Shown here: positions 1-64,000 of the stretch, one piece after another
Position numbering within the stretch: the first letter of the stretch is position 1
Layout: every line of letters begins with the position of its first letter
From: Myxococcales bacterium
GTDB taxonomy: Bacteria; Myxococcota; Myxococcia; Myxococcales; Myxococcaceae
Assembly (NCBI GenBank): GCA_030681895.1
Contig: JAUXRI010000013.1
Span: forward strand, 1-64,000
Length of the DNA: 64,000 nucleotides
Direction: 5' to 3'
Notes under the pieces: model-generated
Database searches by the model: none
Told to the model about the DNA's origin: nothing
The model's input: only the letters and a program-made list of their open reading frames with translations
Position numbers and translations under genes: made by a program

Positions 1-485
<485 letters not shown>

Positions 486-545
486 GTGAGACCTTTCGTT
501 TCCACGGCCATCGGATGATGGCCTGTATGTGCACTGCAGACCGAC

Positions 546-1028
546 TTACGAAAACTCGAACTCGAGGTTGGCCTTCGCGATGTCCTTGAGGGGAATCGTG
601 AAAAGGCCGGCGCCGTCGATCTCGACGGACACAGAATCACCCGACACTTCTTTGAGAGCGCCCAGGAAGTTCTTCCGGGGTGGCTCGCCGAAGGGCCCGA
701 ACGTCTTGATGCGCACCTTCTGGCCGATGGCCTTCCGGTAGTGCTCGAGCTTCTTCAGCGGGCGGTTGACGCCGGGGCTCGAGACCTCGAGCGAGTACGC
801 CTGGGGAATGAAGTCTTCGACGTCGAGCGCCGTGTCGACCGCGTGGCTGGCCGTCGAACACTCTTCGACGCCGACGCCGCCCTTCGGGTTGTCGATGAAG
901 AGGCGCAGCACCCACTCGCCGTGCTCGCGCACGAACTCGACGTCGAGCAGCTCGAGGCCCTCGGCGGCGATGAGCGGCTCGCACACCGCCTGTGCTCGCG
1001 CTTCGATGGTCTGGTTCTTCTCGGCCAC
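546..1028 (-). CDS. rimP: Ribosome maturation factor RimP
   Basis: RimP helps mature the 30S ribosomal subunit in the cytoplasm. The protein is 160 residues, the usual length for the family. The N-terminal alpha/beta domain covers about residues 1-85 and ends in the signature EVSSPGVNRPL (81-91); an SH3-like C-terminal domain follows, rich in short strands (QKVRIKTFGPF). I chose the GTG at 1026-1028 because the protein begins MAEKNQTIEARA, which fits family length, and because GGAG lies nine bases upstream. The frame stays open further upstream but reads as low-quality sequence across a hairpin. A 13-base tandem duplication ends on this start codon. Together with nusA downstream it forms the expected translation/transcription operon. 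Confidence 0.93.
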   Translation of the reverse strand: MAEKNQTIEARAQAVCEPLIAAEGLELLDVEFVREHGEWVLRLFIDNPKGGVGVEECSTASHAVDTALDVEDFIPQAYSLEVSSPGVNRPLKKLEHYRKAIGQKVRIKTFGPFGEPPRKNFLGALKEVSGDSVSVEIDGAGLFTIPLKDIAKANLEFEFS

Positions 1029-1053
1029 GGTGTTCGACTCCGGTGTTCGACTC
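1028..1053. repeat. 13-bp tandem duplication carrying the rimP Shine-Dalgarno
   Basis: The unit cggtgttcgactc occurs twice in direct tandem (1028-1040 and 1041-1053, plus strand). Read on the minus strand each copy carries GGAG at the same offset; the copy nearer the gene puts GGAG nine bases before the GTG of rimP. It looks like a recent duplication of the ribosome-binding region. Confidence 0.8.
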
Positions 1054-1062
1054 CAGAAACGC

Positions 1063-1086
1063 AAAGTGGGCCAACCGGCCCACTTT
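1063..1086 (-). promoter_or_regulatory. Hairpin in the rimP-nusA leader
   Basis: A perfect 10-bp inverted repeat, AAAGTGGGCC and GGCCCACTTT, with a 4-base loop lies 35 bases upstream of the rimP start. On the minus strand it is followed by GCGTTTCTGG, a weak U-rich stretch, so it could be an attenuator or a terminator in the leader of the operon. The direction of action is inferred. Confidence 0.6.
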
Positions 1087-1209
1087 CGAGACTGCGCAAA
1101 AGTGACGGCGCCTCCTACGACAGGAGGTGGGGGCATGTAAACCCGCACGCTCGAAGAGCCGACGCCATCGACGCCGAGCCGGGCCGGAAAACACTGATAA
1201 ACCGCGCCC

Positions 1210-2022
1210 ATGAGCCCCCCTCCCCAGTTGATCGCGGCCGTCCAGATGACCAGCGGGGCCGACAAGGCCGAGAACGTGGCGAAGGCGACGGTCCTCATCC
1301 GGCGCGCGGCAAGCCGGGGCGCGTCGTTCGTGGGCCTGCCTGAGAACTTCGCGTGGATGGGCCCCGAGGCTGAGCGCGATCAGAACGCCGAGACGCTCGA
1401 CGGGCCGACGCTCGCGACGTTGCAGGCGCTGGCCAGGGAGCTGGGCATCACGCTCCTCGCCGGCTCGGTGCTCGAGTCGGGAGCGCCCGGAGGCCGGCTC
1501 TTCAACACCTCGGTGCTGTTCGGACCTGACGGTGTGCGGCTGGGGGTCTACCGAAAGATGCACCTCTTCGACGTCGAGGTCGGTGACGGCCAGACGTACC
1601 GGGAATCGTCAGCCGTCGCTCCGGGCGCCGAGGTGGTGGTGGCGAACGCGCCACTCGGCAAGGTCGGGCTGTCGGTCTGTTACGACCTTCGCTTCCCGGA
1701 GCTCTACCGCAAACACTCGGAAGCCGGCGCCGTGCTCCTCACCGTTCCTGCGGCGTTCACCCTGGCGACAGGGAAGGATCATTGGGAGGTGCTGCTCCGC
1801 GCGCGCGCCATCGAGAACCAGGCGTACGTCATCGCCCCGGCGCAGCAGGGCCGGCACCCGAAGGATCGGATGACGTGGGGCCACGCGATGATCGTCGACC
1901 CGTGGGGTCTGGTGACGGCGCGCGCGAGTGAAGGTGAAGGGCTGGCGATGGCAGAGTTCGACCCTGCGCTGCTTTCACGCCTTCGCAAGACGCTGCCGGC
2001 GCTCCAGCACCGAAGGCTCTGA
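1210..2022 (+). CDS. Carbon-nitrogen hydrolase (nitrilase superfamily, Nit1/deaminated glutathione amidase type)
   Basis: A 270-residue member of the nitrilase superfamily, which hydrolyses amide C-N bonds in the cytoplasm. The catalytic triad is visible: Glu45 in LPENF, Lys116 in YRKMHLFD and Cys157 in SVCYDLRFPELY. The text around these residues, particularly YRKMHLFDVEV and CYDLRFPELYR, is closest to the Nit1 branch, known to remove the amide from deaminated glutathione, a metabolite-repair reaction. The length matches the family (about 270). It starts at an ATG and is divergent from rimP, with 181 bases between the starts. The exact substrate is inferred from motif similarity; another small omega-amide is possible. 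Confidence 0.9.
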   Translation: MSPPPQLIAAVQMTSGADKAENVAKATVLIRRAASRGASFVGLPENFAWMGPEAERDQNAETLDGPTLATLQALARELGITLLAGSVLESGAPGGRLFNTSVLFGPDGVRLGVYRKMHLFDVEVGDGQTYRESSAVAPGAEVVVANAPLGKVGLSVCYDLRFPELYRKHSEAGAVLLTVPAAFTLATGKDHWEVLLRARAIENQAYVIAPAQQGRHPKDRMTWGHAMIVDPWGLVTARASEGEGLAMAEFDPALLSRLRKTLPALQHRRL

Positions 2023-2024
2023 GG

Positions 2025-2612
2025 TCAGCCTTGCGCGGGGCGCAGCGACGACGGCGACGACGAGAACGGCTCGTTCAAGCGCGACTCGAGCGGCGCGGCT
2101 TCACTGCAGGCTGCCGTCCACAACGCCGCCAGGCCTTCCGCTGAAGGGCAGACGTCTGGGGAGCGCTTGAGCTTCTTCGACTGGTCGGCCAGCAACACGC
2201 GGCGCACGGCCACCCCAGACAGCTCGACATCGAAGGGCGCGGTCGTCGTCAAACGGCACACGCGCACGCAATAGGCGAGCAGGCGCAGGGCGTCCTTCAT
2301 GATCGCGTCGCGGAGCTCGGGCGGCATCGTCCCGTCGTAGCTGACCCCCAGGTGGTGCTCGATACCGTTGGGCATCGTCGTCACGTGGTACGTGATGAGC
2401 CAGGTCATGAAGAGCTCATGACGAAGCTGGGTGTTCTGCTTCTGGCCGACGCCGACGGTGTTGAGCGCTTCGATCGTGCGCCCCTGAACGTCGAGGCACA
2501 CCTTCGCCAGCTGAGTCAGTTGCTCAGGCGTCAGGGAAAGCTCTGCCCGCTTCTTCGAGGAGAAGGGAATCTTCGATCGCCAGTCCATGAATCTCAGGCC
2601 CCCCAGAGGCAT
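2025..2612 (-). CDS. Hypothetical protein
   Basis: A 195-residue protein I do not recognise. It has no signal peptide and no membrane segment. The middle is mixed alpha/beta with conserved-looking aromatic and charged residues (LTPEQLTQLAKVCLDVQGRT, HELFMTWLITYHVT, IEHHLGVSYDG), and the last 25 residues are serine- and proline-rich. Two starts are possible: the ATG at 2612, or the ATG eight codons further in (2588), which has a run of G about 11 bases upstream. It is convergent with the nitrilase gene, leaving only 2 bases between the stops. Coding looks real because the frame is open over its length with good codon bias, but no function can be given. Confidence 0.7.
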   Translation of the reverse strand: MPLGGLRFMDWRSKIPFSSKKRAELSLTPEQLTQLAKVCLDVQGRTIEALNTVGVGQKQNTQLRHELFMTWLITYHVTTMPNGIEHHLGVSYDGTMPPELRDAIMKDALRLLAYCVRVCRLTTTAPFDVELSGVAVRRVLLADQSKKLKRSPDVCPSAEGLAALWTAACSEAAPLESRLNEPFSSSPSSLRPAQG

Positions 2613-2752
2613 GGCTTGTACCTTGCGCCGGTAAGCAGGTGACTGACAAGAGGCTGGAACATTCCGCTCTCAATACACGCCTCGAAACGCCAGACCCGCT
2701 GCTCCGCAGGCCGGCCACCACTGCGCCCAAATCGGGCATATACGGAACCCTG

Positions 2753-3517
2753 ATGAAGCTGGTCTGGACCCTCGTCTGCGCCCTCCACTGCCTGGGCTGC
2801 GCCACTGCTCACCTGATCGGGGAGCGTGCGCCGCGAGATGCCATCGAGGCCGGCCCGCCGCGGGTGGTGGTGATCGAGCCGCTGTTCGATCGCGCCGAAT
2901 GGAAGACCTCGATCCGCACCGACATCATCGACACGAGCACCCCGGGCTCCTTGATGCCGCAGGCGCCGGTCGTCGTGACCCAGACGGTGACCGAGAAGCC
3001 GCTGTTCGCGCGGCCGCCCATCATGGTCGCGATTCACGAGCGCCTGCTGCCAGCCATCGCGGCGCTTCGCCCCCACTGGACGGTGCTGGCCCCTGGCGCC
3101 GCGCCGACCGTCACGCGGAACGCCGTCGTCGTTCGCACCATCATCGACAAGAACGAGATCGTTCAGAGCGATCGCACGCTGAAGAACACCGCCTTCGCGT
3201 TCGGCCTGGTGTTGTTGCCGCTCCAAATCCTGGCCGCCTTCCCGGTCGAGGAGACCGAGCGCGTGTCGGGGCTCCTCGAAAAGGTGTCGGTGGACCCGAA
3301 GGCGTTACAGCAGCGGCTGGTGAAGTACGCGACCCAGCCCGACTTCGCGGTGAACTTCACCGGCCTCTTGCCGAAGCGGCAGCCGTTCGCGCTCGACGTC
3401 GAATACGAAGAGGGCCTGTTCGCCGACGAGACGCCCAGGCCCGGTGTCCTCGTCGAGGGCTTCGTCGAGAAGCTCGCGTTCGCCATCGTCAGTTTCATCG
3501 AAGAGGAGTCGCCGTGA
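2753..3517 (+). CDS. Predicted lipoprotein of unknown function
   Basis: A 254-residue protein starting at the ATG at 2753. The N-terminus MKLVWTLVCALHCLGCAT is a short lipoprotein signal with the lipobox LGC, placing the lipidated cysteine at residue 16. The frame is open further upstream, but only this start gives a proper signal sequence. The mature part contains beta-rich stretches (PRVVVIEPLFDRAEW, PVVVTQTVTEKPLFARPP) and a hydrophobic segment near residues 140-160 (FAFGLVLLPLQILAAF), possibly buried or membrane-associated. Its stop overlaps the GTG start of the DUF971 gene (GTGA), so the two are translationally coupled. No family recognised. Confidence 0.75.
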   Translation: MKLVWTLVCALHCLGCATAHLIGERAPRDAIEAGPPRVVVIEPLFDRAEWKTSIRTDIIDTSTPGSLMPQAPVVVTQTVTEKPLFARPPIMVAIHERLLPAIAALRPHWTVLAPGAAPTVTRNAVVVRTIIDKNEIVQSDRTLKNTAFAFGLVLLPLQILAAFPVEETERVSGLLEKVSVDPKALQQRLVKYATQPDFAVNFTGLLPKRQPFALDVEYEEGLFADETPRPGVLVEGFVEKLAFAIVSFIEEESP

Positions 3518-3867
3518 GTTTCTGGGACAGCATCAAGCCCGCGAAGAAGAACCCGCAGGCGACGGGGGTCGAGCTCTCGGCCGACCAGCGCGAGCTCTCG
3601 CTCACCTGGAACGACGGCGCCCGGCACCGCGTCACGTCGCGAGTGTTGCGCCAATACTGCCCGTGCGCCGAGTGCGTCGAAGAGTGGAGCGGCAAGCGCA
3701 CCTACGACGTCGAGGTGATCGCGCAGGACATGAAGATCATCGAGATCGTCCCCACGGGGAACTACGCGCTCTCCTTCACCTTCGGCGACCTGCACCGCAC
3801 CGGCATCTTCAACTGGGAGTACCTGCGCGAGCTGTGCGAACGGCACGCGCTGCCCGACGCCGCCTGA
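3514..3867 (+). CDS. DUF971 / gamma-butyrobetaine hydroxylase-like N-terminal domain protein
   Basis: A 117-residue single-domain protein of the DUF971 family, the fold found at the N-terminus of gamma-butyrobetaine hydroxylase. Typical blocks are visible: LTWNDGARHRVTSRVLR, the cysteine cluster YCPCAECVEEW, IIEIVPTGNYALSFTFGD and the closing GIFNWEYLRELC. The three cysteines could bind a metal; in eukaryotic homologues this domain carries zinc. Stand-alone bacterial members have no firmly established role. The start is GTG at 3514 overlapping the upstream lipoprotein stop, which suggests co-translation. Family assignment is confident; function is open. Confidence 0.88.
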   Translation: MSFWDSIKPAKKNPQATGVELSADQRELSLTWNDGARHRVTSRVLRQYCPCAECVEEWSGKRTYDVEVIAQDMKIIEIVPTGNYALSFTFGDLHRTGIFNWEYLRELCERHALPDAA

Positions 3868-3907
3868 GCCCTTCGCCTGAGGCAGCCGGTGAGGCACACT
3901 GGCCCGC

Positions 3908-4507
3908 GTGAGCGACGACGGTCATCCTGACTCGGACGGCAGCCAGCCCGAGCTGCTCGGGGGCCCGTCGCTCAGAGCCGACGGCACGGTCGAGGGTCGC
4001 CCCGCTCCTGCGGCCGCACCCACACCTGCGCCAGCCGCCAGAGCCGTCGCTGCGGAGCCAACGCTCGAGCTGGCGAGAAAGCCGCAGCCACGAGGCTACG
4101 TCGCGCCGACGGCCTATCGCCCCGACCTGACGCCGTCGCGGCGGTGGGTGCCCATCGTGCTCGGTGGCCTGGTGTTGTCGGGCGTCGGCATCGCCGTCAC
4201 CGCGATGGTGATCAAACCGGCCAGCGCGCCTCGCATCCCCACCATCGAGCTGCCGGAGCAGCTCCGTGACGCGCTCCCGGAGCTGTCGGGCCCGCCGATC
4301 GTCATCACCAGCGAGCCGCCGGGGGCCACCATTCGTGCTGGCGCGCTCGAGCTCGGGAAGACGCCATGGGCGGGCAACAACCCGTTCCTGCTCGACACTG
4401 AAGTGACGATCTCGTTGAGCGGCTATCAGACCCGCAAGGTGATGCTCCGCGGGGCGAGCGAGGCACACCTGAACCTCACGCTGGTGCCGAAGAGAGGGAC
4501 CCGATGA
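3908..4507 (+). CDS. PEGA-domain membrane protein
   Basis: A 199-residue protein from a GTG start. Residues 1-75 are a disordered Pro/Ala-rich cytoplasmic segment, residues 81-100 (VPIVLGGLVLSGVGIAVTAM) form one membrane helix, and residues about 130-196 form a PEGA domain with the hallmark SEPPGATI and GKTPWAGNNP. The PEGA domain closely resembles the C-terminal PEGA of the kinase encoded directly downstream (GQTPWAGDNP there), so the two probably arose by duplication or share a ligand outside the membrane. Its stop overlaps the kinase ATG (ATGA), so the products are made together. Likely role: partner or sensor of the kinase. That is inference from context. Confidence 0.83.
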   Translation: MSDDGHPDSDGSQPELLGGPSLRADGTVEGRPAPAAAPTPAPAARAVAAEPTLELARKPQPRGYVAPTAYRPDLTPSRRWVPIVLGGLVLSGVGIAVTAMVIKPASAPRIPTIELPEQLRDALPELSGPPIVITSEPPGATIRAGALELGKTPWAGNNPFLLDTEVTISLSGYQTRKVMLRGASEAHLNLTLVPKRGTR

Positions 4508-6126
4508 CGACGGTACTCAAGCGCTACGAACTCCAGGGGCGTCTCGGGGCCGGCGGCATGGCCGAGGTGTGGATCGCGCGCGCGTCGGGCCCGAGCGGGT
4601 TCGAGAAGCAGGTGGTCGTCAAACGAATCCTCCCGCAGCTCGCCGGCGATCCCACCGTCGAGGCGCTGTTCAAGGCCGAGGCCCGCATCGCGGCGCGGCT
4701 CGATCACCCGAACCTGCTCCAGGTGTTCGATTTCGGTCAGGAGCCCGACGGCTCGCTGGTGCTGGTGATGGAGCTGGTCGACGGCGCCAGCCTGCGCTCG
4801 GTGGTGCGCGCGATCACCGGTGGCCGGAAGCTCGACCCGAGGCTGGTGGCAAAGCTGATGGCCCAGGTCTGCGAGGGGCTCCACGCTGCGCACGAGCTCA
4901 AAGACGAGAAGGGCGCGCCGCTCAACCTCGTGCACCGCGACATCAGCCCCGAGAACATTCTGCTCTCGAGATCGGGCGCGGTGAAGGTGGCCGACTTCGG
5001 CATCGCGCGCATCGAGCGCGAGGTGCAGCTCACGGCGGCTGACACGTTCCGTGGGAAGCTCGGCTACGCGGCGCCGGAGCAGATCATGGGCCTGCCCGTC
5101 ACCCGACAGGCCGATCTCTGGGCCATCGGCGTCACGATGTTCGAGCTGTTGACGGGTCAGAAGCCCTTCGTGACCGAGACGGAAGCCGAGCTGGCCTCGG
5201 CCTCGGTGTATCGCGCGCCGAGACGGGTCGACGAGCTCAGGCCCGACTGCCCCATCGCCCTCGCCGAGATCGTCGCCAGGTGCCTCACCAAGGACCTCTC
5301 CGCGCGCTGGGCTGATGGCCACGAGCTCGGCCGACAGCTCGAGGACTTCATCTCGTGGAGTGGCACACCGCTGCGCTCCACGGACCTCGGCGGAATTCTG
5401 AAGCTGCTCGACATCAAGCCTCACACCGTCAGCGCCGCCGGCACCCCGTTGCTCTCCGTCGTCCCCGACCTTGCGCCCTACGTCGAGCCGAGCACCTTCG
5501 AGCCGAGGGCCGAGCTGGCCGAAGATGGCTCGCTTCATACGCTCGAGCTTCCCGCGCCGCCGCCCGTCGTGGACGACGCGCAGACGCAGCTACAGTCGCA
5601 GGCGCAGGACCCAGCACCTCCTGAGCTCTCGCTGGCCCGCGAACCGAAGCCCCGCTCCTCGTTGCGGTCTGGCGAAGAGCACTCGAGCCCGGCCGTCGAG
5701 CCAGCGCCGGCCCGCATGCAGGAGCGCTTCGACCGCATCGAGGTCGAGCCGCTCGCCGTCGCGATCGAACACCTCCCCGGCCCAGCCGTCGCCCCTTCCC
5801 CGGCCCGCACGAGCGCTCTCGCGATGAAGGTCCTGCTCGGCGTTGGCGCCCTGGCCTTGGCCGGCCTCGTCGTCTTTGGCGTCTCGAAGCTGCCTGCGCG
5901 ACCTCAGGCCGCCGCGCACGGGACCCTCTTCATCGAGTCGACGCCCACCGGAGCGGCCGTCGCAGTCAACGGAGAGTCGGTCGGCCAGACGCCGTGGGCC
6001 GGCGACAACCCTCCGGGAGGCATCACCACCGTCACGCTGTCTCGAAGCGGTTTCGCGGCGTTGACGGTTCGCCTCGACGGCGGAACCGACTGGACCGGGA
6101 CGCTGAAGCTCTCGCGCCAGAAGTAG
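4504..6126 (+). CDS. Membrane Ser/Thr protein kinase with C-terminal PEGA domain
   Basis: A 540-residue Hanks-type kinase. All key elements are present: glycine loop GRLGAGGMAEVW (12-23), ATP lysine K40, Glu59, HRD at 144-146 (LVHRDISPENILL), DFG at 164-166 and APE at 190-192, so it should be active. A Pro/Glu-rich linker (about 310-435) leads to one membrane helix (442-460) and a PEGA domain (469-540, with GQTPWAGDNP). The kinase domain is therefore cytoplasmic and PEGA lies across the membrane, perhaps sensing envelope polymers. The start ATG overlaps the stop of the upstream PEGA protein. This domain order is common in myxobacteria; substrates cannot be told from sequence. Confidence 0.93.
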   Translation: MTTVLKRYELQGRLGAGGMAEVWIARASGPSGFEKQVVVKRILPQLAGDPTVEALFKAEARIAARLDHPNLLQVFDFGQEPDGSLVLVMELVDGASLRSVVRAITGGRKLDPRLVAKLMAQVCEGLHAAHELKDEKGAPLNLVHRDISPENILLSRSGAVKVADFGIARIEREVQLTAADTFRGKLGYAAPEQIMGLPVTRQADLWAIGVTMFELLTGQKPFVTETEAELASASVYRAPRRVDELRPDCPIALAEIVARCLTKDLSARWADGHELGRQLEDFISWSGTPLRSTDLGGILKLLDIKPHTVSAAGTPLLSVVPDLAPYVEPSTFEPRAELAEDGSLHTLELPAPPPVVDDAQTQLQSQAQDPAPPELSLAREPKPRSSLRSGEEHSSPAVEPAPARMQERFDRIEVEPLAVAIEHLPGPAVAPSPARTSALAMKVLLGVGALALAGLVVFGVSKLPARPQAAAHGTLFIESTPTGAAVAVNGESVGQTPWAGDNPPGGITTVTLSRSGFAALTVRLDGGTDWTGTLKLSRQK

Positions 6127-6240
6127 AGACCGAGCGTTGCGCACGGTTTGCGCAGCCCTCGGGACCCCTCGCTGGGTTTGCACGCGCCATCGAGGGCACG
6201 GCGTGCGCGCAGCGGCACGAGCCATGCTCATCTCATCGGC

Positions 6241-6681
6241 ATGGTCCAACATCTCCTCCTCGCGGTCGATGGCTCTGCCTCGTCTCACCACGCCGCGAAC
6301 CAGGGCTTCGGGCTCGCCCGGCAGACGAACTCGAAGGTGACGCTGGTCTTCGTGCTCGAGTCGCCGCCCGTGATCCCCGTGGGGCCGCTCTCTGGCTACG
6401 TGATGACGTCACCGCCGCGCACCGAAGCCGATCTCGAGCGCGCGAGGGCAGAGCTCAAGACCCTCGCGCATGACTCGGGAGTGACCGTCGACACGCGCGT
6501 GGAGTTGGGCGCGCCCGCCGACGTGATCTGCGAGCTGGCGGACCGGCTGAACGTCGATCTGATCGTCATCGGCGCTCGCGGCCTGAGCGCGGGCACACGC
6601 TGGTTGATGGGCTCGGTCAGCGATCGCGTCGTGCACCACGCACCCTGCCCGGTGCTGGTGGTTCGCGACCGGAAGCGTTGA
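6241..6681 (+). CDS. Universal stress protein (UspA family)
   Basis: A 146-residue single-domain universal stress protein. It begins MVQHLLLAVDGSASSHHAAN, the standard first strand with the aspartate that contacts ATP, and ends with GARGLSAGTRWLMGS followed by VSDRVVHHAPCPVLVV. The G-x2-G-x9-G-S phosphate-binding motif is complete, so this belongs to the ATP-binding branch. The frame is open 93 bases upstream, but the ATG at 6241 gives the family N-terminus exactly. It stands alone, 114 bases after the kinase gene, and converges on the DprE2-like gene. Its role is in stress tolerance by family; the precise condition is unknown. Confidence 0.93.
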   Translation: MVQHLLLAVDGSASSHHAANQGFGLARQTNSKVTLVFVLESPPVIPVGPLSGYVMTSPPRTEADLERARAELKTLAHDSGVTVDTRVELGAPADVICELADRLNVDLIVIGARGLSAGTRWLMGSVSDRVVHHAPCPVLVVRDRKR

Positions 6682-6688
6682 GTCGTCT

Positions 6689-7432
6689 TTAGAACTTCAC
6701 GCGGCGCATCACGAAGCGAGGCATCGCTTTGATGGCCGTCATCACCGCGCGCCAGATCGCCGGCGCGTAGACGACGGGCGATCCGTCATCGATGCCCTGG
6801 AGCACCAGCTCCGCGACGGCTTCAGGCTCGCCGGCAAACGGCGGCGCCTTGAGGCCCTCGGTCATTCCGGTGCGCACGAAGCCGGGCTTCACGCAGACGG
6901 TGACCAGGCCTTCCTTGCGGTACTTGTGATCGAGCCCCTCGAGGTACGCCGAGAGCCCGGCCTTGGCTGCCCCGTACATGATGACGGGTGAGCGGCCGCG
7001 ATCGCCGGCGACCGACGAGAAGACGCAGAGCGTGCCGCCGCCTCGCATCAACAGCTTCTTGCGGGCCTCTTCGCAGAACAGCACGGTGTTCGAGAAGTCG
7101 AGGGTGAGCACCTTCGCGGCGAGCGCGGGGTCCCGCTCCAGCTGCTCCTGCGTGGCGAACGCGCCTGCGGTGACGACGACGGTGTCGAGGCCGTCGAGGG
7201 CCTGCTCGGCGCGCTCGAGGGCGGGCTTGAACGACTCGGTGTGCTCGAGATCGCAGGCGACGCCGACGACGCGCGTGCCGGGAACGCCGCGAGCCTCGAG
7301 ATCGGCGACACTCCGCTTCACCTCGTCATCGCCCCGCCCCAGCACCGCGACGAAGTCACCGCGCTCGACGAACTTGCGGGCGAGGGAGCGGCCCATGCCG
7401 CGGGTGGCTCCGAGAATGGCGACGCGCCTCAT
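6689..7432 (-). CDS. Short-chain dehydrogenase/reductase, DprE2-like
   Basis: A 247-residue classical SDR. The NAD(P)-binding motif is GATRGMG (8-14), the catalytic serine is in VFSSVAG (139-140), and the Tyr-Lys pair is YGAAK (Y153, K157). Its ATG overlaps the stop of the upstream FAD oxidase by 4 bases (ATGA). In mycobacteria an FAD oxidase of exactly this type (DprE1) works with an SDR (DprE2) to epimerise decaprenylphosphoryl-ribose to the arabinose form: DprE1 makes the 2-keto intermediate and DprE2 reduces it. The paired arrangement here argues for the same kind of two-step epimerisation on a polyprenyl-linked or other sugar. The sugar is unknown because these bacteria have no mycobacterial arabinogalactan. 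Confidence 0.85.
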   Translation of the reverse strand: MRRVAILGATRGMGRSLARKFVERGDFVAVLGRGDDEVKRSVADLEARGVPGTRVVGVACDLEHTESFKPALERAEQALDGLDTVVVTAGAFATQEQLERDPALAAKVLTLDFSNTVLFCEEARKKLLMRGGGTLCVFSSVAGDRGRSPVIMYGAAKAGLSAYLEGLDHKYRKEGLVTVCVKPGFVRTGMTEGLKAPPFAGEPEAVAELVLQGIDDGSPVVYAPAIWRAVMTAIKAMPRFVMRRVKF

Positions 7433-8748
7433 GCTGGATCTCCGAAGAGCCGAACCGACTGCGCGCTGCGGAAGCGACGCTCCGGGTCCCACTTCTCACG
7501 GGCCTCGAGGAACTTCGGCAGGCGTTTCTCCATCGCGCGGAAGTGCTCGGGCCGGGTGAAGGTGTCTTTCGCGAGGTAGATGCGCCCACCCTCGTTGAGC
7601 ACGTGCTCGTTGAGCTCGTCGACCAGCGCCTGGGTGTCGTTGCGAATCGCGATGTCGAGCGCGACCGAGATGCCGGGCTTCGGGAACGAGAGGAACGCGG
7701 GGCTCTCGGCGCCGCAGTCCTTGATGACGCACAAGAAACTCGCGCCGCCACGCTTCGTGAGCACCTCGAGGAACCGCCGCGCGGCTCCGGGTCCGGCTTC
7801 GTTCGGCAGAACGCACTGGTACTGCGTGAAGCCACGCCGCCCGTACATGCGGTTCCAGTCCTTCACGAAGTCGAGCGGCCAGAAGAACGTGAACGGGTCG
7901 ACGAGCCCCTCGCGCTTCTTCGGCAGGTGCTTCCAGTAGAAGCCGAAGTTGAAGGCTTTGATCGAGAGCGGGTTGAGCAGCCACGCCGGCGCCTCGAAGG
8001 GGAAGCGCACGTTCGGCGGCTCGGTGGGGAAGCGGCTGGGCGCCTCGTGCGAGTGGGCCCAGCGGCCCTTCATCAGAATGCCGCGGCCCATGTTGGCGCC
8101 GGCAGACAGGCAGTCGATCCACCCGACCGTCATCGGCCACTTCCCGGCGGCCTCTTTCAGCTTCGAGATGTACTCGTCGATGTCGCCGACCCGCTCCGAC
8201 TCCTGCCAGATCCACGGCGTGGGGATGCGCTCCATCGGGAACTCGACCTCGAGGATCTGCCCGGTGAGGCCCATGCCGCCGACGGTCGCGAGGAAGAGCT
8301 CTCGCTCGAGATCGGGTCCACACTCGACGATGCGGCCATCGGCGACGCGCATCTTGAGGCGTTTGACGTGCGAGCCGAAGCAGCCGTCGACGTGGTGATT
8401 CTTGCCGTGCACGTCGGCGGCGACGGCGCCTCCGAGCGTGACGAACTGCGTGCCCGGCGTGACGGGAACGAACCAGCCGCGGGGCAGGAGCGTGCGGTGG
8501 AGATCGAGCAACGACAGGCCCGCTTCTGCGCGGAGCACGCCAGTCGCGTTCTCGAAGGCCAGCATGCGATTGGCGCGGGTGGTGTTGACGACGACGGGGC
8601 TGCCACCGGTGGGGAGCGATGAATCGCCGTAGCTGCGGCCGAGCCCTCGGAAGAGCACGGCGGGCGTGGTCTCGAGGTTGTCGGGAGACAGCTCCTGCGC
8701 CACCACGTGTGTGCGGCCCCAGCCCTCGATGCGCGAATCAGTCATCAC
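7429..8748 (-). CDS. FAD-dependent oxidase, DprE1-like (decaprenylphosphoryl-ribose oxidase family)
   Basis: A 439-residue FAD-linked oxidase with an N-terminal FAD_binding_4 domain and an ALO-type C-terminal domain. DprE1 landmarks: RGLGRSYGDSS (34-44), TPGTQFVTLGGAVAADVHGK (98-116) with the His-rich stretch HGKNHH (114-119), and VGGMGLTGQI. The C-terminal block PKPGISVALD...YLAKDTF aligns with the mycobacterial active site. At the position of the benzothiazinone-reactive cysteine (Cys387 of M. tuberculosis) there is an alanine (A363), while the catalytic lysine is kept (K394), at the same 31-residue spacing. The start is GTG 8748 or the next codon, ATG 8745. The stop overlaps the SDR start, so the pair is translated together. 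Confidence 0.87.
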   Translation of the reverse strand: MMTDSRIEGWGRTHVVAQELSPDNLETTPAVLFRGLGRSYGDSSLPTGGSPVVVNTTRANRMLAFENATGVLRAEAGLSLLDLHRTLLPRGWFVPVTPGTQFVTLGGAVAADVHGKNHHVDGCFGSHVKRLKMRVADGRIVECGPDLERELFLATVGGMGLTGQILEVEFPMERIPTPWIWQESERVGDIDEYISKLKEAAGKWPMTVGWIDCLSAGANMGRGILMKGRWAHSHEAPSRFPTEPPNVRFPFEAPAWLLNPLSIKAFNFGFYWKHLPKKREGLVDPFTFFWPLDFVKDWNRMYGRRGFTQYQCVLPNEAGPGAARRFLEVLTKRGGASFLCVIKDCGAESPAFLSFPKPGISVALDIAIRNDTQALVDELNEHVLNEGGRIYLAKDTFTRPEHFRAMEKRLPKFLEAREKWDPERRFRSAQSVRLFGDPA

Positions 8749-8790
8749 GAGAAGCAGGTAGCCGGACGGGGAGTGCGGCGCAAGCAGAGG

Positions 8791-9645
8791 TCAATCACCA
8801 CCCCTGCGCCCAATGAGCGCCGCGACGATGACTGACGGAATCACTGGAGCGAGCAACACGTAGATCCAGCCGATCGTGCCCATCACCAGCGCCTGATACG
8901 CGAGCAGCGCGGTGGTGTTGAGCGCCCACGTCGACGCAGCGACGAGCCACCGTCGTGAGAACGTCACGCGCTGACCGACGAGGAGCACCGCGAAGTTGAT
9001 GAGGAACGGCGCCACGAAGACGCCGAGCGTGCGCGGGCTCTGCGCGCCTTCAGTACGAAAGCCGTCAGCCAGTACGAAGGCGAAGATGATCGACACAGCG
9101 GCGAAGCCGATGAAGGCAAACGACGCTCCGGCCAGCGCGCGCAGCAGGTCGGGCCTGGTCGACGTTGGAGATGGCGCCGGGGCTGGCCTGGTGGAGCGAT
9201 GAAGGAGAACGCTGAAGGCCAGCGTCTGCAGGACGATCTCGGGCAGTCCGAACAGGTGGTACCAGAGCGGGAGCCGCGAATAGATGAGCCCCTCGAGCGA
9301 CGACGGCGCCGCCGCCGGGGTTCCGAGAATTCCGATGACGAGGAAGAGGCCCCAGAGAATGAGCCAGCCTCGTTCGCGCTCCGAGAGCAGCTGACGGAGC
9401 GGAAGCAACACGAGACCGAAGAGCAGCCCGCGCACCGGCTGGAGCCACGGCCCGATGCCGACGCCTTCCGAGAGCGGGTCTTTCATGTAGTCGCTGATGA
9501 TCGGCGACGTCAGGGCGTGCTGATAGTCGAGCAGCCGCGAGGCCAGCAGCCCGAAGAAGACGTAGGTCAACGAGTGGTACAGCGCCGCGCGCAGCACGAA
9601 CGCCAGCCGCGGGTCGAGGCGCAGACTTTTCGGGGCCGGGTCCAT
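8791..9645 (-). CDS. Multi-pass membrane protein of unknown function
   Basis: A 284-residue integral membrane protein with about seven hydrophobic segments, for example near residues 15-40, 73-95, 97-120, 140-160, 180-205, 215-240 and 245-280. The N-terminus has a short basic lead (MDPAPKSLRLDPRLAF). A charged cytoplasmic-type loop with prolines and serines (RSTRPAPAPSPTSTRPD) splits the fourth and fifth helices. No transporter, enzyme or sensor motif was recognised. It reads in the same direction as the Imm22-like and lipase-maturation-factor genes upstream and the DprE1-like gene downstream, 42 bases away, so co-transcription with the latter is possible. The start is an ATG at 9645. Confidence 0.72.
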   Translation of the reverse strand: MDPAPKSLRLDPRLAFVLRAALYHSLTYVFFGLLASRLLDYQHALTSPIISDYMKDPLSEGVGIGPWLQPVRGLLFGLVLLPLRQLLSERERGWLILWGLFLVIGILGTPAAAPSSLEGLIYSRLPLWYHLFGLPEIVLQTLAFSVLLHRSTRPAPAPSPTSTRPDLLRALAGASFAFIGFAAVSIIFAFVLADGFRTEGAQSPRTLGVFVAPFLINFAVLLVGQRVTFSRRWLVAASTWALNTTALLAYQALVMGTIGWIYVLLAPVIPSVIVAALIGRRGGD

Positions 9646-9677
9646 GAGGAGACGAAGGATTGCACCAACTGCGCCGT

Positions 9678-9709
9678 TACGGTCTGCGCTCGAGCTCGTC
9701 GGCGCGACG
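9678..9709 (-). repeat. Imperfect direct repeat, copy A (matches the 3' end of the LMF gene)
   Basis: The stretch tacggtctgcgctcgagctc and the 12 bases after it match 10179-10207, the last codons of the lipase-maturation-factor gene, with one 3-base insertion and two substitutions. Read on the minus strand it would encode the same ending, RRADELER. Copies A and B bracket the Imm22-like gene. Confidence 0.65.
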
Positions 9710-9733
9710 CTGAATTGGCAACGCTCAACGCGC

Positions 9734-10141
9734 TCAAGATGGGGTCGATTCGTCGGATTCGAAGTCCGATACGGCGACGAATCTCAGTGACACACCACCG
9801 CTCTCCCATCGAGCCGTCACGGCCCCGCCGAAACAGAAGTCGTACAAGAGGACGTAACAGTCGTCTCCGGGCCCAACCACCGCGCCCGCTGCCTTCAGGC
9901 CCTCCAACACAATCTTCTCGTATGAAACATCGCGGAGAAACGCATCGAGAGTGTGAGGCGCATCGGGGTGACGGAAGGCCTCGCGCTTCGAGTCATCGTA
10001 ACGACCAAGGGCGAATCCACGACTGAAGGCGGAGCCTCTGAAGTCGCCCTTCGCGTCGAACTCAACTCGGAGCACTGAGCGGAATTCCGACTCGGTCTTC
10101 GCAGTGCCGGTCCAGAGCGAGACCTTGCCTTGCTGTCTCAT
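9734..10141 (-). CDS. Imm22-like immunity protein (orphan)
   Basis: A 135-residue cytoplasmic protein. The start KVSLWTGTAKTESEFRSVLR, followed by SAFSRGFALGRYDDSKREAF, resembles the Imm22 family (formerly DUF4284), immunity proteins found in polymorphic-toxin clusters that usually open with VxxWxG and a hydrophobic/acidic pattern. The middle has an acidic loop (GPGDDCYVLLYDF). No toxin gene is visible nearby, so this would be an orphan immunity gene guarding against toxin from other cells. It sits 36 bases after the lipase-maturation-factor gene, has no clear ribosome-binding site, and is bracketed by two imperfect copies of a 29-32 base sequence, which hints at acquisition. Family assignment is from memory of motifs and is moderate. 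Confidence 0.55.
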   Translation of the reverse strand: MRQQGKVSLWTGTAKTESEFRSVLRVEFDAKGDFRGSAFSRGFALGRYDDSKREAFRHPDAPHTLDAFLRDVSYEKIVLEGLKAAGAVVGPGDDCYVLLYDFCFGGAVTARWESGGVSLRFVAVSDFESDESTPS

Positions 10142-10177
10142 TCGACGAACTTAGCGCGGTCGATCAGCACAATCTCG

Positions 10178-11620
10178 CTACGGTCGCTCGAGCTCATCGG
10201 CCCGACGAAGCAGGCCGTTGGGCGCGAGCGCCAACGGAGGACAGTAGGGCCCCGTCTCGGTCCGCTGCCACCACACGCCTTTCTGACTCAGCGGCGCGAA
10301 GCGGTACTCCCACGTCGTCGAGCGCAGGTACTTCGGCGGCGTCGTGACGAACGGGTTCACCCGCATCAACGCGAGCACGTCACTCGTTCCTTTCAGCAGG
10401 TGGAGCTGGAACGAGAGGAACCACGGGTTCTGCGAGCAGGTGCCGAGCGAGGCGAACCACATCTGCCAGTCGAGCCGCGGCTGCCACGGCGCAACGAAGT
10501 CGGGACGTCGGTCGAGCTGCCCCGGCTTCCACGGGAACTCATACGCCTTCCACGTCACGCCATCGTCGCTGCCTTCCACGATGATCTCGGGCCGCGACTT
10601 CGTCATCACGGCGAAGGCTCCGTAGGCGTTGATGACGTGCAGTGGGCTGAGCCGCTCGAGCACCGCGCGCAGCGGAGGATTCGCTGTGAAGCGCCGCGAG
10701 AACGCCGTCACGCTGAGGGCAGCGAATGAAACGGCGAGGCCCCACTTCCACCACGCCGATCGAGGCTGCGTGACGGCCACCTTCGAGCCAAGCGCGGCGT
10801 CATCGAGCAACGGCAGCGCGAGCACGAAGGTGAGCACGTTGTAGTAGCTGTAGTTGCCCGCGACGATCAGGCCGGCCTGCATCGCCATGAGTCCGACCGC
10901 CGCGATCAACCGGGCCCGGCGCGGCCCCAGCGCCAGAATCGGAATCGGCAGCTCGAGCACGAACATCGCCGCGCAGAGCGCCTTCTGAACGCCCAGCGGC
11001 CACTCGTTCGCCAGCACGCTCGTCCACGTCGGCAGCGGCTGCGACCACCAGTGGAAGGTGAGCGCCGTCAGATCTCTCCAGCTCTCGTCACCACTCGCGA
11101 GCTTCACGAGGCCGGAGCCAAGCGTCACCTTGCACGCCAGCACCGCTGCGGCGAAGCGCACCGCCCGGCCCGGCTCGCGGAACTCGTTCGCCAGGAACGG
11201 TCGCCACCCACCGGGCGCCAGGAACGCGAAGACGAGCGCCGTCTCGAGCAGCAGAATGTCCCACTGGAAGTTGAGGAACGGCGCGCCGACCTGAACGAAC
11301 GACAGCCAGCTGACGTAGAGCACCAGCAGTGCCCAGCGCGGAGCGAACCCGGCAGTCACGCAGACCGACGCGAGCACGCTCACTCCCAGCAGCAGGTGGA
11401 GCGCGAGGTCAGACCACCCGAGCCACAGCAACGTGGGCACGTCGAAGAACGAGGCGTTGGCGCGGGTGACGCCCGTCATCGTCTCGGCGATCGGGACGAT
11501 CCCGTGGCTCCCGTACAGGCCGGGCAGCTGCGCCCAGAGGCTCGCCGTCGCGAACACCGACACGAGGCCGAAGGCCGCGAGGGTCAACCGAACGGTCAGG
11601 CGCATCGACGGTACGGGCAT
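10178..11620 (-). CDS. Lipase maturation factor (LMF1) family membrane protein
   Basis: A 480-residue multi-pass membrane protein of the LMF1 family (formerly DUF1222). Family landmarks include FLNFQWDILLLETALVF, CKVTLGSGLVKLASGDESWRD, LTALTFHWWSQPLPTW, FVLELPIPILALGPRRAR and a soluble C-terminal beta-rich domain with SDDGVTWKAYEFPWKPG and WQPRLDWQMWFAS. In animals LMF1 sits in the endoplasmic reticulum and is needed for folding of dimeric lipases; the bacterial proteins have no settled role. The start is ATG 11620 or the ATG five codons in. The 3' end shares sequence with a copy 470 bases downstream, beyond the Imm22-like gene. No lipase gene is adjacent. Confidence 0.87.
   Translation of the reverse strand: MPVPSMRLTVRLTLAAFGLVSVFATASLWAQLPGLYGSHGIVPIAETMTGVTRANASFFDVPTLLWLGWSDLALHLLLGVSVLASVCVTAGFAPRWALLVLYVSWLSFVQVGAPFLNFQWDILLLETALVFAFLAPGGWRPFLANEFREPGRAVRFAAAVLACKVTLGSGLVKLASGDESWRDLTALTFHWWSQPLPTWTSVLANEWPLGVQKALCAAMFVLELPIPILALGPRRARLIAAVGLMAMQAGLIVAGNYSYYNVLTFVLALPLLDDAALGSKVAVTQPRSAWWKWGLAVSFAALSVTAFSRRFTANPPLRAVLERLSPLHVINAYGAFAVMTKSRPEIIVEGSDDGVTWKAYEFPWKPGQLDRRPDFVAPWQPRLDWQMWFASLGTCSQNPWFLSFQLHLLKGTSDVLALMRVNPFVTTPPKYLRSTTWEYRFAPLSQKGVWWQRTETGPYCPPLALAPNGLLRRADELERP
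10179..10207 (-). repeat. Imperfect direct repeat, copy B (3' end of the LMF gene)
   Basis: This is the partner of the copy at 9678-9709. It covers the stop codon and last residues of the lipase-maturation-factor gene. The weaker similarity continues a little past the stop in both copies, so the duplicated block may have been about 50 bases. Confidence 0.65.
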
Positions 11621-11662
11621 GCAGCAGCGACCGTACCCGCTGCCGAGTAGACTTCACTCACG

Positions 11663-12343
11663 ATGTGCGGCCGCTACACGCTCAAGTCCAGAGGCGTCGA
11701 TCTGCAGCGAGAGCTGCACCTCGATCACGAGCCGGTGCTCGAGGCCCGCTTCAATATCGCTCCGACGCAGGCCGCGCCCGTAGTGCTCGACTCGAATCAG
11801 CGGGAGCTCGTGATGGCGCGCTGGGGCTTCACGCCGCAGTGGTCGAAGGACGTGAACGAAGGCGCGAAACACATCAACGCCCGCGCCGAGTCGTTGACCG
11901 AGAAGCGCATGTTCTCCGAGGCCCTGAAGCACGCGCGGTGTCTGGTGCCGTGTGACGGATTCTATGAGTGGAAACACCACGGGCGGCAGGCGACGCCGCT
12001 CTTCATCCACGCGCCGGAGCACCCGATTCAGACGATGGCCGGCGTGTGGACGACGTGGCGATCTCCCGACGGCGTCGAGGTGGCGACGTTCTCGATCATC
12101 ACCAGGGCGGCCGACGCGATGATGTCGAGCATCCACTCCCGCATGCCGCTCTTCATCGCGCCCGACGCCCGAGAGGCGTGGCTGTCGGCGACGACGACGG
12201 CGGCTGATCTGCAGCACCTGCTCCACCGCGGCGCCGATGCGTCGTTCACCGCGTATGAAGTTGCCGCGCACGTGAACCATGTCGCGATCGACGACGCTCG
12301 CTGCCTCGAGCCCTCGAAGGCCGTTCAGCTCGATCTGCTCTAA
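11663..12343 (+). CDS. SOS response-associated peptidase (SRAP / YedK-HMCES family)
   Basis: A 226-residue SRAP protein. The protein begins MCGRY; after removal of Met1, Cys2 forms a stable thiazolidine link with abasic sites in single-stranded DNA, shielding them from cleavage at replication forks. The other active-site residues are visible: Asn72 in HINARAES, Glu102 in CDGFYEW and His158 in SIHSRMP. The length matches YedK. It lies alone on the plus strand with a start 42 bases from the divergent lipase-maturation-factor gene, and its stop overlaps that of the kinase-like gene on the other strand. No LexA-type operator was seen in the short upstream gap. Confidence 0.94.
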   Translation: MCGRYTLKSRGVDLQRELHLDHEPVLEARFNIAPTQAAPVVLDSNQRELVMARWGFTPQWSKDVNEGAKHINARAESLTEKRMFSEALKHARCLVPCDGFYEWKHHGRQATPLFIHAPEHPIQTMAGVWTTWRSPDGVEVATFSIITRAADAMMSSIHSRMPLFIAPDAREAWLSATTTAADLQHLLHRGADASFTAYEVAAHVNHVAIDDARCLEPSKAVQLDLL

Positions 12344-13374
12344 CGCGCCCGCACGGCAGCCCAGTCGAGGACGTCCACCTTCTGGTCCGCCACCTTGAAG
12401 TCCATCTGCTCGCGCAGGCCGATCACGTCGCCACCGATCTGGAACGGCATCGGCCGTGAGAGCGTGACGCGAATCGAGCTCACGAAGAAGTCGTGCATGC
12501 CGGCGACGCGCCTGCCGCGCCAGAGGTTCACCATGTTCGCGACGCCTTCGAAGACGGGGCGATCGTACACGCGGAAGTTGAGGCGGCCGGGGACGCGCCG
12601 GGCGTGGGGGAAGGCCTTGAACTTCGCGCCCCAGTACGGCTCGGTGGCCGCGGCGCCGACGGAGACAGGCCCGTCGAAGAGCACCGTGCCCGAGTCGACT
12701 CGCACGACCTGGTTCTTCTTCAGCGTGAGCGCGTCGCCACCACGATCCTCGACCCTCATCGTGGTTCTGCCCTTGAACACCAGCTTGCCGATCTCTGCCG
12801 GCACGGTGCGCGTGAAGAGTGAGAACAGATAGCCGCCGACCCCTTCGTTGAGCTTGCCGGCGATCGGCCCGGCCAACGGCGTCTTGCGGGCCTGGTCCAG
12901 GTTCGAGTGGTAGTCGTGCACGAGCGTCGCGTCCCACCCGACGCCGGCGAACACGCTGAGCTGATTCTCGGTCTCGATGAGATCGAAACGCTGGGTCGGC
13001 AGCTTCTTCGGGAGCCCGTCGAGCACCTCGAGCGTCTGCGCGTAGCTGAAGGCGCCGACTGCGTTGGGCCACCCATTGCCAGTGCCGAGCTTGAAGAGCG
13101 CGATGGTGGGAAATGACGTGCAGCCGGCGTCGCGGAGCAGGTTCAGCAGCACTACGACCGTGCCATCGCCACCGCCGCAGAAGACGAGCCGCGGCCGAGA
13201 CCGGACGAGCGCCTTTGCGTCGGCGCGTGCCTGCTCGATCGACGTGGCGGCGTAGATCGTCGCGTTGGGCATCACCTGCCGGAACGCGTCGATGCGTGCG
13301 GGCGTCACCTTGCGGGCCTTCGCGTTGAACCACGCGGCGACGTCAGCGCCCTTCCGGCGCGCGGCCCGGCCCAT
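12340..13374 (-). CDS. Diacylglycerol/sphingosine kinase-like catalytic domain protein
   Basis: A 344-residue protein of the DAGK_cat family, enzymes that transfer phosphate from ATP to a lipid hydroxyl. The nucleotide-binding loop is GGGDGT (67-72), followed by the LGTGNGWPNAVGA block typical of lipid kinases; the rest forms the beta-sandwich lipid domain (DYHSNLDQARKTPLAGPIAG, GGDALTLKKNQ). The frame is open 35 codons further upstream, but the ATG at 13374 has GAGGG eight bases ahead and starts directly before the domain. A role in phospholipid turnover is likely; whether the lipid is diacylglycerol or another is not shown. Its stop shares the bases CTAA with that of the SRAP gene. Confidence 0.85.
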   Translation of the reverse strand: MGRAARRKGADVAAWFNAKARKVTPARIDAFRQVMPNATIYAATSIEQARADAKALVRSRPRLVFCGGGDGTVVVLLNLLRDAGCTSFPTIALFKLGTGNGWPNAVGAFSYAQTLEVLDGLPKKLPTQRFDLIETENQLSVFAGVGWDATLVHDYHSNLDQARKTPLAGPIAGKLNEGVGGYLFSLFTRTVPAEIGKLVFKGRTTMRVEDRGGDALTLKKNQVVRVDSGTVLFDGPVSVGAAATEPYWGAKFKAFPHARRVPGRLNFRVYDRPVFEGVANMVNLWRGRRVAGMHDFFVSSIRVTLSRPMPFQIGGDVIGLREQMDFKVADQKVDVLDWAAVRAR

Positions 13375-13462
13375 CAGCGACGCCCTCTGGCAGCTGCCCC
13401 GAAGATCAAGACGAGGCAGTCTGGAACGGCAGTCGAAAGGCTCAAAGGCCTCCGTATCGGGT

Positions 13463-13837
13463 ATGGTGCGCACGCACATGGCCTCGCCGTGGGAAGAAGT
13501 CAGACGGGAGTCGATGGAGATGCCGGCGGTGGGCTACCGCCATGGCCAGTCTCCGCTTCCGTGGCTGTTGCTGGCGGTGTCCATCACCCTCACGATCACC
13601 GTGCTCGTCGTCGGTCGCAACCGGCTGGCAGAGGCGCAGGAGCGCACGTGGACCTCGCTCAAGGCCAACGACGACCTGAACCAGAAGCTGAAGGCCGCTG
13701 AGAAAGAAGTCGAGAAGGCGAAAGAGGCCTGCAGCGTCGGTGACGAAGATCAGGGCGACATCGCGCGGAAGATCGTTCAGCTCGAGCTGCAGAACCGGCG
13801 GCTGCAAGACGAGCTCTCGAAGGTGAAGAAGAAGTGA
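13463..13837 (+). CDS. Small membrane-anchored coiled-coil protein
   Basis: A 124-residue protein with a short cytoplasmic N-terminus, one membrane helix at about 32-50 (LPWLLLAVSITLTITVLVV) and a long coiled coil from about 53 to the C-terminus, rich in Lys, Glu and Leu heptads (LNQKLKAAEKEVEKAKEA, IVQLELQNRRLQDELSKVKK). There is no enzymatic motif. The start may be the ATG at 13463 or that at 13478; neither has a strong ribosome-binding site. The stop lies one base before the GTG of the DASS carrier gene, so the two are probably coupled. Function unknown; a scaffold or accessory subunit is possible. Confidence 0.72.
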   Translation: MVRTHMASPWEEVRRESMEMPAVGYRHGQSPLPWLLLAVSITLTITVLVVGRNRLAEAQERTWTSLKANDDLNQKLKAAEKEVEKAKEACSVGDEDQGDIARKIVQLELQNRRLQDELSKVKKK

Positions 13838-13838
13838 C

Positions 13839-15287
13839 GTGTCGTCGCCTGAACGAATGAGCCGAACCCGCGTGGTGGGTCTGGTGCTGGGCCCGCTCGT
13901 GTTCCTGGCGCTCGCGTTCCTCGACACTCCGCTGGTGCACGTGGCCGGGTTCGATCGTCGCCCTGCGCTGGCTGCCGGTGTTTCGTTGTTGATGGCGGTG
14001 TGGTGGTTCACCGAGGCCGTGCCGATTCAGTGGACGGCGATGATTCCCCTCGTCGCGTTCCCGTTGCTGGGGGTCTTCGGCGGCGGCGTGGTGAGCGACA
14101 CGGCGAAGGCCGGCAGCGAGTACCTCAACGCCTACATCTTCCTCTTCCTCGGAGGCATGGCCGTCGGCGCGGCGCTCGAGCACTGGAACCTGCACCGGCG
14201 CATCGCGCTCCATCTGATGATCCGCATCGGAGCGTCGCCACCGCGGCTGCTGCTGGGGCTGCTCGTGGCGACGGCGACCATCTCGATGTGGATCTCGAAC
14301 ACCGCGACGGCGGTGATGATGTTGCCGATCGCGCTCGCGGTGCTGGGTGAGCTCGAGGCGCAGTCGAAGCGCGCGCTCACCAGGTACGGCATGGCCCTGA
14401 TGCTGGCGGTGGCGTACGCGTCGAACGTCGGTGGCATCGGGACGAAGATCGGGACGGCGACCAACTCGATCTTCGTGGGCTGGCTCGCGAAGACGCATCA
14501 GCTCGAGTTGAGCTTCCTCCGGTACGTGCTGATCGGCCTTCCGTTCGTGGTGCTGTTCATTCCCGTCTTGTGGGGCGCACTGTGGCGGTTCGGGCGGGTC
14601 GATGCGCCGGCGACCGATGCGGGAGAAGACGTGTTGCGCGGTCAGCTCGCAGCGCTGGGGCCGATGTCGCCAAAGGAACGGGTCGTCGGGCGGGTCTTCC
14701 TGGTCGCGGCGATGTTGTGGGTGTTCGGCGATCCGCTCCGTGACGTGCTCGCGCCCCTGCTGCCCTTTCAGATCGCGAACCGGCACTACGAGGCGACGGT
14801 GGCGATGATCGCTGCCGTGGTGCTGCTCGCCCTGCGCTGCCTGCCGCTCGTCGCGGTGCGGAGAATTCCAATCAGCGCGTTGATGCTGCTGGGCGGCAGC
14901 TTCGCGATGGCGGCGGGCATCGAGGGGAGCGGGCTGTCGGCCTGGCTCGGGCTGCAGCTGGAGCCGCTCAAGCACCAACCCGCGCTGCTGCAGCTGGCGC
15001 TCGCGTCGTTCTCGACGGTGGCGCTGTCAGCCGTCGCGTCGAACACCGCGACCGTCAACCTGATGCTGAACCTGATGCCGATGAATTTGCCGTTGCTGTC
15101 GACGGTGACGATCGCGTCGTCGTGTGACTTCGCGCTGCCTGCGGGGACTCCGCCGAACGCGATCGTGTTCGGCTCCGGCCGCGTGCACCTGCCGTCGATG
15201 ATGAAGGTGGGCTTCGTGCTCGACCTGACCGCTGCGGCGCTGCTGGTGGCGTACGGGTGGATCTATCTGCCGCTCGTCATGCCGTGA
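13839..15287 (+). CDS. SLC13/DASS family sodium-dependent anion symporter
   Basis: A 482-residue transporter of the divalent anion:sodium symporter family, which imports dicarboxylates such as succinate or malate, or in some members sulfate, with Na+. Both Ser-Asn-Thr substrate motifs are visible: WISNTATAVMMLP near residue 155 and VASNTATVNLM near residue 402. The family signature around PAGTPPNAIVFGSG near residue 440 is also present, as are 11 or so hydrophobic segments. The start is a GTG at 13839, with an ATG at 13857 as alternative. It follows a coiled-coil membrane gene by one base and its end overlaps a small minus-strand gene by 11 bases. Substrate cannot be fixed from sequence. Confidence 0.9.
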   Translation: MSSPERMSRTRVVGLVLGPLVFLALAFLDTPLVHVAGFDRRPALAAGVSLLMAVWWFTEAVPIQWTAMIPLVAFPLLGVFGGGVVSDTAKAGSEYLNAYIFLFLGGMAVGAALEHWNLHRRIALHLMIRIGASPPRLLLGLLVATATISMWISNTATAVMMLPIALAVLGELEAQSKRALTRYGMALMLAVAYASNVGGIGTKIGTATNSIFVGWLAKTHQLELSFLRYVLIGLPFVVLFIPVLWGALWRFGRVDAPATDAGEDVLRGQLAALGPMSPKERVVGRVFLVAAMLWVFGDPLRDVLAPLLPFQIANRHYEATVAMIAAVVLLALRCLPLVAVRRIPISALMLLGGSFAMAAGIEGSGLSAWLGLQLEPLKHQPALLQLALASFSTVALSAVASNTATVNLMLNLMPMNLPLLSTVTIASSCDFALPAGTPPNAIVFGSGRVHLPSMMKVGFVLDLTAAALLVAYGWIYLPLVMP

Positions 15288-15501
15288 CGTCAGGGCTCGA
15301 GTGGCTCGGGCGCCGCAAGGTTCGAGGGTCGACGCCATAGAAGTTCGTTCCTGCCTCGCGGAGCGCCTGCACCAACTGGAGCGCCGCGTCGTGCCCAGCC
15401 ACACGCTCAGCGGGGGTCATCGCGTGGAGCTCCATCAACAGGTCGATGTCGAGATCTGCCTCTGACGGGTCTGGTGGCGTCTGCTCCGACATACAGGCCA
15501 T
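15277..15501 (-). CDS. Small hypothetical acidic protein
   Basis: A 74-residue protein, MACMSEQTPPDPSEADLDID and onwards. After an acidic, proline-containing N-terminus there is a predicted helical hairpin (LLMELHAMTPAERVAGHDAA, then LQLVQALREAG), and the end is basic. There is no signal peptide. The start is the ATG at 15501 or the one three codons in (15492). It converges on the DASS gene, overlapping its last 11 bases, and is divergent from a small secreted-protein gene. It is not recognised. The even helical pattern supports it being coding, but the short length keeps confidence low. Confidence 0.5.
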   Translation of the reverse strand: MACMSEQTPPDPSEADLDIDLLMELHAMTPAERVAGHDAALQLVQALREAGTNFYGVDPRTLRRPSHSSPDVTA

Positions 15502-15537
15502 TGCGTCCGCTCCTCTGGCTGGCGTCAACTGCCATTC

Positions 15538-15975
15538 ATGCTCTCGACGCTGCTCGCGCTGACCCTGACTGCTGGCTCGTTTCCCCTGCCCTCCATCGAC
15601 GGAAAGCCGCTCGCCGCGACGGCGGAGCAGAAGTCGTTCCGGCTCCCGATGCGCTTCGAGAAGGTGCGCGGCTTCTACGATGCGCAGTTCGTCGGTGACG
15701 ATGCGAAGGGCATCACTGCGAAGGTCTCGGGAACCACCGGCAAGCGCGTGCTCACGCTCGTCTCTTCTCGCGCTGGCGACACCTGGAAGAAAGCCATCGT
15801 CCGTGAAGGTGAGATCGAGACCGTCATCGACGTCACGCCGGTGCTGCGAATGGCCGAGGAGCAGATCGAAGGAAACGGAAAGCCGCTGGTGCAGTTCATC
15901 ATCGGCCGCTCGGGCGACGTCGATCGCGCCGTCGACGCGATTGGCCGAAAGCACGTCGAGCAGATCCGCCAGTAG
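15538..15975 (+). CDS. Small secreted protein of unknown function
   Basis: A 145-residue protein. The N-terminus MLSTLLALTLTAGSFPLPSI is a short signal peptide with probable cleavage near residue 13-20. The mature part is a single beta-rich domain with repeated short strands (SFRLPMRFEKVRGFYDAQFV, GITAKVSGTTGKRVLTLVSS), ending in a helix (VDRAVDAIGRKHVEQI). No catalytic motif is seen. The stop overlaps the GTG of the next gene by one base (TAGTG), so the two are a translational unit. The likely location is periplasm or outside; function unknown. Confidence 0.7.
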   Translation: MLSTLLALTLTAGSFPLPSIDGKPLAATAEQKSFRLPMRFEKVRGFYDAQFVGDDAKGITAKVSGTTGKRVLTLVSSRAGDTWKKAIVREGEIETVIDVTPVLRMAEEQIEGNGKPLVQFIIGRSGDVDRAVDAIGRKHVEQIRQ

Positions 15976-17111
15976 TGAGCGCTCGGCCCGTGACAAAGCG
16001 CGCGTTCGAGAGACGAGACGGGGTGTTGTTCGACAGCTACGAGTTCCCGTCGGGTCAGAAGTGCAGAGCCCAATTCTCAGCTCAAAGTCTGGGCGAGCCT
16101 CTTTCCGACGAGCAGCTCCAGCTCGCGCGAGAGTCGTCTGCGCAGGCGGGGGATCGTGCTCAGGGCGCGTTCACTCTGCGATGGGAAGAGAAGAGCGATC
16201 AGTCGCTCGAGGCGCTTCTGAGTGGACTGACGGCGGGGAACATCGGAGCGCCCGGCGCGCTGCTCAAGTACCTCGATGACCCGCGCGTTCGGCCGGCCTT
16301 GATCGAAGCGGCGAGACGCGCCGCGCAAGGGTCGTTGTCGAACTTCGCGCAGGTGCTGGGCATCGTGGGTGGCGAGGGAGCTCGTGATGTCCTTCGGCAG
16401 CGCATGGAAGAGCTGCTCGCGGCCTCCGAGACCTTCGAGGACTCGTCGTTCTTCAACTTCACCGCAGGTGCTGCGGCGACCGTCGCTGAGTCACTCCTTC
16501 TGCTGGACCCCGACGACACCACTGCAGCGAATTGCCTTCGGACGCTCATGACGCACCCCTGCCGGCTCAACCGCGAAAATGCTGCGGGGCACGCAGCGAG
16601 CGCGTATCGGCACCGGATGAAGACGGAGGCGATGCAGGTGCTGGAATCGATCTTGCGACCGCTCGTGTACGACCCAGACGATCGCTTGTTCTTCTCAGCG
16701 ATTGAGGCCTTGAAAGCACTCGAACCTCGGGCGGTGATCGAGCGCTGCGTGAAGGTCCTCGAAGGCGACGTCGACGAGCCGATTCCGCGCGCAGCCAGCT
16801 ATCTGACCTCCATGTCACTCTCGGAGAACGCCATCGTTCCCCGACTCGTCGACTGGATCTCGAGGCAGCGCGTCGTTCGTAATGCGCTGCCGGTCGCCTG
16901 GGCGCTGGGCTCGCTCGTACCCGAGGGACTCCGTCTCGATCTTCTTCGCCGGGCCCTGGCCGACGAATCACCGTCACAGCGCTGGGCCGCAATTCGCCTT
17001 CTGAGCTCGATCGAGCAGGACCGGAAAAGCGAGTTGGCCGCTGCCGCGCTTGCCGATGAAACGGACCCAGCGCTGACGCGGGCGCTCATGGCGGCAGCCA
17101 ACCCGAGCTGA
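15975..17111 (+). CDS. HEAT-repeat-like hypothetical protein
   Basis: A 378-residue protein from a GTG start that overlaps the previous stop. The first 75 residues form a small beta-rich region (DGVLFDSYEFPSGQKC). From about residue 75 the sequence is made of helical pairs of 30-40 residues with the Leu/Ala pattern and Asp/Pro turns of HEAT or armadillo repeats, for example GALLKYLDDPRVRPALIEAA, FSAIEALKALEPRAVIERCV and LLRRALADESPSQRWAAIRL. Such solenoids mediate protein-protein contacts. No enzyme motif is present. The partner may be the small secreted protein upstream, but that one is exported and this one has no signal peptide. Confidence 0.7.
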   Translation: MSARPVTKRAFERRDGVLFDSYEFPSGQKCRAQFSAQSLGEPLSDEQLQLARESSAQAGDRAQGAFTLRWEEKSDQSLEALLSGLTAGNIGAPGALLKYLDDPRVRPALIEAARRAAQGSLSNFAQVLGIVGGEGARDVLRQRMEELLAASETFEDSSFFNFTAGAAATVAESLLLLDPDDTTAANCLRTLMTHPCRLNRENAAGHAASAYRHRMKTEAMQVLESILRPLVYDPDDRLFFSAIEALKALEPRAVIERCVKVLEGDVDEPIPRAASYLTSMSLSENAIVPRLVDWISRQRVVRNALPVAWALGSLVPEGLRLDLLRRALADESPSQRWAAIRLLSSIEQDRKSELAAAALADETDPALTRALMAAANPS

Positions 17112-17132
17112 CTCATATCTGTTCGTGTGGCG

Positions 17133-17585
17133 CTACAGCGGCGCCTGCTCGGCAGTGAGCACCGAGAGCGGAAACACCGGGCCACTGCGCGCGAAGTACC
17201 GGGCGAGCTCGAGCGGCTCGGAGCCACGCAGGTCGAGCGCCTCCAACTCTTTCAAGGTGCACCACCGGGCCTCGAGCGAGTGCCGGTCTGCGACGCGCTT
17301 GAGCTGAGCGTCATCCGCGACCGTGCCCGTGAAGATCACCCGCAGGCGCGCGCCGTCGGTGACGACCGAACGCTCCACCCGAACGATCCCGTCGAGCGTC
17401 ACGCGCACTCCAGCCTCTTCGAGCGTCTCGCGAACGGCGGCCTCTTCGAGCGTCTCGCCCTCGTCGACCGCGCCCGCCGGCAGCCACCACTTCTGCCCGT
17501 GCTTCGCCTCGTGAACGACGAGCAGGCGGTCACCCTTGCGGACCGCCACCAGCACGAAGCACCACGTCGTGATGCCCTGGCCCAC
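17133..17585 (-). CDS. Nudix hydrolase
   Basis: A 150-residue Nudix enzyme, hydrolysing a nucleoside diphosphate linked to another group. The full Nudix box is present at 38-60: GAVDEGETLEEAAVRETLEE followed by AGV, matching G-x5-E-x7-R-E-U-x-E-E-x-G-U. The N-terminal strand (WCFVLVAVRKGDRLLVVHEA) and the W-W-L-P lead-in are typical. The GTG start lies three bases after the purA stop, so both are probably translated from one message; a nucleotide-cleaning role beside purine synthesis is reasonable. The precise substrate (8-oxo-dGTP, ADP-ribose, others) cannot be told. Confidence 0.92.
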   Translation of the reverse strand: MGQGITTWCFVLVAVRKGDRLLVVHEAKHGQKWWLPAGAVDEGETLEEAAVRETLEEAGVRVTLDGIVRVERSVVTDGARLRVIFTGTVADDAQLKRVADRHSLEARWCTLKELEALDLRGSEPLELARYFARSGPVFPLSVLTAEQAPL

Positions 17586-17588
17586 GCG

Positions 17589-18959
<1,371 letters not shown>

Positions 18960-18970
18960 TCACGACCGAG

Positions 18971-21900
18971 TCAGGAACCTGACGTGCCGTGACAGCGGAA
19001 ACGATACCCGCAACCGAGCGACTCGCAGCGTTCGAGCGGCCGGAGTTCCCACCGTCGTGAGGCCTGAGACTGAACGAGCGCGCGGGCCTGCGAGACGAGT
19101 TGACGCTCGAGTTCGGCGTCGTTCGGCAAGCCGTCGAGGAAGCGCGGCGTCGCATCGTCATGCCGCAGGTACGAAATGCCGGCGCGCACCTCGACCCCGG
19201 GCACCTCGACGAAGCGCCGCGCGGCGAGCGCGTAACACCCGAGCTGAAACGCGTACGGCTCCAGCCCGGCGGCTGACGGCGTGGTGGTCTTGTAGTCGAT
19301 GACGTCGACCTGCTGATCGATGACCAACAGATCGATCTGCCCGCGAAGGTGCAGCGAGAAGTCGGCGTCACCGAGCCGCAGCACGAAGGGCAATTCCCGC
19401 AACACCTTGCGCGCGCGCGGCAGGCGCTGCCCATACGGCGAGGTCCAGAACCGCTCGACCCACCGCAGCACGTCGTCGTCGTGGTCGGTGCCGAGGCCGC
19501 TGGTGCGCTGCAACGAGGCGAGCCGTTCGCGAAGCCCGGGCGCGTTCACCCAGTCGAGCGGCGTCAGCTCGAGCAGCTTGTGCGCGGCGGTGCCGAGCAG
19601 ACGTGGGTCTCCAGGCATCGGCTCATCGTCGACCTGCTCCGCCCACTCGAACGCGATGGGACGCTCCGCGAGGCCGACCTGATGCGCGAGGTGAAAGCGT
19701 CGTGGGCAGGTGACGAAGTCTTGAAGCTGGGTGACTGGCAGCACCGCGTCACGAACGGGAACGGGCTGCGTGGTTCTCACCCGCGTCACGAGCGCGGCGA
19801 CCTCGGCGCGGGTGGCGTCGTCGAGCTGCGCGGCAGCGGGCACCGGCCGGCCCTGTGGCAGCGCGTCGACCAGCACATCCATCGCGGCGTGCCGGTCGCT
19901 GAACTGCTGCCACCAGAAGTCGTCGAACTTCAGCCACGCGGCCCAGGTGTTCCGCTGCGCTTTCGGCGGCTGCAACCCGAGCACGACGCGATCTCTCGCG
20001 CGGGTCAACGCGACGTAGAGCAGCCGCCGTCGCTGCGCGTCTTCACGCTTCGACTTGAGGCCCTTGCACTGAAGGTACCGCGCGCTCCCGGTTGGCTCAT
20101 TTGCGAGCGAGGTGACGGCGAGCCCGACGTCGCGATCGAACCGAATGCGCTCGCCGCCCGGTGGCGTCGTCGTGAACAGCTCTGGGATGACGACGACCGG
20201 CCACTCGAGGCCCTTGGCCTGGTGCACCGTCATCAACGTCACGGCCTCGGAGTCACCTTCATCGAGCACGTCACCCTGCGCTTCTCGAGGCTCGGTCTCG
20301 GCGAGCTCCAGGAGCTCACGGGCGAACTGCGCGACCGGCACACCCTGCGCCTGACGGAGCGTCGCGAGATCGACGAGCTTGTCCAGGTTGGCGAGCGCCT
20401 GTTCTCCAAACGGGCCCGCGGCGACGGCGACGCGATACTCGAGCGACTCCAGCGCCACGCGGAGCAGGTGCCGCAGCCCGAGGCGATCACGCTCGCGGTA
20501 CAGCACCAGCCACGCCTCGTGAAACCGCCGGAACCGGAGGCGCTCGGCGTCGTCGAAGGCCGTGAAGTCGCCTCCGTCACCGAGGAGCACGTGCTTCGGG
20601 TCGAGCCCGTTCACCTGGGCGCCATCGAGCGCAAGCGAGACGAGCGCCGTGTCCGACAACCCGACGAGCGGACTGCGCAACACGGCCGCGAAGGCGATGA
20701 GGTTGGACGGATCGGCGATGAGCTGGAGCAACGAGGCGAGATCGATCACCTCCTGCGCTGCGTAGAAGCCGCGCCCGCGCACGATGCGATGCCGCACGCC
20801 GTGTCGCACGAGCGCCTGCCGGTATACCTCGAGCTGCGTGAAGCGCTGGAAGAGCACCGCGACGTCACCACCCACCACCATGCGTGGCGCTGCGTGTTTC
20901 GGCGCACGGGGAACGATCTGCACGCTCGGGTCCGCCAGCATCATGGCGAGGTATCGCGCGAGCGCCTCAGCCTCTGCAGCGCGCACGGCCTCGACCGACG
21001 GCGTCTCGTCACTCTCCGCGAGCGCCTCGGGCATCATCAGCCGCACCAGCGCAGGCCCCGGCGGAGCGTTCTGCCGGACCGCAGTCAACGCGTCGGTCTC
21101 CGGGTCGAACTCCACTTCGAACGGGAGCCCGCCAGCAGTCTGATCGCCGCGAACGAGGAACCGCTGGCTCTGGTTGTTGCAGAGCTCGACGATCTCCACC
21201 GTCGATCGCCGTGACTGCTGAAGGAACTGCCTCTGCCCACCGCTGGCCTCGATGCACTTCGCCATGCGCTCGAAGACGGCGACGTCAGCGCCGCGGAAGT
21301 CGTAGATGGCCTGTTTGCGATCGCCGACCACTGCGAGGGCGGCGGGCTCGAGCGGCACGTCGAGGGTCTCGTTCGACGGGCCTTCTCCCATCTCTCTCGA
21401 CAGGGGCCGCGGCGCGCCGTCACGCTTCTCGGCGAGCAACAGCACCAGCTCGAGCTGCACGCGATTGGTGTCCTGGAACTCGTCGACCAGCACCACGCCG
21501 AACCGCCGATGCGCGTCACGCCGCGCCTCGGGCGAGTTGCGGAGCAGATCGCGCGTGCGCACCAGCAGCGCCGTGAAGTCGAGTGCACCGCGCGCATCGA
21601 GCGCCGCCTCGTACGAAGCGATGCCCTCTTTCACGAGTTCACGAACGACCGCGTCGAACGGCGCCATTCGCCATGAGGTCCACAACGCTCCGGGAGCGCT
21701 GGCTCCGTCGCCCTTCCCTCTGAACGCCTCACGGAGCGGGACGACGTCGGCGCGCTTCCAGTTCTTGAAGGCCTCATCGAGCAGGTCGCGGTGCTCTGGC
21801 CAGTTCTCGACCGTGACCTGCGCGAGCCGCCGGCAGATCTCGTCGACGCGCGCGCGATACGCGTCCCGCACCTCGAGCGTTCGCTGCAGCGTCGTGGCCA

Positions 21901-22708
21901 TCAGCCGAAGCCCACGCACCGTGGCCAGGAACGACTCGCGCGCCTCGTCCTGGTCCTGCACGGGGATCAGGTCGACCTGCGTCCCCTCTTCCCGGATCGC
22001 GGCCGACACGCGGACCAGCGAGCTCACGAGGCCCCACGGGCTGCTCGCGCCGAACCCGAAGTCGCGCACGAGTTCACGCACCAGCGCGTCGCCTGCTTCG
22101 AGCCGCTCCAGCACCACGCGCTCGACGCACTCGGCGAACAGTTGCCGGCCTTCGCGCTCTTCGATCAGCTCGAACGCCGGGTTCACGCCGCTGCCGGCCG
22201 GCGCGCGACGCAGCACCTGCGACATGACGGAGTGAAACGTGCCGATGCTGGCGGCACCGAGATCGTCACGAACGGAGCGCCAGAAGGATTTCGGAGGCAG
22301 CGGCCGGCCGAGCGCAGCGAACGACGTCTCGAGCTCGAGTTCCCGCGATTCACCCTTCGCGTCACCCGTCGCGAGCCGATCGAGGCGCTCACGCAGACGC
22401 TGACGCATCTCGGCGGCGGCCTTGTCCGTGAAGGTGAGGAGACACAAATTGGCGGGCGCGACGGGCTCGTGCCCTGCGCGTGCGCCGCCGAGGACGTGGA
22501 GGCACAAGGTGATGAGGCTGTACGTCTTGCCCGCGCCGGCACCCGCGAAGAGGGCGAGGTTGGACTCGAGGCGGAGCGCGCGCTCCAGTGGCGTGGCGTC
22601 GTCGGGCAACGGCGCGGGCGGCGGCGGCGGCGTGTTGCGCGGCACCGGCAAGACGCCGAACTCGAAGCCGAGCTGCGAGGTGTCGGGAGCTCTCCGGCGC
22701 GCAGCCAT
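18971..22708 (-). CDS. addA: AddA-like UvrD-family helicase/nuclease subunit
   Basis: A 1245-residue recombination helicase. The N-terminal SF1 motor has Walker A GAGAGKTYSLI (56-66), LLTFTDKAAAEM (motif Ia), VVLVDEFQDTNRVQ (Walker B/motif II), VVGDRKQAIYDFRGAD (motif III), TLMTVHQAKGLEWPVVVIPE (motif V) and LLYVALTRARDRVVL (motif VI). The C-terminus is a PD-(D/E)xK nuclease: D1126 in GQIDLLV and the D1138-Y-K1140 pair. With AddB it would resect double-strand breaks for RecA repair. Cysteines at 1228, 1233 and 1239, plus one in VTCPRRFHL upstream, look like an iron-sulfur staple, which is usually reported for AddB. The ATG overlaps the addB stop by one base; the frame is open further upstream inside addB. 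Confidence 0.9.
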   Translation of the reverse strand: MAARRRAPDTSQLGFEFGVLPVPRNTPPPPPAPLPDDATPLERALRLESNLALFAGAGAGKTYSLITLCLHVLGGARAGHEPVAPANLCLLTFTDKAAAEMRQRLRERLDRLATGDAKGESRELELETSFAALGRPLPPKSFWRSVRDDLGAASIGTFHSVMSQVLRRAPAGSGVNPAFELIEEREGRQLFAECVERVVLERLEAGDALVRELVRDFGFGASSPWGLVSSLVRVSAAIREEGTQVDLIPVQDQDEARESFLATVRGLRLMATTLQRTLEVRDAYRARVDEICRRLAQVTVENWPEHRDLLDEAFKNWKRADVVPLREAFRGKGDGASAPGALWTSWRMAPFDAVVRELVKEGIASYEAALDARGALDFTALLVRTRDLLRNSPEARRDAHRRFGVVLVDEFQDTNRVQLELVLLLAEKRDGAPRPLSREMGEGPSNETLDVPLEPAALAVVGDRKQAIYDFRGADVAVFERMAKCIEASGGQRQFLQQSRRSTVEIVELCNNQSQRFLVRGDQTAGGLPFEVEFDPETDALTAVRQNAPPGPALVRLMMPEALAESDETPSVEAVRAAEAEALARYLAMMLADPSVQIVPRAPKHAAPRMVVGGDVAVLFQRFTQLEVYRQALVRHGVRHRIVRGRGFYAAQEVIDLASLLQLIADPSNLIAFAAVLRSPLVGLSDTALVSLALDGAQVNGLDPKHVLLGDGGDFTAFDDAERLRFRRFHEAWLVLYRERDRLGLRHLLRVALESLEYRVAVAAGPFGEQALANLDKLVDLATLRQAQGVPVAQFARELLELAETEPREAQGDVLDEGDSEAVTLMTVHQAKGLEWPVVVIPELFTTTPPGGERIRFDRDVGLAVTSLANEPTGSARYLQCKGLKSKREDAQRRRLLYVALTRARDRVVLGLQPPKAQRNTWAAWLKFDDFWWQQFSDRHAAMDVLVDALPQGRPVPAAAQLDDATRAEVAALVTRVRTTQPVPVRDAVLPVTQLQDFVTCPRRFHLAHQVGLAERPIAFEWAEQVDDEPMPGDPRLLGTAAHKLLELTPLDWVNAPGLRERLASLQRTSGLGTDHDDDVLRWVERFWTSPYGQRLPRARKVLRELPFVLRLGDADFSLHLRGQIDLLVIDQQVDVIDYKTTTPSAAGLEPYAFQLGCYALAARRFVEVPGVEVRAGISYLRHDDATPRFLDGLPNDAELERQLVSQARALVQSQASRRWELRPLERCESLGCGYRFRCHGTSGS

Positions 22709-25700
22709 CAGTCGACCTCCGGCATTTCGCTCAACCGACGCGCAGAGATGCGGCAGACGCTGCGAAGGTGGCAGTACTCGCAGTCGAGCGGCCGGGCCCC
22801 GAAGTCGCCTTTGCGCAGTGACGCTTGCAGCCCGTGCACGGCGTTGGCGAGGTTGGGACGTTCCTCCATCGCGGCGAGCCGGCGGGTCTCGAGATCGACC
22901 GCGAGCACGTCTTCGAGCGTGTAGTCGGCGTCCTTGAGCACTCGGGAAAGCACCAGCGAGTCGCTCTTTCGCAACGCCACCCACGCTGCGTCGACGGACT
23001 TCTCGGGGTACAGCGCGCGCGCGACGAAGAGATAGAGCGGCAGCTGGAAGTCCTTCAGCAGGAGCGCGTCGAGCCGTGCCTTCGGCGTTCCTGAGCGCGA
23101 GAGCTTGTAGTCGATGACCGCGACCTGGCTGGGCGCGACGTCGAGACGATCGATCGCTCCGACGAGGAAGACGGGCCGCTCGTGCGGCAGCGCGGGCGGA
23201 ATCGAGATCTGCTGCACCGACTCGTGAGAGTCCTTACGACCGAAGGTGCTCTCGAACGCTTTGGGCACGGCGCCGGCGATCGGCTCGATGGCTGGGTCGA
23301 ACAACAACCGGAGCAGCTCACGTCGCGCCCGCTCCACGCTGATGTCGAACAAGAGATGGTGCCCAACCGGCAACGAGCGCGACACCTCGTCGGAGGAGAT
23401 CAGCAGCGCCTCGTCGAGTTCCTTCGTGACGGCCTCGAGCTGCAGCTTCGACGGAGGCCAGCGCCCCTTCGCCTGCAACGCGGGGATCAGCCGCTTCAGC
23501 GCGGCGTGGAGCAGATCGCCCAGCGCGCGGTGGTCCATCTCTTCGCCCGCCTCGTCCTCTTCCTGCACCTTCAGGATGCGTTTGCCGAGCCCGAGGAAGT
23601 GACAGTTCGCCCAGCTCTCGAGCTGGCTCGCGCTGATGGGGTGGGTGGCGTTCCAGTCGAGCGCCGGGTGCAGCCGCTCGAGGACGGACGGATCGAGCAC
23701 GGCGCCCGAGAAGCGCCCCGGCACGCCGTCGGACTTCGAGAAGTACGTGAGCCGCTCGATCTCGATGGCGGCCATGACGTTGGCGTTGATGGCCCACGGC
23801 TCGGAGCGAACGAGGGCCGAAAGCGCCGGCGCGCGGCGGTCACGTGGAGACTGACGCGTCTCGAGCGGGCTCCAGATCTCGAGCGCGGCGCGGGTGCAGA
23901 GCTCAGCCGAAGACTCGACGTCGTCCAGCAGGGGCACCGGCCGATGCGCGCGTACGGTCGTCGGCATGTCAGGCAAGACCCGTTTGATCGCGTCGACGAA
24001 CGGAGAGCGCAGCGCCTCACGGCCTCGCGAATCGGATCGTGGATACGACAGCGTCACCGACGGCGCGGCGATCAACGCGTGATGGAGGAGCAGCCGGTCC
24101 TCCGCAAGGCGGGACGGCAGCGCCACGCCGTCATCGCTCACCGAGAGACGGAACAGCGTCATCGACGCGGATGCGTTGATCTCCGCGCGTTCGTCATCAG
24201 ACAGCAGCGCCGCGGGAGGTGACCGCCCGGGGAACCGCCCGTCGAGCAGCCCGCCGACGAACACCGCGTCGAACTTCGTGCCCGGCAGCTCGCGCACGTC
24301 GACGAGCCAGACGGCGCCAGCGCGTGGGCCTCGCGCCTGAAGGTTCACCTCGCCCATCGCGAGCGACAACCAGCGCGCGAACGTGCGGCGGTCCAACGAG
24401 GTGGCGCCGAGGCCGGAGCGCTCCAGCGACAGACGCAGCGAGCGGACGAGCGACGAGAGCGCTTCGAACGACGCCTGATCCCGAGCGACCGCGCGATCGA
24501 CCTCGGCCTCGACGACATGGCCACGCAGCGACGGCTCGGGCTCCGAGAGCGCCTCGGCGATGCCCAGCGCTCCGACGGCCTTCCACCACGCCTCGAGCAA
24601 CGACGACGCGGCGCCACGGCTGGGAATGGAGCGGGCGAGGGCCTGCACGCGCTTGACGCCGTCGATCAGCGCAGAGAGATCGTTCACGTCTGCCGTCAAC
24701 GCGCGACGCCGGGCCGCCTCACGCGTGCGACGATCGAGGAGCGCTCCGAGCCGCACCATCCACGCGCCCTGCCCTCCGCGTTCTCCAATCACGTCATTGC
24801 GAACGCCAGCTTCCGCGAACGCACCTCGCCCGGGCGGCATGCCCTTCGACAACGCGCGGGCGTACCGGCTCTCGAGCAACGCGGCGACGTCGTCGACGGG
24901 AAAGTCGTCGTCAGCGAGTGAGAGGAGCGACGCGGCGAGGCGACCGATGGGGCTGCGCGCGAGGGGCAGGCCGAGGCGCGCACGAGACGGAATGTTCAAC
25001 GCGTCCAACTGCTCGACGAGCAGCTCAGTGTCGTCGGCGAGATCTCGAAACGCGATGGCGATGCGCTCGGGCGGCGTGCCGGCGGCGAGCCGGTGCTTCA
25101 CCAGCGCTGCGATGGCGCGGGCTTCGTCGCGTGGCGTCGCGCAGGAGACGAGCGCGAGGCCCGGCAGCGTGGCCGGCGTCACCTCGGCGGCGAAGAGCTG
25201 ACGGAGCTGCACCGCGAGTGGTTGCTCCGAGGCTTCAGGCACCAGCTCAGCGCCCTGCAGCGACTCCCAGCGCTTCTCGAAGAACCGCGCGACGCCGCCG
25301 ACGAAGGCATCGGTGTGCGGGCTGCCGGCCCAGGGCACGACGAGCCGGAAGGAGCGGTTCGAGGCGACACAAGCGCGGGCGAGCGCGTCGAGGAAGACGA
25401 GGCGGGCCGGCGCGAGATCGTGCAGGTCGCGCACTTCGATGGCCTCGAAACGGAGGAGCGCGTCGGGCAGGCCCTGCTCCTTGAGGCGGCGCGTCGCGAG
25501 GTGAATGACGGCGCGGCGGTCGGAGAGGTGCTGGCCGGTGAGCTTCGCGTCGACGGCTTCGTACATCGCGCACAACACCCGCAGCTTCTCGCCGGTGCGG
25601 CCGGGAGAACGGCCCGCGAGCTCGCTCAGGAAAGACGGCGTGACGTCTTGCGACCAGAGTTCGCCACGGAGCACGTCGGCCTGGAGCGCGAAGTCGGCGG

Positions 25701-25953
25701 TAGTGGCGACGTCTCCGAATACCGGCGTGGCGAGTCGCGGAGCCTCGACCGCGATGAGCGCGCGCACCAGCCATGGGTCGGCCGGAGCGAGCCCCGCGAA
25801 CGCCGGCCCACCACAAGCGTCGACGAGCTGAGAGAAGGTGCGATGGGCTCCGGCATCGACGAAGCCGTCACGTCTGCTGGCCTCGAGCAGCGCGAGCTCG
25901 ACCCGGCCCGAGTCAGGGCGAACGAACAGGGTCGAGGCATCACGCGGCGGCAC
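22708..25953 (-). CDS. addB: AddB-like subunit: inactivated helicase fused to PD-(D/E)xK nuclease
   Basis: A 1081-residue protein from a GTG start. The N-terminal region aligns by character with AddB helicase-like subunits but lacks a Walker A lysine (FVRPDSGRVELALLEASRRD), so it should not hydrolyse ATP. The C-terminal nuclease has the conserved VGAIDRLDVAP and AVIDYKLSRSG (the D-x-K site near residue 946). A cysteine in WANCHFLGLGK near residue 780 and C1058, C1061, C1067 in DCEYCHLRSVC give the four-cysteine iron-sulfur staple of AddB. The stop overlaps the addA start, so a 1:1 complex is expected. Identity as AddB rather than another RecBCD-like partner is from domain layout; no Chi sequence can be deduced. 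Confidence 0.85.
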   Translation of the reverse strand: MPPRDASTLFVRPDSGRVELALLEASRRDGFVDAGAHRTFSQLVDACGGPAFAGLAPADPWLVRALIAVEAPRLATPVFGDVATTADFALQADVLRGELWSQDVTPSFLSELAGRSPGRTGEKLRVLCAMYEAVDAKLTGQHLSDRRAVIHLATRRLKEQGLPDALLRFEAIEVRDLHDLAPARLVFLDALARACVASNRSFRLVVPWAGSPHTDAFVGGVARFFEKRWESLQGAELVPEASEQPLAVQLRQLFAAEVTPATLPGLALVSCATPRDEARAIAALVKHRLAAGTPPERIAIAFRDLADDTELLVEQLDALNIPSRARLGLPLARSPIGRLAASLLSLADDDFPVDDVAALLESRYARALSKGMPPGRGAFAEAGVRNDVIGERGGQGAWMVRLGALLDRRTREAARRRALTADVNDLSALIDGVKRVQALARSIPSRGAASSLLEAWWKAVGALGIAEALSEPEPSLRGHVVEAEVDRAVARDQASFEALSSLVRSLRLSLERSGLGATSLDRRTFARWLSLAMGEVNLQARGPRAGAVWLVDVRELPGTKFDAVFVGGLLDGRFPGRSPPAALLSDDERAEINASASMTLFRLSVSDDGVALPSRLAEDRLLLHHALIAAPSVTLSYPRSDSRGREALRSPFVDAIKRVLPDMPTTVRAHRPVPLLDDVESSAELCTRAALEIWSPLETRQSPRDRRAPALSALVRSEPWAINANVMAAIEIERLTYFSKSDGVPGRFSGAVLDPSVLERLHPALDWNATHPISASQLESWANCHFLGLGKRILKVQEEDEAGEEMDHRALGDLLHAALKRLIPALQAKGRWPPSKLQLEAVTKELDEALLISSDEVSRSLPVGHHLLFDISVERARRELLRLLFDPAIEPIAGAVPKAFESTFGRKDSHESVQQISIPPALPHERPVFLVGAIDRLDVAPSQVAVIDYKLSRSGTPKARLDALLLKDFQLPLYLFVARALYPEKSVDAAWVALRKSDSLVLSRVLKDADYTLEDVLAVDLETRRLAAMEERPNLANAVHGLQASLRKGDFGARPLDCEYCHLRSVCRISARRLSEMPEVD

Positions 25954-26147
25954 GGCGGCACTGTATCGGCTGGGGCTGACACCGTTGCCAGCCCGATGCG
26001 TCAGGCTCGACGGCCTGCACCGCGGGTGGGGAGCGGCGATTGCCTTTGACGATGAACTCGAGCGACGCCTGCTCCCAGCCGCGCATCCTCAGCGACACGT
26101 GCTGCGACGGCCCGCCGTTCCATCGCGAGGATTGTTAGACCTGCCGG

Positions 26148-26705
26148 ATGGGACTCCTGACCTTCAGCATCAACGTCACCCTGGACGGCTGCGTCGACCA
26201 CCAGGAGGGAATCGCGGACGACGAGACCCACGCCTTCTTCACCCGCCTCATGGATGAGGGCGGCGCGATGCTGTGGGGCCGCGTCACCTACGAGATGATG
26301 GAGCGCTTCTGGCCGGCGGTCGCCCGCGGCGACGAGAAGGCGCCGCCCGCGCTTCGCGAGTGGGCGATCAAGCTCGAGACCAAGCCGAAGTACGTGGTGT
26401 CGAGAACGCGAAAAGACTTCCCGTGGACCAACAGCCACCACCTCGCCGGTGACCTGCGCACCAGCGTGCAGAAGCTCAAGGACGCGACCCCAGCCGGCGT
26501 GCTCCTCGGGAGCGTCACGCTCGCAGCCGAGCTGGACCGGCTGGATCTGATCGACGAGTACACGTTTCTCGTCCAGCCGAGAATCGCCGGCCACGGCCCG
26601 ACCCTGTACGAGAGCGGGTTGCCCAGCACGCGACGGCTCGAGCTGATCTCGGCAAAGCCGCTCCGCAGCGGCCCGGTCGCGATGCACTACCGGCGCGCGC
26701 GCTGA
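26148..26705 (+). CDS. Dihydrofolate reductase family protein (RibD C-terminal-like domain)
   Basis: A 185-residue protein of the RibD_C/DHFR-like fold. It begins MGLLTFSINVTLDGCVDHQE, the usual first strand, and contains AMLWGRVTYEMMERFWPAVA, YVVSRTRKDFPWTNS, GVLLGSVTLAAELDRLDLID and EYTFLVQPRIAGHGPTLYES, all typical of the small stand-alone YyaP/YwjB-type reductases. These probably use NAD(P)H, but the natural substrate of the free-standing members is unknown. It is preceded by a 194-base gap after addB and its last 19 bases overlap the end of the LysR gene on the opposite strand. Confidence 0.88.
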   Translation: MGLLTFSINVTLDGCVDHQEGIADDETHAFFTRLMDEGGAMLWGRVTYEMMERFWPAVARGDEKAPPALREWAIKLETKPKYVVSRTRKDFPWTNSHHLAGDLRTSVQKLKDATPAGVLLGSVTLAAELDRLDLIDEYTFLVQPRIAGHGPTLYESGLPSTRRLELISAKPLRSGPVAMHYRRAR

Positions 26706-27598
26706 CCCGAGAGCAGCTCGCCGCCGCGCGCGCGATGGCGAGGCGGCACCAACAAGCCGGGTGCGTGCGTCACGCAGAAGTCGATGTACGCACGAACCAG
26801 CGCCGACGTGTAACGTCTCTCCGGGATGACCGCGGTCACCGACACCTCGGGGAACGGGGCGCGGGGGAGCACCTGCACCAGGCGCTCGTCGACGAGGAAC
26901 GGGGGCAGCTCGGTGAGCACCTCACCCGCCAGCGCCGCCGCTCTGAGGTGCGCGTAGTCGTTCGCGAGGAGGACAGGCTCCGGTCGCACCAGCCGGTCCC
27001 CCAGTCGCCACACCAGCGCCGCGTCCGGCCCCGCGCGGAAGCCCGCACAAGGAACCGCCAGGACGTCGTCGACCCGGGCGATGCGGTGCCGGGCCAGAAA
27101 AGCGCGGCTTGCGACCAGCCGGTGCCGATAGCTGGTCAGTCGCCGTCCGACGTAGTCCGCACGCGCGACGTCGCCGATGCGCAACGCCACGTCGATGCCA
27201 TCGGCCACCAGGTCGACCCGACGCTCGGACGTGAAGACATCGAGCCGGACCTGGGGATGCGCTGCACGGAACCTGCTCACCAGCTGCCACCAGGGCTCGA
27301 AGGTCGGCGGCAGCGACACCCGCAGCCACCCTGCGATCCCACTCGCCGTCCCCACTGCGCGCACGCTGTCCTGAACGAGCTCCAGCCCGGGAGAGGCCTG
27401 CTCGAAGAGCCGTTGGCCCGCGGGCGTCGTCTTCAGGCCAAGGCGGCCCCGCTCGACCAGGCGAACGCCCAGCTGCGCCTCCAACGCCCGCACCCGGCGG
27501 CTCACCGTTGCCAGCGGGGTGCCCAGCCGCCGGGCTGCCGCAGACAGACTCCCGGCGCGAACTGCTTCGACGAACATCGACAGGTCGTTCAGGTCCAC
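26687..27598 (-). CDS. LysR-family transcriptional regulator
   Basis: A 303-residue LysR regulator. The winged helix-turn-helix occupies residues 1-60 (LNDLSMFVEAVRAGSLSAAA, then RRLGTPLATVSRRVRALEAQ), and the rest is the effector-binding domain. It starts at GTG 27598 and is divergent from a quinone-oxidoreductase-like gene 172 bases away; LysR proteins commonly control the divergent gene and themselves. Two inverted repeats with TCTCG/CGAGA-type arms lie in the shared gap at 27608-27623 and 27650-27664 and are candidate binding sites. The effector is not known. The C-terminal tail overlaps the RibD-like gene by 19 bases, tail to tail. Confidence 0.93.
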   Translation of the reverse strand: MDLNDLSMFVEAVRAGSLSAAARRLGTPLATVSRRVRALEAQLGVRLVERGRLGLKTTPAGQRLFEQASPGLELVQDSVRAVGTASGIAGWLRVSLPPTFEPWWQLVSRFRAAHPQVRLDVFTSERRVDLVADGIDVALRIGDVARADYVGRRLTSYRHRLVASRAFLARHRIARVDDVLAVPCAGFRAGPDAALVWRLGDRLVRPEPVLLANDYAHLRAAALAGEVLTELPPFLVDERLVQVLPRAPFPEVSVTAVIPERRYTSALVRAYIDFCVTHAPGLLVPPRHRARGGELLSGQRARR

Positions 27599-27607
27599 GC
27601 AGACACA

Positions 27608-27664
27608 CTCTCGTATGTGAGAGGCAGACTCCAGAATGCGCTGGGTTCATCTCGAATCACGAGA
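27608..27664. promoter_or_regulatory. Twin inverted repeats, candidate LysR operator
   Basis: Two short inverted repeats lie between the divergent LysR and oxidoreductase genes: CTCTC-gtatgt-GAGAG at 27608-27623 and TCTCG-aatca-CGAGA at 27650-27664. Their centres are about 41-42 bases apart, near four helical turns, which would put both on the same face of the DNA. Assignment to the LysR protein is inference from position. Confidence 0.5.
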
Positions 27665-27770
27665 GGGTATTCAACACGCGTCGCCAATGACGCCGACTCT
27701 CCCCGGAGCGCGCGAGTACAACGGGACCTGTTCGCGACCAACCTGTCGGCCCCGTTCCTGAGGAGAGACG

Positions 27771-28742
27771 ATGCGCGCGTGGATCATCGACGAGCCTGGC
27801 GGACCCGAGAAGCTCGAGCTGCGTGAGGTGGCGGCACCCGCGCCAGTCGAGGGCCAGGTGGTGATTCGGGTTCGCGCGTTTGGCCTCAACCGCTCCGAGT
27901 GGTTCACGCGTCGCGGAGACTCGCCCTCGGTGACGTTCCCCCGGGTGCTGGGCATCGAGTGCGTGGGGGAGGTGGTAGCCGCGCCCGGCACCGACCTGCT
28001 GCCGGGCCAGCGCGTCGCGGCGATGATGGGCGGCATGGGCCGGGCGTTCGATGGCTCGTACGCCGAGCTGACCCGGGTTCCCCGGCAACACGTCTTCCCG
28101 CTCTCCACCACCCTCGACTGGGCGAAGCTGGGCGCGTTACCCGAGATGTTGCAGACGACGCACGGCAGCCTGTTTCATGCGCTCGAGATCGACCGCGCGA
28201 AGACGATTCTCATTCGTGGCGGCACGTCGTCGATCGGGCTCGCAGCGCTCGCGCTGAGCAAGCGTGCTGGACTCGAGGTGATCAGCACCACCCGCGCGAA
28301 AGACAAGGTCGCCCTTCTTCGTGACGCCGGCGCCGATCACGTCGTCCTCGAGGCCGCGTCGATTCGTGACGCCGTGCGCGAGCGCGTCCCCGCTGGCGTC
28401 GACCGGGTGCTCGAGCTCATCGGCGCCAGCACGCTCCTCGACTCGCTCCAGTGCGCCGCGCCCCGAGGCATCGTCTGCATGACGGGCATTCTCGGAGGCG
28501 CCTGGGTGCTCGAGCGCTTCGAGCCGATGGTCGACATCCCCACGGGCGTGAAGCTCACGGCGTACTCGGGCGGCTCCGGCGACATCACGACCGCCCAGCT
28601 CCAGGCCTGGGTCACGCTCGTCGAGCAGGGAGCGCTCCGGGTGACGGTGGGCCAGACGTTCACCTTCGAGGCGTTGCGTGAGGCGCATCGGGTGATGGAC
28701 GAGAGCTCGGCGAACGGGAAGTTGGTGGTCGTCGTCGGTTGA
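27771..28742 (+). CDS. Zinc-independent alcohol dehydrogenase / quinone oxidoreductase-like (MDR family)
   Basis: A 323-residue medium-chain dehydrogenase/reductase. The N-terminal GroES-like domain (MRAWIIDEPGGPEKLELREV, FGLNRSEWFTRRGD, PRVLGIECVGEVVA) is followed by a Rossmann fold with the nucleotide motif in ILIRGGTSSIGLAALALSKR. The catalytic zinc cysteine/histidine set of alcohol dehydrogenases is absent, so this belongs to the zinc-free quinone-reductase-like branch that uses NADPH to reduce quinones or enones. A good ribosome-binding site, GAGGAGAG, lies 5-6 bases before the ATG. The gene is divergent from a LysR gene that probably controls it. Confidence 0.9.
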   Translation: MRAWIIDEPGGPEKLELREVAAPAPVEGQVVIRVRAFGLNRSEWFTRRGDSPSVTFPRVLGIECVGEVVAAPGTDLLPGQRVAAMMGGMGRAFDGSYAELTRVPRQHVFPLSTTLDWAKLGALPEMLQTTHGSLFHALEIDRAKTILIRGGTSSIGLAALALSKRAGLEVISTTRAKDKVALLRDAGADHVVLEAASIRDAVRERVPAGVDRVLELIGASTLLDSLQCAAPRGIVCMTGILGGAWVLERFEPMVDIPTGVKLTAYSGGSGDITTAQLQAWVTLVEQGALRVTVGQTFTFEALREAHRVMDESSANGKLVVVVG

Positions 28743-29162
28743 CGTGGGCCCGAGGGTGCACGTCCCGGTGGCGCGACGAGCTGATGGCCAGGATCACGTT
28801 GCGTCAGCCGTTCGCGCGCTCGAGGCGTTGAGCCCAGACCTTTCGGAGCGCCGCTTCAACCGAACCGCAAGTCGACTCGCGACACGCTGTCCTCCAGGAA
28901 GTCGCCGAGCATCGTGGCCCTCACGGTGCGGCGGCCCGTCGCATTCCGTCGCATTCCGTCGCCGTCCGTCTCAATCCCCTGGGGAGCTGTGTGTGCGGGT
29001 GGCGCATCGAAGCGAGAAAAGCGCCGAGCCAACGTTGTTCGTGGTGCCAGAGCCTCGGGAACACAAGGCCCCAGGGCGATTGCTGCGCAAGACGGTGGGC
29101 CACCGTGTGACGAGCCCGCCCGGCTTCTTCACGGGCACGGGCCGTGAACAGCACCGCGAGCC
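28743..29162. other. 420-base non-coding gap with short tandem repeat
   Basis: No convincing gene is seen here: the open frames are out of keeping with neighbouring codon use and have no recognisable domains. At 28936-28975 a 10-base unit, ccgtcgcatt, is repeated three to four times with decay in the last copies. The remainder presumably holds the promoter of the secreted-protein pair that starts at 29163. Confidence 0.55.
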
Positions 29163-30371
29163 ATGGCCCCATTCCTCCTGCCGCTGCTCCTGGCTGCGCT
29201 CGACGTCACCGTGCAGCCGCCTGCCTCGCCTCCCGTGCAGCTCGATTGGGAACAACCCCTCGACTGCCTCGTCCTGAAGCCCACCGCGCGCGTGCCCTCG
29301 GGTGTGTTCCGCGTGCAATGCAACGAGGAGAAGAAGACCTGCTACGCCGCGCCCAACGCCGTCTTGGTCGACGGCGTCGTGGGCCCCGAGGCACTCTCCC
29401 GTGTCAGCGCGCCGTGCTCCGATCTGCGCGACGTCGCCGTCAACTCAGGCACCATCACCCGGGCCGTCACCGAGAACTGGCGCTGGGAAGAGGCCGTCGC
29501 CGAGGCGCCGCCGGGCTGGTACCGCGACGAGCGCGGCCGCGTGATGCAGGTGAACTTCGACCTGCTGCGCCGGGTGTACTTCGGCGGCACGTACGCGCCC
29601 GTCTCCCGGGCTGACGGTGCGGGCAACGCTGGCCGCGCGCGCGTCGACTTCGGAGTGGACCTGACGATCCAGGGCGACACCGATCGCGTGCTGCACCGCC
29701 TCCACGTCCTCGATTCGTCGGTATGGCTGGGGGTGCCCAACGACGTGCGCTTCGAGACGACGGCCCTGCGCTACGACTTCGTCATGCGCGGAGCCGGCGC
29801 GCCGCTCTGGCTCACCACCTTCGTGGGCAAACCCCGCCGGCACGACCTCAACATCAACTTCGGCTGGGGCGCCGAGGCGGTCCGCGTCGAGGTGTTGGGC
29901 GGCCGCACCTTCGTCACGCTGGCGCAGGTCGACGGCGCGGTGGACTTCTGGACCTCGAAGGACGTCGAGTCCTTCGTGCGCCTGCGCGTCGGGCCCGCGG
30001 TGGAGATCGACACCGCGCTGGGCGCCTACTTCCGGCCGGCGGCGACGCTCGAGGGCCACTTCACCCTCGACCGCGACGGCTTCCATCGGGTCGACGCGAA
30101 CCTCACCGGCGAACAGCTCGTCCCCGCCCAGGCGGTGGCAGGCCGGCCGCAGTCGCCGCAGCGGCTCAAGCTGCGCGTGGGGTACGAGTTCATTCTGCTC
30201 GCCATCAACGACTACCCGCTGACGCTGGTGGTGGACGGCCGCGGCACCTGGCGCTCCGACGTGCCCACGCTGCAGGGCTGGGAGTTCGCGGCGCACGCGG
30301 GCCTGCGCTTCAGCCTCTGGGCGCCACCGCGGCGCACCAGCACCGCCGTGAGCCTTCCCCGGAGTCCGTGA
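29163..30371 (+). CDS. Secreted protein of unknown function (first of a pair)
   Basis: A 402-residue exported protein. The N-terminus MAPFLLPLLLAALDVTVQPP is a signal peptide. The mature sequence is beta-rich, with repeated alternating hydrophobic strands (VDFGVDLTIQGDTDRVLHRL, RFETTALRYDFVMRGAG, FGWGAEAVRVEVLGGRTFVT) and ends in EFAAHAGLRFSLWAPPRR, the sort of closing strand seen in outer-membrane barrels. Four cysteines near the N-terminus (DCLVLK, VQCNEEKKTC, PCSDL) could form disulfides. The next gene begins seven bases after the stop and encodes a protein with a similar layout and similar closing strand. Family not recognised; cell-envelope location is inferred. Confidence 0.72.
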   Translation: MAPFLLPLLLAALDVTVQPPASPPVQLDWEQPLDCLVLKPTARVPSGVFRVQCNEEKKTCYAAPNAVLVDGVVGPEALSRVSAPCSDLRDVAVNSGTITRAVTENWRWEEAVAEAPPGWYRDERGRVMQVNFDLLRRVYFGGTYAPVSRADGAGNAGRARVDFGVDLTIQGDTDRVLHRLHVLDSSVWLGVPNDVRFETTALRYDFVMRGAGAPLWLTTFVGKPRRHDLNINFGWGAEAVRVEVLGGRTFVTLAQVDGAVDFWTSKDVESFVRLRVGPAVEIDTALGAYFRPAATLEGHFTLDRDGFHRVDANLTGEQLVPAQAVAGRPQSPQRLKLRVGYEFILLAINDYPLTLVVDGRGTWRSDVPTLQGWEFAAHAGLRFSLWAPPRRTSTAVSLPRSP

Positions 30372-30378
30372 GGACACG

Positions 30379-31380
30379 ATGAGCCCGGCTCTCACGGCCA
30401 TCGCCCTGCTCTCGCTCGGCGTCGTGGACTGGCCCGAGGCGAAGGAGCCCTCGAGCGGGGCCGCGGCGCAGGAGGACGCCGCGGAGGACGAGGCGTCACG
30501 CCTCGCGCGCCTGGAGCGACTCGAGGCTCTGGCGAGAGAGACATTGCTGCACCGCGAGCCGCCCTGCGTGTCCACCGACGCGCACGGCCACCCCTTCGCC
30601 GCCTGCTTCGACCCGTGGCGTGCGCTGGAGGTGTCTGGCGGCGCTGGGGTGGGGCCGAGCGGCTTCAGCAGGCTCGTCTCGATGGGCGTGCGCCTGCGCG
30701 GCAACCGCACCTCACGCCAGAACGAGGACGCGACGTGGCTCGCGCTGCACCGACTCGCGGCCGTCGAGCTGCGCAGCGACACGGGCCAGCTCGGACTCAG
30801 CGCGCTGGGTTACCAGGGCCTGTTCCGCCGGCACCTCCGCGAGGGCGCGCTGCTGTTGCCGACCAACCCGCCCGTGCGCGTTCCGTTTCCCCTCGACATC
30901 TCGCTCCTGGTTGAAGCCGGGCGCGTCGAGTACCGCGAGAGCGAGGGCGACGCGTGGGCCCTCGAGGTGGTGCGCGCCTCGGCGCTGTTCGACCCGCTGC
31001 GCTCGGCGTCGGGCCAGGTGCACCTCGCCGTGGGGCCGACGGCAGCGTATCGGCTGCGCTTCGTCGACAAAGGAGTGCAGCACGACGTGACGCCGTTGAC
31101 GGCGCTGACCCTGGTCCTCGCGGTCGAGAGCGACGACGGGCTGTGGGTGGCGCGCGGAACCTCGAGCGCGGGCTGGGCGCTGACGGTGGGCGAGCCGGCC
31201 CTCACCTTCCGCGCGCGGGGCGAGCTGGAGCTGAGCCGCGTGCTCCTGGCCGTCAACGAGCAGCCGCTCGCCGTCTTCGTGCGCGGGCAGTTCGCTGTGG
31301 GCGACGCCGGCGCGCGGAGGGCCACTGAGTGGACTGCGACGGCCGGGGTGCAGGTGCGGCTCTTCTCGGCGCGGCACTGA
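30379..31380 (+). CDS. Secreted protein of unknown function (second of a pair)
   Basis: A 333-residue exported protein starting MSPALTAIALLSLGVVDWPE, a short signal peptide, then an acidic/alanine-rich helical stretch (AAEDEASRLARLERLEALAR). The body is beta-rich with strands such as LRSDTGQLGLSALGYQGLFR, GQVHLAVGPTAAYRLRF and FRARGELELSRVLLAVNEQP, and the last strand, TATAGVQVRLFSAR, parallels the closing strand of the upstream product. The shared layout (signal, Cys pair near residue 60-75, long beta domain, aromatic end) suggests two related envelope proteins made from one message. No function can be assigned. Confidence 0.72.
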   Translation: MSPALTAIALLSLGVVDWPEAKEPSSGAAAQEDAAEDEASRLARLERLEALARETLLHREPPCVSTDAHGHPFAACFDPWRALEVSGGAGVGPSGFSRLVSMGVRLRGNRTSRQNEDATWLALHRLAAVELRSDTGQLGLSALGYQGLFRRHLREGALLLPTNPPVRVPFPLDISLLVEAGRVEYRESEGDAWALEVVRASALFDPLRSASGQVHLAVGPTAAYRLRFVDKGVQHDVTPLTALTLVLAVESDDGLWVARGTSSAGWALTVGEPALTFRARGELELSRVLLAVNEQPLAVFVRGQFAVGDAGARRATEWTATAGVQVRLFSARH

Positions 31381-31422
31381 GTGGTGCGGCAGCGAATTGC
31401 TCGTCAGCTGCTGCGACTACGC

Positions 31423-31893
31423 TCAGGGTTTGGGCGTCGGCGCCGCGGCGGTGAAGTGAAAGGCCAGCGTCGTGTCGACAGCACCGGCGAGCCTGGGCAT
31501 CGACCAGCCTCTGAGTAAGGTCTTCACGCAGGCGACGAACTCGGTTGATTGATCGTCACCGCTCACGCTGAGCACTTCGATTCTGCCGGGTGCTGTGAAG
31601 CGGGCCCGCACCTTCGAGTCGACCGTGTGGCCGGCAGCGACTGTTCGGTAGCACCGCGCCACGCTGCTTCGACGCCCCTTCAGGCGAGCGTTCACTTGAA
31701 GCAGGTCGAGCGCGGGCTCAACGAGAGGGTCGATGGTGAGCGTGCCAGCTGGCCCTCCGGGCGGGAGGCTCCAGCAGTTGCGATCAGCGGGGTTCGATGG
31801 CGAGCCCGATGGCATCGGCTGAGCCTCGGATGCCACTGCGAAAAGAAGTGCCAGACCCAACGCGCATCGACACATGTCACAAAGAGACCGCAA
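31423..31893 (-). CDS. Free-standing AgmX/PglI C-terminal domain-like secreted protein
   Basis: A 156-residue exported protein; the start is ATG 31893 or ATG 31875, the latter giving MCRCALGLALLFAVASEAQP as signal peptide. The mature part, from LTIDPLVEPALDLLQVNARL through VARCYRTVAAGHTVDSKVRA, to FVACVKTLLRGWSMPRLAGA, matches the C-terminal domain found at the end of AgmX and PglI, myxobacterial gliding-motility proteins: paired cysteines, a beta-strand segment with GRIEVLSVSGD, and a closing W-x-M/F-P. The domain is TonB-C-like. Here it stands alone after the signal peptide. It converges on the secreted-protein pair, 42 bases apart. Confidence 0.72.
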   Translation of the reverse strand: MRSLCDMCRCALGLALLFAVASEAQPMPSGSPSNPADRNCWSLPPGGPAGTLTIDPLVEPALDLLQVNARLKGRRSSVARCYRTVAAGHTVDSKVRARFTAPGRIEVLSVSGDDQSTEFVACVKTLLRGWSMPRLAGAVDTTLAFHFTAAAPTPKP

Positions 31894-32175
31894 GCGTTCG
31901 CCAAAGGCAACGAGCGCTCAGGCTCCAGAAGGCGACGGCGCAACGAGCCACGGCGTCACAACGCCATCACGCTCCACGCGCGCTCGAACGCTTCGGGCCC
32001 ATCTTCAGTTTCAGGGCCGACGAGGTCTCGCCCGCTGAGGAAATGGTCAACGCACCCGACTGCTCGACAAGCGGCGCGAATTCGCCGTTGCCCCAGCTCC
32101 ACACCGTGCGTCTCTTCGCTTCACTTGCTGCTCGCGCCTGCCAACGGTTGGATGCGCCCCATTCCCGGAGGGGAC

Positions 32176-34572
32176 ATGGCACCTCACCTGCTGGCTCAGC
32201 TCGAGCGGGCGTCGAAGGCGTTGGACAAGAAGCCCACCGGGGCGCTGCAGGTGCTCGTCGATGCGTGGCCCGCGCGACCGCTCCCTGAGCTCGCCGCGTT
32301 GGTCGAACGCCTCGAAGCCGCGCATCCACCGCCCGCGTTCGACGGCGACACGAAGGCCTTCACGACGCTGGCGAAGAAGCCCTCGGCCACCGAGCTGGGA
32401 GCGCTCACGCGAGCCATCGTCGCCCCGAAGACCGCCGACACCATCGCGCGCCTCGAAGCGTTGACGGCGTGGAGAGACGACCCGCGCGTCTCAGGTGCGC
32501 TGCTCGACCTGGTGAAGCTCGTGCCCTGGACCTCGAACGGCGCGCGGCCGGTGTGGACGAAGACCTTCGAGCTCATCACCCGCATCGCCGACCCACGCTT
32601 CCTCGAGCGCGCTGCGAACTTGCCGGCCGAGTGGAAGTTCCGCGAGAACCAGCGGGAGTGGATGCAGCTGCAGCTCCGCCGCGCCGTCGAGGCCGTCACC
32701 ACCACGCGCGCGAAGACACCCGTGGCGCCGCTCACGAAGGCCGAAGCGAACGCCCTCGAGGCGCTCGCGGCCCGCCTGACACCTCGCCCGAAGGCCAGCC
32801 CGAGCAACGATGGCGCCTCGCTGCTCGCCGCCATCTTCGCCAAGCCCGACGACGACGCGGCCCGGCTCGTCTACGCCGACTGGTGCCTCGAGCGCGCAGA
32901 CCCACGCGGGGAGTTCATCGCCCTGCAGTTCAAGCCTGACACGTCGAAGGCCGAGCTGAAGCGCGAAGCCGAGCTGCAGAAGAAGCACGCAGCCCAGTGG
33001 CTCGGCCCGCTGGCGAAGGTGACGCTGAAGGACGTGACGTTTCGCCGGGGCTTCCCCTCGCAGGTGGTGGCGCGGTTCAAGGGCCAGCGCGACGTCGAGC
33101 AGTTCGGCGAGGCGCCCGAGTGGGCCACCATCGAAGACCTCTCGTGGAGTCTCCCGGGCGCGTGGTCGAACGACGAAGCGCAGTGGCTCGAGTACCTGCC
33201 GAAGCACGCGCGGCCCCGCTCGCTCGTGGTGCATGGCCACGCGTTCGCGCGCCTGCTCGAGGCGAAGTCGCCGTGGGCCATCGAGCGCCTCACCGTCACC
33301 ACGGGCGACGTCGAGGCGATGCGCCGTTTCGCCAGCTCGGCGCTGTTCCCGAAGGTGACGTGGCTGCGGGTAAACGACGCCTTTCCACCGAAGCTCTTCA
33401 CCCAGGGCTGGCTCGCGGCCGTGGCGGACCTGGGCCTTCACACCCACTCCGCCGACGCGGTGCTCTCGTGGGCTCGGGCGATGACGGGGCGCGAGCGGTT
33501 CACGGTCGAGCAGCACTGGGCCGGCACCTTCGAGTTCTCGCGCGGCGCCGACGGAGCCCTCTCGAAGCTTCACGTCCTCGTGCCGCCGGGCCGCGAGCCG
33601 AGAACGCTGAGTACCGTCAACGCCCTGCCCGAGGGCTTCCTCACCGCGGCGACGGCCGAGGGCGCCACGGGAAAGCTGACGGCGGCGTTGGCCAGCCGGG
33701 TCCGCAAGCCCGGCGCGAAGGCGCCAGTGGCGACCGCTGAGGAGACGACGCCACTCCGGTTCCTCGCCGCGCAGCAGCGGGGCACCCAGTGGGTCGTCGT
33801 CGAGAGGAAGTCGTTCTTCGTCGTCGATGGCCGTGGCCACGTGCTCGACGATCTGCCCATCAACGAGGCGAGCGTGGCGGCGTTCAGCCCCGACGGGAAG
33901 ACCGTGGCGTGCGGGTGGGACCGGCGCCTCGAGTGGCGCGACGGCGTGACCGGCGCGCTCGTGAAGAAAGAGGACCTCGGCCAGCCGATTCACGGCATCA
34001 GGTGGACGCGCGCTGGTGACCGCGTGGTGCTGCACCTGGACAAACACCTCGAGGTGCGCGCGTGGCCATCGGGAACCGTCGAACACACGGTGAAGAGCGG
34101 CCAGTACCCGAAGAAGCCGAGCGCGGTGGTGCTGAGTGAAGACGGCGCGTGGCTGATCGCTGCGCAGCACTCGGGTGACGTGCACGTTCACGGGCCGGGC
34201 ATGAAGAAGCCCGCCGTCTTCACGCCACCGAAGTTCGTGGGCTCGCTCGCGTTCGTCTCGGAGCACGAGGTGGTGCTGGGCTGTGGTGACGAGGTGCTGC
34301 GGCGCTACGACGTTCGTTCGCCAGACAAGGTGCTGTCAGAGACGCCGGCGCCCGAGTACCGGCGGCTCGTGCAGAGCGCTGACGGTCGACGAATCGCCCT
34401 GAGCGCCCTCGACGCGTACGTCGACTCGAACGGCGCGCGGGTGTTCGAGGCGGAGTCGCTGCGGCAGCTCCTGGCGATCGAAGGCGCCTGCAAGGTGCTC
34501 GCGTTCTCAGGTGATGGCACGAAGCTGATCGTCTCTGACGGCGCGAAGCTGCAGGTGCACGCGGTGAAGTGA
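32176..34572 (+). CDS. TIGR02996-domain protein with C-terminal WD-like propeller
   Basis: A 798-residue cytoplasmic protein. The ATG at 32176 has a strong ribosome-binding site (GGAGGGG, five bases ahead); the open frame extends far upstream but reads as non-coding. Residues 1-200 are helical. At about 212-253 lies the TIGR02996 repeat-companion domain: LLAAIFAKPDDDAARLVYAD followed by WCLERADPRGEFIALQ, which in myxobacteria usually precedes leucine-rich or propeller repeats. Residues 300-500 contain repeat-like segments, and from about 530 the sequence has WD40-like blades (VAAFSPDGKTVACGWDRRLE, AVVLSEDGAWLIAAQHSGDV, RLVQSADGRRIALSALD). The protein is probably a binding scaffold; ligand unknown. 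Confidence 0.82.
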   Translation: MAPHLLAQLERASKALDKKPTGALQVLVDAWPARPLPELAALVERLEAAHPPPAFDGDTKAFTTLAKKPSATELGALTRAIVAPKTADTIARLEALTAWRDDPRVSGALLDLVKLVPWTSNGARPVWTKTFELITRIADPRFLERAANLPAEWKFRENQREWMQLQLRRAVEAVTTTRAKTPVAPLTKAEANALEALAARLTPRPKASPSNDGASLLAAIFAKPDDDAARLVYADWCLERADPRGEFIALQFKPDTSKAELKREAELQKKHAAQWLGPLAKVTLKDVTFRRGFPSQVVARFKGQRDVEQFGEAPEWATIEDLSWSLPGAWSNDEAQWLEYLPKHARPRSLVVHGHAFARLLEAKSPWAIERLTVTTGDVEAMRRFASSALFPKVTWLRVNDAFPPKLFTQGWLAAVADLGLHTHSADAVLSWARAMTGRERFTVEQHWAGTFEFSRGADGALSKLHVLVPPGREPRTLSTVNALPEGFLTAATAEGATGKLTAALASRVRKPGAKAPVATAEETTPLRFLAAQQRGTQWVVVERKSFFVVDGRGHVLDDLPINEASVAAFSPDGKTVACGWDRRLEWRDGVTGALVKKEDLGQPIHGIRWTRAGDRVVLHLDKHLEVRAWPSGTVEHTVKSGQYPKKPSAVVLSEDGAWLIAAQHSGDVHVHGPGMKKPAVFTPPKFVGSLAFVSEHEVVLGCGDEVLRRYDVRSPDKVLSETPAPEYRRLVQSADGRRIALSALDAYVDSNGARVFEAESLRQLLAIEGACKVLAFSGDGTKLIVSDGAKLQVHAVK

Positions 34573-34685
34573 AACAGGCCACTCGAATGCGCAGCCAGCG
34601 CCGTGTCCGACTGCCTGAGCGTGCCGTGTGACGCGCCTGGTTCGGGAGCACATCGATGCCTCGCCTCGGCGCGGTGAGCGGCAAG

Positions 34686-36440
34686 TCAGGGCTGGGGAGG
34701 CCGCCGCTCCTGACCGCAGTACCGGGCCACGACGTCCTCCAGCAGGGCGAGCTTGACGGGCTTGGTGAGGTAGTCGTCCATGCCCGAGCCCAGCGCGCGT
34801 TCGCGATCGCCGTCGATGGCGCTCGCGGTCATGCCGACGATGGGCAGGTGCGAGGAGCGCTCGGCCTCGCTGCGCCGAATCGCGCGGGTCGCCTCGTAGC
34901 CGTCGAGCTGCGGCATCTGACAGTCCATGAAGATCAGGTCGAACGTCTCGTGCTCGAGCCGCCGGAGCACCTCAGCGCCGTCGTTGGCCACTTGCGTGTC
35001 GCACCCGAGGCTCTCGAGCAGTCTCACCGCCACCCTCTGGTTGACGGCGTTGTCTTCGGCGACCAGCACCCGCGGTCGCCCGGCCCAGGTGGTGGCGAGC
35101 GCCCGAACCGGAGAGGGGGCCGGCTCGGTGGCGACGGGCGCCGGGAGCTGCAGCGTGAAGGTGCTGCCCTGCCCGGGCTCGCTCTGGACGCTCAGCGCGC
35201 CGCCCATCAACAGGGCGAGGTGATGGGAAATGGCGAGGCCCAGGCCGGTGCCGCCGAAGCGCCGCGTCGTCGAGGCATCGCCCTGCGTGAAGGGCCGGAA
35301 GAGCCGCGCCAGGGTCTGCTCGTCCATACCGGGACCGGTGTCGCGCACCGCAAAGCGCAGCTCGCCCTGCGCGTAGTCGACGCTCAGCGTCACGCCGCCG
35401 CGTTCGGTGAACTTCAGGGCGTTCGAGGTGATGTTGAGCAGCACCTGACGCACCCTCATGCCATCGGCGCGAACGAACGGGGGCACCGCGGGAGAGACCT
35501 GCAAATCGAGCGAGAGGCTGCGGGGTTGCGCCGCATGGGCGAAGAGGGCCGTGACCTGGCGGGCGAGCATCGAGGGCGAGAAGACGATGGGCTCGATGGT
35601 GAGCTTGCGGCTCTCGATCTTCGAAAAGTCGAGCACGTCGCTGAGCACCGACAGCAGCCCCGCGCCGCTCTCGACGATGGTGTCGACGGAGTCCCGCTGT
35701 TCCGGGGTGAGTTTCGTCCGGGCCAGCAGCTCGGCCATGCCCAACACGCCGTTGAGGGGCGTGCGAATCTCGTGGCTCATGTTCGCGAGGAACTCGCCCT
35801 TGGCCCGGTTCGAATCATCGGCCTGTGCACGCGCCCGCTCGAGCTCCCTGGCATCTTCGGCCAGCCGCACCTGTTGTTCGAGGCCCAGGACGTAGTCGAG
35901 GTGAACGCGCCGGCCGATGAACGTCATGACCACGATGTAGGCCGCCCAGCCCAGCTCGAAGGTGATGACCAGCCGGTCCTGGGCACAGAACACCAGCATC
36001 GAGAGCAGCGGAGGGATCAGCACCGCGAACAGCTGGGCACGCTGCAAGAACCGGTCAGGGGCGAGGTTGGCGACGCCACCGCTGGACACCGTGACGAGCG
36101 CCAACATGAAGACGAGGTTCGCGCCCTCGATTCCGTGGACCGCCAGGTACCCTGCGTGGACGAGCCCGAGCTCGAGCGACGCGATGATTCCGAGCGCATG
36201 GCTCAGCGCCATGAACCTCGCGTGCGGGAGCACCTCGACCTTCCGCGCCACCAACCACCGCAGCCCCGAGACGAGGCTGGCGATGCCGAATGCCGACCAG
36301 GCGATCGCCGGGGTCGACGAGAACGAGCCGCTGGCGAAGGCAAGCAGCAGCATCACCAGGGGGTAGACGATGATGATCGACGTCACGCGCTGGGCGAGTG
36401 CGCGCGCAGCGGTGTGCTCGATCAGGGTGGGCTGGCTCAT
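34686..36440 (-). CDS. Hybrid sensor histidine kinase/response regulator
   Basis: A 584-residue hybrid kinase. Six or so membrane helices fill residues 20-178 and form an integral-membrane sensor without a large periplasmic loop. HisKA has the phospho-acceptor His223 in [20 protein letters not shown]; HATPase_c shows the N box [16 protein letters not shown] and [10 protein letters not shown] (396-405). A C-terminal receiver (about 456-575) has the acidic pair E462-D463, phospho-acceptor Asp506 in [12 protein letters not shown], and Lys560 in YLTKPVK. The phosphate would pass from His223 to Asp506; no Hpt or output protein is adjacent, so its target lies elsewhere. The start is ATG 36440. Confidence 0.93.
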
Positions 36441-36624
36441 GCGAAGGTCTCTTCCACGAACAGAGCAAGCCGGGGGCCGCGAAGAAGCTCCTGGTTTCAC
36501 CGGTGTTGGGCTGGGTCGGTGCTGACGCGCAATCGGGCGTGACCTGTGCACGGAGGGGGCCGGGGTGTCGGGGGTTCGAGCCCCTCTGGTCTGCGCCGGC
36601 CTTCGCGACTATGGCGGCGGGTCC

Positions 36625-37704
36625 GTGATTCGGAACCCGCTCCTCCTGGCACTCATGCTGCTCGCGACCGCTGCGAACGGGGAATCGCGTGCCGACGGTG
36701 ACGCCGGGCTCGAGGTCGCGACCGACGAGCTGATGGAGCCCGCCACAACCGACGAAGCGTCGCTGGCCGACGAGTCCCTGCAGCACGCGCTCCTCGACGC
36801 AGGCTACCGCTTCACGATCGATCTCTCCGACGACGAGCTCGCGCGGCGCTGGCAAGAGGACCCCGCATCGCTCGGCAGCATCGCGGTGGGTCGCCCGGAC
36901 GAGGGCCGGTTGATCAACGCCATGCCCTTCCCTGAGCCAGGTGACGGCGGCGCGTGGACCGTCATCGTGCCCGACTCGTGCTGGACGACGCAGGAGACGG
37001 CCGACGCGATCATCGGCGCTGCGAACCAGCTCAGGGCGTGGTTCCCCGACGGCGCGCCGGTTCGTGTCGGCCAGGTGAGCGGGCCCGAAGGAGGCTTCCT
37101 GCCTCCACACGTCACGCACCAGAGCGGCCGCGACGTCGACATCGGGCTGTTCTACCCGGGCCCCGAACCGTACCGCGTGAAGGAGCGCGAGAAGGTGATG
37201 GACGTCGCGATGAACTGGGCGTTCGTGAAGGCGGTGGTGATGCACGGTGACGTGCAGGGCATTCTGCTCGACTGGCGGGTGCAGAACGTCCTCTACGCGT
37301 ACGCGCTCAAGCAGGGAGAAGACCGCGACTGGCTCGACTCGCTGTTCAAGGCCCCCCGCGCGCTGTTCCATCACGCGCGAAGACACCGGGACCACTTCCA
37401 CATTCGGTACCTGAACCCGCGCGCGCAGGAGCTCGCCTTTCGCCTCGCGCCGCTGATGCCGCAGAGACCCGAAGAGAACATCGCGCTCCATCGCGTCGTG
37501 CGTGGCGACACCTTGAGCGACATCGCGGTGCGGTACGGCAGCTCGGTGTCGCGGCTGAAGGCTGCGAACCACTTGAGCAATCACCTGTTGCGCGTGAGGC
37601 AGGTGCTGCGCGTGCCGCTGAGAGGCCCGTGCACGACGTGTCCTGTCGCGCCGATTCCGACCGTGCCACCCAGGCGACTGCCACCCGAGAAGCCGCGCGG
37701 CTGA
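36625..37704 (+). CDS. Penicillin-insensitive murein endopeptidase (MepA/M74 type) with LysM domain
   Basis: A 359-residue exported peptidoglycan hydrolase. The GTG at 36625, preceded by GGCGGG, gives the signal peptide MIRNPLLLALMLLATAANGE; a frame open further upstream lacks a signal at its start. The zinc site of the MepA family is visible: HVTHQSGRDVDIG (H162, H165, D170, D172) and RHRDHFHIRY (H257, H259). MepA-type enzymes cleave D-Ala-meso-DAP cross-links. Residues 288-332 form a LysM module (HRVVRGDTLSDIAVRYGSSV and onwards) that binds the glycan. The combination suggests a periplasmic cell-wall remodelling enzyme held on its substrate. It is divergent from the hybrid kinase. Confidence 0.92.
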   Translation: MIRNPLLLALMLLATAANGESRADGDAGLEVATDELMEPATTDEASLADESLQHALLDAGYRFTIDLSDDELARRWQEDPASLGSIAVGRPDEGRLINAMPFPEPGDGGAWTVIVPDSCWTTQETADAIIGAANQLRAWFPDGAPVRVGQVSGPEGGFLPPHVTHQSGRDVDIGLFYPGPEPYRVKEREKVMDVAMNWAFVKAVVMHGDVQGILLDWRVQNVLYAYALKQGEDRDWLDSLFKAPRALFHHARRHRDHFHIRYLNPRAQELAFRLAPLMPQRPEENIALHRVVRGDTLSDIAVRYGSSVSRLKAANHLSNHLLRVRQVLRVPLRGPCTTCPVAPIPTVPPRRLPPEKPRG

Positions 37705-37840
37705 TGTGTGGTGACGCGGTCTTTCGACGCTGCCGTGCGCCGTGGGCGATTGATGCAATCAAAGTGAACGACCCCGTAATCGCTGCGCGAAACCGGGAGC
37801 GGCCCATCGTTCGTCGCGGCTGCTTCTGCGACGCTGGGTC

Positions 37841-40713
37841 GTGCGCGTCCGAGCCCCGACGATTTCCCTGCGGCGGCTTTGGAACGCAGGCGCACTCCTG
37901 GCGCTGCTGCTCGGCGCCTCTGCCGGAGCGGTGACGCTGACGCAGGCGCCGCAGGTCAACGTGGGGGGCCGACAAGTCACGCTGTGGTGGAAGACCGATG
38001 TGTCCTCGTCGACGGAAGTCGCGTGGGGCCCAACCTCGGCGTCGTCCTTCGCTGGCTATCCGAATCAGTCGAGCTTCAGCGGCCTGGCCGGGACCAGTCA
38101 CAGCAGAACGCTGCGGCGCCTGCCTCCCGGCGCCTATTTCTACCGGGTCAAGAGCACCGACGGCGCAGCGCCGGTGGAGTCGGCAGAGGGCGCCTTCGTC
38201 GTCCCCCGAAACGAAGGCTTTCCACTGGGCGACCTCGCCTTCAATGGGACCGTGCTGGCCGTCACCAGGCTGGGCGACACCTGGTACGTCGGCGGCTCGT
38301 TCACCGGCGTTGGCGCGACCACGGGGAGCGGCGCGAGCGTGGACCCGGCCACGGGCGCCTTCATCGACGTCGAGTTCCCAGAGGTCAGCGGCACCGTGAG
38401 CGCGGTGGCACCTGACGGGGCCGGAGGCCTGTTTCTGGGAGGGACCTTCAAAGCCGTCGGCGGGTTGGCCCGGAACAACGCTGCGCATCTGCTGCCAGAC
38501 CGCGGCGTGGACCCAGACTGGCGCCCCGATCTCAACGGCGGAGTGAACGCCCTGGCGGTCTCGGGGAGCGCCGTGTACCTCGTTGGGAACTTCACCACGG
38601 TCGGCGGGAACGCCCGCAATCGCGCGGCGGCGGTCGATGCCAGCACGGGAGCGCTGAGGGCGTGGAACCCCGACCTCAACTCCCAGGTGTCTGTCGTGAC
38701 GGCGTCGGGGAGCACCGTCTACCTCAGCGGTCTCTTCTCGACGGTCGGTGGCGTCGCCCGCCCTCAGGTTGCGGCCGTCGATGCCACCACAGGCGCGCTC
38801 AGCCCGTGGATTCCCAGCGTCACCGGCCAGATCCTCGCCATCGCGGTCTCGGGGACCACCGTGTACCTCGGTGGGAATTTCGTCACGGCCCAGCGCAACT
38901 ACGCCGCGCGGTCGATGCCACCACCGGCGCCCTGCGGCCCTGGAACCCCATCGTCAGTGGCGGGGTCGGCGCCTTGGTGCTGTCGGGGAGCATCGTCTAC
39001 CTCGCTGGCAGCTTCGGCATGGTCAACGGGACGGTTCGCAGCCGCGCCGCGGCCGTCGAGGCCACCACCGCAATCCTCACGCCCTGGAACCCCAACCTCG
39101 ACAACTGGGCGCGAGCCCTCGCGGTCTCAGGCAGCACGGTGTACCTGGCAGGCAGCTTCACCACGGTGAATGGGGGCATCGGCCGCAACGGCGCAGCAGC
39201 CGTCGATGCCACGACAGGGGCGGTCACTCCCTGGCAGCCCACCCTGGACACCAGGTTGGTGTACGCCATCGCCTCGTCGGGCGGCGCCGTGTACCTGGGC
39301 GGCCAGTTCAACGCGCTCAACCGGAGCGTTCGAAACCGGGCCGCCGCAGTCGACGCCCTCAGTGGCGCCCTCACGCCCTGGGACCCCAACCTGAACGACT
39401 CGGTGGTGAGCCTCGCAGGCTCGGGGAGCACCGTGTACCTCGGCGGTGCCTTCACGACTGCGAACGGAAGCATCGTGCGCAACCACGCCGCAGCCGTCGA
39501 CACCAGCGCCGGCACGCTCACGTCCTGGAACCCCAACATCGGCGGCTCGGTGTCCGCGATGGCGGTCTCGGGGAGCACCGTGTACCTCGGGGGCTCTTTC
39601 TCCACGGCCAATGGAGGGACGCCCCGCAACGCGGCGGCGGCGGTCCTCGCCAGCACTGGCGCGCTGACGGCCTGGAACCCCAACTTCAACAGCGTGGTGA
39701 GCGCGCTCGCGATCGGGAATGGCACCGTCTTTCTGGGCGGCCTCTTCACGTCGGCCAACGGGGGCACCCCGCGCAACCGTGCCGCGGCGGTCGATGACAG
39801 CGCCGGCACGCTCACTGCGTGGAATCCCAACATGAATGGCCAGGTCGAGGCCGTCGCGGTGTCGGGGAACACCGTGTACCTGGGCGGCTATTTCAGCCAG
39901 GCAAACGGGGGCAGCCTTCGCAGCCACGCGGCAGCGTTCGATGACCGCGATGGAACAGTCACCGGATGGAACCCTGATCTCAACGGCTCCACGGTGCATG
40001 GCGTGGCGGTTTCGGGGAGCACCGTGTACCTGGGCGGCAACTTCTCGACCGTCAACGGGAGCATCGTCCGGAACAACGCTGCAGCCGTCGATTCCACCAC
40101 GGGCTCCGTGACGGCCTGGAACCCAGACCCCAGCTCGGAGGTGTATGCGCTGGCGCTCGACTGCGGCAGGGGAGGCATCGCAGCAGGCGGCTTCTTCTCG
40201 CTCTGGGGGCTGTCGCCGCGAGCGAATCTGGCGATCGTCGAGGATGTCGCAGGGTGTCCGGGTCCTTCGTTTGACGCGGGGACTGACGCAGGGGGCCCCG
40301 ACGCAGGCGGTCCCGACGCAGGCGCTTCCGACGCAGGCGCTTCCGACGCAGGCGGTTCCGACGCAGGCGCTTCCGACGCAGGCGCCACCGACGCAGGCGC
40401 TCCCGACGCTGGCGCTTCCGACGCAGGCGCTCCCGACGCAGGCGCTTTCGACGCGGGGGCTTCCGACGCAGGCGGCCCCGACGCAGGCGGCCCCGACGCT
40501 GGCGCTCCCGACGCTGGCGCTCCAGACGCTGGAGGCCTTGACGCTGCGGTCGCTGACGCCGGGATCAGCGAGGGGCTCGATGCCGGTACTGCCGGAGCAC
40601 CTCACTCATTTGCCGTGGCGTGCGGATGCGCGTCTGGACCTGCTGGGCTGCCGCTCGTCCTCCTCGGTTTCTGGCTCGGCCTTCGACGCCGGGCTGAGCG
40701 CCTGGTTCGCTGA
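37841..40713 (+). pseudogene. Frameshifted cell-surface beta-propeller protein with DAG-repeat stalk and MYXO-CTERM tail
   Basis: One gene in two frames. From GTG 37841 the protein has a signal segment (LRRLWNAGALLALLLGASAG), an Fn3/phosphatase-N-like domain (VTLWWKTDVSSSTEVAWGP), then about 14 repeats of roughly 50 residues carrying AVSGSTVYLGGNF and RNRAAAVDATTGALTAWNPN, related to the delta-60/DUF5122 propeller family. At 38901-38911 the text acgccgcgcgg lacks one G needed for Ala-Ala-Val; upstream the first frame stops at 39169, while the second frame carries the remaining repeats, an 18-unit DAG stalk and the tail CGCASGPAGLPLVLLGFWLG-LRRR, a MYXO-CTERM sorting signal. Restored length would be 957 residues. 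It is either a recently broken gene or a sequencing error. Confidence 0.8.
40272..40554 (+). repeat. 15-bp tandem repeat encoding Asp-Ala-Gly-x-x
   Basis: About 18 tandem copies of a 15-base unit resembling gacgcaggcgcttcc encode DAGAS, DAGGP, DAGAP and similar. It forms the acidic, flexible stalk between the propeller and the membrane-sorting tail of the surface protein. Copies differ mainly at the fourth and fifth codons. Confidence 0.9.
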
Positions 40714-40785
40714 GCCTCGCGAAGACACCGATGCGCAACGCTGAGCGGTGACGCACACGCCAACCCATGCGACGGTTCGGCCATC

Positions 40786-41337
40786 GTGTTCACCCTTCTC
40801 GTGTGCTCGGTGCTCGCGCAGGCGCCTTCCACTGCCTCAGGCGAACGGTCCGCCACGCTCGTCGAAGAGCGCCCCACCACGGCGCAGCTCCGATGGCGTG
40901 CCGTCATCGCGCCGTTGAGCGCCGTCATGGGCACCGGCACCGGCATCGGCATCGGACTGGGCATCGGGTACGGCCTGGGCCTCCTCGTCGACGCCATCTC
41001 TCCACCGCGCGGCGCGCCTCCTCCACTTCAACTCTTCGGGAGCGTGCTCGCCGCAGTCGGCGTCATCATCGGCGGCGTCATCGGCTACCTGTTGGGAACG
41101 ATCGGCCCCGGCGGCCTCTACGAAACCGCCGTCTCGGCCCGGAAGCGCGCCATTCCCTTCGCCGCGCTCATCACCGTCATCGCCGGAGCCGCCTGGCTCA
41201 TCGCAGGCCTCACCGGCGTGTTGGTCGCCGCGCTCCCCTGGCTCATCGTCGGCAGCGCCGCGTTGTCGATCGCCGTGCCCATTCTCGGTGACGCGACGCG
41301 GCCCCGCCTCGAAGGCCTGCCCGTCGTGGTGTTCTGA
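40786..41337 (+). CDS. Membrane protein of unknown function
   Basis: A 183-residue protein from a GTG start. MFTLLVCSVLAQAPSTASGE is a likely signal peptide. Glycine-rich membrane segments follow at about 45-68 (GTGTGIGIGLGIGYGLGLLV), 82-104 (FGSVLAAVGVIIGGVIGYLL), 122-144 and 146-166. The first of these has repeated G-x-G-I pairs, which favour tight helix packing. No motif for enzyme or transport was recognised. It lies 72 bases after the frameshifted surface-protein gene and 29 bases before the M16 protease gene, same strand. Confidence 0.68.
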   Translation: MFTLLVCSVLAQAPSTASGERSATLVEERPTTAQLRWRAVIAPLSAVMGTGTGIGIGLGIGYGLGLLVDAISPPRGAPPPLQLFGSVLAAVGVIIGGVIGYLLGTIGPGGLYETAVSARKRAIPFAALITVIAGAAWLIAGLTGVLVAALPWLIVGSAALSIAVPILGDATRPRLEGLPVVVF

Positions 41338-41366
41338 CGCATCGGTCGGGGTTATGCCCCTGACCC

Positions 41367-44090
41367 ATGACACTCCTCCCCCTGCTCGCCGCCGCGACGA
41401 TCGCCGCTGCTCCGTCGCTCTCGTCAACCATCGACGTGAAGTTCGAGAAGTTCGTGCTCGAGAACGGGCTCACGCTCGTCGTGCATGAGGATCACAAGGC
41501 ACCGATCGTCGCCGTCAACGTCTGGTACCACGTGGGCGCCAAGGACGAAGTGCCCGGCAAGAGCGGCTTCGCGCACCTCTTCGAGCACCTGATGTTCAAC
41601 GGCTCCGAGAACTTCAACACCGACTACTTCAAGGCGCTCGGCGCGATGGGCGGCACCGATCTCAACGGCACCACCAACCGCGATCGCACCAACTACTTCC
41701 AGAACGTGCCGGTGAGCGGGCTCGACCGCGTGCTCTTCCTCGAGAGCGATCGCATGGGCCACCTGCTCGGCGTCGTCGACAAGGCGCGCCTCGATGAGCA
41801 GCGCGGCGTGGTGCAGAACGAGAAACGCCAGAGCGAGAACCAGCCCTACGGCCAGGTCTTCAACGAGGCCAACAAGGTGCTCTTCCCCTCGCACCACCCG
41901 TACGCGTACCCGCGCGGGACGGTGCTCGGCAGCATGGAAGATCTCGACGCCGCCTCCCTCAAGGACGTGCAGGACTGGTTCAAGGCCTGGTACGGCCCGA
42001 GCAACGCGACGCTCGTCATCGCCGGAGACATCGACGCGAAGACGGCGCTCGAGAAGGTGAAGAAGTACTTCGGCGACATCCCCGCGGGGCCGCCGGTGCA
42101 GCGCAAGGGTGAGTGGGCCGAGAAGCTCCCCAGCACCATCCGCAAGGAGCTCGAAGACCGCGTGCCGCAGACGCGCCTGTACCGCTTCTGGGTGACGCCG
42201 AGCGTGACCAACACCGACAACGACTACCTGCAGATCGCCACCGCGCTCCTCGCGCAAGGCAAGACGAGCCGGCTCTTCAAGCGCCTCGTGTACACCGAGC
42301 AGATCGCCACCGACGTGAGCGCGGGCATCTGGGACGGAGAGATGGCCGGCCAGGGCATTCTGACGGCCACCGTGAAGCCGGGCGTCGAGCTGGCGAAGGT
42401 GGAGCGCGCCATCGACGAAGAGCTCGCGAAGTTCCTCAAAGAGGGCCCGACGGCCGACGAGCTCGCGCGGCTCAAGACGCAGTCCATCGCTGGCGTCATC
42501 CGTGGCCTCGAGCGCATCGGCGGGTTCGGCGGCAAGAGCGACGTGCTCGCCGAGAGCCAGGTGTACTTCGGCAAGCCTGACGCCTGGAGAGACGCGCTCA
42601 AGACGTTCGAGACCGCGACACCGAAGCAGGTTCAGACCGCCGCGCAGTCATGGCTCGGCGCCCCGCACCTCGACATCATCGTCCGCCCCTTCGGCACCTT
42701 CACCGCGGCGAAGGACGGCGTCGATCGCAAGAAGCTCCCCGAGCTCGCGGCGCCGCCAGCCGTGTCGTTCCCGACGCTCCAACGCGCGACGTTGAAGAAC
42801 GGCCTCAAGGTGGTGCTCGCCGAGCGTCGTGGCGTGCCCGTGCTCGACCTGCGGCTGCGCCTGGAGGGCGGCACGGCCGGTGAGGCTCCCGCGAAGGCCG
42901 GCCTCGCGAGCCTGACGATGGATCTGCTCGACGAAGGCGCCGGCAAACGGTCTGCGATTCAGATCAGCGAAGAGCTGCAGCGGCTCGGCGCGACGCTCTC
43001 CGTGGGCGCGGGCCTCGACGTCTCGTCGGTGTCGATGACGGCGCTGAAGGCCAACGTCGAGCCGTCGCTCGCGCTGATGGCCGAGGTGGTGACGAAGCCG
43101 ACGTTCCCGCAGGCCGACTTCGAGCGGCTCAAGAACCAGCGGCTCGCCGGCATCAAGCAGGAGAAGAACTCTCCCAGCGGCCTCGCGTCGCGCCTGTCTG
43201 GAAAGCTCTTCTTCGGAGAGGGCCACCCGTACGCGTTGCCCTCCTCTGGCTTCGAGGCGTCGGTGGCGACGCTGACCCGCGAGGACGTCATGGCGTTCGC
43301 GAAAGAGATGCTGCAGCCGGGCGCCGCGACGCTGGGCGTGGTGGGTGACACGTCGATGGCCGAACTGCTCCCGAAGCTCGAGAAGGCCTTCGGTGGGTGG
43401 ACGGGTGGCGCGGCGAAGCGGCTGACGATTCCCGAGGTGGCGCTCGCGACGAAGCCGACCGTGTGGCTCGTCGATCGCCCCGGCAGCCAGCAGAGCGTCA
43501 TTCTCGTCGGCCACCCGACCGTCACCACCAACAACCCCGATGAAGCGGCCATCGTCGGCTTCAACATCGTGCTCGGCGGTGACTTCAACTCGCGCCTCAA
43601 CATGAACCTGCGCGAGGACAAACACTGGAGCTACGGCGTGCGCACCTTCCTCTCTGACGCGCGCGGGCAGCGGCTCTTCGGTGTCTCGGCGCCGGTGCAG
43701 ACCGACAAGACGAAAGAGAGCCTCGCCGAGATCCAGAAAGAAGTGACCGAGCTGCTCGGCAAGCGCCCCACCACGGCCGCGGAGTTCGACCGCATTCAGG
43801 CCGACCGCGTGCTCAAGCTCCCCGGCGCGTGGGAGACGATGTCGTCGGTGCAGGGCTCGATGGGCCAGGTGATCGTCTACGGGCTCGCCGACGACTACTT
43901 CCAGACGTGGGCCGACAAGGTGCGCACGCTCAAGCGTGAGGACTACGACGCTGCCGCGAAGAAGGTGCTCAAGCCGCAGAGCCTGGTCTGGGTGGTGGTG
44001 GGCGATCGTTCGAAGATCGAAGCCGGTGTTCGTGAGCTGAAGCTCGGTACCGTCACGGTCATCGACGCCGATGGCAACGAGGTGAAGTGA
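41367..44090 (+). CDS. M16-family zinc metalloprotease (two-domain, exported)
   Basis: A 907-residue pitrilysin-type protease. The N-terminus MTLLPLLAAATIAAAPSLSS is a signal peptide. The inverted zinc motif HxxEH is HLFEH (H70, E73, H74) in GFAHLFEHLMF, and the third ligand Glu151 in VVQNEKRQ follows after the usual 76 residues, so the N-terminal half is catalytically complete. A second M16 domain begins near residue 470 (RATLKNGLKVVLAERRGVPV) and lacks HxxEH, the standard inactive partner. The two halves close around a peptide substrate in the periplasm. The Ser/Thr kinase gene starts four bases after its stop. Confidence 0.94.
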   Translation: MTLLPLLAAATIAAAPSLSSTIDVKFEKFVLENGLTLVVHEDHKAPIVAVNVWYHVGAKDEVPGKSGFAHLFEHLMFNGSENFNTDYFKALGAMGGTDLNGTTNRDRTNYFQNVPVSGLDRVLFLESDRMGHLLGVVDKARLDEQRGVVQNEKRQSENQPYGQVFNEANKVLFPSHHPYAYPRGTVLGSMEDLDAASLKDVQDWFKAWYGPSNATLVIAGDIDAKTALEKVKKYFGDIPAGPPVQRKGEWAEKLPSTIRKELEDRVPQTRLYRFWVTPSVTNTDNDYLQIATALLAQGKTSRLFKRLVYTEQIATDVSAGIWDGEMAGQGILTATVKPGVELAKVERAIDEELAKFLKEGPTADELARLKTQSIAGVIRGLERIGGFGGKSDVLAESQVYFGKPDAWRDALKTFETATPKQVQTAAQSWLGAPHLDIIVRPFGTFTAAKDGVDRKKLPELAAPPAVSFPTLQRATLKNGLKVVLAERRGVPVLDLRLRLEGGTAGEAPAKAGLASLTMDLLDEGAGKRSAIQISEELQRLGATLSVGAGLDVSSVSMTALKANVEPSLALMAEVVTKPTFPQADFERLKNQRLAGIKQEKNSPSGLASRLSGKLFFGEGHPYALPSSGFEASVATLTREDVMAFAKEMLQPGAATLGVVGDTSMAELLPKLEKAFGGWTGGAAKRLTIPEVALATKPTVWLVDRPGSQQSVILVGHPTVTTNNPDEAAIVGFNIVLGGDFNSRLNMNLREDKHWSYGVRTFLSDARGQRLFGVSAPVQTDKTKESLAEIQKEVTELLGKRPTTAAEFDRIQADRVLKLPGAWETMSSVQGSMGQVIVYGLADDYFQTWADKVRTLKREDYDAAAKKVLKPQSLVWVVVGDRSKIEAGVRELKLGTVTVIDADGNEVK

Positions 44091-44094
44091 CGCG

Positions 44095-46032
44095 ATGCCC
44101 GACGACCCGGCACAGACGCTCGACGAGCTGTGGACTCGGCTGAAGCTCGACTCGTTGCCTGCCGACGCGGGGGCGAACGAAGACCTGCGCGCCACGCGCA
44201 CCCGTGACTGGGCGCAGGACACCCTGCGCGTCGAGCGGCACGAGGTGCTCACCGAGCGGGTCGATCTGCCGCGCATCTCGTTGACGCCACCGGGCGCCGA
44301 GCCGCAGCAACTCCACCAGGATCTCGTCGTCGTCGGCGTGCTCGGTGAAGGCGGCATGGGCCGGGTGCTGCTCGCGCGGCAGCAGTCGCTCGGCCGCAAC
44401 GTCGCAGTGAAGATCGCTCGCCCGAACCTGCCGGCGAAGCTGTCGGCGGCGCTGCTCCACGAGGGCCGAATCATGGGCTCGCTGGAGCACCCGTGCATCG
44501 TGCCGGTCTACGCGCTCGCGTCAGATGACGGCAGGCCGGCGCTGGTGATGAAGCGCATCGATGGCGTGGCGTGGAGCCATCTGCTCGCCGACCCCGGCGC
44601 CCCTGCGTGGAGCCGGCTCTCGCCCGACGACGGCGATCACCTCGAGGCCAACGTCACGGTGCTGATTCAGGTGTGCAACGCCGTCGCGTTCGCGCACCGC
44701 AGCGGTGTCGTCCATCGCGACCTCAAGCCGAGCAACGTGCTCATCGGTGAGTTCGGCGAGGTGTACGTGGCCGACTGGGGCGTCGCGACGACGAAGCCCC
44801 TGCCCACCGAGTCCCGAAGGCCGAACCTCATCGGCACCCCCGTCTACATGGCGCCCGAGATGGTGACCGGTGACGACGCGCAGATGGATGAGCGCACCGA
44901 CATCTTCCTGCTCGGCGCGAACCTGTTCGAGGTGCTGGCGCGGCGACCGCCGTGGGGCGGCGCTGATTTGAAGTCCGTGCTGCGCGAGGCGCTGGAGTGC
45001 TCGGTCCCGTCCCTCCCTTCGACGGCACCGGAAGAGCTGGTCGAGGTGTGCCGGAAGGCGATGGCGCGATCGCCGAACGATCGCTACGCCGACGCGCTGC
45101 AGCTTCGAGACGCGCTCTTGTCGTGGCGGCGGCACCGTGGGTCGGTCGAGCTGGCGCGCGCGGCCCATCAACAACTCGACGAGCTCCTCTCGGTCTTGCG
45201 CAGTGGCTCGAAGGACCGCGTCGTCATCTCTCCCCTGCTCTCGGCGTCACGCTTCGGGTTCGCCCAGGCGCTCAGGGACTGGCCCGAGAACGAGCTCGCG
45301 AAGGACGGTCTGCACGACAGCATCGAGGCTGCCGCGCGCTTCGAGCTGGGCCAGGGAAACCTCGAGGCCGGCCGGGCGCTCGTGAACGAGTTGGATGAAG
45401 TGCCCCCGTCGTTGCGAGAGGCGCTCCACCGCGTCGAGGCCTCTGCGGCCGATCGGGAGCGGCGAGATCAGAAGGTCGCCAACCTCGCGCGTGAGCTCGA
45501 CCCGGCGGTCTCGGAGCATCAGCGGCGGCGGTTCACCATCATGATGGTGCTCGCGACGACCGTCGTCGTGGTGGGAGGCAACTTCTCTGATGCAGGCAAG
45601 GCGCTGCTCGCGCGCTTCGGCCCGTACGCGCTCTCGGCGCTGATGGGCTTCCTCGGCCTCTCGTACACGGTGTCGCTGATCATCGGCAGAAAGGCGTTGT
45701 TGGCGACGCGGCTCAACCGGCACGTCGCAGGCATCATCGGCATCGGCGTGTTCGGGCCGCTGGTGCATCGGCTGCTGGCCGTGCAGATCGGCGCGTCTCG
45801 CCAGGACGTGATGATGGGCGACCTCGTGATGACGGCGGCGGTGGCCGCGGCGGGTGGGCTGATGCTCCACTGGATCTTCTTCTTCGCGACCGGTGCGTTC
45901 CTCGCTGGAGCCTTCGCGAGCGTGCTCTTCCCCGAGCACCTGAGCCTCATCTACGCCTTGTCGACGGTGTCTTCGTTGCTCGTCATCACGCTGAGCTGGA
46001 AGAAGTGGCGGAGCGAACTCGACGTGCGGTGA
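44095..46032 (+). CDS. Membrane Ser/Thr protein kinase with multi-pass C-terminus
   Basis: A 645-residue kinase. Glycine loop GVLGEGGMGRVLLA (81-94), ATP lysine K106, HRD at 207-209 (VVHRDLKPSNVLI), APE at 253-255 (YMAPEMV). The usual DFG is DWG (227-229, VADWGVA), a variant that keeps the metal-binding Asp. After a helical segment (360-500, rich in Arg/Glu) there are about five membrane helices between 502 and 637, ending in a short charged tail (SWKKWRSELDVR). There is no PEGA or extracellular domain, so input may come through the membrane bundle or a partner. It begins four bases after the M16 protease, implying a linked role. Confidence 0.9.
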   Translation: MPDDPAQTLDELWTRLKLDSLPADAGANEDLRATRTRDWAQDTLRVERHEVLTERVDLPRISLTPPGAEPQQLHQDLVVVGVLGEGGMGRVLLARQQSLGRNVAVKIARPNLPAKLSAALLHEGRIMGSLEHPCIVPVYALASDDGRPALVMKRIDGVAWSHLLADPGAPAWSRLSPDDGDHLEANVTVLIQVCNAVAFAHRSGVVHRDLKPSNVLIGEFGEVYVADWGVATTKPLPTESRRPNLIGTPVYMAPEMVTGDDAQMDERTDIFLLGANLFEVLARRPPWGGADLKSVLREALECSVPSLPSTAPEELVEVCRKAMARSPNDRYADALQLRDALLSWRRHRGSVELARAAHQQLDELLSVLRSGSKDRVVISPLLSASRFGFAQALRDWPENELAKDGLHDSIEAAARFELGQGNLEAGRALVNELDEVPPSLREALHRVEASAADRERRDQKVANLARELDPAVSEHQRRRFTIMMVLATTVVVVGGNFSDAGKALLARFGPYALSALMGFLGLSYTVSLIIGRKALLATRLNRHVAGIIGIGVFGPLVHRLLAVQIGASRQDVMMGDLVMTAAVAAAGGLMLHWIFFFATGAFLAGAFASVLFPEHLSLIYALSTVSSLLVITLSWKKWRSELDVR

Positions 46033-46053
46033 CCGGCGGCACACGATGCGCGG

Positions 46054-46863
46054 GTGATCGCCTTCGCCCTCGCCGCCGTCGTCGCCGCCAGCCCCGCGCC
46101 GCACCGTCTGAAGTGGGACCCCCGAATCGATCTGCCCGTCACCGGCGTGCTGATGGCCGGCTGGGTGGTGAGCGAGTTGGCCCTCAAAGATTCGCTCGCG
46201 CCCGATGCGTGCCGCTGGTGCGCGACGAACGCCTTCGACACTGGCGTTCGCCGCGCGTTCAACCCGAGCTTGAGCCCGAGCTCGTCTGGCATTCGGCCGG
46301 CGGCGACGGCGTCTGACATTCTCGGCTTCGTCGCGGTGCCGCTGCTCGTCGCGGGCATCGACGCCCTGGGAGCGATGGACTCGCCCGAGTTCCTCAAGAC
46401 GTGGGGCATCGACCTGGTGATCATCCTCGAGGCGACGTTCTCGGCCCTGGCGGTGAACCAGACCGTGAAGTTCGCGGCCGGCCGCGGGAGGCCGTACTCG
46501 GTCGATGCGCCGGCAGAGCTGCTCGCGCAGGCAAGAGATCCTCACGATCACACCCTGTCGTTCTTCTCGGGCCACACCACCTTCACGGTCGGCCTCGCGG
46601 TGTCGGGCGGCGTCGTCGGTATGCTCCGCGGGTACCGGTTGGGCTGGCTGAGCTGGGCGGTGGCGCTGCCGCTGGCGTTGACGACCGCGACGCTGCGCAT
46701 GGCGGCGGACAAACATTGGATGACGGACATTCTGGTGGGCGCGGCCGTGGGGAGCGCATTCTCGGTGGCGTTGCCGCTGCTGTTCCATGGCCGCGAAGAC
46801 GCGCCGGTCAGCGTGCGGGTGAGCCCGACGCCGAACGGGGTCAGCCTGGCCGGGACGTTCTGA
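46054..46863 (+). CDS. PAP2-family membrane phosphatase
   Basis: A 269-residue membrane protein of the PAP2 (type 2 phosphatidic acid phosphatase) family. The three phosphatase motifs are present: K139-x6-R146-P147 in KFAAGRGRPY, S172-G-H174 in SFFSGHTTF, and R215-x5-H221-x3-D225 in RMAADKHWMTD. It has several membrane helices, and the start is GTG 46054 with a leading hydrophobic segment. Likely substrates are lipid phosphates such as undecaprenyl pyrophosphate or phosphatidate in the periplasmic leaflet. It follows the kinase gene by 21 bases and converges on the TOPRIM-like gene. Confidence 0.9.
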   Translation: MIAFALAAVVAASPAPHRLKWDPRIDLPVTGVLMAGWVVSELALKDSLAPDACRWCATNAFDTGVRRAFNPSLSPSSSGIRPAATASDILGFVAVPLLVAGIDALGAMDSPEFLKTWGIDLVIILEATFSALAVNQTVKFAAGRGRPYSVDAPAELLAQARDPHDHTLSFFSGHTTFTVGLAVSGGVVGMLRGYRLGWLSWAVALPLALTTATLRMAADKHWMTDILVGAAVGSAFSVALPLLFHGREDAPVSVRVSPTPNGVSLAGTF

Positions 46864-46901
46864 AACGAGTTCTCAGGCCTCGGAGCTCAGCACTCGTTTC
46901 A
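46861..46901. terminator. Inverted repeat at the PAP2/TOPRIM convergent ends
   Basis: TGAAACGAGT at 46861-46870 and ACTCGTTTCA at 46892-46901 form a perfect 10-bp stem with a 21-base loop. The repeat covers the stop codon of the PAP2 gene and the last codons of the TOPRIM-like gene. It could end transcription from both sides; there is no T-run, so this is an inference from position. Confidence 0.5.
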
Positions 46902-47445
46902 CATCGTCGAGCCACCGCTTGAGATCGTTAGAGAGGGGTTCGGGCTTTCCGTCCCAGTCAGCGACGATCGCTTCCATCTGCGCAGTCGAAAGGCTTCCGA
47001 GGGCCTCCTGAGCTCCGACTTTGGACCAGCCACCCTTCTTCCGATCTCCGCGAAGCTCGAGCACCCAGCCCTCAATGCATGGTTCGACCACTGCAAGCGC
47101 AACGTGACTGTGCGCGTCTCTGAGTGTCGTGAGAACCGCCGCTCGCTCCTCACTGCCGTCGGTGTCGCGGCCATAGATGAGGACGTCGCATTCAGCTTCG
47201 CGCGTTCGTTGGAGCGCGCCGGCGAATCGCTTGCGCTCTCCTTCTTCGAGACCACGTCCGACTCCCAAGACCGGAAGTCGTCGGTACGCGCAGCCGTCGT
47301 GGATCTGCCATCCCGATGGCGCCTGCCGGTGAGCGAGCGTGCCGAGAACGCCATTCTCGGTCTTCTTTGCGCGGTACGGCTCGTCGGTCTCCCAGCGACC
47401 GATGTCATGTTGCCCTTCTCCGACGAGGAAGACCTTCAGCGACAT
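46873..47445 (-). CDS. TOPRIM / DUF4276-like protein, partner of the AAA ATPase
   Basis: A 190-residue cytoplasmic protein with a TOPRIM-like layout: first strand and glutamate in KVFLVGEGQHD (E10), then the D-x-D-G motif in CDVLIYGRDTDGS (D94, D96), then VVEPCIEGWVLEL (E125), which resembles the EAWLLAD block of DUF4276 proteins. TOPRIM domains of this type cut nucleic acids in OLD-family and PARIS-like defence systems. The ATG lies two bases after the stop of the ATPase gene, so the pair is one unit. Hand-counted stretches are lower in GC than flanking genes. Nuclease activity is inferred; the family label is from motif memory. Confidence 0.68.
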   Translation of the reverse strand: MSLKVFLVGEGQHDIGRWETDEPYRAKKTENGVLGTLAHRQAPSGWQIHDGCAYRRLPVLGVGRGLEEGERKRFAGALQRTREAECDVLIYGRDTDGSEERAAVLTTLRDAHSHVALAVVEPCIEGWVLELRGDRKKGGWSKVGAQEALGSLSTAQMEAIVADWDGKPEPLSNDLKRWLDDVKRVLSSEA

Positions 47446-47447
47446 GC

Positions 47448-48395
47448 TCAGGGCTTCCGCTTCGGGTTGAGCAGCGCCTCTTCGCTGACGCCGTCGCTCA
47501 GCGCGATCCAGAGCTCACCAAGGTTCCACGCGGAAGCGCGCTCAGCGAAGTGAGGCGTCTTGTCCATGCGAGTGAACTTCGTGCCCTCGGCCTCGGTGCG
47601 GGTCACGAGGGTCACTTCGTGGGCTTCGAGTTCGTTGATGATGAGCGGGCTGTGAGTCGCCATCAGGATCTGCGTGGTCTTCGAGACCTCGCGGAGGATG
47701 CGGACGACTTCCTTGATGCGCGCGGGGTGAAGCCCGTTCTCGGGCTCTTCGATCAGGAGCATCGAGGGCTTCTCGATGTAGGGCAGCAAGGAGAACGCCA
47801 GGAAGTACAGCATGCCTTCCGACATGTGTTCGGGCCGGACCTCAGTGCCGTCTTTGAGGCGAACGCCGATTGCTCGACCGCTGCTTGTGGTGAACAGCCG
47901 AAAGCCCCCGACCGTTGGGAACATCGCCAGAACCTGAGCTTCGAGCTTCTCGCGATCAGCCAGACTCCGCGCGAGCAGCCCGTCAACCAGGCGACCGAGG
48001 CCGGCACCTCGTTCGTTGACGAAGTCGAAGGGGGTGCCATCGACGAGCAGAGGATGAGCTTCGCGCATCGCGTCTGGGTCGAGGCGCAAGGTTCGTGCGC
48101 GAGCTGAGATCTTGCCGCGAGCACGAATGCCTTGCATCACCTTGTTCGCGGCCGAGGAGAACTCGTCCGATTCTCCAGCAAGACGAAGCGACCAGGGCCA
48201 GTTGGCTTTCTGTTGCGCCAAGAGCGGATGTCCACTTCCAACGAAAGATCCGACGATGGCCTCGATCGCACGAAGGGTCATCGACTTGCCGGAATCGTTC
48301 GGCCCGATCAGCGCGTGGAATGGCGACAACTCAAGCGTCGCGTCCTTGATCGGCCCGAAGCTCTGAATCCTGACCTGCTCGATGACCGGGGACAT
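47448..48395 (-). CDS. AAA (AAA_21/OLD-like) ATPase, putative defence component
   Basis: A 315-residue ABC/SMC-like ATPase of the AAA_15/AAA_21 group. Walker A is GPNDSGKS (31-38), the signature motif is MSEG (191-194), Walker B is LLIEEPENGLHP (213-224) and the H-loop is ATHSP (246-250). The opening VRIQSFGPIKDATLELSPFH is typical of OLD and PARIS AriA-type ATPases, though this one is shorter (315 against roughly 400-500). It is encoded directly ahead of a TOPRIM-like gene on the same strand, the layout of several ATPase-nuclease defence pairs. The start ATG at 48395 is divergent from lspA. Antiphage function is inference from family and context. Confidence 0.82.
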   Translation of the reverse strand: MSPVIEQVRIQSFGPIKDATLELSPFHALIGPNDSGKSMTLRAIEAIVGSFVGSGHPLLAQQKANWPWSLRLAGESDEFSSAANKVMQGIRARGKISARARTLRLDPDAMREAHPLLVDGTPFDFVNERGAGLGRLVDGLLARSLADREKLEAQVLAMFPTVGGFRLFTTSSGRAIGVRLKDGTEVRPEHMSEGMLYFLAFSLLPYIEKPSMLLIEEPENGLHPARIKEVVRILREVSKTTQILMATHSPLIINELEAHEVTLVTRTEAEGTKFTRMDKTPHFAERASAWNLGELWIALSDGVSEEALLNPKRKP

Positions 48396-48451
48396 GGTGT
48401 CTGGAACCTACCTTGCCGGAACACGGCGTCACTTTCACGCAGGGGCAAGCT

Positions 48452-48492
48452 TGCGTCGCTCCAGGGTCGTTTTTCGACCCTGCTGCGACGCA
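48452..48492 (+). promoter_or_regulatory. Long hairpin in the lspA leader
   Basis: An 8-bp stem (CAGGGTCG/CGACCCTG, 48462-48469 with 48475-48482) closes on a TTTTT loop and is extended, after a 2x2 mismatch, by a second 8-bp stem (TGCGTCGC/GCGACGCA). The structure ends 18 bases before the lspA ATG, so in RNA it would sit over the ribosome-binding region. It may control lspA or insulate it from the divergent ATPase gene. Confidence 0.6.
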
Positions 48493-48510
48493 CGACACGC
48501 CAGTCGACCC

Positions 48511-49146
48511 ATGTCTGACCGGTTGCGCGCCAAGCGCCGGGGTGGCAAGGCCCTGCCCGTGTCAATCGCGCGCCGTTTCATCCTCTTCGGGGTCGTCACC
48601 TTCATCTCCATCGCGCTCGATCAGGTGACGAAGGTGCTGGCGACCGAGGCCTTCAAGGGCAAGCCCACGCTCTCGTACCTGGGCGACACCTTTCGTTTTC
48701 AGTTCGCGACGAACGAAGGCGCCTTCCTCTCGCTGGGTGGCAACCTGCCGGCGAGCGCGCGGTTCTGGCTCCTCACCGTCGGCGTCGGCGGCCTGCTGCT
48801 CGCCATCACAGTGCAGGCGCTCCGCAACCCGGTCGATACCGCCAACCTCACCGGCTACGCGCTCATCGTCTCGGGTGGCTTCTCGAACTGGATCGATCGC
48901 GCCCGCTTCGACGGCGTCGTCGTCGACTTCATGAACATGGGCCTGGGGTCGCTCCGGACGGGCGTCTTCAACATCGCCGACCTCGCGATCCTCGCGGGCA
49001 TCGGCGTGTTGCTCATCTCGGGCTGGAAGCAGGACCGCGCCGCCAAGGCGAAAGCCGCGCAACCGGCCGACACCACTGCGCCGCCGACTCACCCAGTCGC
49101 AGCCGACCCTGCCCCCGCGCCCGAAACTCCGCGTCAGGACAGCTGA
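48511..49146 (+). CDS. lspA: Lipoprotein signal peptidase (signal peptidase II)
   Basis: LspA cleaves signal peptides from prolipoproteins in the inner membrane. The protein is 211 residues from ATG 48511. Conserved blocks: LDQVTKVLA (36-44), FATNEGAFLSL (65-75), GGFSNWIDRARFDGVVVDFM with catalytic Asp129, and VFNIADLAI with catalytic Asp157. Four membrane helices are clear. The last 40 residues are a disordered Ala/Pro-rich tail (KAKAAQPADTTAPPTHPVAA), longer than in the enterobacterial enzyme. At least four predicted lipoproteins are encoded in this window. The leader contains a long hairpin. Confidence 0.95.
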   Translation: MSDRLRAKRRGGKALPVSIARRFILFGVVTFISIALDQVTKVLATEAFKGKPTLSYLGDTFRFQFATNEGAFLSLGGNLPASARFWLLTVGVGGLLLAITVQALRNPVDTANLTGYALIVSGGFSNWIDRARFDGVVVDFMNMGLGSLRTGVFNIADLAILAGIGVLLISGWKQDRAAKAKAAQPADTTAPPTHPVAADPAPAPETPRQDS

Positions 49147-49209
49147 AGCTGAAGGCACACCAGTTGCTCTGAGGGCTGGCGAGTCGTTCTCCCTCCTCCC
49201 GGGGCAATC

Positions 49210-50844
49210 ATGAAAACAACCTCAGTGATGGCGGCCGCGCTCGCGGTCGTGGTGTCGGCGTGTGCCGGTGGGTCGTCAAGCTCGACCCCGGAGCCGACGC
49301 TCCAGCTCCTCGAAGTGCAGTCGCCAGGCACCACCTTCTCGGTGCGCTCCACCGTGCAGCTCGAAGCCTACGGGGTCTTCTCAGACGGCTCGAAGGTGCG
49401 CGTCTCGCCGACAGCGAGCTGGTCGTCGTCCGATCCCTCCATCATCGACGTCGATCAGCGGGGCCTCGCGCGACTGGTGAAAGCGGGCCGGGCTCGATTG
49501 AGCGTCCAGCTCGACGGCAAAGAAGGCGGCACGTCGATCGAAGTGGCCGCTGCGACCGCGCGCGCATTGGAGGTCTACCCGACCGATCTCTTCGAGGCTC
49601 CGCGTGGCCTGATGCCGCAGCTGAGGCTCTTCGCGAACTTCTCCGACGGTACGCGGCGCGACGTCACCGCCGAGGCCACCTGGCTTGCGTCTGGCCCTGG
49701 CACCTGGCCGCTGGCGGAGAAGGGGCACTTCCGGCTCGACGAGCAGGGTGACGTGTTCGTGTTGGCCCGCTTCGGAGGGCTCGAGGCCCGAAAGGACCTT
49801 CGCGTCACGCCGCCGGCCGTCATCGCGCTGCGCCTGGAGCCGATGAGCGCGCCGATGCGCCCCGGCCAGTCGATGCCGCTGTCGGCCATCGCCACCTTCA
49901 CCGACGGGTCGAGCCGCGACGTCACCCTCGACGCACGCGTCAGCTCCCTCGACAGCCACATCGCCCGCATCCAGGGGCGCGAGGTGCAGGCGATCGCTCA
50001 GGGTCGTGCGCGTCTCGTCGCTGACTACGCCGGGTTCACCTCGTCACGCGCGGTGATCGTCTCGGCGCTGCAGCTCGTCGGACTCACCGGCTCGATGCCG
50101 CACGCCGACGTTCCCTCGGGCCGCACCTTGCGCTTCCAGCTCTTCGCCGCGTTCGACGACGGCAGCGCGCTCGAGGTGTCGGACTCGGCGCTGTGGCTGA
50201 GCGCCGACGAGCAGCTCGCCTCGGTCGCGCTCGACGGCACCGTGACGGCCCGCAAGCAGGGGCTCGCGAATATCTCGGCACGCTACGGCGGCCAGCAGGT
50301 CGACTTCACCATTGGCGTTCAGGCGCCGGTCCTCGAGGGCGTCAACGTCACCCTGCCCCAGACCAGGCTGCTCGTCGGCCAGCAGGCCTCGTTCGCGGTG
50401 CTCGGCCGCTTCAGTGACGGCGCGGTGCTCAACCTCACGCCGGTCGCAGTGCTGCGTGCGTCGCCGTTCGTCTCGGTGAGCACGGGTGCCGACCTGGCGA
50501 ACGTGGTGGGCCTCTCTGAAGGGCCGGCGACGGTCGAGATCGAAGTGAGCGGGTACGTGCAGGTGGTTCAGCTGAGCGTCACCGCCGAGACGATCGAGCG
50601 CCTCACCGTCGAGCGGCTGGTGTCCGAGCTCGGCATTGCAGAGCGCCGGGTCCGCGCGTTCGCGACCTACAGCGACAAGGTGGTGCTCGACGTGACCGAG
50701 CTCTGCGACTGGAGCACGAGCGACACGGCCATGGGCCTCAGCAACGCGCCCGGCTCGAGAGGCGAGTTCGGCCAGATGGGCACCGAGGCCGAGATCACCG
50801 CGTCGATGATGAGCTTCCGTGCGTCGTTCTCGCTCAGCCCGTGA
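49210..50844 (+). CDS. Lipoprotein with repeated Ig-like (Big2-type) domains
   Basis: A 544-residue surface or periplasmic lipoprotein. The signal MKTTSVMAAALAVVVSACAG has a lipobox VSAC with Cys18. A Ser-rich spacer (GGSSSSTPEP) is followed by five or six bacterial Ig-like repeats of about 85-90 residues, each with the phrase FxDGSxxxVxxxAxWxSSD and a closing G-x-A-x-V; examples are AYGVFSDGSKVRVSPTASWS, LFANFSDGTRRDVTAEATWL and AIATFTDGSSRDVTLDARVS. Such repeats form rods for adhesion or for presenting other domains. The last repeat (from about residue 470) is divergent. It follows lspA by 63 bases, the enzyme that would process it. Confidence 0.85.
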   Translation: MKTTSVMAAALAVVVSACAGGSSSSTPEPTLQLLEVQSPGTTFSVRSTVQLEAYGVFSDGSKVRVSPTASWSSSDPSIIDVDQRGLARLVKAGRARLSVQLDGKEGGTSIEVAAATARALEVYPTDLFEAPRGLMPQLRLFANFSDGTRRDVTAEATWLASGPGTWPLAEKGHFRLDEQGDVFVLARFGGLEARKDLRVTPPAVIALRLEPMSAPMRPGQSMPLSAIATFTDGSSRDVTLDARVSSLDSHIARIQGREVQAIAQGRARLVADYAGFTSSRAVIVSALQLVGLTGSMPHADVPSGRTLRFQLFAAFDDGSALEVSDSALWLSADEQLASVALDGTVTARKQGLANISARYGGQQVDFTIGVQAPVLEGVNVTLPQTRLLVGQQASFAVLGRFSDGAVLNLTPVAVLRASPFVSVSTGADLANVVGLSEGPATVEIEVSGYVQVVQLSVTAETIERLTVERLVSELGIAERRVRAFATYSDKVVLDVTELCDWSTSDTAMGLSNAPGSRGEFGQMGTEAEITASMMSFRASFSLSP

Positions 50845-50850
50845 GCGCCG

Positions 50851-52389
50851 TCAGGGAGTGCCGGCTCGCTTGATGGCGAAGTAGAAGTTGGCCGCCGGAG
50901 ACGTGGTGCCGACGGTGATCAACATCAGCTCGCCCGTCGGGTGCACGTTTCGCAGCACGAGCGGCAACATCTGACGGTACTCGGCGCTCTCGGTCCCAGC
51001 GTTCGACAGCGGAATGCTCGACACGCCACCGGTGGTGAAGTTGTAGACGTCGAGCTGCGCGCGGCTCGACGTGAAGGCCCAAAGCCGGTCATCGCTGCCG
51101 TACTCGAGCTGGGTGGCGATCACGTCGTCGAAGTCACGGCGGTTCGAGACGTCGGTACGCGAGGTCGGCGTCGCCGAGAACATCGACAGCTTGCGCTGGG
51201 CCCCGTCACTGCGAACGAACAGCACGGCGAAAGCGCCGCTCCGGTACGAGGTCGCGACGTCGGCGACGAAGAAGCCCGACGGCGGCTGCACGAGGTGCTC
51301 CACGGTTTCATTCGACGTGCCCGAGAAGAACACCAGGCCGCGCTTGCGGTTCCACGCGATGAAGGTCGACTGGCCACGGCGCGGCACGAAGTTGATCGCG
51401 GTGTTCGACGGGAAGTCGGAGACGACGGTGAACTCGTCGTCGCCCTTGACGAGGCGGTAGACGGGCGCAGCGTTGACCGTGTCCTGCACGAAGCGGCTGA
51501 CGACGTTGCTCGACGAGACGAAGACGCCGCGGGAAATGCGAGTCGACTGGGTGTCGAAGCGCTCCGGCGGCGCGACGCGGGGGAACTTCACGGTGTCGGG
51601 GCCCGGCAGCGCCACCCAGACGTCTTCGGTAGCGGTCATGTCGGGGCGGCCGAACGAGGTGCCCATCGACGGGTGCACGAGCGGCGGCGACACGGTCGTC
51701 TGCCCCGTCGGGTACGTGTAGACGACGCCACGAATCGGCTCGTTGGCAGGCCTCGACGCGTAGACGAGCTTCGTGCGCGAGACGCCCACGCTGTAGATGC
51801 TGAAGGGCTTCGGCGACGGGTCCGGCAGCCGCTCCATGCAGATGCCCATGGGCGACGTGCAGGGCCCGGGCAACGCGCACAGCTGAGGGTTGGTGAGGCA
51901 CACGTTGAGAATGACGATGCGCTGCACCCCGGGCGCCGCGAGGGCGAACGAGCTGGTCTCGATGGTGACGCCGTTCTCGTCGGAGGCGGCCTGCGCGACG
52001 CCCTTCCAGCCCTCGCCGTCACGCTGCCAGACACGGCACTCGGCGTCGGTGTTCGAGAAGGTCGAGCGCGCGGCGAAATCGAACGGGTACGTGATGCGCA
52101 CCGGGGCCTTCAGCACGGTCGCCACCGGCTCGACGCGGAACTGCGGGCCAACCCGAAAGCCATCGGCCGGCAGCGGCGTCTCGTCGTCGGCGGCAACCAA
52201 CGAGAGCTCGACTTCGGTGCTGAGCGCGCCAGCGGGAATGTCGAGGCGGGCGCCGGCGAGCACGTCGTCGTCAGGCGCGACGAGCGTTCCACCCGCGGGC
52301 CCGAAGCGGCCACTGAGAGCCACGTACGAGGCGGGGGTCGAGGGTGTGCAGGCGATGAAGAGGACGACGACGGCAGTGAGGAGGCGCAT
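50851..52389 (-). CDS. Predicted lipoprotein with ZU5-like N-terminal region
   Basis: A 512-residue protein. MRLLTAVVVLFIACTPSTPA is a lipoprotein signal with Cys14 after FIA. Residues about 22-150 resemble a ZU5-type fold: GPAGGTLVAPDDDVLAGARL, IPAGALSTEVELSLVAADDE, FRVEPVATVLKAPVRITYPF. The remainder is beta-rich with short repeated phrases about values and events (GFFVADVATSYRSGAFAVLF, DDRLWAFTSSRAQLDVYNFT), suggesting a beta-propeller-like domain. It contains a cluster of cysteines near residues 165-190 (VCLTNPQLCALPGPCTSPMG, ICM), likely disulfides. It converges on the Ig-like lipoprotein gene with 6 bases between stops. Function unknown. Confidence 0.75.
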   Translation of the reverse strand: MRLLTAVVVLFIACTPSTPASYVALSGRFGPAGGTLVAPDDDVLAGARLDIPAGALSTEVELSLVAADDETPLPADGFRVGPQFRVEPVATVLKAPVRITYPFDFAARSTFSNTDAECRVWQRDGEGWKGVAQAASDENGVTIETSSFALAAPGVQRIVILNVCLTNPQLCALPGPCTSPMGICMERLPDPSPKPFSIYSVGVSRTKLVYASRPANEPIRGVVYTYPTGQTTVSPPLVHPSMGTSFGRPDMTATEDVWVALPGPDTVKFPRVAPPERFDTQSTRISRGVFVSSSNVVSRFVQDTVNAAPVYRLVKGDDEFTVVSDFPSNTAINFVPRRGQSTFIAWNRKRGLVFFSGTSNETVEHLVQPPSGFFVADVATSYRSGAFAVLFVRSDGAQRKLSMFSATPTSRTDVSNRRDFDDVIATQLEYGSDDRLWAFTSSRAQLDVYNFTTGGVSSIPLSNAGTESAEYRQMLPLVLRNVHPTGELMLITVGTTSPAANFYFAIKRAGTP

Positions 52390-52424
52390 CGAGCACCGCT
52401 ACCACGGGTGCAGCAGCACGCACG

Positions 52425-53054
52425 TCACTTCGACGCGGCTGGCCCCGACGGCTCTGACCGGAGCTGAACGACCCGCTTGCGGATCTGCGAGATGACGTCG
52501 GGCAACGAGCTCTTCTGGCCCATTCGAATCAACCCGTCAGGCACCGCCATCTTCGGGTCGGTGTCGATGGCATAGACGACGAGGCTCTTCGTGCCGTCTC
52601 CCCAGGGCACGATCGTCCACGAGCCGTCGTTGCGGTGGTAGGTGCCGCGCACCAGCTTCCATGCGCGCAGGTAGTGGCCTTTGGGTTCTTCGCGAATGAC
52701 GGCGACGGTGTCGCTCCAGAGATCGGGGAGCGGGAACGGCATCGAGAGCTCGACGTGGCAGAGGTTGCCGACGCCTGCTTCGTCTTTCACCCAGCTCTTC
52801 TTGGTGCGCGGCATGAACTTCCAGAAGAGCTGGCAGTCGCGCAGCACCGGCCACACCTCGTCGGAGCTCGCGTCGACGACGCCGAAGGCCATCGCGCCGA
52901 CGCCCTTCCCGCCCGTCGGAGCCGTCTCGCGAATGACGACTTCACCAGCGGCGAGCTGCTTCTGCTCCTGCTCGGTGAGCTGTGGACCGGTGACGGGCTG
53001 GGCCAGCACCGGGAGCGACAGGAGCAACACACTGGAGACGACGACGAAACGCAT
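52425..53054 (-). CDS. Secreted START/SRPBCC-like protein
   Basis: A 209-residue exported protein. MRFVVVSSVLLLSLPVLAQP is a clear signal peptide from the ATG at 53054. The mature domain resembles SRPBCC/polyketide-cyclase or START lipid-binding folds: AFGVVDASSDEVWPVLRDCQ, FWKFMPRTKKSW, LCHVELSMPFPLPDLWSDTV, GTYHRNDGSWTIVPWGDGTK and a long C-terminal helix (LPDVISQIRKRVVQLRSEP). Such folds hold hydrophobic ligands in a deep pocket. It is divergent from the methyltransferase gene, sharing a 105-base gap. Ligand unknown. Confidence 0.78.
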   Translation of the reverse strand: MRFVVVSSVLLLSLPVLAQPVTGPQLTEQEQKQLAAGEVVIRETAPTGGKGVGAMAFGVVDASSDEVWPVLRDCQLFWKFMPRTKKSWVKDEAGVGNLCHVELSMPFPLPDLWSDTVAVIREEPKGHYLRAWKLVRGTYHRNDGSWTIVPWGDGTKSLVVYAIDTDPKMAVPDGLIRMGQKSSLPDVISQIRKRVVQLRSEPSGPAASK

Positions 53055-53159
53055 GCGCCCACCGTAGCGTGGGCAGCCGCCCGGCGGCCATGGGTGCTCC
53101 GACGCCATCTCTGGAATGCGAGTGGACACCGCCTGCCGAGTGCGGGAGGCGAGGCGACG

Positions 53160-53810
53160 ATGGCCCCTGCCCGCACGATTCACTGCACCGACGGCGTCGC
53201 CTGGCTTCGCGAGCAGACCTTCGGCGCGGAACATGCCGTCATCACCTCGCTGCCCGACGTGTCGGAGCTGGGGCTGCCGTTCGAGGCCTGGCGCGAGTGG
53301 TTCAGCGACACCACCCAGCTCATCTGCGAGCGCCTGGCACCGACGGGCGTGGCGCTGTTCTTTCAGACGGACATCAAGCGTGACGGGCGCTGGGTCGACA
53401 AGGGTTACCTCGTGCAGCGCGGCGCCGAGCGGGCCGGGAGTTTTCAGCTCTTCCACAAAGCCGTCTGTCGCGCTCCGGCTGGCATGACGACGTTCGGCCG
53501 GCCCGCGTGGGCGCACCTGCTCGCGTTCAGTCGTGAGCTGCGCGTGGAGCCCGGCGAGTCGACGGCCGACGTGCTCCCGAAGCTCGGTGAGATGCCGTGG
53601 GCGCGGGCGATGGGCGTCGAGGCGTGCGAGGTCGCGGTGCGCTTCGCGAAAGAGAAAGCCGGAGCCCGCGTCATCGTCGACCCGTTCTGTGGGCTCGGCA
53701 CCGTGCTCGCCGTCGCCAATCGGCACGGGCTCGAGGGCGTGGGCGTCGAGCTGTCTCGAAAGCGAGCCGAGAAGGCGAAGACGCTCGAGGTCAAACCCGC
53801 CGGGCGGTGA
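53160..53810 (+). CDS. SAM-dependent methyltransferase related to beta-class DNA methylases, with TSLPD motif
   Basis: A 216-residue protein from the ATG at 53160, preceded by GGAGGCGAGG. The SAM-binding motif is DPFCGLGT (174-181), the form usual in DNA methyltransferases, followed by GLEGVGVELSRKRAEKA. The N-terminal block ITSLPDVSELG (28-38) sits where the catalytic (D/N/S)PPY is found in beta-class DNA methylases, but reads TSLPD. There is no target-recognition domain and the protein is short. It could modify DNA, RNA or a small base. No restriction enzyme is adjacent, so this is an orphan. Its end overlaps the sigma factor gene by 20 bases, tail to tail. Confidence 0.78.
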   Translation: MAPARTIHCTDGVAWLREQTFGAEHAVITSLPDVSELGLPFEAWREWFSDTTQLICERLAPTGVALFFQTDIKRDGRWVDKGYLVQRGAERAGSFQLFHKAVCRAPAGMTTFGRPAWAHLLAFSRELRVEPGESTADVLPKLGEMPWARAMGVEACEVAVRFAKEKAGARVIVDPFCGLGTVLAVANRHGLEGVGVELSRKRAEKAKTLEVKPAGR

Positions 53811-54354
53811 GGGGCTTCCGTCGCGCCCTCGTCGGCAGCGCACGTGGACCGAGATCGAGCACCGTGCCCTTCGAGTCGAAGGAGATGGCGCAGCACTCTT
53901 CGATGATCGCGCGCAGCTGTTGCCGGCCACGTTGCACGCGGGACTTCATCGTCGCAGGCGCGAGCTTGAGTCGCCGCGCTGCTTCAGCCTGCGTGAGGCC
54001 TTGAACGTCGGTCAGCTCGACGGCCGACCGGTACGGCTCTCGCACCATCGCGAGAAACGGGAGCACGAACGGCTCGAGGTGAACGAGCGCGGAGACGTCC
54101 TCTTCGGTCTGCGCGAGGTCGACCGCGGCTGCGAGCACGGGCCGGCGTCGGTGGAAGTCGACGACGGTGCCGTGAATCACCGAGGTGACCCAGCCGTGGA
54201 GCGCTGCCGGGTTCTTCAGCGAGGGCAGCCCGCGATACACGCGCAGCAGCGCCTCCTGGATCACGTCATCGATGTCGGTCCGGGGCACGCGTCCGCGCAC
54301 GGCGGCGCGAATACGCTTCCTCAGCGCCTCGAGGGTGCGGGGCGACAGGCTCAC
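53791..54354 (-). CDS. SigZ-like RNA polymerase sigma factor (ECF-type)
   Basis: A 187-residue sigma-70-family factor. Region 2 runs through TDIDDVIQEALLRVYRGL and WVTSVIHGTVVDFHRRR; region 4 has EPYRSAVELTDVQGLTQAEA and the helix-turn-helix RRLKLAPATMKSRVQRGRQQ. The C-terminal extension EECCAISFDSKGTVLDLGPR, with a Cys-Cys pair and an F-D-x-x-G block, is the hallmark of SigZ-type factors. I chose GTG 54354 because it overlaps the upstream stop as GTGA; a GTG at 54402 is an alternative that adds 16 residues. The factor is last in an operon with a membrane protein and an alpha/beta hydrolase. No anti-sigma gene is recognised; the membrane protein could be one. Confidence 0.87.
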   Translation of the reverse strand: MSLSPRTLEALRKRIRAAVRGRVPRTDIDDVIQEALLRVYRGLPSLKNPAALHGWVTSVIHGTVVDFHRRRPVLAAAVDLAQTEEDVSALVHLEPFVLPFLAMVREPYRSAVELTDVQGLTQAEAARRLKLAPATMKSRVQRGRQQLRAIIEECCAISFDSKGTVLDLGPRALPTRARRKPLTARRV

Positions 54355-54839
54355 GTCGTCACCGGTCTTCTCGAGCGCGCGTTCATCATCACCAGGGAGC
54401 ACTCTGCACCAAACAGGGCGAGGCCGAGCACCACCGTCACCAGGCCCCTGACGTGCTGCATCGAGGACAACGACCAGCTCGCCGGGCCCAGCACCACCGC
54501 CAGCAACACCGTGCCCATGCCCACGCTCGCGAGGCCGTGCAGCACCGACTCGAGCGGCGAGAGCCCATCGAGCGACCGACGCGACTCCCGCTCGAGCGAG
54601 AGATCGATGACGTTGTTCAAGAGGTCGACGACAAGCACCCCGATGAGGAACGGCTTCCCCGCGCCATTGAGCAGCCCGAGCGTGAGGGCGATGAAGAGCA
54701 GATGGCGCAGCAGGTGCGTGACGTTCTCAGCGAGACTGTCTGGACGCGCGTAGAGCCGGTGCCGGTACAGATGAAAGTAGAGCACGTCGATCGCGCCGAC
54801 CATCGCGATGCCCATCAACAGCTCGAAGGAGAGGCTCAC
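54351..54839 (-). CDS. Histidine-rich multi-pass membrane protein
   Basis: A 162-residue protein with about four membrane helices (near 5-25, 45-65, 66-82, 100-125 and 130-152). Two HxxxH pairs lie at the edges of helices, in YFHLYRHRLY and THLLRHLLF, with acidic residues in VVDLLNNVIDLSLERE; the arrangement is reminiscent of di-metal membrane oxygenases but incomplete. It starts at GTG 54839, overlapping the alpha/beta hydrolase stop (GTGA), and its own stop overlaps the sigma factor start the same way. It may act with the hydrolase or hold the sigma factor; no family recognised. Confidence 0.68.
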   Translation of the reverse strand: MSLSFELLMGIAMVGAIDVLYFHLYRHRLYARPDSLAENVTHLLRHLLFIALTLGLLNGAGKPFLIGVLVVDLLNNVIDLSLERESRRSLDGLSPLESVLHGLASVGMGTVLLAVVLGPASWSLSSMQHVRGLVTVVLGLALFGAECSLVMMNARSRRPVTT

Positions 54840-55831
54840 GGCGCGCTCCCCTCGGCCAGGAACGTGTTCAGCGCTGCGGCGTACGCGTCAGGCGCCTCGA
54901 GCATCGGCAGGTGCCCTGCGTCGGCGACCCACTGCAGCCGCGAGTTCGGGAGATCACCGGCCAGTCGTTCGGCGATGGCGCGCCCGAAGTTCCCGTCGGC
55001 CTCGCCCCAGAGAATGAGCACCGGGCGATGGAAGGCGCGCAGCCCGGGAACGGCCGCGAGCGTCACCTGTGGATGCGCGGGATCGAGCTGCCACCGGTAG
55101 AAGCGCACCAGCCGCTGCCAACGGGCCGGACTCGAGGTGTGCGCTTCGACGAAGGCGGCCAGCGTCTCGTCGGTCAACGCGTCGGGTGAATGCACCGCGA
55201 TGTCGAACACCTCGCGACGAACGGCGGTGACGCTGAGCGCGAGATGGAAGAGCGGACTGAGCAGCGGGTTCGTCACGGCCTCGAGATACGGCCGCTCCGG
55301 GGCGCTCGGCCACGCGTCGTAGGCCTCGGCGTTCGTCAACACCGCCAGCTTCACGCGCTCAGGGTGCTCGGCGAGCAGGAGCTGGAGCGTCGCGCCTCCA
55401 TGATCCGAGCCGACGACGTCGATCGCGTCGATGCCCAGAGCGTCGAGAAAACCGAGCACCATCTCGGCCTCGCGGGGCAACCGGTAGTCATCGGACAGCG
55501 TGACGCGGGTGTCGCCGAGGCCGAGGAGATCGGGGGCCAGCAACCGCCGGCCCGGCAGCAGCGGCGCAACGTTCTTCCAGACGACGGAGCTGAACGGGCA
55601 TCCATGGAGCAGCAACAGCGGCTTCCCTTCGCCTGAGTCGACGTAGGCGATCGGCGTGCCTCTGACTTCGATGAACTTCTTCTGCGCCGACCACCCGTCG
55701 TCGACTGGCGGCCCGATGCGGGCATCGGACTCGAGGCCGACGAAGCCCGAACGGGCGGCGAGGGCGCCCCAGAGCAATGCTGTGGCGAGGAGGAGGGCTG
55801 ACAGGATGCGGACGACGGTTTTCGCGTTCAT
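54836..55831 (-). CDS. Alpha/beta hydrolase, epoxide hydrolase/haloalkane dehalogenase-like
   Basis: A 331-residue alpha/beta hydrolase with an N-terminal membrane anchor or signal (VVRILSALLLATALLWGALA). The oxyanion motif is HGCP (76-79). The nucleophile elbow is VVGSDHGGATLQ: the nucleophile is Asp143, not Ser, as in epoxide hydrolases and haloalkane dehalogenases. The acid is likely Asp in LWGEADGNF near residue 282 and the base His307 in DAGHLPMLEAP. It probably opens an epoxide or removes a halogen from an envelope substrate. The start is ATG 55831; the frame is open upstream into the MFS gene. It begins 49 bases after the MFS stop and overlaps the next gene. Confidence 0.87.
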   Translation of the reverse strand: MNAKTVVRILSALLLATALLWGALAARSGFVGLESDARIGPPVDDGWSAQKKFIEVRGTPIAYVDSGEGKPLLLLHGCPFSSVVWKNVAPLLPGRRLLAPDLLGLGDTRVTLSDDYRLPREAEMVLGFLDALGIDAIDVVGSDHGGATLQLLLAEHPERVKLAVLTNAEAYDAWPSAPERPYLEAVTNPLLSPLFHLALSVTAVRREVFDIAVHSPDALTDETLAAFVEAHTSSPARWQRLVRFYRWQLDPAHPQVTLAAVPGLRAFHRPVLILWGEADGNFGRAIAERLAGDLPNSRLQWVADAGHLPMLEAPDAYAAALNTFLAEGSAP

Positions 55832-55880
55832 GCCGCTCAAGTCGCGGCTGCGCTGGAAGGGATGCCGAAAATCGTCCTGC

Positions 55881-57023
55881 TCAGGCAGACGGCGCGCGAA
55901 GGCTGCGCTCGCGGGCCAGCACCGACACGACGGTGACGACGAGGGCGACCGCGGCTCCGGCACCGAACAAGAGAGAAAGCCGCCCCTCGTCGAACAACGG
56001 CCTCGCCAGCCGGGTGCCGAGTGAGGCGCCGACGAACAGGCTGCCCGAGAAGAACGCGATGCCCGGCCCACGCGCGTGCGGAGCGGCCTGCGTCGCCCAG
56101 ACCTGCAGGTTCGCGTGGAACATGACGATGGTGGCGCCCATGGCGAGCGACGCGAAGAAGACGCCGACTGGCCCGGGGTTGATGGCCACCGCCGTCCAAC
56201 TCAGCACCAGGAGCGCGCCACCGAACGACATCGCGCGGAGCACCGAGACGCGGCCCGCCGCCCGCTTCGCCACCTGCGACCAGATGACGACCGACACGCC
56301 GTAGCCGGCGATGAGCAACCCCGTCGTCGACGCCGACGAGCCCGAGCGCAGCAACGTCGGCGCGAGGAACGCGAAGAGGCCGAACAGCACGCCGCCCTCG
56401 ACGAAGGCGATCACCGCGAGGCGACGAATCGCGCTCACCGAGAGGGCCGCGCGCACGCTCCCGGGCGTGACGGGCTTCGGCGGTGCGAACAGGGCCAGCG
56501 ACGAGACAAGCGCCAGAACAGCGAGGACGCCCGAGGCACCGAAGCCGGCGTGCCAGCCGAAACGATCGGCGAGCAGGCCCGCGCCGAGCACTCCCGAGGC
56601 GGCGCCGACGGCGTAGACCGAGTTCATGTCCATCGCGGCGCCCGGACGTTCCTTCTCGGGCACGACGTCTCCAATCCACGCGATGACGGCGGGCACGGCC
56701 GACGCCATGCCGGCGCCAGCGATGAAGCGGGCGACGAGCAACGTCTCGAGCGAGCCCGCGAACACCGACGCCAGGGAGCCCAGCGCGCCAGCCGCCAGCC
56801 CGAGCCTGAAGGTGGTGACGCGGCCCACGCGCTCCGAGACCATGCCCCACGGCACCTGAAAGAGGCCGTAGGCGAGGTAGTACGCGGTCGCCACCGCCGT
56901 CGCTTCCGCGAGCTCGACCTTCAGATCTCCAGCGATCGCCCGCACCAGCGGCGTCATCGCAAAGTTGTCGAAGGCCGCGGCGAAAACGCCCAGGTACGCC
57001 GGCCACCGCGGTACGGCTTTCAT
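55881..57023 (-). CDS. Major facilitator superfamily transporter
   Basis: A 380-residue MFS carrier with 12 predicted membrane helices. The motif A loop between helices 2 and 3 reads GMVSERVGRVTTF (G-x3-D/E-R-x-G-R), and the glycine-rich helix 4-5 region LVARFIAGAGMASAVPAVIA is typical of the drug:proton antiporter branch. It starts at ATG 57023 and is divergent from uvrA. It heads a minus-strand group with an alpha/beta hydrolase, a membrane protein and a sigma factor. Substrate unknown; export of a small toxic or secondary compound would suit the family. Confidence 0.92.
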   Translation of the reverse strand: MKAVPRWPAYLGVFAAAFDNFAMTPLVRAIAGDLKVELAEATAVATAYYLAYGLFQVPWGMVSERVGRVTTFRLGLAAGALGSLASVFAGSLETLLVARFIAGAGMASAVPAVIAWIGDVVPEKERPGAAMDMNSVYAVGAASGVLGAGLLADRFGWHAGFGASGVLAVLALVSSLALFAPPKPVTPGSVRAALSVSAIRRLAVIAFVEGGVLFGLFAFLAPTLLRSGSSASTTGLLIAGYGVSVVIWSQVAKRAAGRVSVLRAMSFGGALLVLSWTAVAINPGPVGVFFASLAMGATIVMFHANLQVWATQAAPHARGPGIAFFSGSLFVGASLGTRLARPLFDEGRLSLLFGAGAAVALVVTVVSVLARERSLRAPSA

Positions 57024-57087
57024 GGCGTCGGCAGGTAGCAGCCCCTTCGGTCGGGCGCCGCGCTTTGTACCGCTCGGGTTGCTTGAC

Positions 57088-57104
57088 CCTGAACAGACGT
57101 TCCG
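57088..57104. promoter_or_regulatory. Candidate LexA (SOS) box upstream of uvrA
   Basis: CCTGAACAGACGTTCCG contains the dyad GAAC-N4-GTTC at 57091-57102. On the opposite strand it matches 16 of 17 positions of the Myxococcus xanthus LexA motif as I remember it (CTRHAMRYBYGTTCAGS). It lies 48 bases before the uvrA ATG and overlaps a TTGACC that could be a -35 element. Confidence 0.72.
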
Positions 57105-57151
57105 CCACAAGCCGGAGCGAAGTCGTCCCCACGACGCTAGGAAATGCGCCC

Positions 57152-60016
<2,865 letters not shown>

Positions 60017-60021
60017 GTGAG

Positions 60022-60261
60022 ATGCGGAAGACTGCCGACGTGAAGATGAGTTCGATTCGGGTCCCTGCCCGAACTCGCGCGCGGATCGCCAGGCTCGCGA
60101 AGGAACGGGGCGTCACGCACGCGGAACTCGTTCGTCAGGCCATCGAGCAACTCGCGAGCCCGACGCTGTGGGAGCGCATCGCCCCACTCGTCGGAAAGAG
60201 CGGCTCGGGTCGCGGCGGTCTCTCGTCGAGCAGGGCCCACCTGGAAGGCTTCGGGAAGTGA
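60022..60261 (+). CDS. Ribbon-helix-helix DNA-binding protein
   Basis: A 79-residue protein from the ATG at 60022. After a short tail, KMSSIRVPARTRARIARLAK forms the ribbon strand and first helix, and GVTHAELVRQAIEQLA the second helix, the standard RHH/CopG fold that binds DNA as a dimer. The C-terminal 30 residues (LWERIAPLVGKSGSGRGG) are probably flexible. It starts 5 bases after the uvrA stop, so it would be co-transcribed with it. RHH proteins often serve as antitoxins, but no toxin gene follows; a small regulator or an orphan antitoxin are both possible. A later ATG at 60046 is an alternative start. Confidence 0.75.
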   Translation: MRKTADVKMSSIRVPARTRARIARLAKERGVTHAELVRQAIEQLASPTLWERIAPLVGKSGSGRGGLSSSRAHLEGFGK

Positions 60262-60268
60262 CGCTGAC

Positions 60269-60301
60269 GGCCTGACCGGCGAGCTCGACTCCGGTCAGGC
60301 C
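60269..60301. terminator. Hairpin between convergent genes
   Basis: GGCCTGACCGG (60269-60279) and CCGGTCAGGCC (60291-60301) make a perfect 11-bp stem with an 11-base loop. It lies between the ends of the uvrA/RHH transcript and the convergent TIGR02996-like gene and overlaps the stop codon of the latter. It probably ends transcription in both directions, although no T-run follows. Confidence 0.65.
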
Positions 60302-60927
60302 ACGCACACGCTGTTGGTGACGCCGGCACGCACCAGCCAGGGCCGCAGCGCAGGATCGACCTCGACACGGAGCGCTCCGTGAAAAGCGAGGAACGGCGTG
60401 GCTCGGACCTGCCAGCCCTCGTCATCACGGGCGACGAGCACGTCGACCCGCAATGAACGCAACGATCGCGGCCGCGCCGTGAGCGCCACGTCGAGGCCCG
60501 CGGCGAGATGCTCGAGGCAGAAGCTGGACCAGGGCATCGAGAGATCGAGCTGCTCGAGTCTCTGCGCCACCGGGAGCGCGCCGAGCTCCCGGAGCAACCG
60601 CGGAAACCGTGAGCGAGGGGGCGGGCGTGTGGGCTCACCCCACCGCGCGTCGCCGGCGTTGCTGCGGAGCGAGACGGCCTGAAGGAAGCCACGCCGCCAC
60701 TGAAGCGTCAGCATCGAGCTCGCCGTCTGCAGCGAGCCGAGCAGCGCCTTGCCGTGGAGCGCGAGGTGCCGTGCTTCGGCCTGCGCGAGGCGCGCGTCGA
60801 AGGGCCGCTCCTCACGCGCGAGCTGCAAGTGCATGAGCGTGCCGCGCGGGTCTCCCTCGGACGCGAGCGCGTCGGCGAACACCGCCACCGCAGCGTCATC
60901 GTCGAGGTCGAAAGGCGCGGGCCGCAT
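60295..60927 (-). CDS. TIGR02996-like protein
   Basis: A 210-residue protein; the ATG at 60927 is chosen because it places the domain at the usual distance from the N-terminus, with GTG 60981 possible. Residues about 7-38, FDLDDDAAVAVFADALASEG then DPRGTLMHLQLA, resemble the TIGR02996 repeat-companion domain, though with VFADAL in place of VYADWL. The following LTLQWRRGFLQAVSLRSN matches the W-x-x-GF segment that commonly comes after it. The rest contains Leu-rich segments (LEQLDLSMPWSSFCLEHLAA) like degenerate leucine-rich repeats. A second member of the family lies at 32176-34572. It ends at the shared hairpin with the RHH gene. Confidence 0.7.
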   Translation of the reverse strand: MRPAPFDLDDDAAVAVFADALASEGDPRGTLMHLQLAREERPFDARLAQAEARHLALHGKALLGSLQTASSMLTLQWRRGFLQAVSLRSNAGDARWGEPTRPPPRSRFPRLLRELGALPVAQRLEQLDLSMPWSSFCLEHLAAGLDVALTARPRSLRSLRVDVLVARDDEGWQVRATPFLAFHGALRVEVDPALRPWLVRAGVTNSVCVA

Positions 60928-61144
60928 CTGGGGCCTGACGCGAGCGCAGCGCCCGGCTGACGGCTCACCGTCGTGCGTCACGTCAGGGTCGGAAACCGCA
61001 CCGGGAATGACACTCGTCGAGCGGACTCCTGCGCATCGCGTCGCCGCGAGTCACGGCCCCTCAGCTCATGCGAGCGACGCGACCACGCCGGGCGACCCCA
61101 CTTCGCATCGGCGGCTGGATTGGTCGATCACGGCGTCCATGGCC

Positions 61145-62350
61145 TCAGCGACGCATCCACGTCACCGACGTCGCGGACGCGTCGACGAAGACGAAGTTGT
61201 GCGTGAGCCTCGCCCCGCCTGGCCACCGCTCCAACACCGGGCCGCCAGCCGAGCGGACGATCGTGAAGAGTTCATACGGGGCCATGTAGGGGTGCAGCTG
61301 AGGCGTGAACGAGCCGTTGATGGGAAAGGGGAGCCCGGCGACGGAGCCGTAGAAGGGCACGGTGAACCGCGTTCCAGTCGCGCGCAGCTCGGTGATGAGC
61401 GAAAAGGTCTGCGCGCCATCGGCGGTCCACAGGCCGTCGCCGTCGACGCCAACTGGGAAGCGGGGCGTGCACGAGCTGGTGGTGTCGCAGACCAGACTCC
61501 CATCGAACGTCAACACGAGGGAGCCGAGGAGAATCGCGTTTCCATTCCCACGCACCAGGCGCTCGTCGACGAGCTCGCTGCCATTCCACCTCACGGGGCC
61601 GCGGAGCTCGGCCCCGTCGAGGAGCACGGCCCTGTCCTCGTCGAAGAAGCCCTTGTTCGACGAGAAACGACGGTTCGCGCGGAGCGAAGCGGTGAGGGAC
61701 AGAGAAGCCCCGGTGTCGACGTACCGCTCGAGGCGTTGGTCGGTCACCACCCAGACCGTGTTGCCAATGACGCTCGCGGTCGCAGAAGGAAACGTCTGGG
61801 CGATCATTCCCGCGCGAACCACCACGAGGGCCGCACCCGTGGAACGCTGACAGACGACTGCCCCGGCGTGCGTGCGGTCGAGCGTCAGGCATTCGCTCGA
61901 GGGGAACGGCATCGCGTCGACGATGCGCGGCTCGGCCCTGCGGTCGCGACCGACGTGGAGGACGCGCTGGAACAGCCCAAGCGAGGGCTCGAAGCGCACG
62001 GTGACGAGGTACGAGCCAGCGGTCGGCGGCGTGAAGCGCACGCGTGCTCCTGCGGCGCTCGCTGGCCCAGGCCACTGAACGAACTCGGCGGCAAGCAGCT
62101 GGTTGTCTGGGTCGTGCACGTCGCCCTCGACGCGCCACGAGGGCTCGCAGACCGTCGAGATTCCCGTCGGAAAGAACAACTCGACCAGGCTGCCGGTGAG
62201 GGGACTCTCGACACCAGGCTCATTTCCCCCATCGAAGGACGTGGAAGCGAACTCCGGCGGAGGAGCCATGCACCTGGGCTGGCGTGTCACCTGGGGAGCG
62301 CAGGCCAACAGCAGCGCGATGAACCAAACAGGCGAGAGATCGCGCGACAC
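61145..62350 (-). CDS. Predicted lipoprotein of unknown function
   Basis: A 401-residue protein. From GTG 62350 the N-terminus is MSRDLSPVWFIALLLACAPQ, a lipoprotein signal with Cys17 after LLA. The frame is open for 60 more codons upstream but those have poor composition. The mature part is beta-rich with an Ig-like piece (ARVRFTPPTAGSYLVTVRFE), then repeated short strands with W or Y (ASVIGNTVWVVTDQRLERYV, LLGSLVLTFDGSLVCDTTSS), resembling a propeller. Two cysteines near residue 345 and others early on may pair. It is divergent from the kinase gene at 62468. Family not recognised. Confidence 0.72.
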   Translation of the reverse strand: MSRDLSPVWFIALLLACAPQVTRQPRCMAPPPEFASTSFDGGNEPGVESPLTGSLVELFFPTGISTVCEPSWRVEGDVHDPDNQLLAAEFVQWPGPASAAGARVRFTPPTAGSYLVTVRFEPSLGLFQRVLHVGRDRRAEPRIVDAMPFPSSECLTLDRTHAGAVVCQRSTGAALVVVRAGMIAQTFPSATASVIGNTVWVVTDQRLERYVDTGASLSLTASLRANRRFSSNKGFFDEDRAVLLDGAELRGPVRWNGSELVDERLVRGNGNAILLGSLVLTFDGSLVCDTTSSCTPRFPVGVDGDGLWTADGAQTFSLITELRATGTRFTVPFYGSVAGLPFPINGSFTPQLHPYMAPYELFTIVRSAGGPVLERWPGGARLTHNFVFVDASATSVTWMRR

Positions 62351-62467
62351 AGAAAGAGCAAAGCAGGAAACGGGGCGAAGGGTCGAAGGCAGGGCGCCAC
62401 GTCGCCGCGCGTCGCGAACGCGCCCACCCGCACGACGTCGAGTTCGTTCCGGGCGTAACCTCGACGC

Positions 62468-64000
<1,533 letters not shown>

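Follow-up and report, generated by a model that had tools for sequence, protein, structure and literature searches.

Does a compact gene pair inserted into a myxobacterial genome encode an antiphage system? A sequence-only reading of the 64,000 nt analysed here (the window; contig JAUXRI010000013.1, Myxococcaceae) had singled out two adjacent genes, A and B (Table 1), as a candidate defence module composed of an ATPase and a small TOPRIM-like partner. To our knowledge, defence in myxobacteria has been little studied. The open reading frames agree with that reading in position, strand and length (315 and 190 aa), and gene B begins 2 bases downstream of gene A in the ORF list. The module was rightly described as antisense to its neighbours: the flanking genes, which by features of their sequences look like genes for a kinase, a PAP2-like protein and an LspA-like protein, all lie on the plus strand.

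Table 1. Features of the A/B locus (window coordinates)
Feature	Coordinates	Strand	Description
Gene A	47448-48395	minus	OLD-type ABC ATPase, 315 aa, TOPRIM-free chain
Gene B	46873-47445	minus	small protein, 190 aa, distantly DUF4276/RloB-like, TOPRIM element order
Inserted cassette	46865-48513		1,649 bp, about 62% GC, at the PAP2-lspA junction
Left flank, PAP2-like phosphatase gene	46054-46863	plus	matches in 27/31 genomes searched, own included
Right flank, signal peptidase II-like (LspA) gene	48514-49146	plus	G153 alignment begins at 48514
Left-end hairpin	46862-46902		arms GAAACGAGT / ACTCGTTTC; overlaps end of B, convergent PAP2-like/B junction
Right-end hairpin	48448-48495		in the spacer between the divergent genes A and lspA; one copy of a palindromic repeat dispersed in the genome

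The two genes lie in an insert. Relative to a genome of the same genus (G153), 1,649 bp in the window replace 6 bp, while the flanks align with identity of 89.4% and 90.7% in alignments ending at 46864 and 48514. The junction is also empty in a second genome of the genus (G150). The lspA-like ORF has a longer start, at 48382, which reaches into the insert. GC content of the cassette is 62.2%, and among 1,247 same-size intervals of the 64 kb no other is so low; the GC3 values of B (0.69) and A (0.77) are below the 0.88–0.92 of eight other genes of the window. The lower GC content ascribed to the module thus holds for the cassette as a whole and for third codon positions. The composition of the cassette is foreign-looking, and the cassette was apparently acquired recently. 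Since A and B occupy 1,521 of its 1,649 bp, there is no space in it for a transposase gene. At the identical PAP2-lspA junction of a third genome of the genus (G152, locus L161) we observed a different stretch of ∼445 bp; the junction may, therefore, accept cargo repeatedly.

Hairpins had been reported at both ends of the module, and both fold better than shuffled sequences. For the left-end hairpin z was −2.45 on the plus strand and −3.69 on the minus strand (5 and 1 of 200 shuffles as good); for the right-end hairpin z was −4.43 (0 of 200 shuffles as good). Neither end of the cassette gave a terminator call in a simple scan. The right-end repeat, which is possibly REP-like, has eight further matches in its own genome, some of them partial, and a weaker match with three mismatches at 60972-60995; five copies of a related form, bounded on one side by GAAACGAGTGTC, are present as well (up to three mismatches allowed; control 0). 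Membership of the left-end hairpin in this repeat family was rejected, as the window contains two matches to the motif vs a chance mean of 6.16.

The product of gene A carries the Walker A motif GPNDSGKS at residues 31–38 and the elements MSEG, LLIEEPENGLHP and ATHSP, all located in the ORF as claimed for it earlier. It matches Pfam AAA_21 with 98.2 bits. In an alignment of 41 A sequences (window and 40 of the 47 core loci defined below; L024, L027, L036, L050, L062, L064 and L066 left out), Walker residue K37 is kept in all 41, and G36, K37, S192-E193-G194, E216, E217 and H248 (Walker A, signature, Walker B and H-loop) are kept in 35–41 sequences. The AlphaFold model of A (pLDDT 86.6) resembles the heads of PtuA and RecN in PDB by Foldseek, with TM scores of 0.42–0.58 and large rmsd; E-values of 5e-12 to 3e-10 refer to the first 42 of 50 matches listed. 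The AAA_21 match and the resemblance to the PtuA fold uphold the assignment of A as an OLD-type ABC ATPase. Its chain ends after the ATPase, a TOPRIM domain is absent from its 315 residues and B is a separate ORF; the pair is, as stated before, not an in-frame fusion. Segments 54–69 and 71–76, in the region after the Walker A helix, have pLDDT below 50, and it is in this same region (∼54–76) that relatives of A vary most in length. Our guess is that residues from about 54 to 76 may be the likeliest trigger-sensing part.

In TOPRIM nucleases a Glu follows strand 1 and a DxD motif follows strand 3. The motifs pointed out in B, E10, D94-x-D96 and the EPCIEGWVLEL block, are all present, and the acidic residues are strongly conserved in an alignment of 44 B sequences with identity to the window protein down to ∼20%: E10 is found in 43 of 44, D94 and D96 in all 44, and E125 in 41. 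This alignment includes the window, 37 of the 47 core loci, L082 (where B is present and A is cut) and 5 of 19 second-tier loci, so that 6 of its 44 rows are non-core members; it leaves out loci with no B (L053, L060, L066), B in pieces (L027, L050) or cut (L040, L062, L064), a B of odd length (L036) and a near-duplicate (L024). The AlphaFold model, made with the 43 relatives, has pLDDT 93.0 and pTM 0.89. Its elements follow in the order strand, helices, strand, helix, strand, helix, strand, helix; E10 comes just after strand 1 (residues 3–9), D94-x-D96 closes or follows strand 3 (88–94) and E125 comes after strand 4. The order of elements and the conserved E and DxD agree with the TOPRIM-like catalytic layout suggested initially; from the model we infer that B would adopt the TOPRIM fold, and the almost complete conservation of E, DxD and E at sites like those of TOPRIM nucleases points to probable metal-dependent catalysis.

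The two genes form a near-fixed operon when viewed from either of them, the outcome of a co-occurrence check that the sequence-only reading had called for. Starting from B, we found nine other loci in the phylum; A adjoins B in all eight with room for it, in one of them cut by the contig end. Starting from A, we took the best 80 of 288 relatives (79 loci), which make up the core, second-tier and third-tier loci; their apparent taxonomic range is biased by this cut and by search patterns built from Myxococcota sequences. The two counts have seven contigs in common. B is located directly downstream of A in 44 of the 47 core loci, L040, L062 and L064 among them with B cut by a contig end. In 42 core loci the A-B spacing is from −8 to +14 bases, with start codons of B picked by script, and in two (L027 and L050) B is in two pieces. 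B is missing from three core loci. In L066 only 2 bases of contig remain after A. L053 and L060 resemble each other in sequence, and the 235 and 454 bases that follow A in them encode something else; A can, therefore, stand alone. A lipoprotein-looking frame was seen in place of B after position 3794 in L053 and after position 2795 in L060. Elsewhere B is damaged: besides the two loci with B in pieces, an in-frame stop interrupts it in L013; sequencing error is possible in these cases. A B-like gene adjoins A in all 19 second-tier loci (E ≤ 7e-6). The third-tier loci (n = 12) have no B; seven have a match to the DUF4276 profile, two have no room and three have another small ORF.

Distances between A sequences and between B sequences are correlated (r = 0.56 over 38 loci; none of 999 permutations as high), a result that could also stem from shared ancestry alone. 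Among four Sorangium loci dN/dS was 0.18–0.45 for A and 0.23–0.40 for B, values that indicate purifying selection on both genes there.

The distribution of the pair is patchy. A survey that scored the best 17 candidates for B and the best 10 for A in each genome found core B at no less than 150 bits in 9 of 189 phylum genomes and A at E ≤ 1e-55 in 8 of 189; neither was found in the six other genomes of the genus. There was no match to B in phage records or in plasmids, no match to A in viral contigs by pattern search and none to A in plasmids at E ≤ 1e-15. Two records titled as Klebsiella pneumoniae MAGs (L050 and L097) carry the A-type ATPase, which is otherwise present mostly in myxobacteria and planctomycetes; these titles are probably wrong.

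A link of the pair to defence islands, the other point that the sequence-only reading wanted checked, is not seen in its neighbourhood, and on this point the result speaks against that reading. Genes were taken from a home-made gene caller run on 36 of the 47 core loci (34 after removal of L023 and L024). The near set consists of 98 of 124 genes chosen by hand, with mostly long genes and some farther-off ones dropped, and the far set of 98 of 103 genes, with five long ones dropped; some ‘near’ genes are several kb away, as genes longer than 1000 aa or shorter than 100 aa were skipped. At E ≤ 1e-15, the near genes (34 loci) gave two matches to AriA (of AAA_21 type) and one each to AbiLi, PDC-M38A, mad6, MkoA and PD-T4-6 kinase models, vs two to four for each of the PD-T4-6 kinase models, four for MkoA, three for mad6 and one each for SoFic, AbiEi and AbiEii among the far genes (30 loci). 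No enrichment of defence genes near the pair is seen in this comparison, which covers the first 25 of 41 (near) and the first 25 of 49 (far) PADLOC families. Among the Pfam families of the near genes (first 25 of 95), those of metabolism, transport and signalling predominate.

We read A and B as a two-gene ATPase-effector immune module with PARIS-like logic, and consider this reading reasonably, though far from securely, probable. It draws on the operon, the ATPase motifs, the E/DxD/E set, the kinship of B to DUF4276, the RloB-like viral model and the A-type ATPases at canonical DUF4276 loci (all described below), the insert, the patchiness, the selection on both genes and the precedent of PARIS. 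There, in the account of PMC12409363, the TOPRIM tRNase AriB is sequestered by AriA and let go when a phage protein acts as the trigger. In such a module A would be an ATP-driven sensor and scaffold, while B would be a small TOPRIM-type metal-dependent nuclease held inactive by A. A phage product, or damage caused by the phage, would alter A, and B would be freed or activated. Freed B would then cut nucleic acid and in this way stop phage growth, probably at the expense of the cell; its target could be RNA, for example tRNA, following PARIS, or DNA, following OLD and Gabija. Here we infer the nuclease chemistry, the restraint by A, the trigger and the role in defence. Counted against the immune module are the lack of defence enrichment among neighbours, of a PDB match for B and of phage, viral-contig or plasmid copies, together with the lone A in L053 and L060, the B profile scores for DUF4435 and OLD-TOPRIM, which do not surpass those for unrelated families, and a DUF4276 alignment that begins only beyond E10. 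Literature searches found no published activity test of the A/B pair. Among PADLOC candidates, PDC-M63AB and PDC-S04 were inactive when tested in one host, as PMC12409345 relates, and antiviral activity of several HECs, including HEC-06, is described in PMC12988326.

Much of the same anatomy would fit a selfish, toxin-antitoxin-like cassette in which B is a toxic nuclease kept in check by A, and persistence is due to addiction, not to defence of the host. A lone two-gene cassette with patchy distribution, among neighbours showing no enrichment of defence genes, suits such an element, as do the broken copies of B (L027, L050 and L013) and the solitary A (L053 and L060), which look as if B is sometimes lost while A is kept. 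However, no copies were found on plasmids or in phages, and both genes are under purifying selection in the four Sorangium loci, whose flanking genes are arranged alike as far as gene sizes alone tell. We regard the addiction cassette as unlikely, though to be taken seriously.

A further alternative accepts the operon and questions the chemistry: B could have a regulatory or binding role, as a DUF4276-type protein with only the acidic residues and the layout in common with nucleases. The B model had no PDB match by Foldseek at E ≤ 0.001, its top matches looking like chance, and the B sequence had none at E up to 10. In a library of viral structures Foldseek found nothing at E 0.001; among the 50 matches listed, a single one, an RloB-like viral model at rank 5, had TM above 0.5 (TM 0.51, probability 0.92, E 0.11). 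Window B has no Pfam match at E up to 1, DUF4276 (PF14103) included, whereas its relatives are connected to known families: at E ≤ 0.01 the 44 B sequences match DUF4276 in six cases, DUF5983 in three, RloB in two and FMN_dh in one. At the same threshold one HEC-01B model of PADLOC matches 16 of the 44 and one PDC-M25B model matches 12 (lowest E 3.4e-6 and 2.2e-6, respectively). All these counts are taken over the 44 rows with the six non-core ones included.

In profile comparison, DUF4276 aligned to the 38-row core B profile with E 4.9e-5 and probability 67.7, vs 0.28–0.58 for five column-shuffled controls; the alignment begins at about residue 28 of B and thus leaves E10 outside. DUF4435 (E 0.25) and OLD-TOPRIM (0.18) are not reached by the B profile, since two unrelated families score alike (0.18 and 0.87), and such E-values are rough, as one shuffled control gave 0.0025 against DUF4435. 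The description of B as DUF4276-like is, therefore, correct at a distance, through the profile and six of the 44 aligned sequences, but does not extend to a Pfam match of the window protein itself; its separation from DUF4435 stands, by absence of a Pfam match and by the profile comparison. The missing PDB match, the lack of similarity to DUF4435 and OLD-TOPRIM profiles and the fact that DUF4276 is not named in the literature searched all leave room for a non-nuclease. Against it, E, DxD and E are near-invariant at TOPRIM-like positions across 44 sequences diverged to ∼20% identity, and we find a B devoid of nuclease function rather improbable.

Least probable, and very unlikely in our view, is a pair for chromosome maintenance or repair: it has a precedent in the archaeal OLD-family protein Cran1, which according to PMC12796447 acts in the progression of the cell cycle and apparently has no part in defence, and it suits the mainly metabolic, transport and signalling neighbours, but a core function would be less patchy than B, which at 150 bits was not found in 180 of 189 phylum genomes, including all six others of the genus, and the genes lie in an insert with empty sites elsewhere and low GC3.

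How, then, does the immune module that we favour relate to the named systems? The best PADLOC model for window A is HEC-01A (PDLC04175; 2e-29), closely followed by an AriA model (1e-28); this model is as long as Pfam AAA_21 (304) and could be a general one. Each of the 41 aligned A sequences matches several HEC-01A models with E ≤ 1e-10; the best E-value of the set, 4.8e-40, is also to HEC-01A. HEC-01, a candidate in PADLOC-DB, likewise has two genes; the window pair differs from it in that window B has no match to HEC-01B at E up to 1, and a PADLOC-style search would for this reason probably miss the pair. PDC-M25, another PADLOC-DB candidate, is similar in its first component (window A matches PDC-M25A with 79 bits) and dissimilar in the second, as window B matches PDC-M25B over residues 1–40 only (E 0.0038). 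The initial placement of the pair outside the named subtypes needs, therefore, to be qualified: A finds its best model in HEC-01A and relatives of B weakly match HEC-01B and PDC-M25B, while window B itself properly meets neither.

PARIS (AriA and AriB), assigned to OLD class 4, resembles the window pair in having an ABC ATPase and a TOPRIM-type effector, putative in the case of B, split into adjacent genes. Membership in PARIS was rejected, as AriB is a DUF4435 protein and window B is not, and as ATPases adjacent to DUF4435 branch apart in the tree. OLD class 1 and Gabija (GajA) have an ATPase of the same family as A, with ATPase and TOPRIM domain within one protein, as described in PMC10568477; they were rejected as well, A being a 315-aa protein with no fused TOPRIM. 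The MADS system, compared by MAD3 alone, was rejected because MAD3, the best NCBIfam match of A, scores 107.8 bits, far under the curated cut-off of 420. The immediate neighbours of the pair look PAP2-like and LspA-like, whereas in Gabija the helicase GajB adjoins GajA.

The phylogeny of 61 ATPases (23 of the 41 aligned core A rows, 13 of the 19 second-tier ones, 20 located beside DUF4276 and five beside DUF4435) was built by a quick search and rooted on the five DUF4435-adjacent ATPases. The 23 core A rows, mostly from Myxococcota-type genomes, make a single clade with SH-aLRT support of 100, neighbouring but separate from the ATPases paired with DUF4276-type proteins, the kind to which the PADLOC candidates HEC-01 and PDC-M25 belong. 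This clade joins a mostly planctomycete set with B-like partners (support 93, not starred); outside this joint group fall the DUF4276-adjacent ATPases, their own unity having weak support (30). At the canonical DUF4276 loci that were fetched, a part of those matched, an A-type ATPase is directly upstream in 29 of 30 (80–124 bits), in the same gene order; at DUF4435 loci the A profile finds an ATPase in five of nine (13–50 bits). The profile matches and the tree together place the A/B pair as a divergent lineage of the pair of ATPase and DUF4276-like protein. PMC12839542 credits earlier work by Aravind and colleagues with operons that combine genes for an OLD-ABC ATPase and a TOPRIM protein; the general kind, neighbouring OLD-ABC and TOPRIM genes, has thus already been described, and the window pair is, as far as its sequences tell, a Myxococcota-centred variant of it. 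The DefensePredictor paper (PMC13092281) does not mention toprim, OLD, RloB or PARIS.

More tentatively, and with more doubt than belief, the pair might represent an immune lineage of its own, centred in Myxococcota: an OLD-type ATPase of minimal size and a small, divergent TOPRIM effector, moving as a lone compact cassette that stays out of defence islands and has a trigger and a nucleic-acid target of its own. Such a lineage would be missed by present defence-finding models, as B falls under the family cut-offs tried. Should A and B work as the favoured immune module proposes, a compact ATPase-effector pair would be added to the split OLD/TOPRIM systems, such pairs would also occur outside defence islands, beyond the reach of guilt-by-association searches, and a small two-protein system would be at hand for testing trigger, restraint and nuclease target.

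Two observations touch on the wider family. The genome that contains the window has no match to DUF4276 or DUF4435; it has three OLD-like TOPRIM matches elsewhere (contigs C91, C223 and C337). At three loci with distant A-type ATPases (L089, L092 and L093) the gene after the ATPase encodes another small protein, marked by a block that is FLDxEGSG-like or reads CLDFAWEG; this protein is missed by both the B and the DUF4276 profiles and is perhaps a further type of partner.
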